A DNA stretch of 64,000 bases from Magnetococcales bacterium (GTDB lineage Bacteria; Pseudomonadota; Magnetococcia; Magnetococcales; Magnetaquicoccaceae): NCBI GenBank assembly GCA_015231915.1, contig JADGAR010000009.1, positions 1 through 64,000 of the forward strand. Reading direction: 5' to 3'. Positions within the stretch are counted from its first letter, which is position 1. Every line of letters starts with the position of its first letter. Position numbers and translations under genes: made by a program. Shown here piece by piece: positions 1 to 64,000 of the stretch. The notes below the pieces were generated by a model. It did not search any database, had not been told where the DNA came from, and worked only from the letters and a program-made list of their open reading frames with translations.

Positions 1-242
1 TAGTATTCGAACTGGTAAAAAAGAATATACCCGAAGCGCCCCCCCAGGATCACCCCCAGCAGGGTATACATCATAAGATCCGCCAGCCGTTCCGGCCCGA
101 TGGGCAGGGCCTGGCGCCGCGCTTGCGCCTTCAGCAGGGGCCAACCCAGCAGGAAGGTCAGGGTGTACATCAACCCGTACCAGCGGATGGCCACCGGACC
201 GATCTGCACCAGGACGGGATCGATGTGGGGATAGGCGATCAT
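1..242 (-). CDS. lgt: Prolipoprotein diacylglyceryl transferase, N-terminal part (cut by window edge)
   Basis: Lgt moves a diacylglyceryl group from phosphatidylglycerol to the lipobox cysteine of prolipoproteins in the inner membrane. About 80 residues are visible. They begin MIAYPHIDPVLVQIGPVAIR and contain the WYGLMY signature and the GGRFGYILFYQ motif seen in the first membrane segments of the family. The rest lies beyond base 1. The ATG overlaps the pheA stop as ATGA, so translation is probably coupled and lgt is the last visible gene of the long minus-strand run. The protein would serve lipoproteins such as the BamE-like and LEA-like ones in this window. Identification is firm; only completeness is unknown. 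Confidence 0.92.
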   Translation of the reverse strand, partial: MIAYPHIDPVLVQIGPVAIRWYGLMYTLTFLLGWPLLKAQARRQALPIGPERLADLMMYTLLGVILGGRFGYILFYQFEY

Positions 243-1114
243 GATGCGGGCGATCCGTTGTCCGCCTCGGGGTAGCTGCCGAGGATCTTCAGGCTGTGGG
301 TGAAGAAGGCGAGTTCCTCCAGGGCCAGTTTGCAGGGTTTTTCCTCCGGGCGGCCCTGGAAGTCCAGATAGAAGTGGTAGGACCAGGGGGTTCCGGGCAC
401 GGGCCGGGATTCCAGACGGGTGAGGTTGACGCCGTTGGTGGCGAACCCGCCCAGACATTTATAGAGAGCGGCGGGAATGTTGCGCACCTCGAAGACCAGG
501 CTGGTCTTGCAGGCCACTTCCCGGGACGGGACGATGCGATCCTTGACGATCAGGAGGAAGCGGGTGGTGTTGAGATGGGAGTCCTGGATGTCGCGGGCCA
601 GGATCCGCAGGCCGTAGAGTTCGGCACACAGTTCTGCGGCGATGGCGGCCTCCATCGGGCTGCCGCGCGCGACCAGGTCGCGGGCGGCTCCGGCGGTGTC
701 GTAGGCCGCATTACAGGTCCAGCCGTGCCGCCGGATATAGGAGCGACACTGGGCCAGGGCCTGGGGATGGGAAAAGACCGCCTGCACCTCCTCCTCGATG
801 ACGCCGGGCAGGGCGAGCAGGCAATGCCGCACCCGCAGATAATATTCGCCCAGGATGTGCAGGTTGTGGATCCCCAGCAGGTCATAGCTGTCGCTCACCA
901 CCCCGGCGATGCTGTTTTCCACCGGGATCATGCCCACATCCGCCTCCCGGTCGTCCACTGCCTGGAAGACCTCCTCGAAGGTGCGGCAGGGGATGGTGCG
1001 ATGATGCGGCAGGGATTCGCGGCAGGCCTGTTCGCTGTAGGCCCCCGGCTCCCCCTGGAAAGCCACGGTTCCGGAAGCCGCGCTCACGCCGGCGAGTTCT
1101 TTTGTCTTTTTCAT
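239..1114 (-). CDS. pheA: Prephenate dehydratase (monofunctional, with C-terminal ACT domain)
   Basis: This enzyme decarboxylates and dehydrates prephenate to phenylpyruvate in phenylalanine synthesis, in the cytoplasm. From the ATG at 1114 it is 291 residues, normal for a monofunctional enzyme, and no chorismate mutase domain precedes it. The catalytic domain starts with VAFQGEPGAYSEQA (about residue 17), carries VENSIAG (about 65-71) and the catalytic TRF motif (184-186). An ACT domain follows, with ESRP (235-238) forming the phenylalanine feedback site. An upstream start at 1171 would add an arginine-rich leader unlike the family, so 1114 is preferred. It lies about 90 bases after the last OGT-like gene and its stop overlaps lgt, so it may be the tail of that operon. 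Confidence 0.93.
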   Translation of the reverse strand: MKKTKELAGVSAASGTVAFQGEPGAYSEQACRESLPHHRTIPCRTFEEVFQAVDDREADVGMIPVENSIAGVVSDSYDLLGIHNLHILGEYYLRVRHCLLALPGVIEEEVQAVFSHPQALAQCRSYIRRHGWTCNAAYDTAGAARDLVARGSPMEAAIAAELCAELYGLRILARDIQDSHLNTTRFLLIVKDRIVPSREVACKTSLVFEVRNIPAALYKCLGGFATNGVNLTRLESRPVPGTPWSYHFYLDFQGRPEEKPCKLALEELAFFTHSLKILGSYPEADNGSPAS

Positions 1115-1204
1115 GCGGGTCCACTCTGTTGCGTGCGGCGGCCTTGCGCGCGATGCGGCGCCAAGGCCCAAATTTTGACTATTAACACAAGAGATGGCTG
1201 CGGG

Positions 1205-3238
1205 TCAATGCCCGTCACACGGGCGTTCCGCGTCCTGCAGCACGATCATCTCCCGCTTCCCTGCCCGCCAATCGCGCCACATGCGTTCGTAGAGCCGTTC
1301 CAGATTGCGGACGAAACGGGGGAGATCGAAGAGTGGAAACGTAAGCCGGTTTATTGATAAGCGGCGCCGAATCTCCTGCAACCGCTCCGCATCCCGCGCC
1401 AGATCCAGGGCAATCGTGTCATATTCCTCCCAACCAACGGCAATCAACTCCGGCAATCCGAGCGCATGCAACATGCTGGCCCCGACGCGGCCCGCAAAGC
1501 CCTCTCCGAGACTGGTGACCAGGGGCACCCCGCTCCACAGGGCGTCCATCCCGGTGACATGCGAGTTGTAAGGCAGGGTGTCCAGCGCCAGATCCGCAAG
1601 CGCAAGCCGGGAGAGATGTTCCTCCCTGGTGGGGGTTTTCCGGGCGAACACCACCCTGCCGGAGGCGATCCCCCGCCGCAAGGCCTCCTGGCGCAGACGG
1701 GCCTCGGCAATGGCGTTGCTGGCGCGCAACCAAAGCAGGCTGCCCGGCACTTCATGCAGCAGCCGGCACCACACATCGAAGGTTTCAGGATTAAACTTGC
1801 CCGGATTGTTGAAACTGCAAAACACAAACCCTTCATCCGGCAAACCGGCGGCAGCACGGTCACACCTTTCTTTAGTAAACCGGTTACCAAACCCCGGCAA
1901 CAGACAGTGCGGCAGCAGGGCCAGGGTTTCGCTGAAATGACCGGCGTGCTCCGGCGGGGTCGCCACCGGATCCCCGATCAGATAGTCCACCAGCGAGGCT
2001 TTACCCAGGGTGCCGGGATAGCCAAGCCAGGTCGCCTGGACCGGGGCCGGACGATGGGCCAGGATGCCGAGGCGGTTCCCCCTGGTATACCCTTGCAGAT
2101 CCACCAGGATATGCACCCCATCCTCCGCAATCCGTCGCGCGGCGTCCCGATGGGAAAACCGGTCGAGATCCACGAACCGTTCGCACCCCTCCCGGATCCG
2201 GCGCCGGATCGGATGATCCTCCTCACCGCCGTGGGAGTAGGCGATGACTGCGACGCGGTTTGGGTCATGGGCCTCGAACACGCCGGCCATCAGATGGCCG
2301 ACCGGATGGTTGCGCAAGTCACCCGACAGATAGCCGATCACCAGTCGCTCCGGTTCGTCGTTGGCGTGGTGACGCCCGAGGGGGGCCGCGCCGGCGGACA
2401 CGCTCATCCTGACGCCATAATTTTGCGCGCAGGTACGCACCTCTGCTGACGATACGGGGAGTTGCAGGAGCAGATAGGGATTGCCATCCAGCCGGCCCGC
2501 CTGGAACAGGGTCCGCAACCGGGCCAGATGTTGCGGAATCTCCTCCCAGTCGCAGGCCTGCAACAGGGTGTTCAACCAGTTGAGGGTCAGCGGCACGGAA
2601 TCCGGGACCAAGGCGAGGGCCTGACGAAAACAGGCCGTGGCATCGTCGAACCGCTCCCGTTCCCGCAGGATCTTGCCCAGATTCACCCAGGCCTCGCCGG
2701 AGTTCGGCCTGAGGGCCAGCAGGCGGCGCCAACAGGCCTCGGCCTCTTCCAGGCGGCTTTGCTCCAGGAGCAGATTGCCAAAATTGTTCAGACAATCCGG
2801 AAAGGCGGGCTGGATGGCAAGCGCGCTCCGGTAAGCGGCTTCCGCCTGCCCCGCATCCCCGAGCGCCCGCAAGGCATTGCCGAGATTGTTATAAGCATCG
2901 TGATAATCCGGCTTGAGGGCAAGGGCATGGCGGTAACAGGCGATGGCCTCCTCCAGCCTGCCCAGTTCCTTCAGGACCACTCCCAGGTTGCAATGGTACC
3001 AGGGTTGACGCTCATTGACGGCAATCGCCCGGCGCACCCATGCCACCGCCGCTTCGCGTTGTCCCGCCCGATGGAGGGTCATGCCCAGCAGATGCAGTGC
3101 GTCCCCATGCCGGGCATCCAGCGCCAGGATCCGGTGGCAGAGGGCTTCCGCCTCGCTCGTCTCGCCCTGTTGGAACCGTTGCACGGCCTGGGCGTACATC
3201 GTCGCAATCGCCGCATGGTTTTTCCGGCTGCCAGACAT
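1205..3238 (-). CDS. TPR protein with O-GlcNAc-transferase-like (GT41/SPINDLY) catalytic region, unit A
   Basis: The predicted 677-residue cytoplasmic enzyme has about six TPR repeats (residues 10-250) followed by a glycosyltransferase-41 region. Visible GT41 landmarks are GYLSGDLRNHPVGH (about 303, with the conserved His), LGYPGTLG, DYLIGDPVATPPEH, FCSFNNPGKFNPETF (about 470, with the nucleotide-sugar-binding Lys) and DTLPYNSHVTGMDALWSGVP (about 551). The family transfers a sugar from a UDP- or GDP-nucleotide to Ser/Thr of proteins recruited by the TPRs. Donor and target cannot be read here. The ATG at 3238 sits 8 bases after GAGGGG, whereas the in-frame GTG at 3244 is too close to that site. 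It is the last of six tandem paralogous genes, 12 bases after unit B. Confidence 0.85.
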   Translation of the reverse strand: MSGSRKNHAAIATMYAQAVQRFQQGETSEAEALCHRILALDARHGDALHLLGMTLHRAGQREAAVAWVRRAIAVNERQPWYHCNLGVVLKELGRLEEAIACYRHALALKPDYHDAYNNLGNALRALGDAGQAEAAYRSALAIQPAFPDCLNNFGNLLLEQSRLEEAEACWRRLLALRPNSGEAWVNLGKILRERERFDDATACFRQALALVPDSVPLTLNWLNTLLQACDWEEIPQHLARLRTLFQAGRLDGNPYLLLQLPVSSAEVRTCAQNYGVRMSVSAGAAPLGRHHANDEPERLVIGYLSGDLRNHPVGHLMAGVFEAHDPNRVAVIAYSHGGEEDHPIRRRIREGCERFVDLDRFSHRDAARRIAEDGVHILVDLQGYTRGNRLGILAHRPAPVQATWLGYPGTLGKASLVDYLIGDPVATPPEHAGHFSETLALLPHCLLPGFGNRFTKERCDRAAAGLPDEGFVFCSFNNPGKFNPETFDVWCRLLHEVPGSLLWLRASNAIAEARLRQEALRRGIASGRVVFARKTPTREEHLSRLALADLALDTLPYNSHVTGMDALWSGVPLVTSLGEGFAGRVGASMLHALGLPELIAVGWEEYDTIALDLARDAERLQEIRRRLSINRLTFPLFDLPRFVRNLERLYERMWRDWRAGKREMIVLQDAERPCDGH

Positions 3239-3250
3239 CGTCACTTCCCC

Positions 3251-5566
3251 TCAAGAAGGATCCAAACGAATCGATCCGGCCTGGCCGGCGCGGTGGTTGT
3301 GCCACATCGCCTCAAACAACCGCTCCAGATCCCGCGCGAAACGCGCGGAGTCGAACAACGGCAACCGTGACCGGTTTACGGTTAAATGGTGCCGCAGGGC
3401 ACGCCGACGCTCCTGGTCTTGTGCCAGTGCCACGGCCAAGGCGCAATAGCCGTCCCAATCCCCGGCGATCAACTCCGGCAGGCCCGCCGCCTGCAGCAAA
3501 GAGGCCCCCACGCGACCGGCGAAACTCTCGCCGATCCGGGTCACCAACGGCACACCGCAAGACAAGGCATCCATGCCGGTGGCATGGGAGTTGTAGGGAT
3601 GGGTATCCAGCGCCAGATCGGCCAGGGACAACCGCTGCAAATGCGCTTCACGGGTTGCGGTGCGCGGGGCGAACAGCAGCCGTTCCGGATCGACCCGATG
3701 ATGCGCCGCCTCGCCACGCAAGCGGGAGACCACCTCCGAAGGAGCGTCGCGCAGCCACAGCACGCTGCCGGGCACCGCATGCAGCAACCGGCACCAGATC
3801 GCGAAACTGTCGGCGTTGAACTTCCAACTCGGATTGAAGCTGCAAAACAAAAAACCCTCCTCCGGCACCCCGGCAGCGGATCGCGCCACAGGGGGTTCGA
3901 TCACGCCCCGATTGTCGCCAGGCAGATAACAGTGCGGCAAAACCGCCAAATGTTCCCCGAAATGGGCGGCGTGCTCCGGCGGGGTCACCACCGGATCGCC
4001 GATCAGATAGTCCAGCAACCCGGCCCGACCCAACGTGCCCGGATAGCCCAGCCACCCTGCCCGCACCGGGGCCGGGGCATGCGCCAGAATCCCGGGACGC
4101 GCCCCACTGGTGAAACCCTGCAGGTCCACGAGGATATGCACCCCGTCCGCCGCGATGCGCTGCGCAGCCGGGGCGTCGGCGATCCCCTCGAGATCCACGA
4201 ACCGGTCGCACCCCGCGCGGATGCGCTGCCGCGTCTGCCCGGCATCCTCCGGGCCGTGGGCATAGGCGATGATCTCGAACCGCGCGCGGTCGTGCCGCTC
4301 GAACAACTCCGCCACCAGCACGGCCACCGGATGCTCCCGGAAATCCCCGGACAGATAGCCCACCCGCAACCGCTGCGGCGTCCGGTCGTTCACGCAAACC
4401 TCCCCCGCCAGCCGCGCCGCCGGATAGCGCCTGCGGGCGTGTGCCGTGGCGCAGGCGAGTTGCTCCAGCGGGGAGGATGGCACAGACAGCAGAACAAACG
4501 GCACCACATCCCCCGGTTGGCCGGCACGCAACCCTTCCATCAACCGGTCATGCATCCCGGACAGCCCCTGCCAGTCACAGGCCATGGCCATGAGATGGAC
4601 CAGATAGCTTAAGGACTCCACACATCCGGGCCGCAGGTCGAGCGCCCGCCGGAAACAGGGCACCGCCTCCTCCAACCGGTGCTGGGCGAACAGGGCCTTG
4701 CCCAGATTCAGGTGGCCATCAGCATATGCCGGTTGTAGCTCGACCGCCTTGCGGTAGCTGGCCTCGGCATCTGCGGCACAGCCTTGCGATCTCAATAAAT
4801 TTCCAATATTATTATATGGTTCAGCATATACCGGTTTTATGGATAGCGCATGCCGCCAGCACGCCTCCGCCTCCTCGATCCGCCCCGACTCCGCCAGAAT
4901 CACCCCCAGATTGTTGCTCGCCTCGGCATGCTCCGGTCGCAACGCCAATGCCCGCCGATACGCCGCCTCGGCCTCCTCCAACCGGTTCTGCGCCTTGCGC
5001 ACCACCCCCAGACCAAAGGCGTACTCCGCATTTTCAGGCTCGCACCCAACGGCCCGCAACACACATCCCGCCGCCTCCTCCAGCCTGCCGAGGGCCATCA
5101 TGACCACCCCCAGATTGGCATGATACACCCCCTGCCGCCCGTCCACCACAAGCGCCCGACGGATCCATTCCACCGCCGCCGCATGCTCGCCCGCCTGATG
5201 CAACACCATACCCATGAGATGCAAGGCGTCCGCATGCCCGGCATCCAGCGCCAGGATCTCCCCGTACAGGCTTTGCGCCTCCTGCAACCCTCCCGCCTGA
5301 TGGATGCGCAACGCCTGAGCGAACAGGACACCGATCAGGGAGGTACGATACGTCGCCACGCCGGGGGCCACCCGCACGGCGGCCCGCAAGTGTTCCAGCG
5401 CCAGTTCGACCCGTCCGGTTTCACCGCACAGCACCCCCAGATTGTGATGGGCATCCGGCTGATCGGGATCGTCCCTCAGGAGCGACAGATACAACCGCTC
5501 GGCCTCGGCCAACGCCCCCGCCCGGTGACTGGAGATGGCCATCCGCAAACGCCCCTCGCCCTTCAT
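3251..5566 (-). CDS. TPR protein with O-GlcNAc-transferase-like (GT41) catalytic region, unit B
   Basis: Unit B has 771 residues, with a longer TPR array (about 10-350) than unit A. The GT41 region follows: GYLSGDFREHPVAV (about 400), LGYPGTLG, DYLIGDPVVTPPEH, FCSFNPSWKFNADSF (about 573, Lys kept) and DTHPYNSHATGMDALSCGVP (about 651). The open frame extends upstream to about 6160, but that stretch is an out-of-frame shadow of unit C. The ATG at 5566 has GGAGGGGG just upstream and overlaps the stop of unit C as ATGA, which fixes the start and implies translational coupling. Predicted role is protein glycosylation in the cytoplasm with an unknown acceptor. The C-terminus lacks the REMIVL-like tail of units A, E and F. 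Confidence 0.85.
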   Translation of the reverse strand: MKGEGRLRMAISSHRAGALAEAERLYLSLLRDDPDQPDAHHNLGVLCGETGRVELALEHLRAAVRVAPGVATYRTSLIGVLFAQALRIHQAGGLQEAQSLYGEILALDAGHADALHLMGMVLHQAGEHAAAVEWIRRALVVDGRQGVYHANLGVVMMALGRLEEAAGCVLRAVGCEPENAEYAFGLGVVRKAQNRLEEAEAAYRRALALRPEHAEASNNLGVILAESGRIEEAEACWRHALSIKPVYAEPYNNIGNLLRSQGCAADAEASYRKAVELQPAYADGHLNLGKALFAQHRLEEAVPCFRRALDLRPGCVESLSYLVHLMAMACDWQGLSGMHDRLMEGLRAGQPGDVVPFVLLSVPSSPLEQLACATAHARRRYPAARLAGEVCVNDRTPQRLRVGYLSGDFREHPVAVLVAELFERHDRARFEIIAYAHGPEDAGQTRQRIRAGCDRFVDLEGIADAPAAQRIAADGVHILVDLQGFTSGARPGILAHAPAPVRAGWLGYPGTLGRAGLLDYLIGDPVVTPPEHAAHFGEHLAVLPHCYLPGDNRGVIEPPVARSAAGVPEEGFLFCSFNPSWKFNADSFAIWCRLLHAVPGSVLWLRDAPSEVVSRLRGEAAHHRVDPERLLFAPRTATREAHLQRLSLADLALDTHPYNSHATGMDALSCGVPLVTRIGESFAGRVGASLLQAAGLPELIAGDWDGYCALAVALAQDQERRRALRHHLTVNRSRLPLFDSARFARDLERLFEAMWHNHRAGQAGSIRLDPS

Positions 5567-7761
5567 CCCGCCCCCTCCTCCCACTTTGGCAAGAGGATCG
5601 GCTCCCGCCTCCCCGCCAGATGATCGCACCACATCCGCGCATACAACCGTTCCAGATCCCGCGCAAAACCCGGTGTGTCGAACAAAGGAGCCGCCACGAG
5701 CCGTGCCCGTGCCTCCCCAAGCCGGTCGGGATCCCTGGCCAGCGCCAAGGCCAGCGCGAAATAATCCTCCCAATTGTCCACGATCAACTCCGGCAGGCCA
5801 ACCGCCATCAACAAACTGGCCCCCACCCGGGAAGCGAACGTCTCCCCGATGCGCGAAAGCAGCGGCACGCCGCTCCACAAGGCATCGCACCCGGTGACAT
5901 GGCTGTTGTAGGGAAAGGTGTCCAGCGCCAGATCCGCCACAGCCAACCGGTCGAGATGCGCTTCGATGGTCGGGGCGCGGGCCGCAAACCGCAGACGTTG
6001 CGGGTCGATGCCCCGTTGCCCGGCCTCCCGCCGCAGATTGGCCACCGCCCGCGGATGGGCGTCGCGCAACCACAGCACGCTGCCCGGAACTTCCCGCAAC
6101 AACCGGCACCAGATGGTGAAACTCTCGGCGTTGAACTTGTGGCTGGTGTTGAAGCTGCAAAAGACCACCCCCTGCTCCGGCAACCCCACGTCCCCACGCG
6201 CCGGTGCAACGGGCGGAGAACGCAGCCCGTCGCCGGGCAGGCAGCAGCGCGGCATGAGCGCCAAAGTCTCGCTGAAATGCCCGGCATGGGCCAACGGCGT
6301 GACGACCGGATCCCCGATCAGATAATCGGCCAGCCGGGGATGACCCAACGTACCCGGATAACCCAACCAGTTCACCTGCACCGGGGCAGGACGCAACGCG
6401 AGAATCCCTGGCCGGGTCTGGCGGGTGAATCCCTGCAGGTCCACCAGAATCCCCACGCCATCCGCCGCGATGCGCCTGGCGGCCTCGGCATCCGAAAGGC
6501 CGGAGATCTCCACGAAGCGGTCACATGCGGCCCGGATGCGCCGCCGGGTCGCATGGCCGTCATCCGGGCCATGGGAATAGACCAGCACTTCGCACCCTGC
6601 AGGGTCGCGGGCTGCGAGCACCCCGGCCAGCAACCGCCCCACCGGGTGTTCCCGCAGATCACCGGAAAGATAACCGATTCTCGGTCGCTCACGCCTGGCA
6701 TGCTCCCCCCACGCCACCCTGTCCCCCGCGCCTGCCACGAACCGTCCCGCAGCGCACGCCCTGGCGTGGTCGCGCTGTTCCCGCGCCCCCACCGGCAGGG
6801 AAAGCAGCACGAATGGCGCCAGATCGCGCCTTTTTTCCCCCGGCAGCGCCATCAACCGCCCCAGCCATCCGGGAATCTCCTCCCAGTCGCACAGGTGCAA
6901 CAGCAGGTGCAGCAGGTATCCGCAAGCCTCGCCGTGCTCCGGAGCGATGCGCGCCGCCGACCGGAAATGGCCGACAGCCTCCTCCAGCCTGCCCAGTTCC
7001 ATGCAGGCCACCCCCAGATTGCAAGTCAGATCGGCATCCCCCGGCCTGCCGTCCAGCGCCCGCCGGTAACAGGCTGCCGCAGACGCGCAATCCCCCAACG
7101 CCATGTGAACGAAACCCAGATGGTTGCAGGCATCCCCGCAATCGGGACACAGCGCGAGCGCTTCCTGAAAAGCGACCCGCGCCTCTTGCCACTCACCCAG
7201 GCGCATGCAGGCCACACCCAGATTGTGCCACGCCTCCACCCATGCCGGACGGATGCCGAGCGTGCGACGATAGATCCCCGCCGCCTCCTGCGCGCGCTCC
7301 AGCCCCATGAGCGCATTGCCCAACTGCAGCAGGAGGTCGGCCTCCTCTGCCCGGATCGCCAACGCCTGCCGATACCCGGCCACGGCCTCCTCCAGGCGCC
7401 CGAGATCCCGATACGCATGCCCCAGATCCCGCCATGCCTCGAAGCCATCCGGCAGCAGGCCCACCGCCCGCCGGAGATGGACGACCCCTTCTTCTCCCCT
7501 GCCCGCCCCTGCCAGGGCAACGCCGAGATAATAGTGACCATACCCATTGTCCGGCTTGCACGCGAGCGCACCGGCAAGCCATCCGGCGGCCTCCTCGCAC
7601 CGCCCTTTTTGCAGCATCAGCACGCCCAGCAGATAGCGCCCCTCCCCGTGCGCGGGGTCCGCCGCCAGAATCCGCCGGTAGACCCGCTCCGCATCCTCCA
7701 GCCGCCCCTCCTCATGGGCGCATCGGGCGCCGGACAGTTCCTCCTCCGGATCATGCGCCAC
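5563..7761 (-). CDS. TPR protein with O-GlcNAc-transferase-like (GT41) catalytic region, unit C
   Basis: Unit C has 732 residues. TPR repeats run from about residue 10 to 310; then come GYLSGDLREHPVGR (about 359), LGYPGTLGHPRLADYLIGDP, FCSFNTSHKFNAESF (about 533, with Lys) and DTFPYNSHVTGCDALWSGVP (about 610). All GT41 landmarks are present, so activity is plausible. The chosen start is GTG at 7761. GGGAG lies about 8 bases upstream, inside the last codons of unit D, so the two genes overlap by 11 bases. The stop overlaps the unit B start as ATGA. Its TPRs differ more from the neighbours than the catalytic part does, which would fit different protein targets; that is inference. Confidence 0.84.
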   Translation of the reverse strand: MAHDPEEELSGARCAHEEGRLEDAERVYRRILAADPAHGEGRYLLGVLMLQKGRCEEAAGWLAGALACKPDNGYGHYYLGVALAGAGRGEEGVVHLRRAVGLLPDGFEAWRDLGHAYRDLGRLEEAVAGYRQALAIRAEEADLLLQLGNALMGLERAQEAAGIYRRTLGIRPAWVEAWHNLGVACMRLGEWQEARVAFQEALALCPDCGDACNHLGFVHMALGDCASAAACYRRALDGRPGDADLTCNLGVACMELGRLEEAVGHFRSAARIAPEHGEACGYLLHLLLHLCDWEEIPGWLGRLMALPGEKRRDLAPFVLLSLPVGAREQRDHARACAAGRFVAGAGDRVAWGEHARRERPRIGYLSGDLREHPVGRLLAGVLAARDPAGCEVLVYSHGPDDGHATRRRIRAACDRFVEISGLSDAEAARRIAADGVGILVDLQGFTRQTRPGILALRPAPVQVNWLGYPGTLGHPRLADYLIGDPVVTPLAHAGHFSETLALMPRCCLPGDGLRSPPVAPARGDVGLPEQGVVFCSFNTSHKFNAESFTIWCRLLREVPGSVLWLRDAHPRAVANLRREAGQRGIDPQRLRFAARAPTIEAHLDRLAVADLALDTFPYNSHVTGCDALWSGVPLLSRIGETFASRVGASLLMAVGLPELIVDNWEDYFALALALARDPDRLGEARARLVAAPLFDTPGFARDLERLYARMWCDHLAGRREPILLPKWEEGAG

Positions 7762-10051
7762 GGATCAACTCCCGCCGCCCCGCCCGATGATCGCGCCACA
7801 TCCGTTCGTACAGCCGCTCCAGATCCCGCGCGAAACCCGGCGTGTCGAACAAGGGCGAGGTCGCGCGCCCGGCCACGAGCCGTTCCCGCAGCGTGGCAAG
7901 CCGCTCCGGATGCCGGGCCAACTCCACGGCCAGCCGAAAATAACCCTCCCAATCCTCCACGATCCCTTCCCGCAACCCCGCCGCGCACAGCAGGCTCGCC
8001 CCCACCCGGGACGGAAAGGTCTCGCCGCTCCGGGTGATCAGGGGCACGCCGCTCCACAAGGCATCGCACCCCGTGGCATGCGAGTTGTAAGGAAAGGTGT
8101 CCAGCGCCAGATCGGCCAGCCTCAGGCGCCCCAGGTGTTCGCCCCGCGTCGGGGTTTTGGGGGCAAAAACCAACCGCTCCGGGTCGATGCCCAACTCCCG
8201 CGCCTCGCGCCGCAAATGCTCCCGCGCCAACGGGTGCTGCTCTTTCAGCCACAGCACGGCCCCAGGGATTGCCTCCAGCAGCCGACACCAGACCGCAAAG
8301 GTCTCCGGGTTGAATTTCCGGCCCTGGTTGAAACTGCAAAACACGAACCCCTCTTCCGGCAACCCGGCCTGCGCCCGCGACACGACACAAACGTCGGCCT
8401 GGTTGTCTCCGGGGGGAAGGTAGCAATGGGGCAGCAAGGCCAGGGTTTCGCAAAAATGGGCGGCATGCCCGGGTGGCGTGATGACCGGGTCACCGATCAG
8501 GTAATCCGCGATCCCCGGCATGCCCAGGGTGCCGGGATATCCCAGCCAGGTCACCTGCACCGGGGCCGGACGCAACGCCAGGATTTCCAGCCGGTTGCCC
8601 CTGGTCAACCCCTGGAGGTCCACCAGGAGATGCACCCCGTCCTCCCGGATGCGCCGGGCAGCGGCGGCATGGGAAAGAGAGCGGATATCCACGAACCGGT
8701 CACAGGCCGCCACGATGCGCCTGCGCTGTGGTTGACCGTCATCCGGGCCGCTGGAATAGGCGATGATCTCGAAACGCTCACGCGCATGCGCCTCCAACAG
8801 CCCGGCAATCTGATAAGCGACAGGATGATTCCGGAAATCCCCGGAAAGATACCCGATCCGCAACCGCTCCGGCTCCGGACCCCCTGCCCGGACCACCAAC
8901 TGGGGCGCCGGCACCGGCAGGGTGCGCTGGAGATGGCGCGCCGCATGCGCACGCATTTCCAGGGGCGACACCGGCATGAACAATAATACGAAGGGCGCCA
9001 TCCCCCCCTCCCCGGACTGGGCCGTCAGACGCTCCTCGACTGCGGCCAACCCGCGCCAGTCGCACAGCGTCTGCATTACGGCGAGCAGTCCGGCCCGAGG
9101 CTCCAGATAATCGGGACGAATGGCCAGCGCCTTGCGGAACGCCGCCATGGCCTCCTGCGGACGCCCCCACTCCCACAATGCGGCCCCGAGATTGTTCCAG
9201 GCCACGGCATCCTCCGGACGGCTCGCCAGCAGTTGCCGGTAACAGACCACGGCATCGGAATGACGGCCCTGGGCGCTCAAGGCCAGCCCCAGATCGTTGA
9301 GGACATCGATCCGCGCCGGATCGTGTTGCAGGATCCGGCGCATGCACGTCTCCGCCTCCTGCATCCGGCCCAGATCCATGAGCAAGGCAATCAGGAACCG
9401 CTCTGCCTCCTTATGTTGCGGACAGAGGTCGCATGCCCTTTGCAAGCGGTTCACGGCCTCCTCCGGCTGATTGCGCTCCCGCAGAACGACGCCCAGTTGG
9501 AACTGCCAGTCGGCATTGTCCGGTTGCATGCCCACTGCCCGGCGCAAACCGGCTTCGGCCTCCTCGAGCTTGCCCCAGGCCCGGTACACCACCCCGAGGT
9601 TGGCGAAATAGAGCGCTTCCTGATCATTGACGGCAATTGCCCTGCCGATCCATTCGGTTGCCTCCCGCCAATCCCCCCGCTGGTGGGCAATCATGCCCGA
9701 CAGGTGCAATGCGTCGGCATGACCGGCATCCAGAGTCAGGATTTCCCGATAGAGCGGCTCCGCCTCGTCCGACCAGCCCTCCTGGTGCAGACGCAGCGCA
9801 TGGTCAAACAGGGCTGCCACGAGAGAGCGACGCAAGGGTGCCGCAGTGGGCACGGCGCGCATGGCGGCGCGCAAATGGCTCAGTGCCAACTCCGGTCGCC
9901 CGGTCGCGGCGGCCAGCAACCCCAGGTTGTGATTGGCGTCCGGATGCCCCGGCGCCACACGCAACACCTCCCGGTAGCGCTGCTCCGCCTCCGTCAACCG
10001 CCCCGCCTGATGCAACGCCACCGCCTGGCGCAATGCCGCTTCCGGGCGCAT
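7751..10051 (-). CDS. TPR protein with O-GlcNAc-transferase-like (GT41) catalytic region, unit D
   Basis: Unit D has 766 residues and opens MRPEAALRQAVALHQAGRL, the same TPR opening pattern as units B and F. About nine TPRs (to about residue 340) precede GYLSGDFRNHPVAY (about 395), LGYPGTLGMPGIADYLIGDP, FCSFNQGRKFNPETF (about 569) and DTFPYNSHATGCDALWSGVP (about 650). The ATG at 10051 follows a GGGGAG site and lies 4 bases after the stop of unit E. As in the other units, helices between TPRs and catalytic core include a CDWRGL-like segment (xCDWxxL) that recurs in the family. Predicted function is glycosyl transfer to a TPR-bound protein. Donor and acceptor are unknown. Confidence 0.85.
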   Translation of the reverse strand: MRPEAALRQAVALHQAGRLTEAEQRYREVLRVAPGHPDANHNLGLLAAATGRPELALSHLRAAMRAVPTAAPLRRSLVAALFDHALRLHQEGWSDEAEPLYREILTLDAGHADALHLSGMIAHQRGDWREATEWIGRAIAVNDQEALYFANLGVVYRAWGKLEEAEAGLRRAVGMQPDNADWQFQLGVVLRERNQPEEAVNRLQRACDLCPQHKEAERFLIALLMDLGRMQEAETCMRRILQHDPARIDVLNDLGLALSAQGRHSDAVVCYRQLLASRPEDAVAWNNLGAALWEWGRPQEAMAAFRKALAIRPDYLEPRAGLLAVMQTLCDWRGLAAVEERLTAQSGEGGMAPFVLLFMPVSPLEMRAHAARHLQRTLPVPAPQLVVRAGGPEPERLRIGYLSGDFRNHPVAYQIAGLLEAHARERFEIIAYSSGPDDGQPQRRRIVAACDRFVDIRSLSHAAAARRIREDGVHLLVDLQGLTRGNRLEILALRPAPVQVTWLGYPGTLGMPGIADYLIGDPVITPPGHAAHFCETLALLPHCYLPPGDNQADVCVVSRAQAGLPEEGFVFCSFNQGRKFNPETFAVWCRLLEAIPGAVLWLKEQHPLAREHLRREARELGIDPERLVFAPKTPTRGEHLGRLRLADLALDTFPYNSHATGCDALWSGVPLITRSGETFPSRVGASLLCAAGLREGIVEDWEGYFRLAVELARHPERLATLRERLVAGRATSPLFDTPGFARDLERLYERMWRDHRAGRRELIRGA

Positions 10052-10055
10052 GGGA

Positions 10056-12053
10056 TCACTCCCCGTCCGCTTCCAAAACGATCATCTCCTTTTTCCCCGC
10101 CCGCCAGTCCCGCCACATCCGTTCGTACAACCGATCCAGATCCCGCGCATAACGGGCCGTATCGAACAACGGACAACAGGAACGATTGACCCACAGTCGC
10201 TCCCGGATCGCGCGCAACCTTTGCGGATGTTGGGCCAACTCCAGGGCAAGCGCGAAATACCCCTCCCCGTCACAAGTCACCAGTTCCGGCAAGCCCACGG
10301 CATGCAGCATGCTGACGCCCAGACGACCGGCCAGGGTCTCTCCTGCCCGGGTGACCATCGGCACCCCGCTCCACAGGGCATCGAGGCCGGTGGTATGGGA
10401 ATGGTACGGAAAGGTATCCAACGCCAGATCCGCCAGGGACAACCGCGCAAGATGCCCTGCGATGGTCGGTTCCACCGCAGCAAACCGGATCCGATCCTCA
10501 CCGATCCCCCGCCGTGACGCCTCCCGCATGAAATTGGCCCTGGCCAGGCCATGCATCTGCCGCAACCACAGAATACTCCCCGGAACCGCATGCAACAACC
10601 GGCACCAGATGTCGAAACTCTCCGGATTGAACTTGAACGGGGTATTGAAACTGCAAAAGACGAACCCCTCCTCAGGCAGGCCCGCCTGCACACGCGCCGG
10701 GGCCTCACCCACCCGCCGCAAGCCGTCCCCCGGCAGCAGGCAGTGCGGCAACAGCGCCAGGGTTTCGCAATAATGACCGGCATGCTCCGGCGGTGTTGCG
10801 ACCGGATCCCCCAGCAGATAATCCACCAGGCCGGGAAGGCCGAAGGTCCCGGCATAACCCAGGCCAACCACCTGCACCGGGGCGGGACGCCGTGCCAGAA
10901 TCCCCGGTCGGGATCCCTTGGTGAAGCCCTGCAGGTCCACCAGGATCCCCACGCCATCCGCCTCGATGCGACCCGCGACCTGGGCATCGTCGAGACCGCA
11001 CACATCCACGAACTGGTCGCATCCGGCCATGATGCGTCGCCGCGTCTCGCTCCCATCGTCCGGGCCGTATGAATAGACCAGGATCTCCAGCCGCCTGCGT
11101 CCATGCCGCTCGAACACCGGCGCCAGCAGATTCCCAACGGGATGATTGCCCATATCTCCGGAGCAATACCCGATGCGGATGCGCTCTCCTGCGGCATGCG
11201 CCCCCCGTGCGCCCGACCCCGCCGGTTTGACGAGCAGTTTGGCGCGACAGTAGGCTTCCGCGCACGCCCTCTGCTCCCTGGCCCCGGCGGGCAACCCCAG
11301 CAGCGTGAACGGCGGAACCACCCGGTGGCCCGCTTCCACCAACCGCATCATCTGCGCGTACCGGCGCGGCAATTCCGCCCAATCGCAAACCTCCATCATC
11401 AAATGGAGCAGGTAAGCGGCGGCCTCCTGAAAATCCGGGGCCAACTCCAGTGCCCGGCGATACCATGCCTGCGCCTCCTCCGCCCGCCCCTGATCCCGAT
11501 AAACGCAGGCCAGGGAGTGGCAGGCAAGCACAAAATCCGGCTGGATGGCCACCGCCTGCTCGAGATGCCAAGCCGCATCCTCCAACTTTTGCAACTCCAA
11601 AAAAACATTGCCAATATTATAATACACTGCAGCAAATCCAGGGACTTGGCTCAACACCTGTCGATAGCACTCCAGGGCATCCTGCAACTGACCGAGATCC
11701 TTGAGGAGCGTCCCCAGATTGTTGCGCGCCTCGCAATAATCCGGCCTGAGCGTCAGGGCATGCCGATAAATGGCGGCGGCCTCGTCCAGCCTGCCCGCCA
11801 CCCGATACAGGTTGCCCAGATTGTTGCATGCCTGTACGCAATCCGGTTGCATGCCGATCACACGCTCGTAGCCCGACGCCGCTTCCGCAAGGCGGCCAAG
11901 CCCCTCCAATACAACACTAAGGTTGTAATGATAAACATAATTATCACGATTGCATGCGATGGCCCGTTCCAGACAGATGCGCGCGGTCTCCAGTTCCCCC
12001 CGTTGCTGTGCCAGAATCCCCCTTTGGCACCAATCATCCCCGCTGTCGGTCAT
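10056..12053 (-). CDS. TPR protein with O-GlcNAc-transferase-like (GT41) catalytic region, unit E
   Basis: Unit E has 665 residues and the shortest TPR array but one (to about 245). GT41 motifs are slightly unusual: GYCSGDMGNHPVGN (about 293), LGYAGTFG in place of LGYPGTLG, FCSFNTPFKFNPESF (about 463, Lys kept) and DTFPYHSHTTG (about 543), where most paralogues have PYNSH. It begins at the ATG at 12053, which has GGGGAGG nine bases upstream; the in-frame ATGs at 12062 and 12071 lie on or above that site. The gene starts inside the last 20 bases of unit F. The substitutions near the sugar-nucleotide site could mean a different donor preference, which is a guess from position only. Confidence 0.83.
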   Translation of the reverse strand: MTDSGDDWCQRGILAQQRGELETARICLERAIACNRDNYVYHYNLSVVLEGLGRLAEAASGYERVIGMQPDCVQACNNLGNLYRVAGRLDEAAAIYRHALTLRPDYCEARNNLGTLLKDLGQLQDALECYRQVLSQVPGFAAVYYNIGNVFLELQKLEDAAWHLEQAVAIQPDFVLACHSLACVYRDQGRAEEAQAWYRRALELAPDFQEAAAYLLHLMMEVCDWAELPRRYAQMMRLVEAGHRVVPPFTLLGLPAGAREQRACAEAYCRAKLLVKPAGSGARGAHAAGERIRIGYCSGDMGNHPVGNLLAPVFERHGRRRLEILVYSYGPDDGSETRRRIMAGCDQFVDVCGLDDAQVAGRIEADGVGILVDLQGFTKGSRPGILARRPAPVQVVGLGYAGTFGLPGLVDYLLGDPVATPPEHAGHYCETLALLPHCLLPGDGLRRVGEAPARVQAGLPEEGFVFCSFNTPFKFNPESFDIWCRLLHAVPGSILWLRQMHGLARANFMREASRRGIGEDRIRFAAVEPTIAGHLARLSLADLALDTFPYHSHTTGLDALWSGVPMVTRAGETLAGRLGVSMLHAVGLPELVTCDGEGYFALALELAQHPQRLRAIRERLWVNRSCCPLFDTARYARDLDRLYERMWRDWRAGKKEMIVLEADGE

Positions 12054-15000
12054 CGGACGCATCCTCCCCATCCTCGTCCAACACGATCATCTCCCTTTTG
12101 CCCGCCCGCCAGTCCCGCCACATCCGCTCGTAAAGCCGCTCCAGATTCCGCGTGAAACGCGTGGTATCGAACAGGGGTGATGTGGAACGACTGTCCAGCA
12201 ATCGTTGCCGGTAATCCCGCAAACGACCGGGATCGCGCGCCAGCGCGATGGCCAGGGCGAGATACGCCTCCCAACTGGTGGTGATCAACTCCGGCAGGCC
12301 GACCGCGCGCAACAATCCCGCCCCCACCCGGGACTGGAAGCCCTCGCCGATCCGGGTGAGCAGCGGCACCCCGCACCACAAGGCATCGCACCCGGTGGAG
12401 TGGGAGTTGTACGGAAAGGTATCCAGCGCCAGATCCGCCAACGAAAGCCTGGCCAAGTGTTCCGCCATGCCGGGCATCCTTGGGGAGAACACCAGCCGGG
12501 ATGGATCAATCCCCCTGCTTTGCGCCTCGTTGCACAAATTGGCCTGGGCCAGCGCATCGTCGCACCGCAGCCACAATACACTCCCGGGAACCGCATGGAA
12601 CAACCGGCACCAGATGTCGAAACTCTCCGGGTTGAATTTGACACTTTGATTGAAGCTGCAAAAGACGAATCCCTCGTCCGGCAGACCGGCCTCCCGCCGC
12701 GTGGGGGGAGGCGCCATGCGCCGCTCCTGGTCGTTGGGCAGATAGCAGTGGGGCAGCAAGGCCAAAGTCTCGCTGAAATGGGCGGCATGCTCCGGCGGGG
12801 TTGCGACGGGGTCCCCGATCAGATAATCGGCCAGACGGTCCACCCCCAAGGTTCCCGGATAGCCGAGCCAGGTCACCTGCAGCGGGGCCGGACGCATCCC
12901 CAGGACCTTGATGCGGTTCCACTTCGTGTAGCCCTGCAAATCCACCAGGATATGCACGCCATCCTCCCGTATGGTCTGGGCCATCCCGGCGTCGGAAAAG
13001 CGTCGCATATCCACGAATCGATCACATTCGCCGCGAATCCGCTCACGCACCTGGCTGCCGTCATCCTCTCCATACGAGTAGACGATCACCTCGAAGCGGT
13101 CGCGATCCTGTCTGGCGAACAGCCCGGCCATCTGATGGGCCACGGGATGATTCCGGAAATCACCGGAAAAATAGCCGATGGAAAGCCTCCCCGGATCGGC
13201 AGCGAAACGACGGGACGGGGACCACTCCCGCACCGAAGGGATCAGATGGCTCCCATAGGCCGTCGCGATCCAGCGCTGTTCTTCGGGGTCAATGGGCAGA
13301 AACTGCGTCAACAACGGCGTGACCCGTCTGTGCCCGGCCTGCAGCAACGCCACCAACCGGCCATGCCATTCTGCCATCGCCGGCCAATCACAGGCCAGCA
13401 TCCCGATGCGCACGATGTAACCGCAGGCCTCCGCGAAATCCGGCCTGACATCCAGCGCCCGTTGGAAAGCTTCCCTGGCGGCATCGTTGCGATTCAGATC
13501 CATCAGCAGCAAACCCAGGGCGAAATGGCTTTCCACCTGCCCCGGATCCGCACGCACCGCCTCACGATAAAAGTGCTCGGCCTCTTCGTTGCGCCGCTGC
13601 TCCCAAAGCATGAGAGCCAGATTGTGACTGGCCCTGGCGTTGTCGGCATCGAGGCGCAACGCGTTGCGGAAGGCCCCTTCCGCTTCCAGATCGCGCTCCT
13701 GCTCTTTCAGGAGATTGCCCAGATTGGTGTATGCCTTGGCCGATCCCGGCTCCAGAAGGATCTCCCGACGAAAGGCGGCCTCGGCCTCTTCGTGCCGACC
13801 CATGCCTTGCAACAACAACCCCATCCTGTGGGCGATCCCGGAGAGGTCCGGCTCAATCGCCAACGCCCGCTGATAGCTTGCCACCGCCTTTTCCGGATTG
13901 TCGAGCTTCTTGTAGACGACGCCGAGATTGCAATGATAGGTGGCAACCCGATCGTTGCTCGCTATCGCCCGTTCCACCAGTTCGACCGCCTCGTGGAGAT
14001 GTCCGGCCTGAAAAACCGCCATGCCGAGCAGGTGCAGCGCGTCGGCATGGCGCGGATCCGCCTCCAGGACACGGCGATACAGCGGTTCTGCCTCCTCCAT
14101 CCGACCCGCCTGGTGCAACGCCAGTGCCTGCTCGAAAAGCCCTGGCACAGGGATGCCCGCATGGGTTTCCCATCCTGCGCCATCCCCCGGCACGATCATC
14201 TCCCTGCGCCCCTCGATGTGATTTTGCCACATGCGCCGATACAACCGTTCCAGATCCCGCGTAAAACCGACGCAATCGAACAGGGGCAGGCACGACCGCC
14301 CGCTTATCAACCGTTCCTTGATGTGACGCAAGCGCTCCGGGTCGCGCGCCAGTTCCAGCGCCTTGACGAAATAATCCTCCTGGTCGCAGGCGATCAGTTC
14401 CGGCAGGCCGGCGGCGTGCAACAGGCTGGCCCCCACCCGTCCGGCAAAGGTTTCCCCGGCTTTGGTGACCATGGGCACGCCGCACGACAAGGCATCGAGT
14501 CCCGTGGCATGGGAGTTGTACGGAAAAGGATCCAGCGCCAGATCCGCCAAAGCCAGTCGCGCCAAATGATCCTCCAGGTCGGGGAGACGACCGGCGAACC
14601 GCAACCGATCCGGATCGACACCCCGGCGTGCCGCCTCGTCACGCAAATGGCGCTCTGCCAGTGGATGAGGCTTGCGCAACCACAACACGCTTCCAGGCAC
14701 CTCCCGCAACAAACGGCACCAGAGATCGAACAGCGCCGGATGGAACTTGACGCTCTGGTTGAAGCTGCAAAAGACGAATCCCTCGGCGGGAAGACCGACC
14801 GCGAGCCGCTCCGGTGGAGTGGAGAGGGGTTGCCGGCGGTCGCCAGGGAGATAACAGTTGGGGAGCAGGGCCAGGGTTTCGTCGAACTCCCACGCCCGCT
14901 CCGGCGGGGTGGCAACCGGATCGCCGATGAGATAATCGGCCAGGCGGGTCGAGCCCAGCGTGCCCGCATACCCCAGCCAACTCACCACCAGCGGCGCGGG

Positions 15001-16314
15001 ACGCAGGGCGGGGATCCGCAATCGGGCACCCTTGGTGAACCCTTGCATCTCCACCAGGATATGCACCCCATCGTCCAGGATCCGCCGGGCCGCCTCCTCG
15101 TTGGACAGGTCGGTCACATCCACGAACCGATCACATCCGGCACGGATCCGTTGCCGCATGGCATGTTCCCTGTCGCCGCCATGGGAATAGACGAACACCT
15201 CGAACCGTTCGCGATCATGCGACTCGAACAACGGCGCCACCAGACGGGCGACGGGATGCCCCCCGAAATCACCAGAGAAATAACCGATCCGCAACCTGCC
15301 GGGATGGGGATCCACCTCACGCCCGGCAGCGAGATTGACGGTCGTCAGGACCTCCCTGGCGACATGGGCACGGGCGCAGGCGAGCTGCTGCCCGGCGGTG
15401 GTCGGCAAGGGCAGCAGGACGAACGTGGCCGCAGCGCTCCCGCCGGATTGCAACCGTTGCAGCAAACGCGCAACGTGCTCGTCCAGATCCCGCCAGTCAC
15501 AAAGGTGCATCGCTTGATGAATCCGATAGCCAAGCATTTCCGGACAATCCGGACGCGCCTCGCACGCCTTGCGGAAATAACCGATCGACTCTTCCATGCG
15601 ACCCAGATCATTGCAGGCATGACCCATGCCACACCAGGCATCGGCATGCCAGGGATCCATCGCCACCACCCGTTCGTAAGCGGCCAGGGCCTCCTCGCAG
15701 CGCCCGACGCCCCGCAACAGGTTGCCAAGGGTGTGATGGGCCACGGTGAACTCCGGCTTGATCTCGAGCGCCCGGCGCACGGAGTCCAAGGCCTCACGAT
15801 AACGACCCCAATCCTGATAAAGAACACTAAGGTTATAATGGGCTTCGGCATGCCCCGGTTGCAAGGCGATGACACGCATCAAAGCGCGGCAGGAGGCTTC
15901 GGGGTCCGTGGGCCGCAGGGCGCATGCCAGTCCGAAATGGGCCTCGACCCGATCGGGATCGAGGGCCAACACCTGCCGGAAAGAGGCAATGGCCTCGTCC
16001 ATCCGGCCCATTTCTTCGAGGATGTTTCCCAGATTGAGCAGATAGAGCGGATCCTCGTGCAAGGCGATCGCCTTGTCGATCCATTCCAGGGCGGCTTCGT
16101 GGCGTCCGCTCTGGTGAGCGAGCACACCAAGCAGATGCATGGCGTCCGCATGGTTGGCATTGCGGGCCAGGATCCGGCGATAGAGCCGCTCCGCATCGGC
16201 CAGCCGGCCCTCCTGGTGATGTCGCAATGCCTGGGGAAAGAGGGTCTCCGGCGTCTCGGCTCCGCGCGGCGGCGTCTTCCGGGCCGGATCGGCGGGTCGC
16301 CGACCGCCGGCCAT
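12034..16314 (-). CDS. Double-unit OGT-like protein: two complete TPR-GT41 modules fused in frame
   Basis: This 1,426-residue protein contains two whole units. Module 1 (about 1-718) has TPRs, GYFSGDFGGHPVAR (about 343), LGYAGTLG, FCSFNQSVKFHPALF (about 513) and DPFPYNSHATG (about 590). Module 2 (about 719-1426) restarts with a TPR of the form FEQALALHQAGRMEEAE and has GYFSGDFRNHPVAH (about 1045), LGYPGTLG, FCSFNQSVKFNPESF (about 1216) and DTFPYNSHSTG (about 1295). The join comes right after a REMIV tail that ends other units, so it looks like two former neighbours merged by loss of a stop. The start ATG directly follows the kinase stop (TGAATG). Both modules keep the catalytic His and Lys landmarks and may both be active. 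Confidence 0.84.
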   Translation of the reverse strand: MAGGRRPADPARKTPPRGAETPETLFPQALRHHQEGRLADAERLYRRILARNANHADAMHLLGVLAHQSGRHEAALEWIDKAIALHEDPLYLLNLGNILEEMGRMDEAIASFRQVLALDPDRVEAHFGLACALRPTDPEASCRALMRVIALQPGHAEAHYNLSVLYQDWGRYREALDSVRRALEIKPEFTVAHHTLGNLLRGVGRCEEALAAYERVVAMDPWHADAWCGMGHACNDLGRMEESIGYFRKACEARPDCPEMLGYRIHQAMHLCDWRDLDEHVARLLQRLQSGGSAAATFVLLPLPTTAGQQLACARAHVAREVLTTVNLAAGREVDPHPGRLRIGYFSGDFGGHPVARLVAPLFESHDRERFEVFVYSHGGDREHAMRQRIRAGCDRFVDVTDLSNEEAARRILDDGVHILVEMQGFTKGARLRIPALRPAPLVVSWLGYAGTLGSTRLADYLIGDPVATPPERAWEFDETLALLPNCYLPGDRRQPLSTPPERLAVGLPAEGFVFCSFNQSVKFHPALFDLWCRLLREVPGSVLWLRKPHPLAERHLRDEAARRGVDPDRLRFAGRLPDLEDHLARLALADLALDPFPYNSHATGLDALSCGVPMVTKAGETFAGRVGASLLHAAGLPELIACDQEDYFVKALELARDPERLRHIKERLISGRSCLPLFDCVGFTRDLERLYRRMWQNHIEGRREMIVPGDGAGWETHAGIPVPGLFEQALALHQAGRMEEAEPLYRRVLEADPRHADALHLLGMAVFQAGHLHEAVELVERAIASNDRVATYHCNLGVVYKKLDNPEKAVASYQRALAIEPDLSGIAHRMGLLLQGMGRHEEAEAAFRREILLEPGSAKAYTNLGNLLKEQERDLEAEGAFRNALRLDADNARASHNLALMLWEQRRNEEAEHFYREAVRADPGQVESHFALGLLLMDLNRNDAAREAFQRALDVRPDFAEACGYIVRIGMLACDWPAMAEWHGRLVALLQAGHRRVTPLLTQFLPIDPEEQRWIATAYGSHLIPSVREWSPSRRFAADPGRLSIGYFSGDFRNHPVAHQMAGLFARQDRDRFEVIVYSYGEDDGSQVRERIRGECDRFVDMRRFSDAGMAQTIREDGVHILVDLQGYTKWNRIKVLGMRPAPLQVTWLGYPGTLGVDRLADYLIGDPVATPPEHAAHFSETLALLPHCYLPNDQERRMAPPPTRREAGLPDEGFVFCSFNQSVKFNPESFDIWCRLFHAVPGSVLWLRCDDALAQANLCNEAQSRGIDPSRLVFSPRMPGMAEHLARLSLADLALDTFPYNSHSTGCDALWCGVPLLTRIGEGFQSRVGAGLLRAVGLPELITTSWEAYLALAIALARDPGRLRDYRQRLLDSRSTSPLFDTTRFTRNLERLYERMWRDWRAGKREMIVLDEDGEDASDDRQRG

Positions 16315-17922
16315 TCAGGGGTCACCAGCCGCCGGGTGGCGCAACAGGGCCTGCCGCCGTTCGATGCGCGCCCGACGCAGCGCACCGGCGCGGGCGGCCA
16401 AGGTCAACAGTTCTTCGGATCGATGGGGCGTGACGAGAACTTCATCCATGCCGGCCTCCAGGCAATGCTCGCGCAACATAGGCGAAATCGGGTTGCCGAG
16501 TCCGATGATCGGCAGATCCGGGTCCGCCTTTTCCCGACCGGCGCGAATCCGACGGGTGGTTTCGATGCCATTCAGTCTGGGCATGAGGAAATCCATGAAC
16601 ACCAGATCGAACCCCTCGCCCAGCAATTTGAGCGCCTCGTCGCCATCGGTTGCCGTGGTGACGGCGTATCCGGCCTCTTGCAGCAACCGTTCGGCTGACA
16701 AACGCAATTCCCGATCCCCCTCCACAAGGAGGATCCGCGCCGGGGGATCCGTTTCCCTGGGCGCGGGGCAAACGCCGGATCCGGCGGCCTGGAGCAAGGG
16801 AATGGTGACGGTGAACCGGCTGCCCCGCCCCTCCCGGCTTTCCAGCGCGATCCCCCCGCCCATGCGCCAGACCAGCAACCGGCAGATGGTCAGACCCAAC
16901 CCGACGCCGCCATAAGGACGGGTCGGGGTGCCGTCCGCCTGGGAGAAGAGTTGAAAGATCAACTCCTGCTTCTCCTCGGGGATGCCGATGCCCGTATCCC
17001 GCACCAGCATGCGCAGGGTGCCCCCTTCGCCCAGCAGGACCCGCAATTCCACCTCGCCGGCAGGGGTGAATTTGACCGCGTTGCCCAGCAGGGTAAACAG
17101 CACCTGCCGCAAACGCAAGGGATCCCCCATCAACCGATCCGGGAGATCCTCGTCCACGCCACAGGCAAACACCAGCCCCTTGGCCCTGGCATCCTCGGCG
17201 ATGGCAGCGCCGACCTGCTCGACCAACAGGCGCGGAGAAAACGATTTGTGCTCCAGGGTGAAGGCATCGGTATCGATTTTGGAGAACACCAGGATGTCAT
17301 TGAGAATATTCAGCAACGCCTCAGAAGATTGCAGCACGATTTCCAGAAACCGCTTCTGTTCCGGGGGCATTTCGCTGGCCAGCAGCAGATCGGTCAAGCC
17401 GATGATGACATGCATGGGCGTGCGGATTTCATGGCTCATGTTGGCCAGGAAGAGGTCCTTGGCCATGGCCGCCACCTCGGCCTTGCGCATGGCCACCTCG
17501 AGGGCCTGGGCCTGGCTGGAGATCATGGCGCGCTGCCGGGCCAGTTCCAGGAACACCTTGATCTTGCTCTTGAGGATGAAGGGAGAGTAAGGTTTGACGA
17601 GATAATCCACGGCACCCAGCCCGTATCCGGCGGCAATGTGGCGCGTGTCGTTGTGGACGGCGGTCAGCATGATGACCGGGGTATGGCAGAGGGTTTCCTG
17701 GACGGCCATCTGGCGCAGCACCTCGAAGCCGTCCATCTCCGGCATGGCGGCGTCGAGCAGCACCACGGCGCACTCATGCCGGGTCATCAGGTAGAGGGCC
17801 TCGGCCCCGCTGAAGGCCGCCAACCGCTCGGCATCCAGATCGGCCAGCTGCTCCATGAGCAACGTGACGTTTGCGGGGGTGTCGTCAACGATCAAAATGA
17901 CAGGTTGCACAACTTGCCTCAC
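16315..17922 (-). CDS. Hybrid histidine kinase: REC - HisKA - HATPase - degenerate REC
   Basis: This soluble two-component protein has 535 residues and no membrane segment. Receiver 1 (1-125) is intact: ILIVDD, phospho-acceptor Asp57, LTAV and Lys110. The HisKA His is at about 164 (FLANMSHEIRTP). The ATPase part has a GNAVKFTP N-box, DTGIGI and GVGLGL. Receiver 2 (about 405-525) keeps the Asp in LVFMDFLMP, but the acidic pair reads VEGD, LTA becomes GLGNP and the KP lysine becomes Thr-Pro, so it is probably impaired. It is the first gene of the OGT operon and abuts the double OGT gene. The start is GTG at 17922, with no clear ribosome site; GTG at 17910, six bases after an AGG, is an alternative. 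Its partner regulator is not visible. Confidence 0.87.
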   Translation of the reverse strand: MRQVVQPVILIVDDTPANVTLLMEQLADLDAERLAAFSGAEALYLMTRHECAVVLLDAAMPEMDGFEVLRQMAVQETLCHTPVIMLTAVHNDTRHIAAGYGLGAVDYLVKPYSPFILKSKIKVFLELARQRAMISSQAQALEVAMRKAEVAAMAKDLFLANMSHEIRTPMHVIIGLTDLLLASEMPPEQKRFLEIVLQSSEALLNILNDILVFSKIDTDAFTLEHKSFSPRLLVEQVGAAIAEDARAKGLVFACGVDEDLPDRLMGDPLRLRQVLFTLLGNAVKFTPAGEVELRVLLGEGGTLRMLVRDTGIGIPEEKQELIFQLFSQADGTPTRPYGGVGLGLTICRLLVWRMGGGIALESREGRGSRFTVTIPLLQAAGSGVCPAPRETDPPARILLVEGDRELRLSAERLLQEAGYAVTTATDGDEALKLLGEGFDLVFMDFLMPRLNGIETTRRIRAGREKADPDLPIIGLGNPISPMLREHCLEAGMDEVLVTPHRSEELLTLAARAGALRRARIERRQALLRHPAAGDP

Positions 17923-17955
17923 AATAGAACGGACCAGCAGGCCAATTTGATTCTA

Positions 17956-17984
17956 ATCAAAAAGAATACCACCTATTCTTGCAA
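17956..17984 (-). promoter_or_regulatory. Candidate promoter of the kinase/OGT operon with an inverted repeat in its spacer
   Basis: Reading the minus strand, TTGCAA (17984-17979) and TTTGAT (17961-17956) are 17 bases apart, each matching the sigma70 hexamer at 4 of 6 bases. A perfect 7-base inverted repeat, AAGAATA and TATTCTT with a 5-base loop (17962-17980), fills the spacer and touches both hexamers, as an operator would. It lies in the 86-base divergent gap, about 35-60 bases upstream of the kinase start. The hexamers are weak, so this is a candidate only. Confidence 0.4.
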
Positions 17985-18008
17985 AAGTCATCCAATTTGT
18001 AAAAAAAA

Positions 18009-19646
18009 ATGCCAGCCACAGCCAACCATTGCCTTCCCGAGGCGGTTGTCATACCGTTTGCGGATGCATCGACCCTTCGACCCGTCTCTTGCCGCCACGC
18101 CATCATGACCCTCGCGCCTCCCCGCCCCGACGCCGAATTCCTGCAATGCACCCTGCTGGAGTCCCAAGGCCGGATGGAAGAGGCGTGGGCATTGTACCGG
18201 CACGCGCGGACACACGGAACGCTCTCCCCGGAGTTCGCCCTGTACGGGGCCACGATGCTGCCCGCCATACCCGCCTCCCTGGAGGAGATCGCCACATGGC
18301 GCAACCGTTTCCAGGAGGGCATCGCGGATCTGCAAACCCGGTTCCACCGCCTGGACCCCGCCACGCTGGCTACGGCCCGCTCCCTCTATTACTACCTGGC
18401 CTATCACAACCTCGACGATCGATCCCTCATCGAATCCCTCGGTCAGCTGTTCCGGGCCAAGGTCCCGGAACTGACCATGCGGACCACCCACCCCCCCACG
18501 CGCTTGCGGGCTGGCCAGCGACGCCTGCGCATCGGCTTTTTGTCGCAATTTTTTTATCATCATACCATTGGCAGACTCAATGAAGGTTTGATCCAACTGC
18601 TGGATCGCACCCGCTTCGAGTTGGTGCTGATCCATACGCCGCACTCCAAAAAGGACGCCTTCCGCGACCATCTGGACGCCCTGGCCGACAGGGTCATCCT
18701 CCTGCCCGAGGGGATCACGGAGCAACAGCGCGTTGTGGCCGCCGCCGAACTGGACATCCTCTACTACCCGGACATCGGCATGTCCATGGCCAGCTACTGG
18801 CTGACGTTCGCCCGTCTGGCCCCCGTGCAGGCCATGAGTTGGGGCCATCCGGAGACCACGGGGGTGGACACCATGGATTATTTCGTCTCCTCTGCCCTGA
18901 TCGAACCGGAGGGAGCGGACGAACGGTACCGCGAGCGTCTGATTCGTCTGCATCGCCTGCCGTGCTGCTACCTGTGGCCGGTGGTGCCGGGCGCGATTCC
19001 GGATCGTTCGGCATATGGGCTGCCGACCAGCGGACACCTGTACGGCTGTCCGCAATCCCTCTACAAACTGCATCCGGAATTCGACGCCGTGCTGGCCGAG
19101 ATTGTCCGGGAAGATCCCACAGGCCATATCGTGCTGGTGGCCGCAGACAATCCGATCTGGCAGGATGCCTTGCGGGCACGCTGGAACGCCCGCCATCCCG
19201 GACTGGCGCAACGGGTCCTCTTCCTGCCCCGCATGACCCGTACCCGGTTCATCGGCCTGATGGCCAACATGGACGTGCTGCTGGATCCGATCCATTTCGG
19301 CAGCGGCAACACCTTCTACGAGGCGATGGCGATCGGCACGCCGGTGATCACCTGGCCCGGAGAGTTCATGCGCTGCCGGATCGTTGCCGGCGGGTATCGG
19401 CAGATGGGGATGACGGATCCTCCGGTGGCCAACAGGGTGGCCGAATACGCCGCCCTGGCGCTCTCGTTCGCCCAGGACAAGCCACGGCGACGGGCGTTCC
19501 AGCGGGAGTTGGCGGAAAAACGGGCCGCGTTGTTCGTCGATGCGGGCATGGTCCGGGAGTTCGAGACCTTCCTGACCTCGGCGGTGGCGGCTGCCATGCG
19601 TGGCGGAAAGCTGCCCGGAGGGTGGCAACCGCCACGCGGGGGATGA
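18009..19646 (+). CDS. Divergent GT41-like (O-GlcNAc-transferase-like) glycosyltransferase
   Basis: The 545-residue protein has only a short TPR-like N-terminus and a distant GT41 core. RLRIGFLSQFFYHHTIGRL (about 175) corresponds to the GYLSGDFRxHPV motif of the OGT units, with a His at the matching place. CPQSLYKLHPEFD (about 345) corresponds to the FCSFNxxxKFxP motif with its Lys. GSGNTFYEAMAIGTPVIT (about 430) corresponds to the SHxTGxDALWxGVP motif. It may therefore use a nucleotide sugar, possibly on a different target. It is divergent from the OGT operon. The first ATG (18009) lacks a ribosome site; Met33 (18105) is an alternative start. The stop overlaps rsmJ as ATGA. Confidence 0.7.
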   Translation: MPATANHCLPEAVVIPFADASTLRPVSCRHAIMTLAPPRPDAEFLQCTLLESQGRMEEAWALYRHARTHGTLSPEFALYGATMLPAIPASLEEIATWRNRFQEGIADLQTRFHRLDPATLATARSLYYYLAYHNLDDRSLIESLGQLFRAKVPELTMRTTHPPTRLRAGQRRLRIGFLSQFFYHHTIGRLNEGLIQLLDRTRFELVLIHTPHSKKDAFRDHLDALADRVILLPEGITEQQRVVAAAELDILYYPDIGMSMASYWLTFARLAPVQAMSWGHPETTGVDTMDYFVSSALIEPEGADERYRERLIRLHRLPCCYLWPVVPGAIPDRSAYGLPTSGHLYGCPQSLYKLHPEFDAVLAEIVREDPTGHIVLVAADNPIWQDALRARWNARHPGLAQRVLFLPRMTRTRFIGLMANMDVLLDPIHFGSGNTFYEAMAIGTPVITWPGEFMRCRIVAGGYRQMGMTDPPVANRVAEYAALALSFAQDKPRRRAFQRELAEKRAALFVDAGMVREFETFLTSAVAAAMRGGKLPGGWQPPRGG

Positions 19647-20416
19647 ACGCTGCCCTGGTGGTCTCCTCGCCCGACGCCGGGATGCGTTCGGAGGCACAAC
19701 GCCTGGCAGAACGGCTGAGCCTGCCGATGCTGGAATGGGAACAGACCGAAGATCGCCTGGTGCTGGCGCTGACCGGGGAGCGTCTGGCGTTGCTGGCCCG
19801 GCAGCGGGGTCGCGGCCAGCCGGTGGCAGTGGATTTTTCCCCGGAAATCGCTGCCGCGCGACGCCAGGAGGGATTGCGTCAGACCCTGGCGCGGGCGGCG
19901 GGTTTGAAGAGCGGCGGGGTGCGCCCGGTCGTTCTGGACATGACGCCGGGCCTGGGACGGGATGCCTTCGTGCTGGCGGCCCTGGGGTGCGAAGTGCTGA
20001 TGGTGGAGCGCTCGCCGGTGGTGGCGGCGCTGCTGGAGGACGGATTGCGCCGGGCGGCCATGCTGCCGGAGGCCTCCCGTCTGCGCCTGATGCAGGGGGA
20101 GGCCGTGGCGTTCCTGAACCACCTGCCCGCCGGAGGACACCCCTGTCAGGTGATCTACCTGGACCCCATGCACCCGGAGCGGGAGAAGAGCGCTTTGGTG
20201 AAAAAGGAGATGCGGCTGCTGCGGGCGGTGGTGGGCGATGACCCGGACGCCGAAGAACTGGCGCAAGCCGCCTTGCGGCATGGCCAGGCGCGGGTGGTGA
20301 TCAAGCGCCCCCGCCTCGCCCCGCCCCTGGGAGCGCAGCCACAACGGGTTGTCATGGGGCAGAGCGTGCGCTATGATATTTATTTTTCGAAAAACCAGGA
20401 CCCCACCCCGCCATGA
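19643..20416 (+). CDS. rsmJ: 16S rRNA (guanine-1516-N2)-methyltransferase
   Basis: RsmJ methylates G1516 of 16S rRNA using S-adenosylmethionine. The 257-residue product matches the family in length and order: an N-terminal segment with VDFSPEIAAARR, the SAM-binding stretch VLDMTPGLGRDAFVLAALG (about 94-112), the acidic VERSP turn and the catalytic YLDPMHPER motif (about 172), then a C-terminal KRPRLAPPL. The ATG overlaps the preceding glycosyltransferase stop, and its own stop overlaps the hrpA start, both as ATGA, so the three genes are coupled. The family is best known from gammaproteobacteria. No anomaly was seen. Confidence 0.9.
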   Translation: MNAALVVSSPDAGMRSEAQRLAERLSLPMLEWEQTEDRLVLALTGERLALLARQRGRGQPVAVDFSPEIAAARRQEGLRQTLARAAGLKSGGVRPVVLDMTPGLGRDAFVLAALGCEVLMVERSPVVAALLEDGLRRAAMLPEASRLRLMQGEAVAFLNHLPAGGHPCQVIYLDPMHPEREKSALVKKEMRLLRAVVGDDPDAEELAQAALRHGQARVVIKRPRLAPPLGAQPQRVVMGQSVRYDIYFSKNQDPTPP

Positions 20417-23400
20417 AACGCCTCGCCCAGCGCATCGGTCGCTGCATGACCCGTGATCGCGCCCCCCTGCTGGCCCGCTGGCGGGCCTGGCACCGGCAGC
20501 ATCCGGAACAACCCCCGGACCCCGCCCTCGAGGAGGCCATCGCCCGCTCCCTGGCCATTCGCGCGCAACGGGAAGCCTCGTTTCCGGCCCGCGACTATCC
20601 GGCTTTTTTGCCAGTCGCCGAACAACGCGAGGCGATTCAACAGGCCATCCGCGCACACCCGGTGGTGATCGTCTGCGGCGAGACCGGCTCCGGCAAGACC
20701 ACCCAGTTGCCCAAGATCTGCCTGGATCTGGGCCTGGGGGCCGCCGGCATGATCGGCGTGACCCAGCCGCGCCGCATCGCCGCCCGCGCCATCGCCGAAT
20801 TCCTGCGTAACGATCTGCACACCGGGGAGAGCCGTCTGGTGGGTCACAAGATCCGCTTCAACGACCACACCAGCCCGGACACCCTGATCAAGGTCATGAC
20901 CGACGGTATTCTGCTCACCGAGTTGCAAGGGGATCCGCTGTTGACCCGCTACGAGGCGCTCCTGGTGGACGAGGCCCACGAACGCAGCCTGAACATCGAT
21001 TTTCTCCTCGGCGCGCTCAGGCGGATCGGGGAGCGCCGCCGGGAACTCAAAATCATCATCAGCTCCGCCACCCTGGACGCGGAGAAGTTCTCCCGCCATT
21101 TCGGCAATGCGCCGATCATCGAGGTGTCGGGACGCACCTATCCGGTGCAGACCCGCTACCGCCCCATCCTGGTGGAAACGGAGGAGGAGAGCGAGCGGGA
21201 AGAGGCCGAGGAGACCAGCCTGGAATCGGCCATCGTCGAGGCGGTGAACGAACTGTCCCTGCCGGGGATGCACGGGGACATCCTGATTTTTCTCCCCAGC
21301 GAACACCTGATCCGGGAGATCGGCGAACGGTTGCGCAACGAGGTGGGACCGGGAACGGAGATCCTGCCGCTCTTCGCCCGGCTCTCCGGGAGCGAACAGC
21401 AGCGCATCTTTCAGCCTGGGGTGCCCCGGCGGATCATCTTGGCCACCAACGTGGCGGAGACCTCGATCACCGTGCCTCGCGTGCATTACGTCATCGACTC
21501 CGGGCTGGTGCGCATCAGCCGGGTCAGCGACCGGATGCGGGTGCAGCGCCTGCCGGTGGAGAAGTGTTCCCGCGCTGCGGCGGATCAACGCCAGGGACGC
21601 TGCGGTCGGCTGGCGGACGGCATCTGCATCCGGCTCTACTCCGAGGAGGATTACCAGGCGCGCCCCCGCTTTACCGACCCGGAGATCCTGCGCACCTCGC
21701 TGGATGCGGTGATTTTGCAGATGAAGGCCATGCGGCTGGGCGAAATCGACCAGTTTCCCTTCGTGGACCCCCCGACCCCGCAGGCGATTCGCCACGGCAC
21801 CCGCTTTCTGGAGGAGTTGGGGGCGCTGTCCCTGGAAGGACGGATCACCGACGTGGGCAAAAAACTGGCCCGCCTGCCCCTGCCGCCCCGGCTGGGACGC
21901 ATCCTGCTGGAGGGCGGCAGCCAAAGCCGCCTGAGCGAAATCCTGGTCCTGGTGGCGGCCATGACCATTCCCGACCCCCGCGAGGAGCCGCTGGAACGAC
22001 GCGAGACGGCCCGTCAGGCCCATGCCCGCTTCAAGGATGGCCACTCCGATTTCATTGGCCTGCTGAATCTCTGGGCCTTCGTCCAACAGGGACGGATCGA
22101 CCATCCCACCGGCAACGGCTTCCGGCGTTTTCTCAAGGAGAATTATCTCTCCAGAGCGCGGGTGCGGGAGTGGCTGGAGATCCACGAGCAACTGCTGGAG
22201 ATGGCGCAAGAGATGGGGATGCGGCCAAACGAGGTCCCGTCGGGCTACGAGGAGATCCATCGGGCGCTGCTGCCCGGTCTGCTGGGCAACGCCGGCTGCA
22301 AGAGCGAATTGAAGGAGTTTCTCGGTGCGCGGGACAGCCGTTTTGCCATCCACCCCGGCTCGGCCCTGCACCGCAAACCCCCGGCCTGGATCATCGCCGG
22401 CGAACTGGTGGAGACCTCGCGCCTCTACGCCCGGCTGTGCGCCCGCATCGAACCGGAATGGCTGGAGGCCGCCGCCGGCCCCTTGTGCCGCCGGAGCTAC
22501 GCCCATGCCGCCTGGGACCGTCAGGCCGGCCAGGTGACGGCCCGGGAGCGCGTCACCCTGTTCGGTCTGCCGCTGATCCTCGACCGCAAGGTCCATTACG
22601 GCCCGATCAACCCGGCGGAGTCCCGCCGGATTTTCATCCAGGCGGCCCTGGTGGAGGGGGAGTTCAACTCCTCGGCGCTCTTTTTCGTACACAATCAGGG
22701 CATGATCGCCGAGGTGCGCGAGTTGGAACACAAGTCCCGACGCCGCAACCTGCTGACCGATGACGGGGTACGCTTCGCCTTTTACGATGCCGTGGTCCCG
22801 GAGCACATCCACTCCGCGCGTCATTTTCACGAATGGTACTCCAGGGCGCGCAAGCAGGATCCCCGCATCCTGCACTTCACCTGGGAACAGGTGATGCGGG
22901 ACGCGGACGGCGGGGTGAGCGGAGAGCAGTTTCCAGGCCATCTGCTCATCGACGGTCACGAGCTGGCCCTGGAGTACACCTTCGATCCGGGGGGAAACAA
23001 CGACGGGGTGAACGCGCGCATCCCCATGCCGATCCTGAATCGCCTGACACCCCAGCCCTTCGAGTGGCTGGTGCCAGGGATGCTGGGCGACCGGATCCTG
23101 GCCATGCTCAAGAGCCTGCCCAAGACCCTGCGCCGCCCCCTGGTCCCCCTGCCCCAGACCGTGGAGTGGTGCCAGGGCAACTTGACCTTCCGCCAAGGAT
23201 CGCTGAAGCTGGCCCTGATCAAGTTGCTCAAGGCCAAGACCGGCCTGGAGTTTCCCCTGGACAGCATGCCGGAATCGGCCCTGGACGACCATCTGCGCAT
23301 GAATTTCCTGGTGATCGACGAGGTGACCGACCGGGTGCTGGGGCGTGGGCGAGACCTGGAAGCGTTGAAGAGCACGCTTGGCCAGGATGCCAGGGAACGG

Positions 23401-24312
23401 TTTCGCAAGGTGGCGAGTGGCGCCTGGGAGCGCAAGGGGATGCTGCGCTGGGAGTGCGGCTCCCTGCCGGAGCGGGTCGCCCTGGATGCCGACGGACGCA
23501 CCCTGTACGCCACGCCGGTTTTGCAGGACGATGGCATGACGGTCTCCCTGCGGCTGCAAGACGACCCGGACCTGGCCCTGGAGACCCATCGCCGGGGGGT
23601 GAACCGGCTGTTCATGCTGCAACTGCCGGGGATGATCCAGTTGATCAAGCGCAAATGTGTCTTTTCCCGCGAGGAGAATCTGTTGTTTCTCTCCTTGTGC
23701 CTGAACAAGGGGGATCCGCCTCTTTCCCTGGCGGAGCAACTGTTGCAGCGGGCGACGGCCAACCGCTTTCTGCCTCCGGACCAGGAACCGGTGCGTGATG
23801 ACGCCACGTTTCAGGCCCGTCTGCAAGCCGGGCGCGGCGGACTGGTGGCCGAGGCGGAAGCGCTCTTTGCCCAGACACGGCGTATTCTGGAAACCTACGG
23901 ACAAATCCACCGCATCCTGATCCGCACCCAGCAGCCGCCGACCTTGCAGGGGGCGCTCCAGGATGTGAACGAGCAACTCTCCCATCTGCTGCCGCCGGAG
24001 TTCCTGCTGGCCACGCCGGATCCCTGGCTGGGGCATCTGCCGCGTTTTTTGCAGGCGATCCGGTTGCGGCTGGACCGCTGCGCCCGCGACCCCCTCAAGG
24101 ACACCCGCAAGACCGCCGAGTTGCGTCCCTTTTTGCTGGAGTATCGCCAAAGGGCGCAACGTCACGCCAGGGAGCGCCTGATCGACCCGGAATTGACGCT
24201 GTTGCGCTGGATGCTGGAGGAGTTCCGGGTCTCCCAGTTCGCCCAGGAGCTGAAAACCTCCCTGCCCGTCTCCCCCCAGCGGCTGGCGGCGCAGTTGCAA
24301 AGGGCGCTTTGA
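20413..24312 (+). CDS. hrpA: DEAH-box ATP-dependent RNA helicase HrpA
   Basis: HrpA is a large DEAH/RHA helicase acting on RNA and on stalled ribosomes. At 1,299 residues it is almost exactly the length of the E. coli protein, and it is collinear. Visible motifs are GETGSGKTT (about 90, Walker A), TQPRRIAAR, DEAHERSLNIDF (about 186), SSATLDAEKFS, FLPSEHLIREI, ATNVAETSITVP and the QRQGRCGR motif VI. The helicase-associated domains and the long C-terminal region (DUF3418-type) follow. The start is fixed by the ATGA overlap with rsmJ. No terminator hairpin is obvious in the 222 bases after its stop, which hold a promoter for the next gene. Confidence 0.95.
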   Translation: MKRLAQRIGRCMTRDRAPLLARWRAWHRQHPEQPPDPALEEAIARSLAIRAQREASFPARDYPAFLPVAEQREAIQQAIRAHPVVIVCGETGSGKTTQLPKICLDLGLGAAGMIGVTQPRRIAARAIAEFLRNDLHTGESRLVGHKIRFNDHTSPDTLIKVMTDGILLTELQGDPLLTRYEALLVDEAHERSLNIDFLLGALRRIGERRRELKIIISSATLDAEKFSRHFGNAPIIEVSGRTYPVQTRYRPILVETEEESEREEAEETSLESAIVEAVNELSLPGMHGDILIFLPSEHLIREIGERLRNEVGPGTEILPLFARLSGSEQQRIFQPGVPRRIILATNVAETSITVPRVHYVIDSGLVRISRVSDRMRVQRLPVEKCSRAAADQRQGRCGRLADGICIRLYSEEDYQARPRFTDPEILRTSLDAVILQMKAMRLGEIDQFPFVDPPTPQAIRHGTRFLEELGALSLEGRITDVGKKLARLPLPPRLGRILLEGGSQSRLSEILVLVAAMTIPDPREEPLERRETARQAHARFKDGHSDFIGLLNLWAFVQQGRIDHPTGNGFRRFLKENYLSRARVREWLEIHEQLLEMAQEMGMRPNEVPSGYEEIHRALLPGLLGNAGCKSELKEFLGARDSRFAIHPGSALHRKPPAWIIAGELVETSRLYARLCARIEPEWLEAAAGPLCRRSYAHAAWDRQAGQVTARERVTLFGLPLILDRKVHYGPINPAESRRIFIQAALVEGEFNSSALFFVHNQGMIAEVRELEHKSRRRNLLTDDGVRFAFYDAVVPEHIHSARHFHEWYSRARKQDPRILHFTWEQVMRDADGGVSGEQFPGHLLIDGHELALEYTFDPGGNNDGVNARIPMPILNRLTPQPFEWLVPGMLGDRILAMLKSLPKTLRRPLVPLPQTVEWCQGNLTFRQGSLKLALIKLLKAKTGLEFPLDSMPESALDDHLRMNFLVIDEVTDRVLGRGRDLEALKSTLGQDARERFRKVASGAWERKGMLRWECGSLPERVALDADGRTLYATPVLQDDGMTVSLRLQDDPDLALETHRRGVNRLFMLQLPGMIQLIKRKCVFSREENLLFLSLCLNKGDPPLSLAEQLLQRATANRFLPPDQEPVRDDATFQARLQAGRGGLVAEAEALFAQTRRILETYGQIHRILIRTQQPPTLQGALQDVNEQLSHLLPPEFLLATPDPWLGHLPRFLQAIRLRLDRCARDPLKDTRKTAELRPFLLEYRQRAQRHARERLIDPELTLLRWMLEEFRVSQFAQELKTSLPVSPQRLAAQLQRAL

Positions 24313-24458
24313 GTTTCCGTCCCAGAAAGCCAGCAGCAAATTTATCGTTTGCATATTCATTGTTAGTAACGTATCATTCATAATCAGATCGCCTCAAATC
24401 GACGGTTTCTGTAATCCGATGTAGCCGACATGCGGGTTCGTTGCATTGAAAAAACGCC

Positions 24459-24487
24459 TTGCACTGACACCACAAAAACTGTATACT
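24459..24487 (+). promoter_or_regulatory. Strong sigma70-type promoter ahead of the two unrecognised genes
   Basis: TTGCAC (24459-24464) and TATACT (24482-24487) are separated by exactly 17 bases, matching the consensus hexamers at 4 of 6 and 5 of 6 positions. Transcription would begin near 24494, about 40 bases before the ATG at 24535. The rest of the 222-base gap after hrpA (24313-24458) is AT-rich and shows no gene, hairpin or repeat that I can support. Confidence 0.6.
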
Positions 24488-24534
24488 GCCATGATTTGAT
24501 ATGGAAACCTTAGGCTATGTGTTAAGAGAAAAGC

Positions 24535-25485
24535 ATGGGCATAACGATTTTGAAGCGATTCTGGACCCGAAAGGGATTGGAAACTCCCATCGCGGAACTG
24601 CTTGGCGGCATCGAGAACCCCCAGACTCCCAAACACTTCTACGATTCGGATCGATTTGGACCGATCAACGCCTACAGCCTGGACGACGACCACTACAAAT
24701 GGGGAGATCTTTTTCAGGCATACAAGGACATAACCGGCTCCGAGAAAACGCTGACCCAGGAGGAAGTCAAGGCAGCCGGTGATGTCATTCCCATGAACCG
24801 TTGGATTTACTACCCCAACCGCAACATCCGCCGCCTTGGTCCCTACTCCAGGAGCGTACTGAGCCTTGCCGGACAGTTTTGCGTTCTCGGTTCTGGAGCG
24901 CTCTCACTCCTTGGCAGCCGAGGCAACCGCTATGCCGATGACATCGAACGATTCATTTTGAGCGGGCGTCCCCTCCTGGTCTTCTGTTCGCCACGCATCA
25001 TGGTAGACGCCTACACAAAGCGCAACCCGACCCTGGATCAGGTTTTTCACGTCTTTGGTCGCGCCCTGGCCAGAGGCGCGAACCTCTTTTTCCTCATAGG
25101 CAGGAATCGACTGGCCCTCCATTGCCGCATCACCGAGGATCTGGTGGTATTTGAAAGCAAGCACGCCGAGTATACCACCATTCGCGACGAGCACCGCGTG
25201 CGCTCCGTGGAGATGTCGCGCGCCATGATACACAGCCTTACAGACCTGCAAACAAACCAAGATTTTTTCAGACGTATCACCAATTACGAACAACTTGAGG
25301 CCACGGCACGAGAATTCGGCGGCGGTTTTCTGTCCGAACCCGAAATCTTCATGCGCACTCATTTCGCTGACCGGTTTCACATGGGCGTACCCAAGCAGGA
25401 CAGTGGACCCATCTACGATCTCGACACCAACTGGGATCAGGAACTCCTCGACGCCAGTCAAATCCGCCAAGTACCAGTGGACTGA
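24535..25485 (+). CDS. Protein of unknown function (316 residues)
   Basis: I do not recognise this protein. It is soluble, with no signal peptide; the only hydrophobic stretch (about 103-122, SRSVLSLAGQFCVLGSGALS) is too polar to be a confident membrane segment. Mixed alpha/beta character is suggested by segments such as GRPLLVFCSPRIMV and GANLFFLIGRNRLALHC. The start follows a weak AGAGA site and sits about 40 bases after a good promoter. Base composition is lower in GC than the flanking housekeeping genes but ordinary in codon spread. It is followed after 56 bases by the AT-rich gene at 25542, and the two may be a cargo pair. A plausible real gene, function unassigned. Confidence 0.6.
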   Translation: MGITILKRFWTRKGLETPIAELLGGIENPQTPKHFYDSDRFGPINAYSLDDDHYKWGDLFQAYKDITGSEKTLTQEEVKAAGDVIPMNRWIYYPNRNIRRLGPYSRSVLSLAGQFCVLGSGALSLLGSRGNRYADDIERFILSGRPLLVFCSPRIMVDAYTKRNPTLDQVFHVFGRALARGANLFFLIGRNRLALHCRITEDLVVFESKHAEYTTIRDEHRVRSVEMSRAMIHSLTDLQTNQDFFRRITNYEQLEATAREFGGGFLSEPEIFMRTHFADRFHMGVPKQDSGPIYDLDTNWDQELLDASQIRQVPVD

Positions 25486-25541
25486 TTCTCCTCGAAAGTC
25501 TCCTCTCCACATCCGAAACCACCTGCGAAACGCTTATTATT

Positions 25542-26906
25542 ATGAATCATATCGAACTTGCCGCGCTGAGTCACATACGCAGCTTAGAGACGGGATCACT
25601 AACTATTCTAATCAAAGAATGCAATAATATTAATGCAACAAACCCGATACAGCACAAACATAACAACACAAGCATCATGCTTCCCTACTTGCTAACGGGA
25701 CATGCTCTCTTGACATCAAGATATATGAAAAAATTCATAACAACAAACAAAGAGACCGGCATCCACTCCATTGCCCATTTGGTACGAGAAACTGCCATCA
25801 AAAACGGTCATCAACGTCTGCAATTCAAAAAGATGGATGATCGATACCTTTCCAGGCTCGTCAATATTGGTAATGACTTAGCGTTATCAATAACCCATAC
25901 ATTAGGATCTTCCGCATTCACATCACCAACCCGGTGCGCATTCCTGTTTCATGAAGTATGGGCGGTAGTTGGTGGATTGCGTTATGGAGAAGCGGGCGTA
26001 TTGGCCAAAAGATTGAACTGGATTAATGAAAACCAAAGATATTTCGAAATTGATACGGGGAGCTATCCGCTCACAAAAAAAATACCAGAGAGAAAGCCAT
26101 TTTACGCGTGCCGGTTCCAAACGATCCAGAATTTGGCGGAAACTTATCTTGGCAACACACTGACAGATCATAAAGAGACCCCCCAACCCCTCAAAGAGCA
26201 AGTTGCCCGACTTCGCGGCTTTCTTGAAAACTGCAGAGACATTCACTCTCCTTTGCCACCCAACCGGCATGGAGCATACACCTCTGAAGTTGAGCCGCAA
26301 TTCGCGCCATTTCCCTTCGTCGCATTCCATGCTCTACAGCACTGGGCCCAGGCTTTGCTTGCAGATACAGAACAACATAATTTAAAACACCAACAAACAA
26401 CATCTTACATTTTAATTGAAGCCATTATAGACCAAAACGTTGGAATATCACGTTATGGAATCGATTTTCTCACCGACAAATCTGCCTATGGTTGCGAATC
26501 TGGTACAAGAATAACTTTAGCAATTAATGCAATGCGCTTCGCAGCTGATATGGCCATTAAACTCAACCGCAGCCCAACCGATGTGTTTTTCGAACTCTGG
26601 GGTGGATTACAGCCATTTATGGATGAAGAAGTCATCAAAAATGATCCTGACAATATCATTTGTCGGTTTTACTTAGATATAGACAATCCGCCTTTCAATT
26701 TCCTTCCAAACAATAATAATAATATTTTTATACTGTTTTTCAAATGGTTAAAATATAACCACACACAAAATAAATTAAAGTTTTATAATCAACGTAACCC
26801 ACCACGCTCTTTCGGTCGCTTGCTTGCCAGGTGGCTGAAAAACCATCTGCCAAATTCCCTTTACCAACCGATCGGCTGGCTGTTCTCCCGGACAACAACA
26901 TATTAA
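25542..26906 (+). CDS. AT-rich protein of unknown function (454 residues), probably acquired
   Basis: I do not recognise this protein. It has no signal peptide or clear membrane helix. It is rich in Asn, Ile, Lys and His, including an NNNNNIFI run near residue 390, and its codons are strongly AT-ending compared with every neighbour. A central region contains the CRFQTIQNLAETYLGNTL and YILIEAIIDQNVGISRYG segments, of no family known to me. No ribosome site is evident before the ATG at 25542. The C-terminus (RSFGRLLARWLKNHLPNSL) is basic and looks amphipathic. The composition shift argues for horizontal transfer. No transposase, integrase or tRNA flanks it in view. It ends 64 bases from the convergent kinase gene. 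Confidence 0.55.
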   Translation: MNHIELAALSHIRSLETGSLTILIKECNNINATNPIQHKHNNTSIMLPYLLTGHALLTSRYMKKFITTNKETGIHSIAHLVRETAIKNGHQRLQFKKMDDRYLSRLVNIGNDLALSITHTLGSSAFTSPTRCAFLFHEVWAVVGGLRYGEAGVLAKRLNWINENQRYFEIDTGSYPLTKKIPERKPFYACRFQTIQNLAETYLGNTLTDHKETPQPLKEQVARLRGFLENCRDIHSPLPPNRHGAYTSEVEPQFAPFPFVAFHALQHWAQALLADTEQHNLKHQQTTSYILIEAIIDQNVGISRYGIDFLTDKSAYGCESGTRITLAINAMRFAADMAIKLNRSPTDVFFELWGGLQPFMDEEVIKNDPDNIICRFYLDIDNPPFNFLPNNNNNIFILFFKWLKYNHTQNKLKFYNQRNPPRSFGRLLARWLKNHLPNSLYQPIGWLFSRTTTY

Positions 26907-26970
26907 ACAAATACCCAACTGACGGACAAACCAGCTTCCTCTGCTTCGCGGCACAGTCGCAAAGAACGCT

Positions 26971-28662
26971 TTACCCCCCCACCTCATGCAATGCGCGAAC
27001 CCGTTGCATGGCCGCCAACAGGGTCTTCTTGCCGACAGGCTTGGAGAGATAAAGATCACAGCCGGCCTCCCGGCTGCGCGTCTCCTCGCCCTCCATGGCA
27101 TGGGCCGAAAGGGCGATGATCGGGACCGGGGGCGTGCCGGAGTCACGCTCCCATTGGCGGATCCGGCGGGTGGCCGAATAGCCGTCTTGCACCGGCATCT
27201 GGATGTCCATGAGCACCACGTCGAACCGTTCCGCCATCACCCGCTCCACCGCCTGGGCGCCATCGGGCACCATGACCAGCCCATGCCCGGATTTCTCGAG
27301 ATAGGCCGCAATCAAGATACGATTCTCCTCGACATCCTCTGCAAGCAGTATCCGCAAGGGACCCGCCTGGCGCACCGTTGCGGATGCGGCTGGCGGCGCG
27401 GGAGGCGCGGACGACGCGCCTGGCGCCTCGCGAAACGGCAGGGTGAAATGAAACGCGCTCCCCTCTCCCGGACGACTCTCCACCCAGATCCGTCCGCCCA
27501 TCATCTCCACCAGGCACCGGGAGATGGTCAGACCCAGTCCGGTCCCGCCGAATTGCCGGGTAATGCCGGCATCGGCCTGAACGAATTGATCGAAGATGCA
27601 CCCCTGCTGCTCCGGCGCAATGCCGATACCGGTATCCCGCACCGAGAGCAGCAAGGCACTCCCCTCTTGCGGCGCCCACGCCAGACGCACATCGATCCGG
27701 CCCCGTTGGGTGAACTTGAGGGCATTGCCGAGCAGATTGAGCAAAACCTGCCGCAAACGATTCTCATCGCACAACAGGGTCGCAGGCATGACGCCGGCCA
27801 CCTCCAGGGCCACCTCCAGCCCTTTGCTCCCGGCGGCGATACGCATCATGTCGGTGGTTTCCGCCACGAGTTTCTCGATGGAACAGGAGGTCGGGTTCAA
27901 AACGATCCTCCCCTCCTCGATCCGGGCGAAATCGAGAATGTCATCGATCACCCCCAGCAGGGCCTTGCCGGAAGTGTGCATGATCCGGACATACTCATGC
28001 TGCCGGGGGGTCAGGTCGGTCTCCCGCAGCATCTCGGCCAGACCCAGCACCACGTTCATGGGGGTGCGGATCTCATGGCTCATGCTGGCCAGAAAATTGG
28101 TCTTGGCCTGACTGTATCGCTCCGCTTCGCCCTTGGCCTCCAGAAGTTCGGCGTTGCGTTTTTCCAGCTCCCTGGTGCGCTCGATCACACGGGACTCCAG
28201 TTCCCGGTTGATCTGTCGCAGGGCGGCGTCCTTTTCTTGCAGCTCCTTCACGGCGCGGGCCAGCTTGCGCTCCCGGTCGAACAGCCGCAGATAGAGACGA
28301 ATGCGGTTGAGCAGCAGATGATTGTCGATGGGCTTGGTCAGATAATCCACCGCCCCCAGTTCGTAGCCGTGACGGATGAACTCCTCGGTCCGAAACACCG
28401 CCGTCAGAAAAAGAATGGGAATCTCCCGGGTCCGCTCCAGCATCTTCAGGTGCCGTGCGGTCTCGAAGCCGTCCATGACCGGCATCCGCACATCCAGGAG
28501 GATCAAATCCACGGCCTGATCGATGGTGATGGCCAGCGCCTCCTGGCCGGAAGCGGCCTCCAGCACCCGGCATTCCGGCACCCGGTCCAGCAGGGTACGC
28601 AGGGTGAATCGATTATGGTCATTATCATCGACAATCAGCACAACATAACAATCAGACATCAT
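26971..28662 (-). CDS. Hybrid histidine kinase: REC - coiled coil - HisKA - HATPase - REC
   Basis: This soluble kinase of 563 residues is the last gene of the signalling operon. Receiver 1 (1-125) has VLIVDDND, the Asp in LILLDVRMP, LTAV and the LTKP lysine. A coiled coil rich in Arg/Glu (about 135-185) leads to HisKA with FLASMSHEIRTP (His about 194). The ATPase domain has NLLGNALKF, DTGIGI and GTGLGL. A Pro/Ala linker precedes receiver 2 (about 435-555), also intact (LLAEDVEEN, LMDIQMP, LSAH, LSKP). The start ATG at 28662 lies six bases after GAGGAGG and overlaps the CheB-CheR stop by 11 bases. With an N-terminal receiver, its activity is probably set by another kinase, most simply the 1,368-residue one upstream. 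Confidence 0.88.
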   Translation of the reverse strand: MMSDCYVVLIVDDNDHNRFTLRTLLDRVPECRVLEAASGQEALAITIDQAVDLILLDVRMPVMDGFETARHLKMLERTREIPILFLTAVFRTEEFIRHGYELGAVDYLTKPIDNHLLLNRIRLYLRLFDRERKLARAVKELQEKDAALRQINRELESRVIERTRELEKRNAELLEAKGEAERYSQAKTNFLASMSHEIRTPMNVVLGLAEMLRETDLTPRQHEYVRIMHTSGKALLGVIDDILDFARIEEGRIVLNPTSCSIEKLVAETTDMMRIAAGSKGLEVALEVAGVMPATLLCDENRLRQVLLNLLGNALKFTQRGRIDVRLAWAPQEGSALLLSVRDTGIGIAPEQQGCIFDQFVQADAGITRQFGGTGLGLTISRCLVEMMGGRIWVESRPGEGSAFHFTLPFREAPGASSAPPAPPAASATVRQAGPLRILLAEDVEENRILIAAYLEKSGHGLVMVPDGAQAVERVMAERFDVVLMDIQMPVQDGYSATRRIRQWERDSGTPPVPIIALSAHAMEGEETRSREAGCDLYLSKPVGKKTLLAAMQRVRALHEVGG

Positions 28663-30355
28663 GCGCGACCTCCTCGACTTCCAGAACGCGATACAGACGC
28701 ATTTTTTCATTGACCGGTGCCAGCCGATCCGCCCCCGGGATGCGCCACAGGCTCTCGCTGGGGCCAAGCATCAACCTGCCGTCATGATGCAGGCAGCGGG
28801 CGAACAAACCGAGCGCCCTGGCCTGCAGCGCCTCGTCGAAATAGATCAGCAGATTGCGGCACAGGATCAACTGGAACTCGTTGAACGGCCCGTCGCTCAC
28901 CAGGGAGTGGTGATAGAAAAACAGCTTCTCCCGCAAGGCGGGAACGATCTCGAACCAGTTCTCCCGTATCGTGCAGTGGTCGTCGAAAGGGCGCGCACCG
29001 CCGGCCAGGGCATGGTTGGCCCTCGCCCGGGGGAGGGCCTGGGCGGGATAGAGGCCGTTGCGCGCCTCCTTGAGCACCAGGGGATTGATATCCGTGGCAT
29101 AAATGCTGCTCCTGCCCAGCAACCCCGCCTCATCGAGGAGCATGGCCAGGGAATAGGCCTCCTCGCCGGTCGCACAGCCGGCCACCCAGATCTTGATGCG
29201 TGGAAAACTGGCCAGAAAGGGAAACACCTCGTCGCGCAGGCAGAGAAACTGCGCCGGACTCCGGAAAAAATGGGTCACGTTGATGGAGAGCGCAAAAAAG
29301 AAACGCTCGAAAGCCGCAGGCAACGTCAACACCAGCGCCTGAAAAGCGAAAAAGTTGGCGGTTCGTTCTCCGGCCATGGCGACGCTGCAACGGCGCAACA
29401 GGGACTCCTCCCGATAGTGGGTGAAATCGTAGCCATGGCACTGGGCCACGGCTGCCAGAAAAAGGCGCATCACGCCAGCCGTGAGGGGGGCATCCCCCAG
29501 GGCGGCGGCAGCGGCGAAACTGGCCAGGGCACTCGCCGGCAGGCTGTGGGCACAGGCGCCCTGCTTTTTGGCCGCGACCACCAGATCCCTGGCTTCGCAC
29601 TCGTCAGGATCCTCCGCCAGGGCCATGCCGCCCAGTTCGCGCACGCACGCAAGCCCCCCCACCCCATCCTGGCCATGGCCGCACAACAGGATGGCCATGG
29701 CAGCCGTGCCATACGCGCGGGCCACCGATTCGAACAGCGCGTCGATGGAAGGGCGGGCATGATGAATCCTGGCATCGCGTGTGACATAGACCAGGCCGTT
29801 GCCGACCCGCATATTGTACCCCGACGGGGCCACATAGAGCGTGCCGGGCCTGACCGGGGTCATGGTGCTGGGCATCTCCACCCGGTAGCGACTCTCTGCG
29901 GTCAGGATGCGATCCAGAAGATTGGGACTCTCTTCGGGGACGTGCTGCACCACAAAAACCGCCAACTCCCCGATGGGCAACTCCCGCAGGATCTGCAACA
30001 GCTTCTCCAGACTGCCGGTGGACCCGCCCAGGGCCAGGGCGGCAAAGCGACGTTCCCGAACGACGGGCGGGTCGGGGACGACCAGCCGGACGGCTATCCC
30101 CAGTCCGAGCAGATAGGCGAAGAGATGGGGATGATACACCGTGACGCAATTGCCGGGATTGCGCCGGGTGAATGCCGCCAGCTCCGCCACCCGGACGGAA
30201 TCGAACCATGTCATCTCGAAAAAGGTCACCTCCACGGGCCGATCCATGGGGGTCTCCAGATGACGCCGCAAGGTGGCCTCCTCCTCCGGGTCGAGCGCCT
30301 CGCCCTGCACCAGCAGGTGGCAAAGGTCGGGACGCATGCTGACCATGACGTTCAT
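28652..30355 (-). CDS. STAS-like / CheB methylesterase / CheR methyltransferase fusion
   Basis: The 567-residue chain combines both chemoreceptor-modifying activities. Residues 1-95 resemble a STAS domain (TFFEMTWFDSVRVAELAAF). The CheB part has the catalytic triad in place: Ser112 (LGGSTGS), His138 (VVQHVPEES) and Asp230 (LLCGHGQDGVGG). No CheB receiver domain is present. The CheR part (about 300-560) shows YDFTHYREESLLRR, the SAM site VAGCATGEEAYSLAML and LILCRNLLIYF. The start is ATG 30355, overlapping the upstream kinase stop as ATGA. Replacing the usual receiver by a STAS-like domain suggests control by a binding partner rather than by phosphorylation; that is inference. No chemoreceptor or CheA is visible nearby. 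Confidence 0.86.
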   Translation of the reverse strand: MNVMVSMRPDLCHLLVQGEALDPEEEATLRRHLETPMDRPVEVTFFEMTWFDSVRVAELAAFTRRNPGNCVTVYHPHLFAYLLGLGIAVRLVVPDPPVVRERRFAALALGGSTGSLEKLLQILRELPIGELAVFVVQHVPEESPNLLDRILTAESRYRVEMPSTMTPVRPGTLYVAPSGYNMRVGNGLVYVTRDARIHHARPSIDALFESVARAYGTAAMAILLCGHGQDGVGGLACVRELGGMALAEDPDECEARDLVVAAKKQGACAHSLPASALASFAAAAALGDAPLTAGVMRLFLAAVAQCHGYDFTHYREESLLRRCSVAMAGERTANFFAFQALVLTLPAAFERFFFALSINVTHFFRSPAQFLCLRDEVFPFLASFPRIKIWVAGCATGEEAYSLAMLLDEAGLLGRSSIYATDINPLVLKEARNGLYPAQALPRARANHALAGGARPFDDHCTIRENWFEIVPALREKLFFYHHSLVSDGPFNEFQLILCRNLLIYFDEALQARALGLFARCLHHDGRLMLGPSESLWRIPGADRLAPVNEKMRLYRVLEVEEVAHDV

Positions 30356-33300
30356 GCGGCCCGTTCCAGCCAGAGCTTCACCATGTTGACCAGGATCTCG
30401 TAGTCGGCGGGCTTGGCCAGATAGTCGTTGGCCCCGCAGGCCAGGCAGCGTTCCCGGTCCTCCCGGAAGGCCTTGGCGGTAAGCACGAGGATGGGCAGTT
30501 TTTCGCATCCGGGCAGTTGCCGGATGCGGGAGATGGTTTCGTAGCCATCCATGCCGGGCATCATGATGTCCATCAGGATCAGATCCACCGGGTGGAGCGC
30601 CAGCCGCTCCAACGCCTTGGCCCCGCTGATGGCGGTCACCACCTTGGCCCCTTTGCTTTCCAGGGCGGCGGACACCACGAAGAGATTGCGGGGATCGTCA
30701 TCCACCACCATCAGGGTGTGACCCGCCAGGGAGGTCTGCTCACTGGAGGCCGGCATCGGCAACACCCCCGGGCGCGTTTGGCGGGGTTCACGGGGCAGCC
30801 GGCTCAGGAAACGTTCCACGTCCCGCAGCAGCCGCTGCCCGGCCTGGGGCGACTCCTGAATCAGGCTGTCGGTCAGGCCGCGCAGTCGTGCCTCCTCGTC
30901 TTCATCCAGGGTGGCTCCGCAATAGACGATGAGGAACAGTTCCGGATCCATGGTCTTGAGCCGGTCGCACAACTCCAGCGAGGGAACGCCGCCGGACAGC
31001 CTTGCATCCACCACCGCAACCCCGAACCGGGTGCCGGACGCCTCGCGCAAGGCCTCCTGGGCGCCGGCGACGGTCACGATCCGCACCGGGGGATCCCGAA
31101 AGCGCTCCTCCACCATTTCCGCGCGCAGATGTTCCCCTTCCACGATCAATACCGGCGCCGACCCGGCGGCAGCCGGCAATCCGGCGAACAACTCCTCGGC
31201 CAGGACGATGGCCTTGTCGCTCACCGGCTTGCGCAGATAGCCGAGGGCGCCGTCCGGCACCCCCTCCCGATCCCGTCCGGATACGACATAGACGGGTATG
31301 GCATGCAACGCCTCGGAACGTTTCAGTTGCGCCAACACCTCCATCCCGTCCATGTCCGGCAGCCCCAGATCCAGGATGATGCCCGCTGGCCGGAAACGGG
31401 CAGCCAGTTCCAATCCCTCTTCTCCAGAGCGGGCGGCGACGGTTTTCTTGCCCAGACGGTGATTCAGCAGGATGACGGTTCTGCAAAAACTGGCCTCGTC
31501 ATCGATGATGAGAATGGGATGCTCCCCGGGATCCAGGGCGTTGCGGTCATCCTCCAGATCGAAGGCCGGTTCCTCAGGCGGGGAGGGCAAGGGGGTGGCA
31601 ACCGGCTCTTCGTCCGACGGTTCGTCTGGAGCGGGCGCCAAATGCAAGGGCAGATGGAGCACAAAACGGCTCCCTTCCCCTTCCTGGCTGTGCAATGACA
31701 ACCTGCCACCCAGCAGGACGACAAATTTCCTGCTGATGGACAACCCCAGACCGGTGCCCCCGAAGCGCCGCGAAATGGAGCCATCCGCCTGCTGGAACTC
31801 CTCGAAAATCAACTCCTGCTTCTCCGGGGGGATGCCGATGCCAGTGTCGCTCACCTCCATGACCACCGGCAGTTGGGGATCCTCGCCGGGACGGATGGTC
31901 AAAGAGACCCGACCGCGCGGGGTGAACTTGCAGGCGTTGGACAACAGATTGCGCAGCACCTGGGAGAGCTTGTGGCGATCGGTGGTCAAGGTGGCTTGCA
32001 AGGTGTCCTCCATGTGGAGTTCCAACCCCTTTTCGCGTGCCACGGCCTGAAACAGGCTCCGTTGCTCATCGAGCACCTCGCCGGAATGGACCGGTTCCAG
32101 ATGGGGCCTGGACTTGCCCGACTCCAGCGCGGAAAGATCGAGGATGTCGTTGATCAGCCGCAACAACTCGCTGCCCGCCTCGTGGATCACCTGCACCTGC
32201 CTGACGGAAGTGTCGTCCAACCTGCCGTCCTCGTTGAGGCGCATCATGTTGGAAAGCAGAATGATGGAGTTGAGCGGCGTGCGCAACTCGTGGGACATGT
32301 TGGCCAGAAATTCCGACTTGTAGCGGTTGGAGGCCTCCAACTGTTTGGCCTTGCGGTTCAGGTCCCCCTGGGAGAGCGACAGCGCCCGGTTCTTGCCCGC
32401 CAGTTCTTCCGCCTGGTGCAGCAGGCGCGCCTGCTGCCGTTCCATCTGGGAATTGGCCTGTTGCAACTCCTCGGTCTGCTGTTGGAGTTGCTGCTGCTGC
32501 TCTTCCATCTGGGCATTGGTCTGACGCAACTCCTCGGTCTGCTGTTGGAGCTTCTGTTGCTGGATTTCCAGGGTGACGTTGGCGCGGGTCGCCTGCTCGG
32601 TGCGCTCCTGGGCGACACGGCGCGCCTCCTCGGCTTCGGCCAGCAGGGCGCGGATCCGCTCCCGCTGCAGGGCGACGAAGAGAAACGAGACGATCACATC
32701 GGCTGCGGCGGCCAGGAAGGCCCGCTGCGGGTCGTCGAATCCCTGGAACGAGGCCAGTTCGATCACCCCGAGCACCTCTCCCTCCCGCAGCAGCGGCCAG
32801 GTGCAGGTGAACAGGGGGGGCCGGCTGGTGAGGCCGGTGGTGATCGGGGGGGGATCCTCCTCCGGCACGGTCAGGAGAATGGGTTGTTTTTCCAAGGCCG
32901 CCTGTCCCACCGCCCCCTCGCCGAGACGGAAGCGGTTGCCCAGCCGGGTGCGTTGGGTATACATGTAGGAACCCAACAGATCCAGGGCGCGACTCTCCGG
33001 ATCGAAGAGGTAGAACACCCCCCGACCGGCTTCCAGATAGCGGCCCAGCATGCCGATGGCCTGTTCCGCCACTTCCTGGGGTTTGAGGTCTGCGGCGAGC
33101 ATCCGGTTGAGACGCTCGATCCCTTCCTGGTGCCAGGTGCGTCGCCGCTCCTGCTCCCGGTTCTCCCGCAACTGCCGGGTCATGTTGCCGAGCGCGCTCC
33201 CCAACCGGTCGTTGTCCGACAGCAGGGGCACCTCTCTGGCGTAATCCCCCCTGGCGATGGCATCCGCCAGGTCGGCGAGTTCCCCCAGGTTGCGGGTGAG

Positions 33301-34458
33301 GCGTTCGGTGGAATCCAGCATCCAGCGCAGTTCGTCCTTCCCCTTGTAGACGATCTCCTCGCGGACATACGCCCCCTGTCCCAACATCCGGATCTGGCGG
33401 GTCACGAACAGCAATGGCCGCATCAGCCGGTCCAGATAAAAACGCGCGACCAGCCAGATCAGCGCCAGCAGGCCAAGCGTCAAGGCGCCGAACAGCTCCT
33501 TGAAATCCCGCAAATCCTTCAACGCCACCGACTGGGGCACGGCCCCCACCAGGATCCAGTCCTGTTGCCGGTCGGTGGGATGGGGATGCACCCGCTGAAA
33601 GGCGATGATCTGATCCCGATGGGACAAGGATCCCATCTCCCGATCCTGGATCCGCTCCAACAGACCGGGATGGAGGGCGGCGAAGGGTTCCCCCTGACCA
33701 ATGGGAAACAGGGTGCGCCCGGAGGTATCGATCAGATGAAACGTGCTGCCTTGCAGGTTGTGCATCGCCGAACGGATGTAATCCAGAAAGCCATCGGCCA
33801 GCAACGTGTTGACCAGCACGCCATACTTGACCTTGTTGGCCCCGTAAACCGGGGTTGCGATCCGCACCACCGGCAGCAGGGGCATCCGGACGGTGCCGCG
33901 ATCCTTGTCGTAATCGAGGGAGGAGACCACGACCCCTCCCGGTTCCAGCGCCATGGCCCGCCGGAACTCTTCCTGAAAACTGACATCCTCCAATTCTTCT
34001 TCCCTGGACAGGGTGACCTCCCTGGTGACCGGATGGCGTCGGATCTCGATGGTTTCCCGGCCCTGGCGATCCAAAAACCTGATTTCACGAACATGACGAT
34101 CATGGGTAACATAACTTATAAACTCATCCGCAGTCGCATGTTTCCACAGATCCATCTGCTGAAATTCTTTCAGATCCTGGGCATACAGGTGGCGCAGCAG
34201 AGAGAAATGTTGCGAGAGAGAACGAACATCGTCATGGACGATATCAAAAAACGATGAAATGTTTTTGCCGGTTTCGTTGGTGTAGCCCCAGACCAGTCCC
34301 TGCGCCTTGTCGGTATGGGCGATGCTGGCCTGCCGATAACCGTACCCCCCCACCGTCCCCACCGCGATGACGGCCAGCAGATAGAAAAACAAGGCGATCT
34401 TGCCCCGCACACCCACGGAGCGCAACCGCGTCAAGACGGAAAAGCGACCGGTATCCAT
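30352..34458 (-). CDS. Membrane sensor hybrid kinase: Cache - HAMP - GAF - coiled coil - HisKA - HATPase - three receivers
   Basis: The 1,368-residue protein is the central sensor of the operon. A membrane helix near residues 20-42 and another near 335-355 enclose a periplasmic Cache-like region. A HAMP-like segment, a GAF domain (about 455-620) and a Gln/Glu-rich coiled coil (about 625-705) follow. HisKA has FLANMSHELRTP (His about 719), and the ATPase has NLLSNACKFTP, DTGIGI and GTGLGL. Receivers lie at about 985-1105, 1110-1225 and 1245-1365. Receivers 1 and 3 are complete; receiver 2 reads VEGE for the acid pair and ends LIQES where KP is expected, so it looks inactive. The ATG at 34458 lies nine bases after AAGGAG. 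The ligand is unknown. Confidence 0.88.
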   Translation of the reverse strand: MDTGRFSVLTRLRSVGVRGKIALFFYLLAVIAVGTVGGYGYRQASIAHTDKAQGLVWGYTNETGKNISSFFDIVHDDVRSLSQHFSLLRHLYAQDLKEFQQMDLWKHATADEFISYVTHDRHVREIRFLDRQGRETIEIRRHPVTREVTLSREEELEDVSFQEEFRRAMALEPGGVVVSSLDYDKDRGTVRMPLLPVVRIATPVYGANKVKYGVLVNTLLADGFLDYIRSAMHNLQGSTFHLIDTSGRTLFPIGQGEPFAALHPGLLERIQDREMGSLSHRDQIIAFQRVHPHPTDRQQDWILVGAVPQSVALKDLRDFKELFGALTLGLLALIWLVARFYLDRLMRPLLFVTRQIRMLGQGAYVREEIVYKGKDELRWMLDSTERLTRNLGELADLADAIARGDYAREVPLLSDNDRLGSALGNMTRQLRENREQERRRTWHQEGIERLNRMLAADLKPQEVAEQAIGMLGRYLEAGRGVFYLFDPESRALDLLGSYMYTQRTRLGNRFRLGEGAVGQAALEKQPILLTVPEEDPPPITTGLTSRPPLFTCTWPLLREGEVLGVIELASFQGFDDPQRAFLAAAADVIVSFLFVALQRERIRALLAEAEEARRVAQERTEQATRANVTLEIQQQKLQQQTEELRQTNAQMEEQQQQLQQQTEELQQANSQMERQQARLLHQAEELAGKNRALSLSQGDLNRKAKQLEASNRYKSEFLANMSHELRTPLNSIILLSNMMRLNEDGRLDDTSVRQVQVIHEAGSELLRLINDILDLSALESGKSRPHLEPVHSGEVLDEQRSLFQAVAREKGLELHMEDTLQATLTTDRHKLSQVLRNLLSNACKFTPRGRVSLTIRPGEDPQLPVVMEVSDTGIGIPPEKQELIFEEFQQADGSISRRFGGTGLGLSISRKFVVLLGGRLSLHSQEGEGSRFVLHLPLHLAPAPDEPSDEEPVATPLPSPPEEPAFDLEDDRNALDPGEHPILIIDDEASFCRTVILLNHRLGKKTVAARSGEEGLELAARFRPAGIILDLGLPDMDGMEVLAQLKRSEALHAIPVYVVSGRDREGVPDGALGYLRKPVSDKAIVLAEELFAGLPAAAGSAPVLIVEGEHLRAEMVEERFRDPPVRIVTVAGAQEALREASGTRFGVAVVDARLSGGVPSLELCDRLKTMDPELFLIVYCGATLDEDEEARLRGLTDSLIQESPQAGQRLLRDVERFLSRLPREPRQTRPGVLPMPASSEQTSLAGHTLMVVDDDPRNLFVVSAALESKGAKVVTAISGAKALERLALHPVDLILMDIMMPGMDGYETISRIRQLPGCEKLPILVLTAKAFREDRERCLACGANDYLAKPADYEILVNMVKLWLERAA

Positions 34459-34477
34459 AGGTGTGCGCTCCTTGGGT

Positions 34478-35377
34478 TCACAATGTCCGCACCTGCTTCA
34501 GTTTATGCATCGCATAGCCCATCAACTGGCGGACATCCGCCAGATTCGCCTCCTCCTGGAAGGCGGTGGCCGGCGTGATGACATGGTTCAATCCCAGACT
34601 GGCCTTGAGGGGTTGCAGTTCCGCCAGGGCCATGCCCACCATATTGAGCACATCGGAAGGCAGCACCCCAGCGGCCTTGCGAAACGGCGCGAAATCGACC
34701 ACCGCGATCCCGGCCAACCGCTGGAGACGCTGCACTTCGGCCATCAACTCGAAACTGACGCGCAAACACTCCTCCAGGGTGGTGGCTGGCTCCTTGGCCG
34801 GAGGAAAAGCGACATCCTGAATCCGCAATTGCCGGAGCACGGCGTCGATATCCGCATGGAGCCGCCTGACCTCGGCGTAGATGGTGACCGCATCGACCTC
34901 ATGCTGGTTGAGCACATCCCATTGCATGGAGATGGCATTGAACAGATTGAAGACATCCTGGGGGGTCTTGTCCGTGGCGGGCGCAAGCGGTGCGGTGGTG
35001 GCATCGATCCCCAGACGACGCTTGATGATGAAAATCTCGGCCAGAATCCGTTGGGTCTGTTCGTAATTCATGGCCGGCTCCAGGTTGGGAACCGGTTCCA
35101 CATCGGAAACCGTGAGCCTCGGCATGCCATGCAAGGCGCGAAACCTGTTGATTTTCAACAAAATCAATCCGGTCTTCTGCCAGACATGACGCGGTTGCAG
35201 AACCATCCGCACCGGTTGGACCGCTTTCTCGCCCCGGATTTGCAGATGATCGGCGAGCAGTTCCATTTCGGCCTTGATCCGCAGCGCCTGGGTGTAGACA
35301 TCGGACGGGGTGATTTCCGCCGCACCGACCGGCCAGACCAGGACAACCGCCAGCAGCAGTGCGAGCAGCTGCGTCAT
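34478..35377 (-). CDS. Secreted protein with three internal repeats, unknown function
   Basis: The 299-residue protein starts with a clear signal peptide (MTQLLALLLAVVLVWPVGAA, cleavage about residue 20) and is otherwise helical and polar, so it is probably periplasmic. Three copies of a P-S/Q-D-V-aromatic/Leu motif, each followed by an amphipathic helix, are visible: TPSDVYTQALRIKAEMELL (about 24), PQDVFNLFNAISMQWDVL (about 138) and PSDVLNMVGMALAELQPL (about 232). I cannot name the family. It sits between the cyclic-nucleotide-binding gene (ATGA overlap) and the Cache-domain kinase (19 bases), so it may bind a ligand or the sensor region of that kinase. That role is inferred from position only. 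Confidence 0.7.
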   Translation of the reverse strand: MTQLLALLLAVVLVWPVGAAEITPSDVYTQALRIKAEMELLADHLQIRGEKAVQPVRMVLQPRHVWQKTGLILLKINRFRALHGMPRLTVSDVEPVPNLEPAMNYEQTQRILAEIFIIKRRLGIDATTAPLAPATDKTPQDVFNLFNAISMQWDVLNQHEVDAVTIYAEVRRLHADIDAVLRQLRIQDVAFPPAKEPATTLEECLRVSFELMAEVQRLQRLAGIAVVDFAPFRKAAGVLPSDVLNMVGMALAELQPLKASLGLNHVITPATAFQEEANLADVRQLMGYAMHKLKQVRTL

Positions 35378-35817
35378 GCCTGCCCCCCGATGGTCTGCTT
35401 GAGGGCCTCCAGGCGATTCATGAGAAGCCTGACCGCCTGATGCTGGATCTTTACCTTCAACTCCGGCGGCAGGAGGGAAAAGTGTTTTTCTTCCAGTTGA
35501 AAGACAATGCTCTTGACAAGCGCGATCACGTTGGTGGTGCGTACCTGGCGTGCCACGAAGGCGATCTCGCCGAAGATGTCCCCCGGATGCAGGGTGGCCA
35601 AGCGCCCTTCCGGGTCGTTTTGTTTGGTCACCTTGACCTCGCCGCTCACCAGGACGAACAGGGTTCGGTCCACACCCCCTTCGCGAATGATGAACTCCCC
35701 AGGTTGCACGACCTTGAAAAAGCCGTTATGGTAAACGTGTTCCATCTCCTGGATGGTGAACTCGACGAAGAACGGAATGCCCGCGAGACGATTCTTGAGC
35801 GTTGCGAATGGTTCCAT
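35374..35817 (-). CDS. Cyclic-nucleotide-binding domain protein (CRP-like sensor domain without DNA-binding part)
   Basis: The 147-residue cytoplasmic protein is almost entirely one cNMP-binding fold. The beta-roll carries VQPGEFIIREGG, LFVLVSGEVKVTK and the phosphate-binding cassette HPGDIFGEIAFVARQVRTTNV, where the Glu and the Arg that hold the cyclic phosphate are present. A C-terminal helix follows, with no helix-turn-helix, so it is not a transcription factor by itself. ATG at 35817 has GGAGGAGGGG just upstream; upstream in-frame codons give an unlikely extension. It is the first gene of the five-gene signalling operon and may feed a second-messenger signal to the kinases. Which nucleotide it binds cannot be told. 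Confidence 0.82.
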   Translation of the reverse strand: MEPFATLKNRLAGIPFFVEFTIQEMEHVYHNGFFKVVQPGEFIIREGGVDRTLFVLVSGEVKVTKQNDPEGRLATLHPGDIFGEIAFVARQVRTTNVIALVKSIVFQLEEKHFSLLPPELKVKIQHQAVRLLMNRLEALKQTIGGQA

Positions 35818-35857
35818 GACCACCCCTCCTCCCTGTTTGCCATCCGAATGGAGCGTG

Positions 35858-36088
35858 ATGCCGGAACAACGCCGGGTGACCCACTTGGCCTCCGGCCTGA
35901 TTCTGCAATTCCAGCCCGGCCTGGACGGCTCCGGCGCCATGAGCGTGGACACCCCCAATCCCGATGCACTGCCCCCCGCCACATCCCCGGAAGAGGCCGC
36001 GCGTCTGGTCCAGGCCGGCTGGGAGGCCTATGCCAGGGTGGCGGAAATGGCCCTGGCAAGTCAAGTCGAATGTGATCCCCAGGAATGA
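35858..36088 (+). CDS. Possible small protein of unknown function (76 residues)
   Basis: A short frame opens at ATG 35858, five to six bases after a GGAG, and is divergent from the cNMP-binding gene, 40 bases away. The product has a beta-prone start (VTHLASGLILQFQPG) and a helical, acidic end (SPEEAARLVQAGWEAYARVA), a pattern that looks coding. Nothing resembling a known domain is seen. The reverse strand is open here too, so coding status is uncertain. An earlier in-frame ATG (35816) would overlap the divergent gene's start codon. Confidence 0.4.
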   Translation: MPEQRRVTHLASGLILQFQPGLDGSGAMSVDTPNPDALPPATSPEEAARLVQAGWEAYARVAEMALASQVECDPQE

Positions 36089-36103
36089 ATCCCGCAAAAA
36101 AAT

Positions 36104-36940
36104 TCAGCCGATCTCCGGCTTGACATAGCAGGGACAAGGAACTTGAAACCGGGGGCGCTCCGGGTGATCCAGCCGCAGGGCCGTGAGTTTGCCGCCATAC
36201 ACACACCCGGAATCGAGTCCGTAATACCCGCCGCCGATGGTCAGGCCGGCTGCGGCCCAATGGCCGTAGACCATGACCTCCGGCTCCGGCAGGGGACGCA
36301 TCCCGTACCACGGCGTCCAGTCGGGGGGCGACTCCGCCAAGCCGGCGGGATTGGCCCACACCAGCCGCCCCTCCGGCGTGCAATAGCGGATGCGGGTCAT
36401 CACCGCCAAGGCGAAACGCAACCGGGCCATCTCGTCCGGGTCGTCCGGCTCCTGTTCCGGAAACGGCTCCCGGAACCCGGCAAGCAGCCGCGTCAACCCT
36501 GCGTCGTCCCGCAACACCGCGCTCAGACGGGCGGCGAACGCAAAGGCATCGGCCATGGTCCAGTCCGGATAAAGACCGGCGTGGACCATCGTCACCCCCA
36601 GCGACGCCTCCCGGTGCATCAGGGGCAGCGCGCGGAGCCAGGACAGGATCCGGGCCGCATCCGGGGCCTGGGCCAACGCACCCAAATGGGATTGAAAAAA
36701 ACCATCCGCCAGGCCGCTCATCCCCATGATGGCCCGCGCCTCATGATTGCCAAGTAAAGTAATTGCGCCTTCCCCCAGGTCACGCACGAAACGCACGGTC
36801 CCCAACGAATCCGGCCCCCGATTGAGGATGTCCCCGACGAACAGCAACCGATCCCTCTGGGGGCGAAAATCGATCTGTGCGAGCAACGCCTGCAGTTCCG
36901 GCAGGCAACCGTGTACATCGCCGATGGCGTAGACGGCCAC
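36104..36940 (-). CDS. apaH: Symmetrical bis(5'-nucleosyl)-tetraphosphatase (diadenosine tetraphosphatase)
   Basis: ApaH splits Ap4A into two ADP and also removes Np4 caps from RNA. The 278-residue protein matches the family length. The metallophosphatase motifs are all visible: IGDVHG (6-11), FVGDILNRGPDS (about 35-47), LLGNHE (about 61-66), VHAG (about 115) and YGHW near the C-terminus. The start is taken as GTG at 36940, giving MAVYAIGDVHG as in E. coli. It overlaps the TAG of the CYTH gene (TAGTG) and has GGGAG eight bases upstream. An ATG at 36967 would overlap the CYTH gene more and add residues not found in the family. Confidence 0.92.
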   Translation of the reverse strand: MAVYAIGDVHGCLPELQALLAQIDFRPQRDRLLFVGDILNRGPDSLGTVRFVRDLGEGAITLLGNHEARAIMGMSGLADGFFQSHLGALAQAPDAARILSWLRALPLMHREASLGVTMVHAGLYPDWTMADAFAFAARLSAVLRDDAGLTRLLAGFREPFPEQEPDDPDEMARLRFALAVMTRIRYCTPEGRLVWANPAGLAESPPDWTPWYGMRPLPEPEVMVYGHWAAAGLTIGGGYYGLDSGCVYGGKLTALRLDHPERPRFQVPCPCYVKPEIG

Positions 36941-37431
36941 TAGGCGGACTCCCGACCTGCCCCCCAACGGGAGAAGGGTGCATGCACCAGATTGGCATTG
37001 AAATAGCGGGAGTCCTCGGAGACCTCCTGGCCAACCCAGGGGGGCAATTCTACGGCCTGGCGGGCATCGGTCAACTCCACCTCGGCCACGATCAGTCCCC
37101 GGTTCTCCCCCTGGAACTCATCGACCTCCCAGGTCAAGCCGCCCTGATCGATCCGGTAACGGATCTTCTCGATGAGCGGGCGCTCGCACAGGGTATCCAG
37201 GAGGATGCGGGCATCCTCGATGGGAATCGGGTATTCGAATTCGGGACGCGCCAGATCCACGGCCAGCCCCTTGATGGTCAGGGTGGCCCGGTCACCGGCG
37301 ATGCGCACCCTGACCACCCGCTCCTTGACCGTGGAGAGGAACCCCTGCCGGTACTCGATGCCCACGCCCAATGAACGCCACGCATCCCCTCGCACCAGAA
37401 AGCGGCGCTCGATCTCCTTGCCCACGGTCAC
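36940..37431 (-). CDS. CYTH-domain protein (triphosphate tunnel metalloenzyme)
   Basis: The 163-residue CYTH fold starts with EIERRFLV (residues 6-13), the family's EXEXK motif with Arg for the usual Lys, and continues with alternating charged strands (RVRIAGDRATLTIKG, EFEYPIP, WEVDEFQGENRGLIVAEVEL) that line the tunnel. Short bacterial members usually hydrolyse tripolyphosphate or nucleoside triphosphates; adenylate cyclase activity is less likely at this size. The start is GTG at 37431; a GTG at 37425 is possible. It is coupled to apaH through a TAGTG overlap, which would put two phosphate-ester hydrolases in one transcript. Confidence 0.85.
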   Translation of the reverse strand: MTVGKEIERRFLVRGDAWRSLGVGIEYRQGFLSTVKERVVRVRIAGDRATLTIKGLAVDLARPEFEYPIPIEDARILLDTLCERPLIEKIRYRIDQGGLTWEVDEFQGENRGLIVAEVELTDARQAVELPPWVGQEVSEDSRYFNANLVHAPFSRWGAGRESA

Positions 37432-37440
37432 ACCCCCTGG

Positions 37441-38193
37441 TTATGGAATCATGTCCTCGGTCCAGCGCTCGTCCACGAACACCGGGTCGCTTTCCCCCCG
37501 CAGCACCGAGGCGAAGGCCAGCATCGCCTTGCGGGCGCTGCCGATGGGATAGTAGAAGGCATCCCAGTTCTCGTTGCCCTCGCCATCGTGCACCGGGATG
37601 ACGTAATCGAACTTCCAGGCCTCCCGCATCTCGGTCAGGGCGCTGGAACACCGTTTTTCGATGTTCTCCAGATCGCGCAAGGACAGATACTGCTTCTGCC
37701 GCGTGGTGCGATGCAGGAGTTTGCGGCGCTGCACATCCGAGACGAACTTGCTCAACTCCACGCCGACGGGCAGGGACTTGAGGTAGACGATCTCCTCGCG
37801 GGAGAGGGGGGAGAGAAAGATCGTCACCGTGGGAAACCGCTCGAAGAGGCCTGCTTCCCGCAGTTTGCCGGGGACGAAGGGATTGCCCTCGAAGAAGGGG
37901 GTCTGGCCTGCGTCGAAAATCCGCTGAATCTGGGCCACCTCCAGGGCCTGCAGGTCGCCGCGCACGTCGGCGACGATGTAGCCGTCCTTGCCGCGCAAGG
38001 CCTCGATCTCCCCGCGGGGCCGGAAATAGTAATCCACCCCCTCCTCCTCGCCCGGCCTGGGGGCACGGTCGTTGAACAACACGAGCTGTTTGAAACCAGC
38101 CGTCAGTTCCGGATGGAACATCCGCATGATGCGAAACAGTGGCCCCTTGCCCACGCAGGAAGGGCCGGACAGGACGACGATACGGTTGTTCAT
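37441..38193 (-). CDS. Guanylate-kinase-like P-loop protein
   Basis: The 250-residue protein has a P-loop (LSGPSCVGKGPLF, about 8-20) and the guanylate-kinase motif APRPGEEEGVDYYF (about 44-57). The TTR of true Gmk is FNDR here, and the P-loop serine before Leu is Gly, so GMP kinase activity is doubtful. A C-terminal half of about 100 residues (from SALTEMREAWKFDYVIP) exceeds normal Gmk length. ATG 38193 has GAGGGA about eight bases upstream; ATG 38199 lies too close to it. The gene lies between the CBS and CYTH genes. It could be a nucleotide-binding regulator or a kinase of another substrate. Confidence 0.72.
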   Translation of the reverse strand: MNNRIVVLSGPSCVGKGPLFRIMRMFHPELTAGFKQLVLFNDRAPRPGEEEGVDYYFRPRGEIEALRGKDGYIVADVRGDLQALEVAQIQRIFDAGQTPFFEGNPFVPGKLREAGLFERFPTVTIFLSPLSREEIVYLKSLPVGVELSKFVSDVQRRKLLHRTTRQKQYLSLRDLENIEKRCSSALTEMREAWKFDYVIPVHDGEGNENWDAFYYPIGSARKAMLAFASVLRGESDPVFVDERWTEDMIP

Positions 38194-38239
38194 TGCCATT
38201 TCCCTCGAGCCAAAGAAAATCCCCGACGCGGGGAGTGGA

Positions 38240-38698
38240 TCACATCGCCAATTCCCGTTTGAAAATGGCCTTGTGAATGTCGCCCAGGCTGACGATGCCC
38301 ACCAGTTTGTCGCCCTCCTCCACCACCGGGATGCGGCGGAAGCGGTGCAGATCCATCTGGGAGGCGGCCAGCATCACCGGATCGTCCGGAGAGACGGAAA
38401 AGACCCGATGGGTCATGAGTTCCTCGACCTTCTTCGAGAGCACGTCCTGATAGGCATCCAGCATGGAGTCGAAATCCCGTGCGCGGATCGGATCCCGCAG
38501 AAAATTGCGGTATCCGGGCAACAGGGCGTTCAGGATGTCCTTTTCCGAGATCATGCCCACCAGCCGGTTCTCTCCCTCGATCACGGGCAGGCCGCTGATC
38601 TTGTTGGTACAGATTACCACCGCCACAGAGCGGACCGGATCGTCCTTTCTGACGGTACGAACGTCCTTGATCATCACGTCTTTGACTAGCATGGCCAT
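38240..38698 (-). CDS. CBS-domain pair protein
   Basis: The 152-residue protein consists of two CBS motifs: residues about 3-60 (MLVKDVMIKDVRTVRKDDPV and LPVIEGENRLVGMISEKDIL) and about 90-150 (VEELMTHRVFSVSPDDPV and IPVVEEGDKLVGIVSLGDIH). Such stand-alone pairs bind adenosine nucleotides and regulate a partner. A longer helix (GYRNFLRDPIRARDF) separates the two, instead of the usual short linker. The start at ATG 38698 has AGGAT just upstream; ATG 38692 is equally possible. It is transcribed between rimI and the guanylate-kinase-like gene, with gaps of 32 and 46 bases. No partner can be assigned. Confidence 0.85.
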   Translation of the reverse strand: MAMLVKDVMIKDVRTVRKDDPVRSVAVVICTNKISGLPVIEGENRLVGMISEKDILNALLPGYRNFLRDPIRARDFDSMLDAYQDVLSKKVEELMTHRVFSVSPDDPVMLAASQMDLHRFRRIPVVEEGDKLVGIVSLGDIHKAIFKRELAM

Positions 38699-38730
38699 TA
38701 TCCTTTTTTTGTCTGACGAAGGCGAATTTT

Positions 38731-39237
38731 TCACCGAAGCCTGTCAGCTTCACTCAATTCCCCCGGCTTGTCAAGGTGCAACGACTCTGCCAGCCGGCAC
38801 ACCATGACCAGGGCGTCCTCCAATCCCTGGCGGCCACGATAGTAACCGCGCCGCATGGCAAGGATTTCAAAGCCCATGGCCTCGTAGAGCATGCGGGCGA
38901 CGTGATTGGCGGCGCGCACCTCCAGGAGCACGCTGCGCGCCTGTTCCCGTCGCGCCTTGCGCAGCACCCCGGCCACCAGCCGCCTGCCCAGCCCCTGACG
39001 GCGAAAGGCGGGGGCCACCCCCAGCTTGAGGAGATGCCACTCGTCGAACTGCCGGCGCGCCACCACGTACCCGGCCAGTCGGCCCTGCTCGTCCACCACC
39101 GCCCGCATCCAGGAGCCGAGCCGCCATTCGTCGCGAAACAGCTCCACGGACCAGGGGGTGACCGACACCTGCTGCTCCAGGGCCGCCACCGCCTCCAGCA
39201 GGGCCTGGGCAACGGGCCGAACGCGCAACGTCGTCAT
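38731..39237 (-). CDS. rimI: Ribosomal-protein-S18-alanine N-acetyltransferase family (GNAT)
   Basis: The 168-residue GNAT enzyme is of the RimI type, expected to acetylate the N-terminal alanine of ribosomal protein S18. VSVTPWSVELFRDEW (about 24-38) is the typical RimI opening. The acetyl-CoA loop is VAPAFRRQGLGRRLV (about 76-90), followed by LLEVRAANHVARMLYEAMGF, where the Asn and Tyr positions of the family are kept. The gene overlaps tsaB as ATGA, an order (dinG-like, tsaB, rimI) common in proteobacteria. The C-terminal tail, about 20 residues past the fold, is unremarkable. Confidence 0.9.
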   Translation of the reverse strand: MTTLRVRPVAQALLEAVAALEQQVSVTPWSVELFRDEWRLGSWMRAVVDEQGRLAGYVVARRQFDEWHLLKLGVAPAFRRQGLGRRLVAGVLRKARREQARSVLLEVRAANHVARMLYEAMGFEILAMRRGYYRGRQGLEDALVMVCRLAESLHLDKPGELSEADRLR

Positions 39238-39917
39238 GCCGGCTCCCTGGCATCGGAGCGGCGCAGATAGAGGGGTTCCAGCCAGGCATCCGCGATGCCG
39301 TCCGGGGTGTGACGCCGTTGCCGCGCCAGCGCCCCCAGCAAGGCGGCGTCCGGCTGCCAGGCTGCGGGGGGCAGCGGCAGAAAACGCTCCCCCAAAGCCT
39401 GGCGGAACCCTTCGCCATAAGGGAGCAATCCGTTGCCGGTCAGCCGCACCGGGCCATCCGCCAGACGGGCCAGCTCGCCGGCCAGCCAGACCGGATCGTA
39501 CACCCCCGGCTCCACCAGGGATTGGCCACCCCGCCGCGCCTGGGCATAGACCTCGGAGCGGCGGGCGTCGATCAGGGCCACGGCCAGGCCATCCCCCTCC
39601 TCCGCCCCGGCAAGCAGCACCTCCAGGGTGGAGATCCCCACCAGCGGCGCGCCGGTGGCCACCGCCAACCCCTTGGCCACCCCCAGGGCGATGCGCGCCC
39701 CGGTGAAGGAACCCGGCCCCACGGTCACCGCCAGCAGGGCAAGCTCCCCGGGGCGCCAGCCCGTCTCGGCCAGCCCCTGCTCCAGCGCTTGCGCCAGCAG
39801 CACCACATGCCCTTCCGGCCCCTCGAAAGCGGCCCGCGCCACCACCCGATCCCCGTCCAACAGGGCCATGCTCCCGCGCGGCAGCGAAGTATCCATGGCC
39901 AACACCTTGTCGCTCAT
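39234..39917 (-). CDS. tsaB: tRNA threonylcarbamoyladenosine biosynthesis protein TsaB
   Basis: TsaB is the scaffold partner of TsaD in making t6A37 of tRNAs. The 227-residue protein opens LAMDTSLPRGSMALLDG and has the family signature VGPGSFTGARIALGVAKGL (about 67-85) and IDARRSEVYAQ (about 116). Its length is normal and the ASKHA fold is intact as far as motifs show. The start ATG at 39917 overlaps the helicase stop as ATGA, and its own stop overlaps rimI likewise, so all three are coupled. The alternative long frame reaching 40889 belongs to the shadow of the helicase gene. Confidence 0.92.
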   Translation of the reverse strand: MSDKVLAMDTSLPRGSMALLDGDRVVARAAFEGPEGHVVLLAQALEQGLAETGWRPGELALLAVTVGPGSFTGARIALGVAKGLAVATGAPLVGISTLEVLLAGAEEGDGLAVALIDARRSEVYAQARRGGQSLVEPGVYDPVWLAGELARLADGPVRLTGNGLLPYGEGFRQALGERFLPLPPAAWQPDAALLGALARQRRHTPDGIADAWLEPLYLRRSDAREPA

Positions 39918-41851
39918 GCGAAAAAACGGCGCACCGCCTCCAGCTCGTGAGTGACCGGCGCCTGCGGCAAACCGGCCAGAAAATCCCGTCCATACCCCTT
40001 GGTATGCAGACGCACATCCAGAACCGCCATCACCCCGCGGTCGTCGCTCTTGCGCATCAGCCGCCCCAAACCCTGCTTGAGGGTGAGAATCGCCTGGGGC
40101 AGGAACAACTCGCGAAAGGAATTGCCCCGATTGAGTTCCACCCAGCGGCGCCGGGCAGCGGTCAACGGCTCCCCCGGCGAGGGAAACGGCAGGCGGTCCA
40201 CCACCACCAAAGAGAGGGTCTCTCCCGGTGCGTCCACCCCCTCCCAGAAACTGGCCACCCCCAGCAGGACCGAAGAGGTCTCCCGCTTGAAGGCGTCCAG
40301 CAACGCGGCGTTCGAGGCATCGCCCTGGGCGAGGATCCGGTACGGCAGATGCCCCTCCAGACCGGCGCGGGCGGCCTCCAGCATGCGGTAACTGGTGAAC
40401 AGACACAAGGCGCGTCCGGAACTGACGGTCAACAACGCGCGAATCTCCCGGACCATCGCATCGGCGAAGCCCGCATCGGTCGGCTCCGGCAGGTGCCTGG
40501 GCAGATAGAGCAACGTCCGCTCCCGGTAGTTGAACTGATGGGGCAGTTGACAGAGGGTCACCTTCTCCTCCGGCAGGCCCAGCTGCTCCCGGAAAAAGGC
40601 GAACCCACCCGGCGGCGGACCGGAGGAGAGGGTGGCGGACGTGAACACCGCCGTCCTGGCACGGGGATGGAGCAGCTCCCGCATCAAGGACCCGGTCTCC
40701 AGGGGGGCGGCGGAGAGGAGAATCCCCCGGCCACGGGTTTCGTACCAGTAGACCCGCGCGGGGTCGTTCAGGGCGCGCACCGTGGCTGCGGCATCCCGCA
40801 ACTCCCCGGCGCGGCGTCCGCAGGCGGAGACCCCGGCACTGCGGGTCCGATGAGGCTCCAGGGTCTCCTGCAGGGTGAGCAAGGCCCATTCCACCGCGTT
40901 GATGGCGCCACCCGCATCCCCGCGCAGGTCATCCGGGGCGAGGCCCTCGCGCCGGTCCTCCTGGGGAAAGGCGTTGCGCAGCCGAAAGGAGGCCTCCTCC
41001 AGGCCGGCCAGGGCGGTCATGACATCCTCGTCCCCGCCGCCCACCTCGTTCAGCTCCCGCCGGGAGTCGTTGACCAGCTCCCGCAGCTTGTGATTGGTGA
41101 CCTCGATGGCGAAAAAACGGGTCGCCACATCCGGGATGCGGTGGGCCTCGTCGAAGACCACGGCATCGTATTTGGGCAGGATTTCGCCGAAGCCCCCCTC
41201 CTTGACCGCCAGGTCCGCGAAAAAGAGATGATGATTGACCACCACCAGATTGACCGCCCGCGCCCGCTCCCGCGCCCGGTTGAGAAAACAGGCCTCGAAA
41301 TCGGGGCACTTGCGACCCGTGCAATGATCCCCGCCCGCGTTGATCCCGGCCCACAGGTTGAGGCTCTCGGGCATCTCCTTGCATTCGTCCCGCTCGCCGG
41401 TGGTGGTCCGACCGGCCCACTCCGTCAGCCTGAGCGCCCACTCCCGCTCCCCTTTCGCCACCGGCATCCCCATGGTCTGCATGCCGCGCCAGCGATGCAG
41501 ACAGAGATAATTGCCCCGTCCCTTGAGCACCGCAGCGGTGAACGGACGCCCGGAGGCCAATCGCGCCAGGTGCAGGTCCTTCTCCATGATCTGATCCTGC
41601 AGGGCCTTGGTGGCCGTGGAGACGATCACCCGCCGTCCCAGGTTGAGCAGCGGCAACAGATAGGCCAGGGTCTTGCCCGTGCCGGTGGGGGCCTCCACCA
41701 GGAGGCTCCCCTCTGCCAGGGCAACACCGGCCACCAGGGAGGCCATGCGCAACTGCACCTCGCGCGGCTCCCAGCCCGGCAGGGCGCCGGACAAGGGACT
41801 GCCCGCCCCCAGGAGTCCGTTCACCAGGCCCTCGATATCCACGGCGTTCAT
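39914..41851 (-). CDS. DinG/YoaA-family ATP-dependent DNA helicase (Fe-S, DEAH)
   Basis: The 645-residue superfamily 2 helicase of the XPD/DinG group unwinds DNA 5' to 3' during repair and replication. Motifs: VEAPTGTGKTLAYLLP (about 52-67, Walker A), STATKALQDQ, DEAHRIPD (about 228) and, near the end, QGLGRLMRKSDDRGVMAVLD (motif VI). Four cysteines between motifs I and II (YLCLHR, ECKEM, HCTGRKC, FEACF; five Cys in total) fit a 4Fe-4S cluster. It lacks the exonuclease domain of some DinG proteins, so YoaA is the closer type. ATG 41851 is 29 bases from divergent queD; the stop overlaps tsaB. Confidence 0.9.
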   Translation of the reverse strand: MNAVDIEGLVNGLLGAGSPLSGALPGWEPREVQLRMASLVAGVALAEGSLLVEAPTGTGKTLAYLLPLLNLGRRVIVSTATKALQDQIMEKDLHLARLASGRPFTAAVLKGRGNYLCLHRWRGMQTMGMPVAKGEREWALRLTEWAGRTTTGERDECKEMPESLNLWAGINAGGDHCTGRKCPDFEACFLNRARERARAVNLVVVNHHLFFADLAVKEGGFGEILPKYDAVVFDEAHRIPDVATRFFAIEVTNHKLRELVNDSRRELNEVGGGDEDVMTALAGLEEASFRLRNAFPQEDRREGLAPDDLRGDAGGAINAVEWALLTLQETLEPHRTRSAGVSACGRRAGELRDAAATVRALNDPARVYWYETRGRGILLSAAPLETGSLMRELLHPRARTAVFTSATLSSGPPPGGFAFFREQLGLPEEKVTLCQLPHQFNYRERTLLYLPRHLPEPTDAGFADAMVREIRALLTVSSGRALCLFTSYRMLEAARAGLEGHLPYRILAQGDASNAALLDAFKRETSSVLLGVASFWEGVDAPGETLSLVVVDRLPFPSPGEPLTAARRRWVELNRGNSFRELFLPQAILTLKQGLGRLMRKSDDRGVMAVLDVRLHTKGYGRDFLAGLPQAPVTHELEAVRRFFA

Positions 41852-41889
41852 GCTTGCCTCCGTCTCCTTCCGCCGCTAGAATGGACCCC

Positions 41890-42321
41890 ATGGAAATCGC
41901 CCGCATCTTCACCTTCGAGGCCGCACACCGCCTGGACCACCACGACGGCAAATGCGCGCGTCTGCACGGGCACGGCTACCGCCTGGAACTGATCCTCGCC
42001 GGCCACCCCCGTACCCCCCACCCCAACGATCCCCAATCGGGATTTCTGGTGGATTTCGGCATCCTCGACCGGCTGGTGCGGGAGGAACTGCTCGCCGGCA
42101 AACTGGATCACGTCCTGCTCAACGAGGCCCTGCCGGAACTGCCCTACCCCTCGGCGGAATACCTGGCGGCCTGGATCGTGGGCTGGTGCATGCGCCATCT
42201 CGACGGACGCCGGGAACTGGGCGATGCCCGCATCGCCCGCGTCCGACTGTGGGAGAGCGACAAGGCCTGGGCCGAGGCCACCCCTGCGGATGCCATTCAC
42301 CTGGGATTTGCCCTTTCCTGA
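41890..42321 (+). CDS. queD: 6-carboxy-5,6,7,8-tetrahydropterin synthase / 6-pyruvoyl-tetrahydropterin synthase family
   Basis: QueD converts dihydroneopterin triphosphate to 6-carboxytetrahydropterin on the way to queuosine. From ATG 41890 the protein has 143 residues. Zinc ligands are His13 (FEAAHRL), His26 and His28 (LHGHGY), and the catalytic Cys22 stands in GKCARLHGHGY as in the family. DFGILDRLV, LDHVLLNE and a late RLWES Glu complete the active site. An in-frame ATG at 41881 is possible; neither has a strong ribosome site. No other queuosine gene is nearby. Some family members make sepiapterin or related pterins, so the exact product is inferred. Confidence 0.85.
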   Translation: MEIARIFTFEAAHRLDHHDGKCARLHGHGYRLELILAGHPRTPHPNDPQSGFLVDFGILDRLVREELLAGKLDHVLLNEALPELPYPSAEYLAAWIVGWCMRHLDGRRELGDARIARVRLWESDKAWAEATPADAIHLGFALS

Positions 42322-42341
42322 AACCGGTCGCCGGCAGCCCC

Positions 42342-42839
42342 TCAAGGGAGCGGATTCCCGATCACCTCGCGGGCGCTCGCCAGCAACACCGCGACGCGGG
42401 CGTCGTCCGGGTCGGCGCCATTGAGAATATTGCGCGCGATGGCCGCCCGCAACGCGGTCTCGTCCCCGCTCTCCCAGGCGGTCAGATAGGCCATGCCGCG
42501 TCCTCCTGCCTGCCGCAACAGACGATTCATGCGCGCCCCCATGCGCAGGTCGGTCACCCCGCGATTGCGCAGGCTCTCCTCGAACCCCTCGAACGCCATT
42601 TCCCACACCGCCTGGGACATGGCCTCCTCGTTGTCGTGGCGGCGCAGACGGTGAACTGCGGCAGCGGCCAGAAACACCATAACATCGAACCGCAACGGAA
42701 AATCGTCGGCGATGGCCAGCCGATCCCCGTGCGTCAAGGCCAGGGTCCGCTCCGCCAGATGATCGTGAATCGTCATGGCGCGGGCGCGCATGGCCTGTTG
42801 CGATCTCTTTTTTGTCTGACGACCCTCGAACCACATCAT
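42342..42839 (-). CDS. Ubiquinol-cytochrome c chaperone family protein
   Basis: The 165-residue protein matches the Cbp3/UQCC1-type chaperone that helps assemble the cytochrome bc1 complex. Recognisable parts are LPLRFDVMVFLA-like (FPLRFDVMVFLAAAAVHRL, about 47-65), MAFEGFEESLRNRGVTDLR (about 83-101) and the MNRLLRQAGGRGMAYLTAW stretch (about 104-122). This family is typical of alphaproteobacteria and mitochondria. Its divergent arrangement with an OmlA/BamE gene is also the alphaproteobacterial pattern. The start ATG 42839 has only a weak AAGG ahead. The gene is convergent with queD, 20 bases apart. Confidence 0.82.
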   Translation of the reverse strand: MMWFEGRQTKKRSQQAMRARAMTIHDHLAERTLALTHGDRLAIADDFPLRFDVMVFLAAAAVHRLRRHDNEEAMSQAVWEMAFEGFEESLRNRGVTDLRMGARMNRLLRQAGGRGMAYLTAWESGDETALRAAIARNILNGADPDDARVAVLLASAREVIGNPLP

Positions 42840-42864
42840 GGAAACCTTGCCCCTGCGCGCGGTA

Positions 42865-42891
42865 ATAGTATCATGCTTAAGAACAGGTCAA
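42865..42891 (-). promoter_or_regulatory. Weak candidate promoter for the cytochrome bc1 chaperone gene
   Basis: On the minus strand TTGACC (42891-42886) is followed after 15 bases by TACTAT (42870-42865). The hexamers are good but the spacing is short. It lies in the 76-base divergent gap, about 25 bases above the chaperone start. No equally good site was seen for the bamE side. Confidence 0.3.
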
Positions 42892-42915
42892 CGTCTCATA
42901 CCATAGAGAAAAGCC

Positions 42916-43482
42916 ATGCACCCACTCCACCGTTCCCCGTTCGTCATCCCGTTCCTCCTGGCCGCCCTCCTCGCCATGACCGGCTGCCAGGCCAAAATCC
43001 AGGAGAGCGGGGTCATCCTGAACGCCGATGCCATCAACCGCATCCAGATCGGGGCATCCACCCGCTCCCAGGTTCTGGAACTGCTCGGCCCGCCCACGCT
43101 GGTCAACTCCTTTCGCGGCAACCGGTGGCTCTACATTCAGGACCGCAAGTTTAAGAACATGCAGCGCACCTTCTCAAGGGTTGCCAACCGGGTCGAGGTC
43201 ACTTTCGACCAGAATGGCGTGGTGGAAGAGGTCAAGAAGAACTTCGACGAACAGGTCTGGGACCCCACCAAACTGCCGGAAGCCAAGAACGAAAAGGGCT
43301 GGGTGAACTGGATCTGGGACAACGCCTACAACCATCCCGCCACCAATCCCCACGCCCCCCCGCAGCCCCCTGCCGCCGTCGAGGCCATCCAGCCGCCAGC
43401 CGCGCCGGAACCGGAACCACCGGCCCCGCCGAAAAAATCGTGGTGGAAATTCTGGTCCTCCGGGGAGGAAAAGAAACCATGA
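42916..43482 (+). CDS. bamE: BamE/OmlA (SmpA) outer-membrane lipoprotein
   Basis: BamE is a lipoprotein of the beta-barrel assembly machine. The 188-residue precursor has a signal peptide with lipobox LLAMTGCQ (Cys about 24). The SmpA/OmlA fold follows, with INRIQIGASTRSQVLELLGPP (about 41-61) and FRGNRWLYIQ, then VEVTFDQNGVVEEV. An unusual C-terminal tail of about 60 residues is rich in Pro and Ala and ends KSWWKFWSSGEEKKP; it is longer than the E. coli protein and may span periplasm or bind a partner. It is divergent from the bc1 chaperone, and its stop overlaps the phosphorylase gene as ATGA. Confidence 0.88.
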   Translation: MHPLHRSPFVIPFLLAALLAMTGCQAKIQESGVILNADAINRIQIGASTRSQVLELLGPPTLVNSFRGNRWLYIQDRKFKNMQRTFSRVANRVEVTFDQNGVVEEVKKNFDEQVWDPTKLPEAKNEKGWVNWIWDNAYNHPATNPHAPPQPPAAVEAIQPPAAPEPEPPAPPKKSWWKFWSSGEEKKP

Positions 43483-44183
43483 CCACCGCGCTGATCGGCG
43501 GCACCAGCCTGTTGGAATCCATGCGTTTCCGCGACGCCGCCCCCCGGAGAATCCAGACCCCCCACGGCTCGGTGACGCTTCTGGAGCGCAACGGCCTGTT
43601 GTTCCTGCAAAGACACAGCCTGGGCAGCTACACCCCGCCGCACCTGATCAACCACAAGGCCAACCTGCACGCCTTGTGTCAGGCCGGGGTCAAACAGATC
43701 CTGGCCATCGGCTCCGTGGGCAGCCTGCGACTGGAGATCCCTCCCGGAACCTTCCTGCTGCCGGACGACTTTTTCGCCCCCCATCTGAATCCCTCCTTTT
43801 TCGAGGATGCCCGCGGCCACAGGACGCCCGGTTTTCATCAGGCATGGCGCGCCCGCATTTTGGACGCCTGGCGCAAGACCGACCTGCCGCCGCCCCATGA
43901 CGGCGGGGTCTACTGGCAAACCCTGGGACCCCGCTTCGAAACCCCTGCGGAGATCCGCTTCCATCAGCCCCATGTGCATGTGGTGGGAATGACCGTGGCC
44001 TCGGAGTGCATCCTGGCCGGAGAACTGGAAATCCCCTATGCCGCCATCTGCGTGGTGGACAACCTCGCCAACGGCCTGACGCCCGAACCCCTCACCTTCG
44101 CGGCCTTCAAACAGCAGGTGCGGGCCAACGAGCAACAGTTGCTGCTGGTCCTCGAAACCCTTTTGTTAACATTATCCCTATGA
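43479..44183 (+). CDS. Purine nucleoside phosphorylase family, probable S-methyl-5'-thioinosine phosphorylase
   Basis: The 234-residue MTAP/PNP-type enzyme has GGTSLLESM (7-15), the phosphate/ribose region QRHSLGSYTPPHLINHKAN (about 44-62), AIGSVGSLR (about 76), TLGPRFETPAEI (about 150) and GMTVASECILAGE (about 169, ribose and thiol side). The base site reads CVVDNLANGL, without the Asp pair typical of adenine-specific MTAP. That, plus coupling (ATGA) to an MTA deaminase, suggests it phosphorolyses methylthioinosine to hypoxanthine and methylthioribose-1-phosphate, as known in Pseudomonas aeruginosa. ATG 43479 has GGGGAGG ten bases upstream. Substrate choice is inference; the family is clear. 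Confidence 0.8.
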   Translation: MTTALIGGTSLLESMRFRDAAPRRIQTPHGSVTLLERNGLLFLQRHSLGSYTPPHLINHKANLHALCQAGVKQILAIGSVGSLRLEIPPGTFLLPDDFFAPHLNPSFFEDARGHRTPGFHQAWRARILDAWRKTDLPPPHDGGVYWQTLGPRFETPAEIRFHQPHVHVVGMTVASECILAGELEIPYAAICVVDNLANGLTPEPLTFAAFKQQVRANEQQLLLVLETLLLTLSL

Positions 44184-45442
44184 CTCTTTTTATTAAAAAT
44201 GCCCTGCTGCCCGAACAGGGCATGCGCCACATCCGGATCGATGGGGGGCGCATCCAGGCCATGGGCCAGGATCTGGAGTGCCCGGCTGGGGCGGAGGTAC
44301 TGGACGCCGGGGGCATGGCGGCGGTGCCGGGTCTGGTCAACGGCCACACCCACGCCGCGATGACGCTTTTCCGGGGCTTTGGCGACGACATGCCCCTGAT
44401 GCAATGGCTGCAGACCCGCATCTGGCCCGCCGAGGCGCGCCTGACCGAGGAGGATGTCTACTGGGGCACCCGTCTGGCCTGCCTGGAGATGATCCGTTCG
44501 GGAACCGTGGCCTTCGAGGACATGTACTGGCACTTTCACGGCATGGCCAGGGCGGTGGAGGAGAGCGGTCTGCGGGTCGGGGTGGGGGCGGTGATGATCG
44601 ACATCGCCGGGGAGGCGCAGGGGGAACAGTGCCGCCGGGATGCCGAGCGGTATCATGCCGAGTCGTCGCGTTATTCTTCGGACCGGGTACGCTTCACCCT
44701 CACGCCGCACGCCATCTACACGGTTTCGCCGCGCAGCCTGCGCTGGTGCGCGGAATTTTCCGAGCGCCACGAGGTTCCGGTGCACATTCACCTCTCCGAG
44801 ACGCAACATGAAGTCGAGGAGTGCCTCAAGAATCACGGGGTGCGTCCCGCCGTGCATCTGGACCGGCAGGGGCTGCTGACCCCCAGGGTGATGCTGGCGC
44901 ACGGGGTATGGCTGGACGACGCCGAGTTGGACCTGATCGCCGAGCGCGGGGCCACGTTGGTGACCAATCCGGTCTCCAACATGAAACTGGCGGTGGGGGG
45001 GATCTTTCCCTATGTCAGGGCTGCCGCGCGGGGCATACCCATTGCCCTGGGGACCGACGGGGCCGCCTCCAACAACACCCTGGACCTGTTTCAGGATCTG
45101 AAGCTCTTCGCCCTGGTGCAAAAGCACGCGAGCCACGACCCCACGGTGCTGCCCGCCCACGAGGCCTGGGAGGTGGCCATCGGCGCCAGGGCGCCCCTGC
45201 TGGGCCAGAGCGGTCGGCTGGCCCCCGGCGAAAAGGCGGATCTGTTGCTGTTGCGCCACACCGCGCCGGAGATGACCCCGGAGCACGACCTGATTTCCAA
45301 TCTGGTGTATGTGGCCACCGGCCACGTGGTGGACAGCCTGATCGCCTCCGGCAGGGTGCTGATGAACAACCGCATCATTCCCGGCGAGGAAGAGGTGTTG
45401 CGGGAGGTCCGCGCCCGGATCGAACGGTTGTGCCGGTTGTGA
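44180..45442 (+). CDS. mtaD: 5-methylthioadenosine/S-adenosylhomocysteine deaminase
   Basis: The 420-residue metal-dependent amidohydrolase has family-typical sites: VNGHTHAAMTLFRGFGDD (His56, His58 as metal ligands), EDMYWHF, HIHLSETQHE (about 209), LAHGVWLDD and LGTDGAASNNTLDLF (about 294, catalytic Asp). It would convert methylthioadenosine to methylthioinosine in the cytoplasm. The ATG overlaps the phosphorylase stop, so deaminase and phosphorylase are made together as a two-step MTA salvage route. Deamination of S-adenosylhomocysteine is also possible for the family. No futalosine pathway gene is in view, which makes the related aminofutalosine deaminase less likely. Confidence 0.87.
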   Translation: MTLFIKNALLPEQGMRHIRIDGGRIQAMGQDLECPAGAEVLDAGGMAAVPGLVNGHTHAAMTLFRGFGDDMPLMQWLQTRIWPAEARLTEEDVYWGTRLACLEMIRSGTVAFEDMYWHFHGMARAVEESGLRVGVGAVMIDIAGEAQGEQCRRDAERYHAESSRYSSDRVRFTLTPHAIYTVSPRSLRWCAEFSERHEVPVHIHLSETQHEVEECLKNHGVRPAVHLDRQGLLTPRVMLAHGVWLDDAELDLIAERGATLVTNPVSNMKLAVGGIFPYVRAAARGIPIALGTDGAASNNTLDLFQDLKLFALVQKHASHDPTVLPAHEAWEVAIGARAPLLGQSGRLAPGEKADLLLLRHTAPEMTPEHDLISNLVYVATGHVVDSLIASGRVLMNNRIIPGEEEVLREVRARIERLCRL

Positions 45443-45478
45443 GGGGGAATCCGTTACTACAAACAAGAGGCAAATCAC

Positions 45479-46399
45479 ATGCCCACAAAATCAAAATTAT
45501 TTATCGTTACCATCATATTGGTCGTCACGGATCTGGCCGCCCTGCTCTTCCCGGATGGCTATATCGACACTGCCCTGTCGCAACACAGTTCATTGAGCAC
45601 CTGGCTGATCACCCTGGCCTACGCGTTCTGGTGGGGGGGGGTCGGCTGGGTCACGGTCACCGGGTTCGAGCTGTTTCTCTGGCAAAAGATATACGGGATC
45701 CATACCGAGGAGACCCCCCGACCACGCAAACTGCTCACCGACCTGTTCGATATCCTGGTCTACATCGCCATTGTCGGGGTGATCCTGGTCAAGGTGTTGC
45801 AACAACCCATCTCCACGGTCTTCGCCACATCGGGGGTGGTGGCCATCATCATGGGATTGGCGCTGCAAAACACCCTCGGCGATCTCTTCGCCGGTCTGGC
45901 CCTCAATATCGAACGACCTTACAAGGCCGGCGATTGGCTGACCCTCGAAGACAAAACCCAAGGGTTGGTGATCCTCACCAATTGGCGGGCAACCCACATC
46001 CTCCTGCGCACCGCCGATCTCCTCGTCATCCCCAACAGCGCCATTGCCAAGACACGCTTCATCAACCACGCCCTGCCTCACAAATCCCACTGGGAAGCCA
46101 TCGAAGTGCCCATGCAGTACGGCTTCGACCCGGACGCAATGGCAGTGCTCCTGAAGGATGCCGTCAGCAGTTTGCCCCATGTCTCCACCCATCCCGCCCC
46201 CTTCGCCCTGCTGGCAGAGATGAAGGATGCCGTGGCCCTGTGGCGGGTCTTTCTCAACCTGGAAGAGATGTCCTGCGTCACCCTGGTGCGTGGCCAGGCC
46301 AATGTTGCCATCATGAAAGCCATTCGGCAGGCAGGTCTGGAACACCTGCTGCCCAACCGTCAAATCTGGCTGCACCAGGACAACGCGTCAAACGCCTAG
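45479..46399 (+). CDS. Small-conductance mechanosensitive channel family (MscS)
   Basis: The 306-residue membrane protein has helices near residues 7-26, 40-62 and 88-110 and the pore-lining MscS signature TSGVVAIIMGLALQNTLGDLFAGLAL (about 120-145, Gly/Ala-rich). A beta domain follows (ERPYKAGDWL, GLVILTNWRATHI, LVIPNSAI) and an alpha/beta C-terminus. It would release osmolytes on hypo-osmotic shock, or act as a regulated small channel. The start ATG has AGAGG upstream. It heads a plus-strand run (CoA-transferase, patatin, porin), though gaps of 25-100 bases leave operon membership open. Confidence 0.88.
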   Translation: MPTKSKLFIVTIILVVTDLAALLFPDGYIDTALSQHSSLSTWLITLAYAFWWGGVGWVTVTGFELFLWQKIYGIHTEETPRPRKLLTDLFDILVYIAIVGVILVKVLQQPISTVFATSGVVAIIMGLALQNTLGDLFAGLALNIERPYKAGDWLTLEDKTQGLVILTNWRATHILLRTADLLVIPNSAIAKTRFINHALPHKSHWEAIEVPMQYGFDPDAMAVLLKDAVSSLPHVSTHPAPFALLAEMKDAVALWRVFLNLEEMSCVTLVRGQANVAIMKAIRQAGLEHLLPNRQIWLHQDNASNA

Positions 46400-46424
46400 C
46401 AATCACCAGACACCGGAGGCAAGC

Positions 46425-47819
46425 ATGGAAGATATTCTCAAGAGTTTGCTGGCTGCGGTCGGCCAGGAAGCGCTGGCCAACCGTTACGACTACCAGGTGA
46501 CCACATACCCGACTGTCACCGATACCCGCTTCCGGGCCGATGAGGCAGCCGTGGCCCTTTCCTTGGCCGGAGGCATCCTCACCTCCCGCATTTGGGAATT
46601 CCAAACCGGTCGCAAACAGAGCCTGCAGGTCGATCAGCGGCTGGCCGCCCTCACTTTGATCAGCTTCATGCTGCAAACCCAGAACGGCTACCCGATCTGC
46701 TACCCGGATACCCACCGCGTCTGGCCCAGCTACCCCATCATGGCCCCATACGAAACCAGGGATGGCCGCCAGATTTACATCGACGGCGTCTATCCCCACC
46801 TGCGCGACGGCTTGATGGACCTGCTCGAATGCCACAACCATGCCTCGGCCCTGGCTGCCGCCGTCAAAAAATGGGATGCCACCGATCTGGAAATGGAAAT
46901 CAACCGACGTGAATTGTGCGGCACCATCGTCCGCACCCGGGAAGAGTGGCTCGCCCATCCCCAGGGACAACTGCTCAATGCCATGCCGATGGTCAAGGTC
47001 ACCAAGGTCAAGGATGGTCCCCCCATCGGCTTTGTCAAGTCGGCCCAACCCTTATCCGCCATCAAGGTGCTGGACTTCACCCATGTACTGGCCGGCCCCA
47101 TGTCCACCAGGGCGCTCGCGGGCCAAGGGGCGCAGGTATTGCATCTTTCCGGACCCAATGTCTTCGAACTGTTCCCCTTCACCATCGATACCGGTCACGG
47201 CAAACGCAACGCCTTCCTGGACCTCAAACTCCCCCGCGATCAGGAAACCCTCCGGCAATTGATCCGCAAGGCCGATCTCTTTGTCCAGGGATACGCCCCA
47301 GGCAAATTCCGCAATTTCGGCTTCGGACCCGAACAGCTGTTCGCCATGCAGGACAACCTGATCTGTCTGACCATCAGCTGCTACGGCACCGAAGGTCCCT
47401 GTGGCAGCTGGGGCGGTTTCGAACAGTTGGGACAGGCCGCCAGCGGTCTGATGGCCGCCCACTCCAGCGTACACGCTCCAAGACTGGTCCCCGCCGCCGT
47501 TTGCGACTACCTGACCGGCTATCTGGGCACCCTGGGCATGTTGGCCGCCCTGATCCGCCGCGCCAACGAGGGCGGCAGCTACCATGTGGAGGTGGCGCTG
47601 ACCCGCACCGCCATGTGGCTGCAAGAACTGGGAGAACGCAAGGATGCCGATCAACCCGGACAATTTCCCACGGATCTCTCCCCGTTTTTGGTGGACCACG
47701 AAACCTGCTTCGGCAACATCCGCCACCTGCGGCCCGTCGTCGCCTATACGGAAACCATGCCCCATTTCAAATATCCCGTTGCTCCCCTGGGCGCTTCCAG
47801 CCCCACCTGGATCGATTAA
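46425..47819 (+). CDS. Class III CoA-transferase (CaiB/BaiF) family, rearranged domain order
   Basis: The 464-residue protein carries the CaiB hallmark KVLDFTHVLAGPMSTRALAG only at about residue 207, with DTGHGKRNAFLDLK, ADLFVQGYAPGKFRNFG and CLTISCYGTEGPCGSWGGFEQL after it. The part normally found at the C-terminus (YETRDGRQIYIDGVYPHL, and TREEWLAHPQGQLL with a P.V.V.K.KDGPP ending) stands in front, at about 105-195. So the chain looks circularly permuted against canonical CaiB. It would move CoA between acyl groups or act as an epimerase-like enzyme; the substrate is unknown. GGAGG lies ahead of the ATG. Neighbours are MscS and patatin. Confidence 0.78.
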   Translation: MEDILKSLLAAVGQEALANRYDYQVTTYPTVTDTRFRADEAAVALSLAGGILTSRIWEFQTGRKQSLQVDQRLAALTLISFMLQTQNGYPICYPDTHRVWPSYPIMAPYETRDGRQIYIDGVYPHLRDGLMDLLECHNHASALAAAVKKWDATDLEMEINRRELCGTIVRTREEWLAHPQGQLLNAMPMVKVTKVKDGPPIGFVKSAQPLSAIKVLDFTHVLAGPMSTRALAGQGAQVLHLSGPNVFELFPFTIDTGHGKRNAFLDLKLPRDQETLRQLIRKADLFVQGYAPGKFRNFGFGPEQLFAMQDNLICLTISCYGTEGPCGSWGGFEQLGQAASGLMAAHSSVHAPRLVPAAVCDYLTGYLGTLGMLAALIRRANEGGSYHVEVALTRTAMWLQELGERKDADQPGQFPTDLSPFLVDHETCFGNIRHLRPVVAYTETMPHFKYPVAPLGASSPTWID

Positions 47820-47851
47820 CCACCACCAACAAAAACTTAAGGATAATAATC

Positions 47852-49015
47852 ATGCCAACGACAACCAAACCCATCCAGACCGCCGACAAGCCCAACATCG
47901 CCCTTGTCCTGCAAGGCGGCGGCGCCCTGGGCGCCTATCATGTGGGGGTTTATCAAGCCATATCGGAAGCCGGTTTGTTGCCGAACTGGGTCTCCGGCAT
48001 CTCCATTGGCGCGCTGACCTCCTGCATCCTGGTTGGCAACCGACCGGAAAATCGCCTGGCCCGCCTGGAGCAGTTCTGGCATGACATCTCCGTGCCCGAC
48101 GAATGGGGCAGCTTCCTGCAAGGGGAGGCACGCACCGCCTTCAATCACATGAGCAATTTACGCTCCCTGATGTTCGGCCAACCGAACTTCTGGTTCAATC
48201 GCCCCATCAACCCCATGTTCCTGCCTTACGTTCCACCGGAGATGACCAGCATCTGCGATACCTCCCCGATGCTGAGCACCCTGCAGCGGCTGGCGGACTT
48301 CGACCTGATCAACAACGGCCCGGTACGTCTCAGCCTGGGCGTGACCAACGTACAGACCGGCGAATTGAGTTTCTTCGACAACACCACCCAGCCGCGTAAC
48401 AAACCTCTCCGCCCCGAGCACGTCCTGGCCAGCGGTTCGCTCCCTCCAGGCTTCCCCCCCATACGGATCGACGGCGTCCTTTACTGGGATGGCGGTTGCG
48501 TGGCCAATACCCCGGTGGAGATCATTTTCGACGAACAAAACACCAGACGGCCCGACATCCTGATCCTGGTGGAACTTTACAACCCGGAAGGGAAAGAGCC
48601 GACCAGCATGGACGCCGTCAAGCAACGGGAGAAATCGATCCGGTTCGGCGACCGCACTTTGTCGCACCTCAAACATATTGCCGTCAATCACAACCTGCGC
48701 ACCCATCTGCATCATGCCAATCTCAAGTTGGCCAAGGAGGATTCCAACAGCACCATCCAGGAAGTCGCCAAGAAACATACCCACGGCGGCATGGATATTC
48801 TGCACCTGATCTATCACCCCAACCCCGACCAGATCACCAACAGCGAGGCCGAGTTTTCCCGTCCCTCCATTGCCGACCGCCGCAAGGCCGGTTACGAGGA
48901 TATGCAAAGACTGTTGGCGGAAGATCCCATCCGGAGGGATGTGCGCCAACACCCCGGCGAGATCATCATCCATCGCTACCACAAAGGCCAAACCACAAGC
49001 CACAGACACATCTAA
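47852..49015 (+). CDS. Patatin-like phospholipase
   Basis: The 387-residue serine hydrolase has the patatin dyad: the oxyanion loop LQGGGALGAYHVGV (about 20-33), the nucleophile in VSGISIGAL (about 47-55) and the Asp in YWDGGCVANTP (about 212). The C-terminal part (SIRFGDRTLSHLKHIAVNH onwards) matches the DUF3734-type extension found in bacterial patatins often linked with polyhydroxyalkanoate metabolism. No signal peptide is seen. ATG 47852 follows AAGGAT by about nine bases. It sits between a CoA-transferase and a porin, so a lipid or acyl-CoA related task is reasonable, but the substrate is unknown. Confidence 0.87.
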   Translation: MPTTTKPIQTADKPNIALVLQGGGALGAYHVGVYQAISEAGLLPNWVSGISIGALTSCILVGNRPENRLARLEQFWHDISVPDEWGSFLQGEARTAFNHMSNLRSLMFGQPNFWFNRPINPMFLPYVPPEMTSICDTSPMLSTLQRLADFDLINNGPVRLSLGVTNVQTGELSFFDNTTQPRNKPLRPEHVLASGSLPPGFPPIRIDGVLYWDGGCVANTPVEIIFDEQNTRRPDILILVELYNPEGKEPTSMDAVKQREKSIRFGDRTLSHLKHIAVNHNLRTHLHHANLKLAKEDSNSTIQEVAKKHTHGGMDILHLIYHPNPDQITNSEAEFSRPSIADRRKAGYEDMQRLLAEDPIRRDVRQHPGEIIIHRYHKGQTTSHRHI

Positions 49016-49113
49016 CAAAAAAACGCGCCATCATGGCAGACTGCCGGATGAATCTGCTTGCAAGGGATCGACCCGACAGTCTGCCAGAGCGGCCCATGGC
49101 GGGGGACACAGGC

Positions 49114-50490
49114 ATGCCTATCACCAATCAGCAAAAATCAGCGAGACTGCGCGTGTCCCTTTGCGTCGGCATGGCGGTGGCGACGGTCGCGCCATGCGCC
49201 GGGGCGAGTGATGAGCATCCGTTTTTCAGCCAGTCCAAAATCGGCATGGTCACCAGACTGGCCACCTTTCACCGCTTCAGCCCCCTCTTCAACCAGGAGG
49301 GTGCCGGGCTTGGCGGTTGGCTGTACGCCAACTCCGGGGAAATTGCCGAAACCCTCTCCTTCGGAGGAACCCTTTATTTCGTCCAGCCCATCCACGCCCC
49401 GCACGACCGCCCGTTCAACTACATCCTCAAGGACCCTGGACAGGATGAGGTCTGGGTGCTGGGTGAGGCCTATTCGCGCCTGCGTTTCGGCAAACACACC
49501 CTCACCCTGGGGCGACAGGCTTTGAATTTCGGCTGGCCCATGGAAAATGTCTTCCGCTTCTACAACAAACTCGATCAAAGCATGATCGGGCGGCGGGACG
49601 TGCGGGGCATGCACCCCATCACCTATGAAGCCGTGGTTGCCCAGGGCAAATTCCAGTCAGACCGGCTCCGCTATTATCTTGGCCACGCCACTGCCATGAA
49701 GCAGATCAACGACGACCGGTTTCGCAATTTCTACCAGGGGGCCTACCAGACCACCGTCTTCCCGGAGAGCGCCAAGGTTGGCGACTCCGACGGCATGAGC
49801 TTCGCCGGGGTCATCTGGAAACCCGACGACAACCTGATGCTCACCTTCTCCCACCACTGGGTGGAGAACATGCTCGACATGGGCTATGCCGACATCGACC
49901 GTGTCTTCCGGTTGTCGGAAAACCGTTATGTCCGGCTGGGGGCGCAGTACATGCGCCAATCCTCCAATGGCGGCAGTCTGGTCAGCAACGGTCGCGATTT
50001 CGCCACCGACTATGGTGGGTTGTATGGGGAAACCCGCCTGATGCCGTGGCTGATCCACTACGCCATGGCCGGTGTCACCGCAGATGACGACGAAATCCGC
50101 GCCCCCTACTCCATCGGTCCCTCCTACCTCGTGCAGCGGGTGGGCGAGAACTCCAAGGCCGGCGAACGCACCTGGATCGTGGGCAGTGCCATCGATTTCG
50201 CCCCTCTTGGCATCGGGGGATTGGTCGCCGATCTCAACTATGGCCGCCGTTCCAACCGCCACCAGGGAGGTTTTACCCAGCGCCCCCTGCCCAACTGGGA
50301 CGAACTGGCGGCTGACCTGATCTATACCGTGCCGCAAAAAAGCGGCCTCCTCAAGAATCTGCGGGTGCGCGCCCGCTATGCCAAGGTCTGGGAAACCGGC
50401 GAAGAGTGGAGCCGGAGCCTCGTCGGCACGGTCAATCGCACCATCAATGACCTCCGTTACGACCTGACCTGGGATATTCCATTCAACTAA
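49114..50490 (+). CDS. OprD-family outer-membrane porin
   Basis: From ATG 49114 the 458-residue precursor has a signal peptide (basic N-terminus, VSLCVGMAVATVAPCAGA, cleavage about residue 31) and then a beta-barrel pattern of alternating aromatic and polar strands. GEAYSRLRFGKHTLTLGRQALN and a C-terminal LRYDLTWDIPFN resemble OprD-type specific channels for small carboxylates or amino acids. Upstream in-frame ATGs at 49033 and 49096 would place up to 27 extra residues before the signal peptide, so 49114 is preferred; it follows GGGGG. The terminal residue is Asn rather than Phe, slightly atypical for barrel insertion. The substrate is unknown. Confidence 0.78.
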   Translation: MPITNQQKSARLRVSLCVGMAVATVAPCAGASDEHPFFSQSKIGMVTRLATFHRFSPLFNQEGAGLGGWLYANSGEIAETLSFGGTLYFVQPIHAPHDRPFNYILKDPGQDEVWVLGEAYSRLRFGKHTLTLGRQALNFGWPMENVFRFYNKLDQSMIGRRDVRGMHPITYEAVVAQGKFQSDRLRYYLGHATAMKQINDDRFRNFYQGAYQTTVFPESAKVGDSDGMSFAGVIWKPDDNLMLTFSHHWVENMLDMGYADIDRVFRLSENRYVRLGAQYMRQSSNGGSLVSNGRDFATDYGGLYGETRLMPWLIHYAMAGVTADDDEIRAPYSIGPSYLVQRVGENSKAGERTWIVGSAIDFAPLGIGGLVADLNYGRRSNRHQGGFTQRPLPNWDELAADLIYTVPQKSGLLKNLRVRARYAKVWETGEEWSRSLVGTVNRTINDLRYDLTWDIPFN

Positions 50491-50505
50491 AGGGTTTAGA
50501 TCGTC

Positions 50506-50559
50506 ATGAGACCCAATACCACCAATCCCTGGCAAAACCCAGGACAGGCCACGCCATGA
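50506..50559 (+). CDS. Possible 17-residue leader peptide before the CHAT gene
   Basis: A short frame (MRPNTTNPWQNPGQATP) opens at ATG 50506 and its TGA overlaps the CHAT start as ATGA, the same coupling used by real genes throughout this window. An AGGG lies about ten bases upstream. It is rich in Asn, Pro and Thr. Such a short frame can occur by chance, so it is recorded as a possibility only. Confidence 0.25.
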   Translation: MRPNTTNPWQNPGQATP

Positions 50560-51647
50560 GCCGCTCGAACGCCCTTCTGTCCCTGCGCATCACCCCCCAT
50601 GCAACAAGCGGCGGGGTGATCATTCGATGGAGCCTGGATGGTTTCTCCCTGCCGGAGCGGGTCATCGGGGAACGGGAGTTGAGCATCTCGCACCATGTGG
50701 CCGACGCCTGCCGGCAATTGTTGAAGACGCCGGGCAGCGGGGAGTTGGCAGAGGATGCCGTGTTGACGGCGGGAATCGAGCTGTTTCACCAGTGGCTCGC
50801 CCCGGAGTGGCAGGAGCTCGCCCGACGGCTTCCCGGCGGCATCCCGATCCTGCTGGCGATCAGCTCGGAGCTGGAAAAATGGTCGCTGTTGCCCTGGGAG
50901 GCGCTGCGGCTGCCGGACGGGGGGGTGGTGGGGCTGCTGCCGGAGTGGCGCGTGCAGCGCCGGCCTGCCGGCATGCAAACGGTCAACACCTGTCGCGCCA
51001 CCCTGCCGGGTCCGCTGCGCATTCTTTTCGCCAGTTGCGCGCCAACCGGATTCGCTGCCCCGGACACCGGCATGGAGCGCACCGCTTTCGCCAAGGCCAC
51101 GGCCAATCTCCACACCAGGGTGTGCGACACCGGCCAGACGGCCCAACTGGCCGACATCATCCATCAGTGGCAACCCCACGTGGTCCATCTGTCCGGCATT
51201 TCCCTCATCCGGGGCACGCAGGGCTTTTTCGCCTTCGAGGACGCAGAGGGCCAGCCGGACGTGCTGCGTGCCGACGAAATGGGCCGCACCCTGTTGCGCC
51301 ACTCCGGGGTGGGTCTGGCCGTGCTCTCCGGACGCGAGACGGGACATCCCCCGCCGGCGGCGGCGGCGGGGGCGGTGTGCGAGGGGCTGGTGGCAAGCGG
51401 GGCCGTGCCCATGGCCCTGGCCTGGCCGGATTCCCTCTCCGCTGTCGAATCGGTCCCATTCTTGCTTACATTTTTCGCGGAACTGGCGGCGTCAACACCG
51501 GTGGAACAGGCCCTCAACCTGGCTCGCAACCGGATCGCGCCCGCAACGACGGCCATGGGCCGTCCCGGATGGCTTCTGGCGGTCATGCATGCCAAGGGAG
51601 AACATCCGTATCTATTCACCTGCACAAGCGAGGCACGAGCGTCATGA
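50556..51647 (+). CDS. CHAT-domain protein lacking both catalytic residues (pseudo-caspase)
   Basis: The 363-residue protein has a CHAT fold: an LEKWSLLPWEAL stretch (107-118), PLRILFASCAP (153-163), HVVHLSGISL (208-217) and GLAVLSGRETG (253-263), and it ends GWLLAVMHAKGEHPYLF. CHAT proteases carry GHG and SACETG at these places. Here the His is Ile215 and the Cys is Arg260, so it cannot be a normal cysteine protease. It may be a binding or scaffold domain. An AGGAC lies upstream of the ATG, and its stop overlaps the phosphofructokinase start as ATGA. The nearby TIR-STAND genes run on the other strand, so a shared defence function is only a guess. Confidence 0.75.
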   Translation: MSRSNALLSLRITPHATSGGVIIRWSLDGFSLPERVIGERELSISHHVADACRQLLKTPGSGELAEDAVLTAGIELFHQWLAPEWQELARRLPGGIPILLAISSELEKWSLLPWEALRLPDGGVVGLLPEWRVQRRPAGMQTVNTCRATLPGPLRILFASCAPTGFAAPDTGMERTAFAKATANLHTRVCDTGQTAQLADIIHQWQPHVVHLSGISLIRGTQGFFAFEDAEGQPDVLRADEMGRTLLRHSGVGLAVLSGRETGHPPPAAAAGAVCEGLVASGAVPMALAWPDSLSAVESVPFLLTFFAELAASTPVEQALNLARNRIAPATTAMGRPGWLLAVMHAKGEHPYLFTCTSEARAS

Positions 51648-52861
51648 AACCTGGCAAGGTTCTGGTTGCCCAAGGGGGCGGTCCCACGGCGGTTATCAAC
51701 CAATCCCTGGTGGGAGCCGTGCTGGAGGCACGCAAATTCCCCCGGGTGGAACGGGTCTACGGGGCACTTTACGGGGTGCGCGGCATCGTGGACGAAGAGT
51801 TCATCGACCTCACCCAGGAGACGACTCATAACCTGGAACGGGTGGCGGACACCCCCGGTTCCGCACTGGGTTCCACTCGGGACAAGCCGGACGAAAAATA
51901 CTGCGCCGAGATCCTCAAGGTGCTGATGGCCCACAACATCCGCTGCTTTTTTTACATCGGCGGCAACGACTCCTCGGACACCCTGCGCATCGTCGAGGAG
52001 TTCGCCAAGCAAGCCAAATACGAACTGATCACGATCCACATCCCCAAGACCATCGACAACGACCTGATGGTCAACGACCACACCCCCGGCTTTCCGTCCG
52101 CCGCCCGCTTCGTGGCGAGCGCCTTTGCCGGCATCAACCTGGACAACCGCGCCCTGCCTGGGGTGTACGTGGGGGTGGTGATGGGGCGGCACGCGGGATT
52201 TCTCACCGCCGCCTCGGCTTTGGGACGCAAATGCCGCGACGACGGTCCCCATCTCATCTGTCTGCCGGAACGCAATTTCGAGATGGGCGCGTTCCTGAGC
52301 GAGGTGAAGGCGATTTACGACCGTCTGGGCCGCTGCGTGATCGCGGTTTCGGAAGGGATACACGATGCCGGCGGCGTGCCGATTCTCTCCTCGTTGACCA
52401 CCAACATGGAACGGGACGCGCATGGCAACGTGCAGTTGTCCGGCACCGGCGCCCTGGCCGACCTGCTCACCAACGCGATCCGCAAGAATCTTGGCATCAA
52501 ACGGGTGCGCGGGGACACCTTCGGCTATTTGCAGCGCTCCTATCTCGGGGTGGTCTCGGACGTGGACCAGCGCGAGGCCCGCGAAGTCGGCGAAAAAGCC
52601 TGTCAGTTCGCCCTGTGGAACGGCGCGAGCGGCACGGTGACCCTCCATCGCATCGGCCACTACGCCGTGGAGTACCGGCTGGACCCCATGATCTCGGTGG
52701 CGGGCAAGACCCGCATCATGCCGGATATTTTCATCAATGCCCAGGGAACGGACGTGACCGACGCCTTCAAGTTTTATCTCACTCCTTTGCTCGGCTCCGG
52801 CATGCCGGAATCGTTCCGCCTGCGCGCCCCGCGGGTGCCGCGGATTCTGACGGCCAAGTAG
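51644..52861 (+). CDS. 6-phosphofructokinase, probably pyrophosphate-dependent
   Basis: The 405-residue enzyme phosphorylates fructose-6-phosphate in glycolysis. AQGGGPTAVINQSL (9-22) binds the phosphate donor. IGGNDSSDT (105-113) stands where ATP-PFK has GGDG and PPi-PFK usually GGDD. PKTIDND (134-140), with Lys135, is the PPi-type motif replacing PGTIDND. MGRHAGFL and PERNF/EG motifs of the fructose-6-phosphate site are present. PPi dependence makes the reaction reversible. ATG 51644 overlaps the CHAT stop. A hairpin between 52887 and 52926 lies about 25 bases downstream. The Asn in GGND is uncommon and leaves the donor slightly open. Confidence 0.86.
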   Translation: MKPGKVLVAQGGGPTAVINQSLVGAVLEARKFPRVERVYGALYGVRGIVDEEFIDLTQETTHNLERVADTPGSALGSTRDKPDEKYCAEILKVLMAHNIRCFFYIGGNDSSDTLRIVEEFAKQAKYELITIHIPKTIDNDLMVNDHTPGFPSAARFVASAFAGINLDNRALPGVYVGVVMGRHAGFLTAASALGRKCRDDGPHLICLPERNFEMGAFLSEVKAIYDRLGRCVIAVSEGIHDAGGVPILSSLTTNMERDAHGNVQLSGTGALADLLTNAIRKNLGIKRVRGDTFGYLQRSYLGVVSDVDQREAREVGEKACQFALWNGASGTVTLHRIGHYAVEYRLDPMISVAGKTRIMPDIFINAQGTDVTDAFKFYLTPLLGSGMPESFRLRAPRVPRILTAK

Positions 52862-52886
52862 CCACGCTTCGATCCACAAGCCCGGC

Positions 52887-52926
52887 CTCTTTTCGGGGGA
52901 CTTCTCCTCATGTCTCCCGAAAAGGG
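52887..52926. terminator. Long hairpin between convergent PFK and TIR-STAND genes
   Basis: CTTTTCGGGGGAC (52889-52901) and GTCTCCCGAAAAG (52912-52924) pair over 13 bases with one mismatch, extended by two pairs, around a 10-base loop. It starts about 25 bases after the PFK stop and includes the last codons of the minus-strand gene. No T tract follows on either strand, so bidirectional termination is likely but not typical. Confidence 0.4.
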
Positions 52927-55535
52927 CATCCCCCCGCCTTCTTCAAAGCCTCCTCCTCCAACCGCGCCTCGGCCTCGAACAACTTCATCCCCGACCAAAC
53001 ACAAATCTCCAGCGCCTCCTCCAAATCCAGCCGCGCCCCCTGCAAATCCCCTTTCTTGCGCAAAAAGGCGGCGCGGTGGATGAGGATTTCGGGGGTATGT
53101 TTAATGTTTCCAGCCTTCTTGATTCCACTCACCGCATCGTCGAAATGCCTGCCAGCCTCCTCGTCGCGCCCCATGCCAGCCAGGGCGCGGGCCTGGGTCA
53201 GGTGGTCCTGGGCGATGCTCAGGAGCCATTGATGTTGCCTGGCGATTGCTTGTGCCTCCTCCCCCCGCTTGCGTACCGTCTCCAGATCCTGACTGTTTTG
53301 CGCCTGCTCCAACAGCAAGGCGCAGTATAAAAAACCGGCCAGGCTGTAAAGCTTGTATGATTGCTGCTGCTTTTGAATCCTTTCCGCTTCCTGAAATGCC
53401 TCTGCGCTTTTTTCCAAATCCCCTTGCCGATGCCAGACATAAGCCAAACGGGCACGACCAGCCCTTTGCCGACCCCAATCCCCTGACCGATCCGCCCAGC
53501 CAATCCCCCTTTCCGCCACCTCCCGCGCCTCGTCCAATTCCCCGATGGGGATCAACAGGTCAACGAGGTTTACGGCGGAGATGGCGGCCCCTTGCCAATC
53601 TTGTTGCTTTTCAGATATCTCCATGTCTGCCCGACGCGGCGCCACCGCATCGGCCATGCGGCCCAAGGCCATGAGAAGGAAAGAAGCCAGTGCCAACAAC
53701 CAACCCCGATCCCCATCCGAAAGCTGCTCGGTTTCCACCACGCGCTCCCAGGGAGGGTCAAAAAATCCCGCCACGGCAGCCAAATCCGCGCTGATGAGGC
53801 CCAATTTATTGGTGCTGAAAAATTCCTTACCCCGATAGATCCGCTCCCACAACACATCGTCCATGGCCTTCTTGTACTCCCCGGCCTTGCAGCCATGATG
53901 GACGGCACGATAAAGAGGTTCCAGGCCTTCCAGGGTATCGGGTTGATAGGGTTCGGTGGCAGAAAAAAATTCGAACAGCACCCGATGGGCCTGGCGGAAG
54001 AGAGCGGGGTGGTTTTTCTCCAGGGTCTGGCCGAAATACTCCCGCACCAGGGGATGGGCGTCCCATTGATCGCGCTCCTTCTGGAGCAGACCCGTGGCTT
54101 CCAGATCGGCAATCATGGCATTGAAGCCGCCCCTGCCGATCCCCAGCAACGGCTTGGCCAGATCGGCTTTTTTCTCCAGTTCCGTGAAGGCCTCCCGCGT
54201 CATGGGCCGGTCGAACAGTCCCAATAGCTGCAAAAATGCCCGTTGCGGCGCATTTTCTTTCCAAAGTTCCGTGTCGTAAAAAGCCATCACCCGCTTGGCG
54301 TGCTCGTCCCTGAACAACCCCTCCTTGACAAGATCCCGGCGAGAAATATCCCCTTCCTGTTCCCTGGCCAGCAACTTTCCCAGCAGCACCAGGGCCAGGG
54401 CGTGGCCTTTCATCTCCCGCACGGCCTGGACGAAATCGCTCGGCAACCCCCTGGTGACCCCCAGGGAACGCAACAATTCCACCCCGTCCGCATCGGAGAG
54501 CGGCCCCAGGTCGATCCTCTGGTGATTGCCGGCCACCTTCAAGCCCGGCCATCCCCAGCGCGAGGAGACCAGCACCAGACTATTGCCGCACCGTGGACGA
54601 TTGGCCTCCAGGTGCCGCAACAGGCGATAGAGGCCGAGGTCCTGAAACTGCCCTTCCCGCACGTCCGGCGGATACTGCAACGGCTCCACCCCGTCCAGGA
54701 TGAGCAGATACGGTTGCCTGGCCAACTGGTCGGCCAACGCTCGCGCCTTCTCCTCTGCGGATTGCGGAATCGCCCCAGGATGGCCAAAATATCGCAACGC
54801 CTCGCGAAAAAAGGCATCGGAGTTGGTCTGTGTCACATGCTGCCCCTGGCTGTAAAACGACCAGCCGAACACCTTCCCCACCCCGCCATACCCTTCTTCC
54901 GCCATACCCTCCAACCAGGCCACGCTCAACGCCGACTTCCCCGTCCCCCCCGCCGCCACAATCCCCACCACCGCCACCCCCGGATCGGCGAACCATTTTT
55001 GCAATCGTTGCAACTCATCCCGCCGCCCCACCAGCTTGGCGGACGGGCGGGGAAGATGGTCCAGATCCGGTTTGTCGCCCCCCGCCATAAAGGCTGGCCC
55101 CTCCTCGGCCCACGCCTCCAACTGCTCAACCACCTGCACCCAAGCCAGATCCGCTTTGGGTTCCGTCATCGCATTGATGGCTTTGCCCTTGAAATCAAGG
55201 ACGTTGAGTATTTTCAGTGGAGTGCTTTTCCAAAGGCATGGCCCAACCACGACCGGCAACAGATGAATTGCCCCCGAGTTCTGCCGTTGCAGCAGAAGCG
55301 GAAACTCAATCCTTTTGATATAATCGGAGTTCAGAAAAGAACGGCTGACCAGCAACACCGCCACATTGCACCGCACAAGCGCCTGCCGGATAGGCGGTTC
55401 CCATTCGACACCCGCCGCGATCATCCCGTCATGCCACGCCGTGACCTGCCCCTCCAACGCTGCCAGATGTTTGAGAAGACGTTCCTTATGCATTATATCT
55501 TCACGGGCATAACAAACAAAAATCTCCAGCTTCAT
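52908..55535 (-). CDS. TIR - STAND NTPase - TPR protein, copy 1
   Basis: The 875-residue protein has a TIR domain (1-125) opening KLEIFVCYAREDIMHKERLL, with WHDGMIAAGVEW and the putative NADase Glu77 (SDYIKRIEFPLL). A STAND/NB-ARC-like ATPase follows: LVGRRDELQRL (about 168), VAAGGTGKSALS (Walker A, about 195), LLILDGVEP (Walker B, about 277) and VLVSSRWGWPGL (sensor 1). A winged-helix region (PMTREAFTELEK, WDAHPLVREYFG) and TPR-like helices (from about 590) complete it. Such proteins typically sense a trigger through the C-terminus, oligomerise and deplete NAD, often as phage defence. The start overlaps copy 2's stop as ATGA. The role is inferred from architecture. Confidence 0.82.
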   Translation of the reverse strand: MKLEIFVCYAREDIMHKERLLKHLAALEGQVTAWHDGMIAAGVEWEPPIRQALVRCNVAVLLVSRSFLNSDYIKRIEFPLLLQRQNSGAIHLLPVVVGPCLWKSTPLKILNVLDFKGKAINAMTEPKADLAWVQVVEQLEAWAEEGPAFMAGGDKPDLDHLPRPSAKLVGRRDELQRLQKWFADPGVAVVGIVAAGGTGKSALSVAWLEGMAEEGYGGVGKVFGWSFYSQGQHVTQTNSDAFFREALRYFGHPGAIPQSAEEKARALADQLARQPYLLILDGVEPLQYPPDVREGQFQDLGLYRLLRHLEANRPRCGNSLVLVSSRWGWPGLKVAGNHQRIDLGPLSDADGVELLRSLGVTRGLPSDFVQAVREMKGHALALVLLGKLLAREQEGDISRRDLVKEGLFRDEHAKRVMAFYDTELWKENAPQRAFLQLLGLFDRPMTREAFTELEKKADLAKPLLGIGRGGFNAMIADLEATGLLQKERDQWDAHPLVREYFGQTLEKNHPALFRQAHRVLFEFFSATEPYQPDTLEGLEPLYRAVHHGCKAGEYKKAMDDVLWERIYRGKEFFSTNKLGLISADLAAVAGFFDPPWERVVETEQLSDGDRGWLLALASFLLMALGRMADAVAPRRADMEISEKQQDWQGAAISAVNLVDLLIPIGELDEAREVAERGIGWADRSGDWGRQRAGRARLAYVWHRQGDLEKSAEAFQEAERIQKQQQSYKLYSLAGFLYCALLLEQAQNSQDLETVRKRGEEAQAIARQHQWLLSIAQDHLTQARALAGMGRDEEAGRHFDDAVSGIKKAGNIKHTPEILIHRAAFLRKKGDLQGARLDLEEALEICVWSGMKLFEAEARLEEEALKKAGGCPFRET
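52958..54520. repeat. Long direct repeat within the TIR-STAND pair (second copy 55567-57129)
   Basis: The 3' part of copy 1 recurs 2,609 bases further on, at 55567-57129, in the same orientation and without any net insertion or deletion over about 1.56 kb. Most lines differ by only a few bases, for example the first 80 bases are identical. It encodes most of the NTPase C-terminal half and all TPRs. A recent duplication or gene conversion is the simplest cause. The upstream parts of the two genes are far less alike. Confidence 0.85.
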
Positions 55536-58108
55536 GGCTCACCCCCACCTGTCAATTTCCCCTCCTCCAACCGCGCCTCGGCCTCGAACAACTTCATCCC
55601 CGACCAAACACAAATCTCCAGCGCCTCCTCCAAATCCAGCCGCGCCCCTTGCAAATCCCCTTTCTTGCGCAAAAAGGCGGCGCGGTGGATGAGGATTTCG
55701 GGGGTATTATTAATGGACCCTGCCTTCTTGATGCCGATCACCGCCTGGTCGAAATGGCTGCCAGCCTCCTCGTCGCGCCCCATGCCAGCCAGGGCACGGG
55801 CCTGAGTCAGGTGGTCCTGGGCGATGGCCAGGAGCCATTGATATTGCCTGGCGATTGCTTGTGCCTCCTCCCCCCGCTTGCGCACCGCCTCCAGATCCTG
55901 ACTGTTTTGCGCCTGCTCCAACAGCAAGGCGCAGTAAAAAAAACCGGCCAGGCTGTAAAGATTGTAAGGTTCATGCTGCTTTTGGATCCTTTCTGCTTCC
56001 TGAAACGCCTCAGCGCTTTTTTCCAAATCCCCTTGCCGATGCCAGGCATGAGCCAAATGGGCACGACCAGACATTTGCCGAAACCAATCCCCTGACCGAT
56101 CCGCCCAGCCAATCCCCCTTTCCGCCACATCCCGCGCCTCGTCCAATTCCCCGATGGGGATCAACAGGTCAACGAGGTTTTCGGCGGAAATGGCGGCCCA
56201 TTGCCAATCTTGCCGCTTTTCAGCCATCTCCATGTCTGCCCGACGCGGTACCACCGCATCGGCCATGCGGCCCAAGGCCATGAGACAGTAAGAAGCCAGC
56301 CCCAACAACCAACCCCGATCCCCATCCGAAAGCTGCTCGGTTTCCACCACGCGCTCCCAGGGAGGGTCAAAAAATCCCGCCACGGCAGCCAAATCCGCGC
56401 TGATGGCGCCCAATTTTTTGGTGCTGAAAAATTCACCACCCCGATGAATCCGCGCCTGCAACACATCCTCCTTGGCCTTCTTGTACTCCCCGGCCTTGCA
56501 GCCATGATGGACGGCACGATAAAGGGGTTCCAGGCCTTCCAGGGTGTCAGGCCGATGTGGTTTGGTGGCCGCAAAAAATTCGAACAGCACCCGATGGGCC
56601 TGGCGAAAGAGGTCGGGGTGGTTTTTCTCCAGGGTCTGGCCGAAATATTCCCGCACCAGGGGATGGGCGTCCCATTGATCACGCTCTTTCTGGAGCAGAC
56701 CCGTGGCTTCCAGATCGGAAATCATGGCATTGAAGTCGCCCCTGTTGATCCCCCGCAACGGCTTGGCCAGATCGGCTTTTTTCTCCAGTTCCGCGAAGGC
56801 CTCCCGCGTCATGGGCCGGTCGAAAAGTCCCAAAAGCTGCAAAAACGCCCGTTGCGGCGCATTTTCTTTCCAAAGTTTTGTATCGTAAAAAGCCATCACC
56901 CGCTTGGCGTGCTCGTCCCTGAATAACCCCTCCTTGACAAGATCCCGGCAAGAAATATCCCCTTCCTGTTCCTTAGCCAGCAGTTTTCCCAGCAGCACCA
57001 GGGCCAGGGCGTGGCCTTTCATCTCCCGCACGGCCTGGACGAAATCGCTCTGCAACCCCCTGGTGACCCCCAGGGAACGCAACAATTCCACCCCGTCCGC
57101 ATCGGAAAGCGGCCCGAGGTCGATTTTTTTGATGGCGGAAGAGCCTCGCAAACCTGGCCACCCCCAGCGCGAGGAGATCAGCACCAGACTTTCCCCGTTG
57201 CCAAGGCCATTGGCTTCCAGGGTGCGCAGCAGGCGATAAAGACCGGGATCCTGAAACTGGCCATCCCGCACGTCGGGGGGATACTGCAACGGCTCCACAC
57301 CGTCCAGTACCAATAAAAAAGATTGCGTTGCGAGCAGATCGGCCAGCGCTGTGGCCTTTTCCTCCCCGGACTGGGGAATCTCGCCGCTGTACCCGAAGAA
57401 GGAAAATGCCGCCCGAAAAAAGGCATCGGAGTTGGTCTGGGTGGCATGCTGCCCCTGGCTGTAAAACGACCAGCCGAACACCTTGCCGACCCCATGGAAC
57501 TTCTCTTTCCGCAATTTTTCCAGCCACGCCACGCTCAAGGCCGACTTGCCCGTCCCGCCCGCCGCGATGAGGCCGACCATGGAGACATCAGGATCGAGAA
57601 ACCATTGATTCAGCAGCAGCAACTCCTCCGCGCGTCCCATCAGGGAAGTTGCCGGACGCGGCAAATGAGACAGATCCACCTTGGCCAACCCCCTGCCCGC
57701 GCTCACTGCCGATCGCGTGGCAAAGGCATGCACCTTCTTGATGAATTCCTTCCAACTCTGGTCCCCCGCATCGATCTTGAACACCTGCAATGCCCCCAGG
57801 CGTGTCAATTCCCAATTGCATGGCCCCACAACCACCGGAAACAGCCGGACATTACGTTCGTACAGTCTCGGCAACTCCACGTTCTGGATGAAATCCGAGG
57901 CCAGAAAATCAGCGCTGATCAACAAAATACCCGCGTTGCAACTCTCCAGGGCCGCAGCGATTTTGTCTCGCCACGCCTCCCCAACCTCGATCAAGCCATC
58001 CTGCCAGACCGCCACGCCATGCTCCTGCAAGGGCACAAGAAACGTTAACAGCCGCTCCTTGTGCCCCATATCCTTGCGGGCATAACAAATAAAAGTAGTC
58101 AGCGCCAT
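55532..58108 (-). CDS. TIR - STAND NTPase - TPR protein, copy 2
   Basis: Copy 2 has 858 residues. Its TIR domain (1-120; LTTFICYARKDMGHKERLL, VWQDGLIEVGEAW, Glu78 in SDFIQNVELPRL) is roughly 40 percent like that of copy 1, but from the NTPase centre to near the C-terminus the two proteins are almost identical. Walker A is IAAGGTGKSALS (about 188) and Walker B LLVLDGVEP. It differs at the extreme C-terminus (EEGKLTGGGEP). The start is ATG 58108, with GGGGGA five bases upstream; an upstream in-frame Met adds a Gln/Pro leader and is less likely. Copy 2 is transcribed first and coupled to copy 1. About 190 bases of unassigned sequence separate it from the divergent LEA-like gene. Confidence 0.82.
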   Translation of the reverse strand: MALTTFICYARKDMGHKERLLTFLVPLQEHGVAVWQDGLIEVGEAWRDKIAAALESCNAGILLISADFLASDFIQNVELPRLYERNVRLFPVVVGPCNWELTRLGALQVFKIDAGDQSWKEFIKKVHAFATRSAVSAGRGLAKVDLSHLPRPATSLMGRAEELLLLNQWFLDPDVSMVGLIAAGGTGKSALSVAWLEKLRKEKFHGVGKVFGWSFYSQGQHATQTNSDAFFRAAFSFFGYSGEIPQSGEEKATALADLLATQSFLLVLDGVEPLQYPPDVRDGQFQDPGLYRLLRTLEANGLGNGESLVLISSRWGWPGLRGSSAIKKIDLGPLSDADGVELLRSLGVTRGLQSDFVQAVREMKGHALALVLLGKLLAKEQEGDISCRDLVKEGLFRDEHAKRVMAFYDTKLWKENAPQRAFLQLLGLFDRPMTREAFAELEKKADLAKPLRGINRGDFNAMISDLEATGLLQKERDQWDAHPLVREYFGQTLEKNHPDLFRQAHRVLFEFFAATKPHRPDTLEGLEPLYRAVHHGCKAGEYKKAKEDVLQARIHRGGEFFSTKKLGAISADLAAVAGFFDPPWERVVETEQLSDGDRGWLLGLASYCLMALGRMADAVVPRRADMEMAEKRQDWQWAAISAENLVDLLIPIGELDEARDVAERGIGWADRSGDWFRQMSGRAHLAHAWHRQGDLEKSAEAFQEAERIQKQHEPYNLYSLAGFFYCALLLEQAQNSQDLEAVRKRGEEAQAIARQYQWLLAIAQDHLTQARALAGMGRDEEAGSHFDQAVIGIKKAGSINNTPEILIHRAAFLRKKGDLQGARLDLEEALEICVWSGMKLFEAEARLEEGKLTGGGEP

Positions 58109-58302
58109 GTTTCCCCCACCATCAAATATCGGCTCTTGTTGCTCCGGCAAGCAATCGGATCCCCTATTCCATCACATCCCGCATTTTTTGCCAAGACCCC
58201 ATTGCCATTTATCCGCATTGGTATCCATATTGCTTCCTGACAAGGCATTGCGCCCTTGCCTCCTGGAACAGGCATCATGATTTTGACTCGCGAAAGGTTA
58301 CC

Positions 58303-58812
58303 GTGAACACTCTCCCCTATCGTTCCCGGCTCATGCTGCCGTTGGCCCCCTGGCTGCTCGCGACGGGCCTGCTGGCCAGTTGCGGCGCGGTCAATGCCCT
58401 GCTGCCCGCGCGACCCAAACTGGAAAAACCCGAGCTGAGCGTGGTGGATGTGCTCGTCCTCAAGCAGTCGCTCAAGGAGAACCGCTTCCGCGTCCGCCTC
58501 AAGGTGGACAACCCCAACGACATCGAGGTCCCCATCGGCGGCCTCGAACTGACCGTCGAACTCCAGGGCATGACCTTCGCCACCGGATCCAGCACCGAAT
58601 TCTTCACCATCCCCGCCAAAGGCAACACCGAATTCGACCTGGAAGTGACCACCGGGGTCCTCAGGGCGCTGGAACAGGTCTCCACCCTGTTGCGCAAACA
58701 CGAAGCCACGGCGGAATATCGCATTTACGGTCGCATCCATGTGGAAATCCCCTTCGTGGGCGCCCTGAATTTCGACAAACGGGGTGTGCTCTCCAGGCCC
58801 ATCAAGTGGTGA
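58303..58812 (+). CDS. LEA14/WHy-domain lipoprotein
   Basis: The 169-residue precursor has a signal peptide ending in the lipobox LLASCG (Cys about 27), so it is lipid-anchored. The rest is a LEA type 2 (WHy) beta-sandwich: LKENRFRVRLKVDNPNDIEVPIGGLELTVEL (in two stretches, about 58-88) and EFDLEVTTGVL, VEIPFVGALNFDKRG near the end. Such bacterial lipoproteins are linked to desiccation or envelope stress, without a defined reaction. The start is GTG at 58303, with AAAGG seven bases upstream. Its TGA overlaps the GTG of the methyltransferase gene. The 194-base gap before it shows no clear promoter. Confidence 0.8.
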   Translation: MNTLPYRSRLMLPLAPWLLATGLLASCGAVNALLPARPKLEKPELSVVDVLVLKQSLKENRFRVRLKVDNPNDIEVPIGGLELTVELQGMTFATGSSTEFFTIPAKGNTEFDLEVTTGVLRALEQVSTLLRKHEATAEYRIYGRIHVEIPFVGALNFDKRGVLSRPIKW

Positions 58813-60137
58813 TCCGCCCAAGGTCGCCCCGCCCCGCCCGCAAACCGGACGGCGCGGAACTGGAACTGACTATCGAGAAAATCGTCCCCGGCGGCGATGG
58901 CCTGGCCCGTCATGCCGGGCAGGTGGTCTTCGTCCCCCACACCGCCCCCGGAGACCGCATCCGCGCCCAGGTGACCGCCACCCACGGCAGCTTTCTGCGC
59001 GCGCAATGCCTCGCGATCCTCGCCCCCGGCCCCCAGACCGTGGACCCAGGCTGCGAACGGTTCGGCCAGTGCGGCGGATGCCAGTTGCGCCGTCTCCCCG
59101 CCCATGTCCAAAACCAGCTCAAGACCGGCTTTGTCCAGGAAGGACTCGTCCGCATCGCCCACCTGGACCCGGCAGCGATCCTGCAACCCCTGCTCGCCGC
59201 CGAACAGACCGATGGTTACCGGCGCCGCGCCCTGTTCCGCGCCCGCATGGAGGGACAAAAGGTCGCGCTCGGCTTCCTGGCGGAAGGTTCCGATACCCTG
59301 GTCGATCTGACCACCTGTCCGGTCCTGGAACCGCGTCTGAATGCCCTGCTCGCCCCCTTGCGGGAGACCATCGCCGCTTTCACGACCCCGGAACAGATCC
59401 AGGCCGTGGAGGCGGTTGCCGGCGACCACGGCATGGGAGTCATTTTTCATCTATTGCAATCCCCTTCCGGGCACGATAAGGATGCCATGCGGGATTTCGC
59501 GCAACGCACCGGCGTGCATCAACTCTGGGTGGGAGACCGGCGACCGGGCCGTTTTTCCCCCCTGGTGACGGATCACCCGCTGACCTATGCGGCGGACGGC
59601 TTCGCATTCGGCTTTCACCCCGGAGACTTCATCCAGGTCCATGCCGGGCAGAACCGACGCATGATCGAGGCGTGCATGGCCATGGCCGGCAATGGCGCAA
59701 CGGCCTGGGATCTCTATTGCGGCATCGGCAATTTCACCCTGCCCCTGTCCAGGCGTTTCCGGCGGGTCACGGGGGTGGAAAGCCAGGCCGGGGCGCTCGC
59801 CCGCGCCAGGAAAAACCTGACCGCCAACCGGGTCGCCAACGTCACCGGTCTGCGGCTCGACCTGAGCGACGCCGCCCGGTTGCACGCAATCGCGGCCAGC
59901 AGGGAGGCCGACCTGGTGCTGCTGGACCCGCCCAGAAGCGGGGCCGCCGAGGTCTGCCGCCAGTTGGCCGATGCCGGACCACGCCGCCTGTTGTACGTCT
60001 CCTGCGATCCGGCAACCTTCGCAAGGGACGCCGACATCCTGGTCCAGGGCGGATACCGCCTGGAACGGGTATGCCCCATTGACCTGTTTCCGCAAACCCG
60101 CCATGTGGAGATCATGGCCGTTCTGGAACGGGGATGA
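58809..60137 (+). CDS. TrmA/RlmD-family RNA (uracil-5-)-methyltransferase, Fe-S type
   Basis: The 442-residue SAM-dependent enzyme makes 5-methyluridine in 23S rRNA (RlmD/RlmC type) or tRNA. It has an N-terminal TRAM domain (LTIEKIVPGGDGLARHAGQVVFV, in part residues 20-40) and the Fe-S ligands CERFGQCGGC (about 79-88) plus a later Cys in TTCPVL. The SAM site is WDLYCGIGNFTLPLS (about 300), DPPRSGA follows, and the catalytic nucleophile sits in YVSCDPATFARD (about 397). A closing HVEIMAVLER is typical. GTG 58809 overlaps the preceding TGA (GTGA). The exact target uridine cannot be decided from sequence alone. Confidence 0.88.
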   Translation: MIRPRSPRPARKPDGAELELTIEKIVPGGDGLARHAGQVVFVPHTAPGDRIRAQVTATHGSFLRAQCLAILAPGPQTVDPGCERFGQCGGCQLRRLPAHVQNQLKTGFVQEGLVRIAHLDPAAILQPLLAAEQTDGYRRRALFRARMEGQKVALGFLAEGSDTLVDLTTCPVLEPRLNALLAPLRETIAAFTTPEQIQAVEAVAGDHGMGVIFHLLQSPSGHDKDAMRDFAQRTGVHQLWVGDRRPGRFSPLVTDHPLTYAADGFAFGFHPGDFIQVHAGQNRRMIEACMAMAGNGATAWDLYCGIGNFTLPLSRRFRRVTGVESQAGALARARKNLTANRVANVTGLRLDLSDAARLHAIAASREADLVLLDPPRSGAAEVCRQLADAGPRRLLYVSCDPATFARDADILVQGGYRLERVCPIDLFPQTRHVEIMAVLERG

Positions 60138-60151
60138 ACAAAAATTAACAT

Positions 60152-60188
60152 TTCATTTGACATGGATCGCATTTCTGGTTCAAATGAA
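60152..60188 (+). promoter_or_regulatory. Promoter with a perfect 9-base inverted repeat over its -35 and -10 elements
   Basis: TTGACA (60157-60162), a perfect -35 hexamer, is followed after 17 bases by TCAAAT (60180-60185), a 4-of-6 -10 hexamer. Two 9-base arms, TTCATTTGA (60152-60160) and TCAAATGAA (60180-60188), are exact reverse complements and overlap the two hexamers. A dimeric regulator or DNA looping could act here. The next start codon is about 70 bases downstream, at 60258. Confidence 0.55.
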
Positions 60189-60257
60189 TGCACGATTCGT
60201 GGTAGGATGAAGACAAGACAAAAATGGTGGACTTTTCGGTGATTGCGGGATCGAACC

Positions 60258-61067
60258 ATGGCTGAACTTCCAGGCAAACAAGCACATCCCGGCTTGCAGG
60301 ATCCCAAGGGGCGATCCGGGGGCAAGGAGGCACAGCCGGAACTGACGCTGGAAGCGGATCAGATCACCCAGCTGCACAGCCAGCTGCTTGAGGAAGAGCA
60401 GCTCGTCATGCAAACCAAACTGGAGCAGCAGCGCCTGAAGCGTGAGCAGGAACTCCAGAAAGGCAAACCGAAAAAAATCGAAAAAATCGATGTCGCGAGC
60501 CTGAAATTCGCCAAGGAAGAGCGCCGCGGCGGACTGCCGGATCGCATCCGCAAGCTGCCGAAGGACCATCCGCTGCGCGTTCTGTTCGAAAAGGGCCTGA
60601 AACAACAAAGCAAGACCATGCGCTCATCGGGCCAGGGGCGGGCGCAGAGTTGGACCCGGGAGGACACCGACAATCTCAAGGACACGCTCAAGGTCCTCAG
60701 CATCCTGATCCTGCTGGTGGGGCTGATCGCCGGTCTCTATTACGGGAGTCAGCAATATCAATCCACCACCGGCGAGACCCGGCAAAAGATCCTCGCCGCC
60801 ATCAAGGAAAAGAACTACCGCCCCGACCACCCCAAGGTGGACAAGGAGTTCAAGGCGCTCTACTGGAGCAACTGGCTGCCGGATCTGCAAAAACTGCTTG
60901 ATTTCATCAATGGCCTGGGCATGAATTACGAGGTGTTCGACGGCAATCCGGAACCGGGCAGCTATACCGACTACATCAAACGGCACAACAAGCCGTTCAA
61001 TCAGGCGGATGCCCTGGAGTGGTATGCCCGCGAGATCCGCAAACCCTCATGGGTGAACAATCCGTAA
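60258..61067 (+). CDS. Single-pass membrane protein with coiled coil, unknown function
   Basis: The 269-residue protein has a Gln/Glu/Lys-rich cytoplasmic half with a coiled coil (about 30-70, DQITQLHSQLLEEEQLVMQT), one membrane helix (about 146-164, LSILILLVGLIAGLYYG) and a 95-residue domain beyond it (NYRPDHPKVDKEFKALYWSNW, ending REIRKPSWVNNP). It has no signal peptide. The family is not known to me. ATG 60258 is chosen over an upstream TTG (60243). The strong promoter with an inverted repeat about 70 bases upstream suggests separate regulation from the methyltransferase before it. Confidence 0.7.
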   Translation: MAELPGKQAHPGLQDPKGRSGGKEAQPELTLEADQITQLHSQLLEEEQLVMQTKLEQQRLKREQELQKGKPKKIEKIDVASLKFAKEERRGGLPDRIRKLPKDHPLRVLFEKGLKQQSKTMRSSGQGRAQSWTREDTDNLKDTLKVLSILILLVGLIAGLYYGSQQYQSTTGETRQKILAAIKEKNYRPDHPKVDKEFKALYWSNWLPDLQKLLDFINGLGMNYEVFDGNPEPGSYTDYIKRHNKPFNQADALEWYAREIRKPSWVNNP

Positions 61068-61122
61068 ACCCGGCGAGACGGCCCACGGGTCGGTTGGTCC
61101 GAAAGGTGCATTGCCTTGTGGC

Positions 61123-61368
61123 ATGAACACCACCTTCGACCCTGCCGCCAACTGCTCGCGACCCGTGGAACCGGTCGCCGGTGCGCATGCCGTGCCGCCG
61201 GCGCGCATTCCCTGGCTGCCCCCCGCCCCTGCCGGGAACCTGCGGGGGGTGCGGGAATTCTACCGGCTCCTCGCGGAGGTGGACGCGCAGCGACTGGCGG
61301 CGATGACCGCGCGGCTGGGCAAAACCCTCTCCCGCCGCCCGCGCTCCACCGCCGCCCTCGATCAGTGA
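61123..61368 (+). CDS. Possible small protein of unknown function (81 residues)
   Basis: The frame opens at ATG 61123 without a clear ribosome site and ends 7 bases inside the convergent DUF411 gene. The C-terminal half (VREFYRLLAEVDAQRLAAMTARLGKTL) is a believable amphipathic helix, while the first half is Pro/Ala-rich. It may be real or a chance frame in GC-rich DNA. No known domain. Confidence 0.35.
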   Translation: MNTTFDPAANCSRPVEPVAGAHAVPPARIPWLPPAPAGNLRGVREFYRLLAEVDAQRLAAMTARLGKTLSRRPRSTAALDQ

Positions 61369-61823
61369 CGGGCGAACGTCCGGGTCTTGCCGTCCGGCGT
61401 GAATGCGATCACCTCGTAGGGGTCGGGCTTTTGTCCCGGCACTTCCATACCCGGCGACCCCACCGGCATTCCCGGCACGGCGATACCCAGCACGGCGGGT
61501 TTTTCCGCCAACAGACGCCGCACATCCCCAGCCGGGACATGCCCCTCGACCAGATAGCCCCCGATCTGAGCCGTGTGGCAGGATTCCATGGCGGCAGGCA
61601 ACCCGAGCTGCCGTTTTTTGGCCGACATGTCCTCCACGTCGTGGGCCTCCACGCGGAATCCGTGCGCTTCCAGATGTTTCACCCACTCCTTGCAGCAACC
61701 GCAGGTGCGGGATTTCCAGACCACCGCCAGTTCCTGACCCTCGGCAGGACGGAGCGCGACCCCCCCGATCACCGCCAGACCCGCCAGAGCCACCAACGCC
61801 CATCGCCTTGACCGTTCACCCAT
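61362..61823 (-). CDS. DUF411 periplasmic metal-binding protein
   Basis: The 153-residue protein starts with a signal sequence (about 1-29) and shows the DUF411 hallmarks: VVWKSRTCGCCKEWVKHLEAHGF (the CGCC motif at about residue 41), then ESCHTAQIGGYLVEGHVPA (about 80-98) and GIAVPGMPVGSPGME. Members of this family are found in copper- and heavy-metal-resistance loci and are thought to bind Cu or related metals. It is the last gene of a three-gene minus-strand group with a Met/His-rich and a Spy-like protein. Start ATG 61823 lies 20 bases after the previous gene. Confidence 0.85.
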   Translation of the reverse strand: MGERSRRWALVALAGLAVIGGVALRPAEGQELAVVWKSRTCGCCKEWVKHLEAHGFRVEAHDVEDMSAKKRQLGLPAAMESCHTAQIGGYLVEGHVPAGDVRRLLAEKPAVLGIAVPGMPVGSPGMEVPGQKPDPYEVIAFTPDGKTRTFARH

Positions 61824-61843
61824 CGCTCATTCTCCCGCGCGCC

Positions 61844-62404
61844 TCATTTGACCGTCATGGCCTGCGCATGCCCATCCATCTCGGCCAGCAGATCGATCAG
61901 CATTTGCAGGTGAGCGCGCATCATGTCGTGATGCCCGGCCATGTCCCCCATCATTTCGGGATTCATCATCCCCTTGCCGGCGTCATGCCCTTGCTCCTTG
62001 GCGCCCTTTTCCATGGCCGGTTTGTGGTGTTGATCCATCATGTCCAGCATCTGTTCCATACGCGTGCGGACCCCCTGCGCCACCTTGCCCAACTCCGCGC
62101 CATGCTCGGCCATCCGTTTGGCGCGCTCCTCGCCAGGGGGCATGCCCCGAATGGTTTCCCGCATGCCACGCATGGCTTCCAGACGCTTGCGGGCCTCGCT
62201 CATCTCCTCCTTCATCTTCTCCATGCGCACCGACATCTTGGCCATCTTGCCCTCCATCTGGTCCCGATGGGAGGCGGCGGGCGCCGCAGCGGCGGCGGGC
62301 GGCGACTTGTGATCCCCATGTTCGTGCTTCTCGTCGGCCAGCGCAAATGACGTTTGCAACGCCATGCACAAAAAAAGCGCCCCGGACAATCCGATTTTTT
62401 TCAT
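61844..62404 (-). CDS. Met/His-rich periplasmic protein, unknown function
   Basis: The 186-residue precursor has a signal peptide (MKKIGLSGALFLCMALQTSF, cleavage about residue 23) followed by a His-rich segment (EKHEHGDHK) and a long charged helix with many Met residues (KMAKMSVRMEKMKEEM). The C-terminal part contains MMDQHHKP and MMGDMAGHHDMMRAH. The Met/His load suggests copper or silver binding in the periplasm; the family is not recognised. A GGGG lies about nine bases above ATG 62404. The 112-base gap to the next gene on the 3' side of the Spy-like gene shows no feature. Confidence 0.72.
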   Translation of the reverse strand: MKKIGLSGALFLCMALQTSFALADEKHEHGDHKSPPAAAAAPAASHRDQMEGKMAKMSVRMEKMKEEMSEARKRLEAMRGMRETIRGMPPGEERAKRMAEHGAELGKVAQGVRTRMEQMLDMMDQHHKPAMEKGAKEQGHDAGKGMMNPEMMGDMAGHHDMMRAHLQMLIDLLAEMDGHAQAMTVK

Positions 62405-62516
62405 TCCATGAACCCCTGGCAAAAAATGTGGACGGAAGCCGTGACATTAACACGAATCCGGCTGGCTCGCCAACCGGATTCGCTTCTCATCCGCAATCGG
62501 ATGCAAACAGGGGGGG

Positions 62517-63032
62517 TCAGCCGCGACAATGGCGCCAATGGCGCTGAGGATGCCAGCCGTTGCGCTCCATGAACCCCGGCCCCGGACAGGACCAGGCCGC
62601 CCCCCGGTCGGCTGCCGAACGTTGCGCATCGCTCAATTGGCTGCGCAGGGTCTGGTAGGCCTCCAGGACCGCCTTTTTCCCGGCGAGCATGCGTTCCATG
62701 AACGCCAGATGCGTTGCCTCCCGATCGGTTGGCGATTGCGTCATGCTCCCCCACATGGCCGCGTGTTTTTCGGCACGGAGGTTGGTCAGCGACTGGACCG
62801 CCTGTTCATATGCCTGCCAGGCCTTCTCCTGTTCCGGCGTGATGCCCAGACGGGTCTTGAGGTCGGAGGCATACGGCGCGCACCCCACGGGTGCGCCTGG
62901 CATCCAGCCGCCTCCCATGCCCGGTCCCATCCCCATGCCATGGGCGAACCCCTCCCCTGCCCAGGACAGGCCCAGTGCCAAGGCCAGCGCCGCGACCAGA
63001 CGCGGCATGCGTGCGTGCAATGATCCGTTCAT
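62517..63032 (-). CDS. Spy/CpxP-like (LTXXQ) periplasmic protein
   Basis: The 171-residue precursor has a signal peptide (about 1-32, LVAALALALGLSWAG), then a Gly/Met-rich stretch (HGMGMGPGMGGGWMPG) and the LTXXQ-like helix LKTRLGITPEQEKAWQAYEQ (about 59-78) of the Spy/CpxP and zinc-resistance families. It may be an envelope chaperone or metal sensor. ATG 63032 has GGAGG five bases upstream. It leads a group with the Met/His-rich and DUF411 genes and is divergent from a response regulator, an arrangement typical of envelope- or metal-stress two-component loci. Confidence 0.8.
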   Translation of the reverse strand: MNGSLHARMPRLVAALALALGLSWAGEGFAHGMGMGPGMGGGWMPGAPVGCAPYASDLKTRLGITPEQEKAWQAYEQAVQSLTNLRAEKHAAMWGSMTQSPTDREATHLAFMERMLAGKKAVLEAYQTLRSQLSDAQRSAADRGAAWSCPGPGFMERNGWHPQRHWRHCRG

Positions 63033-63073
63033 GTTTTCCTCCATTGGTTGTGCGCAAGTTGTGCCTGGCTCTC

Positions 63074-63102
63074 AATTTATGGATAAAATAATGCACTGTA
63101 AA
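63074..63102 (-). promoter_or_regulatory. Candidate promoter of the periplasmic metal-handling genes
   Basis: On the minus strand TTTACA (63102-63097) and TAAATT (63079-63074) are 17 bases apart, with 5-of-6 and 4-of-6 matches. It is about 40 bases above the Spy-like start. The AT-rich gap (63033-63287) has further short repeats such as AATGC/GCATT and two TGTAAA copies that could be response-regulator sites. No clear promoter was found for the regulator on the other strand. Confidence 0.4.
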
Positions 63103-63287
63103 GCATTTTATTGTAAAAAGTTTGCGATAACGACCTGTTTTTTGTCATATTCAACTCACAAAATCCGCCATCCGTCACATCCGTGTCACAATCCCGGACT
63201 TGACCGACAGGAACCAGGCTTGTTAAGCTGTCCTGGCCTCTTGCTGATTTTTTACCTATTATCAATCAATTGAAACTGGGGAAAAAC

Positions 63288-64000
63288 ATGCCGGAAACGG
63301 ATCGGGTCCTGGTGGTGGAAGACGACACCGAGACCAGGGAACTCCTGCGGGAATACCTGGAAGGAAACGGCTGCCAGGTGCGGGCCGTGGCCGACGGCCC
63401 GGCCATGTGGGCCGCCCTGCAAGGCGACAATGCCATCGACATCATCATCCTGGACCTGATGCTGCCCGGCGAGAACGGCCTGGCGCTGTGCAAACGACTG
63501 AGCCTGGAACCCGCAACGGCGGACATTCCGGTGATCATGCTCACCGCCCGGCACGACGAAACCGACCGCATCGTCGGCCTGGAGATGGGAGCCGATGATT
63601 ATCTGGGAAAACCCTTCAGCCCTCGGGAACTGCTGGCGCGCATCCACAGCGTTCTGCGCCGCGCCCGCGCCATGCCGCGCTCCAGCCGGCCACGGGAGAT
63701 CCGGGAATACCGCTTCTCCGGCTGGACCCTGGAGGTCAGGGCACAGCAACTGACCTCACCGGACGGGGTGGACGTGACCTTGACCACCGGGGAGTTCATC
63801 ATGCTGCTGGCCTTTTTGCGCCACCCCAACGAGGTGCTGAACCGCGACCGCATCATGGAGGCCTACCGCAACCGGGAATCCTCCATTTTCGAACGCAGCA
63901 TCGACGTGCAGGTGGGACGGGTCAGACGACGCCTCGGCGAGGATCCCAGAGAGCCGCGCATCATCCGCACGGTCTGGGGCAAGGGCTACATGCTGACGGG
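63288..64000 (+). CDS. OmpR/PhoB-family response regulator (cut by window end)
   Basis: About 237 residues are visible. A receiver (1-120) has VLVVEDD, the phospho-acceptor Asp in IIILDLMLP, LTAR and the LGKP lysine. A winged-helix DNA-binding domain follows (FSGWTLEVRAQQL, LTTGEFIMLLAFLRHP, DVQVGRVRRRLGEDP, RTVWGKGYML). ATG 63288 lies about six bases after GGGG. Only the last residues are missing at the window edge. It is divergent from the Spy-like/DUF411 genes, so it may control them in response to metal or envelope stress. A partner kinase may follow downstream, outside the window. Confidence 0.9.
   Translation, partial: MPETDRVLVVEDDTETRELLREYLEGNGCQVRAVADGPAMWAALQGDNAIDIIILDLMLPGENGLALCKRLSLEPATADIPVIMLTARHDETDRIVGLEMGADDYLGKPFSPRELLARIHSVLRRARAMPRSSRPREIREYRFSGWTLEVRAQQLTSPDGVDVTLTTGEFIMLLAFLRHPNEVLNRDRIMEAYRNRESSIFERSIDVQVGRVRRRLGEDPREPRIIRTVWGKGYMLT

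Follow-up and report, generated by a model that had tools for sequence, protein, structure and literature searches.

Tandem TIR-STAND-TPR genes

The window, the whole 64,000-nucleotide stretch analysed here (contig JADGAR010000009.1 of a Magnetococcales bacterium), belongs to a draft genome of 4.0 Mb in 133 contigs (G000), whose closest relative is a sister species with a genome labelled as a MAG (G001). Open reading frames and Pfam searches revealed two adjacent TIR-STAND-TPR genes on the reverse strand, which carries every feature below unless stated otherwise: the upstream ('U') gene A (55532-58108, 858 aa) and the downstream ('D') gene B (52908-55535, 875 aa), the latter being the syntenic orthologue of a single gene, G1C6, in the sister genome. 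The stop codon of A (TGA) overlaps the start codon of B (ATG) as ATGA at 55532-55535. Both frames are full-length and free of internal stops, each has its own ribosome-binding leader, and Walker A, Walker B and the Glu at the catalytic position are intact in both.

The TIR domains occupy 57779-58108 in A (Pfam TIR_2 and structure model) and 55200-55535 in B (Pfam TIR_2; 77% identical to that of the orthologue), and both match TIR_2 above the cut-off. Profile, alignment and fold match together identify a TIR fold with its Glu in the pair. The putative catalytic residues, E78 of A (codon 57875-57877) and E77 of B (codon 55305-55307), correspond to a Glu that is invariant across 37 family TIRs and aligns with the YEL Glu of AbTIR, which is E208 in AbTIR numbering. 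AbTIR E208 has been named catalytic (PMC10022894). The STAND/NB-ARC-like NTPase was recognised by conserved G-x-G-K and D-G-x-E motifs and by a STAND fold in the model of B; in A, the Walker A motif (AAGGTGKS, with invariant G185, G187 and K188) lies at 57542-57565. The TPR sensor region covers residues 552-815 of B (53091-53882, with helices taken from the structure model) and its counterpart in A (55700-56491); TPR matches exceeded the cut-off in both genes (TPR_2 in A, TPR_12 in B), and the C-terminal helix pairs were regular in the model of B. The full-length model of B (mean pLDDT 92) matched PH0952, Apaf-1, RPP1 and MalT, and the TIR model of A (pLDDT 95) matched the active SPARTA, AbTir and SARM1 TIRs, among others. 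The architecture proposed by the sequence-only reading is supported by Pfam and the models, and its ATGA overlap and its putative catalytic Glu in each TIR were confirmed. A chain combining TIR and TPR has been solved (9m0n).

The locus in the sister genome and a second cassette

The pair lies between a phosphofructokinase (PFK)-like gene and a LEA-type lipoprotein gene, and both flanks (the PFK-like side, and the lipoprotein gene with those following it) are collinear with G001. We found five family genes in G001 and three in the window genome, and partial matches only in two other genus members. At this locus G001 carries G1C6 alone, which is orthologous to B over its full length with no breakpoint. 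Within its 5' leader, G1C6 carries a 31-nt stretch that matches the terminal 3' sequence of a family gene at 28/31 positions (score 25; maximum 16 in 1,000 shuffles). Directly ahead of the G1C6 ATG stands TTGACGGGTGGGGGTGAGCC, whose window counterpart, different by one base, provides the end of A as well as B's leader. Because this leader holds a 3'-end scar, the simplest reading of the sequences is that G001 deleted the upstream gene and that the two-gene state is ancestral at this locus. A recent insertion of A into the window genome, which the single gene of G001 had suggested, was ruled out by the same remnant.

A search for the pair in relatives, proposed as a check by the sequence-only reading, thus yielded a single gene at the same locus and, elsewhere in G001, a second tandem pair, flanked by succinate dehydrogenase on one side and a putative nuclease gene on the other. 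The upstream gene of this second pair has a leader like that of A (GGTGGGGGAAAC, 58109-58120), and the downstream gene has one like that of B; the latter leader (TTGACAGGTGGGGGTGAGCC, 55536-55555), which also supplies the last codons of A, recurs in the leaders of both downstream-type genes in G001. Additionally, a 25-nt element (TTGGCAANNNATGCGGGATGTGATG) precedes both two-gene units, and lies ahead of A in the window as TTGGCAAAAAATGCGGGATGTGATG (58170-58194). It is confined to the cassette loci, with three occurrences in the five genomes searched, each ahead of a family gene at one of the two loci. The site of the second cassette spans about 5.5 kb in G001 (L024:4873-10396, C37), and about 76 bp stands there instead in the window genome (L137:2167-2243, C126). 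Since the second pair has matching leaders and the same 25-nt element, the two genes seem to have been duplicated together.

Around the pair we found no defence island, the flanks being mostly housekeeping genes, no receptor for a TIR signal near it, and no RNA element in its flanks. Searches for carriage on mobile elements gave no phage record, and the best 10 of 42 plasmid records held only TIR-sized matches (16-21% of B). A third TIR-STAND-TPR paralogue is present elsewhere in the window genome (C89, L028), and its closest match in the sister genome (C9, L027) is 85% identical in the TIR and 72% in the C-terminal part at the amino acid level. Within the window, a gene of 363 aa on the forward strand (50556-51647) adjoins the PFK-like gene in 5/5 genomes where the locus was seen. 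It evolves much faster than its neighbour (83% versus 98% identity between G000 and G001), resembles a CHAT protease by eye with the usual catalytic Cys absent (VLSGRETG), and had no Pfam or NCBIfam match.

A homogenised 3' block beneath exchanged TIR ends

To locate any conversion boundary, as the sequence-only reading had advised, identity was scanned along the pair. At an offset of 2,609, residues 336-848 of A (55565-57103) and residues 348-860 of B (52956-54494) form a gap-free block of 1,539 nt that is 93.5% identical and comprises the end of the NTPase, the winged-helix (ARC) part and the TPRs. Over all of gene B, identity was 76% at this offset and at most 32% at the other offsets between 2,400 and 2,799. 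The earlier description of almost identical C-terminal halves of about 1.56 kb was therefore sound as to the block, its offset and its lack of gaps, and slightly strong in its wording, as 100 nt and 52 aa differ. Left of the block, amino acid identity between A and B was 45% in the TIR, near the 40 percent first estimated, and 70% in the N-terminal half of the nucleotide-binding domain (NBD). The switch was sharp: at about A residue 335, the share of differing third positions dropped from 47% on the left to 9% on the right (z 12.6, against a highest value of 4.9 among 2,000 permutations), and silent-site divergence (dS) fell from about 1.1 to 0.13 at the same junction. Because dS drops there as well, the pattern points to recombination and not to selection on the protein alone, and on the sequence evidence the switch is a recombination junction.

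We compared trees and breakpoints among eight close copies. In the TIR tree, grouping of A with B was rejected (AU P = 1e-5) and grouping of B with G1C6 was supported (100/100), whereas in the C-terminal tree B with G1C6 was rejected (P = 2.6e-5) and A with B was supported (100/99.8). Fast TIR evolution without recombination was ruled out by these conflicting trees together with the dS jump. One breakpoint lies near residue 332-335, at the NBD/ARC border, and separates A from B, G1C37dn and G1C6; another lies near residue 122-125, in the TIR/NBD linker, and separates B and G1C6 from G1C37dn. Thus the three unlike TIR ends found on one chassis (that of A, that of B and G1C6, and that of G1C37dn) reflect at least two separate exchanges. 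The compared copies have intact ORFs and dN/dS < 1 in TIR and NBD. A C-terminal extension is kept by G1C6 and G1C37dn and is lost from A and B.

We then placed the pair among 45 TIR-bearing relatives chosen by likeness to A, giving 990 pairs that are not independent of one another. In no other pair did C-terminal identity exceed TIR identity by as much as in A/B (0.89 vs 0.49), and four other close pairs showed the opposite, for example Thiothrix L111/L077 (TIR 0.96, C-terminal part 0.63). The claim that the sensor half was kept while the TIR differed was thereby confirmed, and judged from these sequences the reversed pattern is real within its family. The accompanying premise, that the sensor is usually the variable part, proved only half right: elsewhere the same chassis carries varied N-termini, which in relatives include PNP, caspase, HNH, SEFIR, Mrr, a serine esterase-like domain and EAD7. 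Effector exchange on the STAND-TPR chassis is, as far as such comparisons indicate, general among relatives.

Several of these relatives deserve separate mention. Fusions of the STAND-TPR chassis to PNP_UDP_1, Peptidase_C14, HNH, Mrr_cat, SEFIR and EAD7 were seen in L046, L057, L099, L106, L116 and L090. L111 (Thiothrix eikelboomii ATCC 49788) has three family C-terminal parts within about 8 kb, 51-52% mutually alike, and might serve as a laboratory model. Another tandem arrangement occurs in two genomes of the same family (L034 and L036), where a STAND gene of reduced length (534-548 aa), nearly or entirely lacking TPRs, comes after a full-length STAND-TPR gene.

To assess how far the sensor is shared, codon differences between A and B were counted. 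In the TPRs (B residues 552-815) there were 38 replacement and 12 silent differences (dN/dS 0.77), compared with 14 replacement and 17 silent differences (dN/dS 0.22) in the adjoining ARC/winged-helix part (residues 349-551), a significant skew (Fisher P = 0.008). The same skew appeared in 6/6 pairs among four close copies (P = 0.0004 to 0.008; the pairs are not independent). Clustering of the replacements in the concave TPR groove was considered and rejected, as enrichment was not significant either over all helix positions (P = 0.55) or within helix A (P = 0.32). By this pattern of codon changes, the block was first homogenised and its sensing part later acquired amino acid changes, either through relaxed constraint or through diversifying selection; with an overall TPR dN/dS below 1, relaxed constraint explains them just as well. 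With 38 replacements against 12 silent changes in the shared TPRs, the proposal that one sensor answers to one trigger became doubtful.

Interpretation and comparison with known systems

These results probably describe a two-gene NLR-like cassette, each member with a TIR effector, a STAND/NB-ARC-like switch and a TPR sensor, that evolves by exchange of 5' ends on a homogenised 3' chassis; its products would be NAD-consuming abortive-infection receptors that form homo-oligomers and have related but diverging sensors. A defence role is suggested by the architecture, by analogy with known receptors. Each receptor would rest as a monomer, would be opened by a phage-derived ligand bound in the TPR groove, and would then oligomerise through its NTPase as known STAND receptors do, whereupon the clustered TIRs would consume NAD+ and the infected cell would arrest or die. 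The N-terminal half of the NBD, where known NLRs lead us to expect the oligomer contacts, is only 70% identical, and each gene product therefore most likely self-assembles. The TPRs of A and B, re-homogenised and then diversified, probably recognise related, non-identical ligands, and with two unlike TIRs retained, a single phage inhibitor may be less able to shut off the output.

The same facts can be read with no function in the pairing: ordinary gene conversion between tandem copies would preserve the likeness of the 3' halves, with the differing TIRs as old paralogues left outside the converted tract. Conversion is common between close tandem repeats, and G001 lost one upstream member and kept the downstream one; however, the intact ORFs and dN/dS < 1 in TIR and NBD of the compared copies speak against it, and three TIRs on one chassis via two breakpoints, with the family norm reversed, suggest more than passive drift. 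We regard such neutrality as rather unlikely. Decay or silence of one gene would fit the loss from both A and B of the C-terminal extension of G1C6 and G1C37dn, and the derivation of A's last codons from B's leader, yet it is very doubtful given the full-length frames, the intact Walker A, Walker B and Glu, and the separate ribosome-binding leaders. An assembly artefact is scarcely credible. The draft is probably metagenome-derived like its MAG-labelled sister, and near-repeats are prone to mis-joining, but the 100 differences between A and B are scattered, so these are not one sequence used twice, and the flanks and leaders recur in the independently assembled sister, which also has another tandem pair.

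Under the sequence-only reading, a shared sensor would bind one ligand and, perhaps through mixed oligomers, drive unlike TIRs that make different NAD products. This is consistent with the 93.5% identical block, the ATGA translational coupling, the tandem U-D order in two cassettes and the presence of the Glu in both diverged TIRs, and different TIRs are known to make different cADPR isomers (PMC10022894). The replacement skew of the TPRs (38:12 vs 14:17 next door), the 70% identity of the NBD N-terminal half and the failure to find a TIR-signal receptor near the pair nevertheless weigh against it, and we consider a single trigger with two outputs possible, not favoured, and unlikely. A paired-NLR cassette, in which selection keeps one recognition chassis in register across adjacent genes with two TIR enzymes, so that one infection signal gives two NAD-derived outputs or a mixed oligomer, seems decidedly unlikely; if true, it would protect against phage inhibitors of either output.

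The exchange of TIR ends on a homogenised chassis makes the pair a natural illustration of how bacterial immunity evolves by mix-and-match, with a recently copied sensor half joined to quite different TIR ends. The modularity of STAND receptors was already known, but most such swaps have been deduced by comparing distantly related proteins. In this case a single genus preserves the junctions, the ancestral locus, another copy of the cassette and the remnant of a lost member. One can therefore test whether replacing the TIR end, with the chassis unchanged, affects the product, what triggers the receptor, or just its resistance to phage inhibitors, and A, B, G1C37dn and G1C6 form a natural matched set for separating sensor from effector effects.

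Our literature search found no paper on Magnetococcales TIR defence. Prokaryotic AP-ATPases (NB-ARC-type STANDs) with an N-terminal TIR and C-terminal TPRs have been described (PMC7159879); they share the domain order, STAND switch, TPR region and predicted conflict role, whereas there a single effector is tied to VMAP/peptide systems and here a free tandem pair has a homogenised chassis. Avs/AVAST antiviral STANDs likewise follow an effector-STAND-repeat sensor plan with a modular N-terminus, and the Avs5 effector also consumes NAD (PMC12931631), but it is a Sir2 and not a TIR; A and B had no Avs match in PADLOC (to E 0.1) and no nSTAND match in Pfam (to E 1). The best PADLOC match for both TIR domains was Thoeris ThsB, which in contrast is a stand-alone TIR protein that acts with ThsA, while the TIRs of A and B are fused to STAND-TPR; no ThsA (Sir2/STALD) partner lies beside the pair, and a STALD search of the genome gave no match, with controls equally silent.

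In STAND targets diversified by DGRs, a duplicated C-terminal sensor region is joined to distinct N-terminal domains (PMC10907252), a precedent for one sensor region on distinct N-termini; those systems need a reverse transcriptase and CLec domains, whereas a profile search found no CLec variable region in A or B. Plant TIR-NLRs such as RPS4/RRS1 are also encoded as a pair with possible TIR-TIR contacts and work as a receptor complex (PMC5435354), whereas A and B have like sensor parts and any complex between them is hypothetical. In the Podospora het-d/het-e (hnwd) NLRs, the paralogues have had their sensor repeats homogenised and later diversified, and positive selection acts on residues of the binding face (PMC1805685). 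The fungal WD repeats are exchanged as units, whereas A and B share one long tract without significant groove enrichment; the likeness lies in homogenisation followed by change in the sensor repeats.
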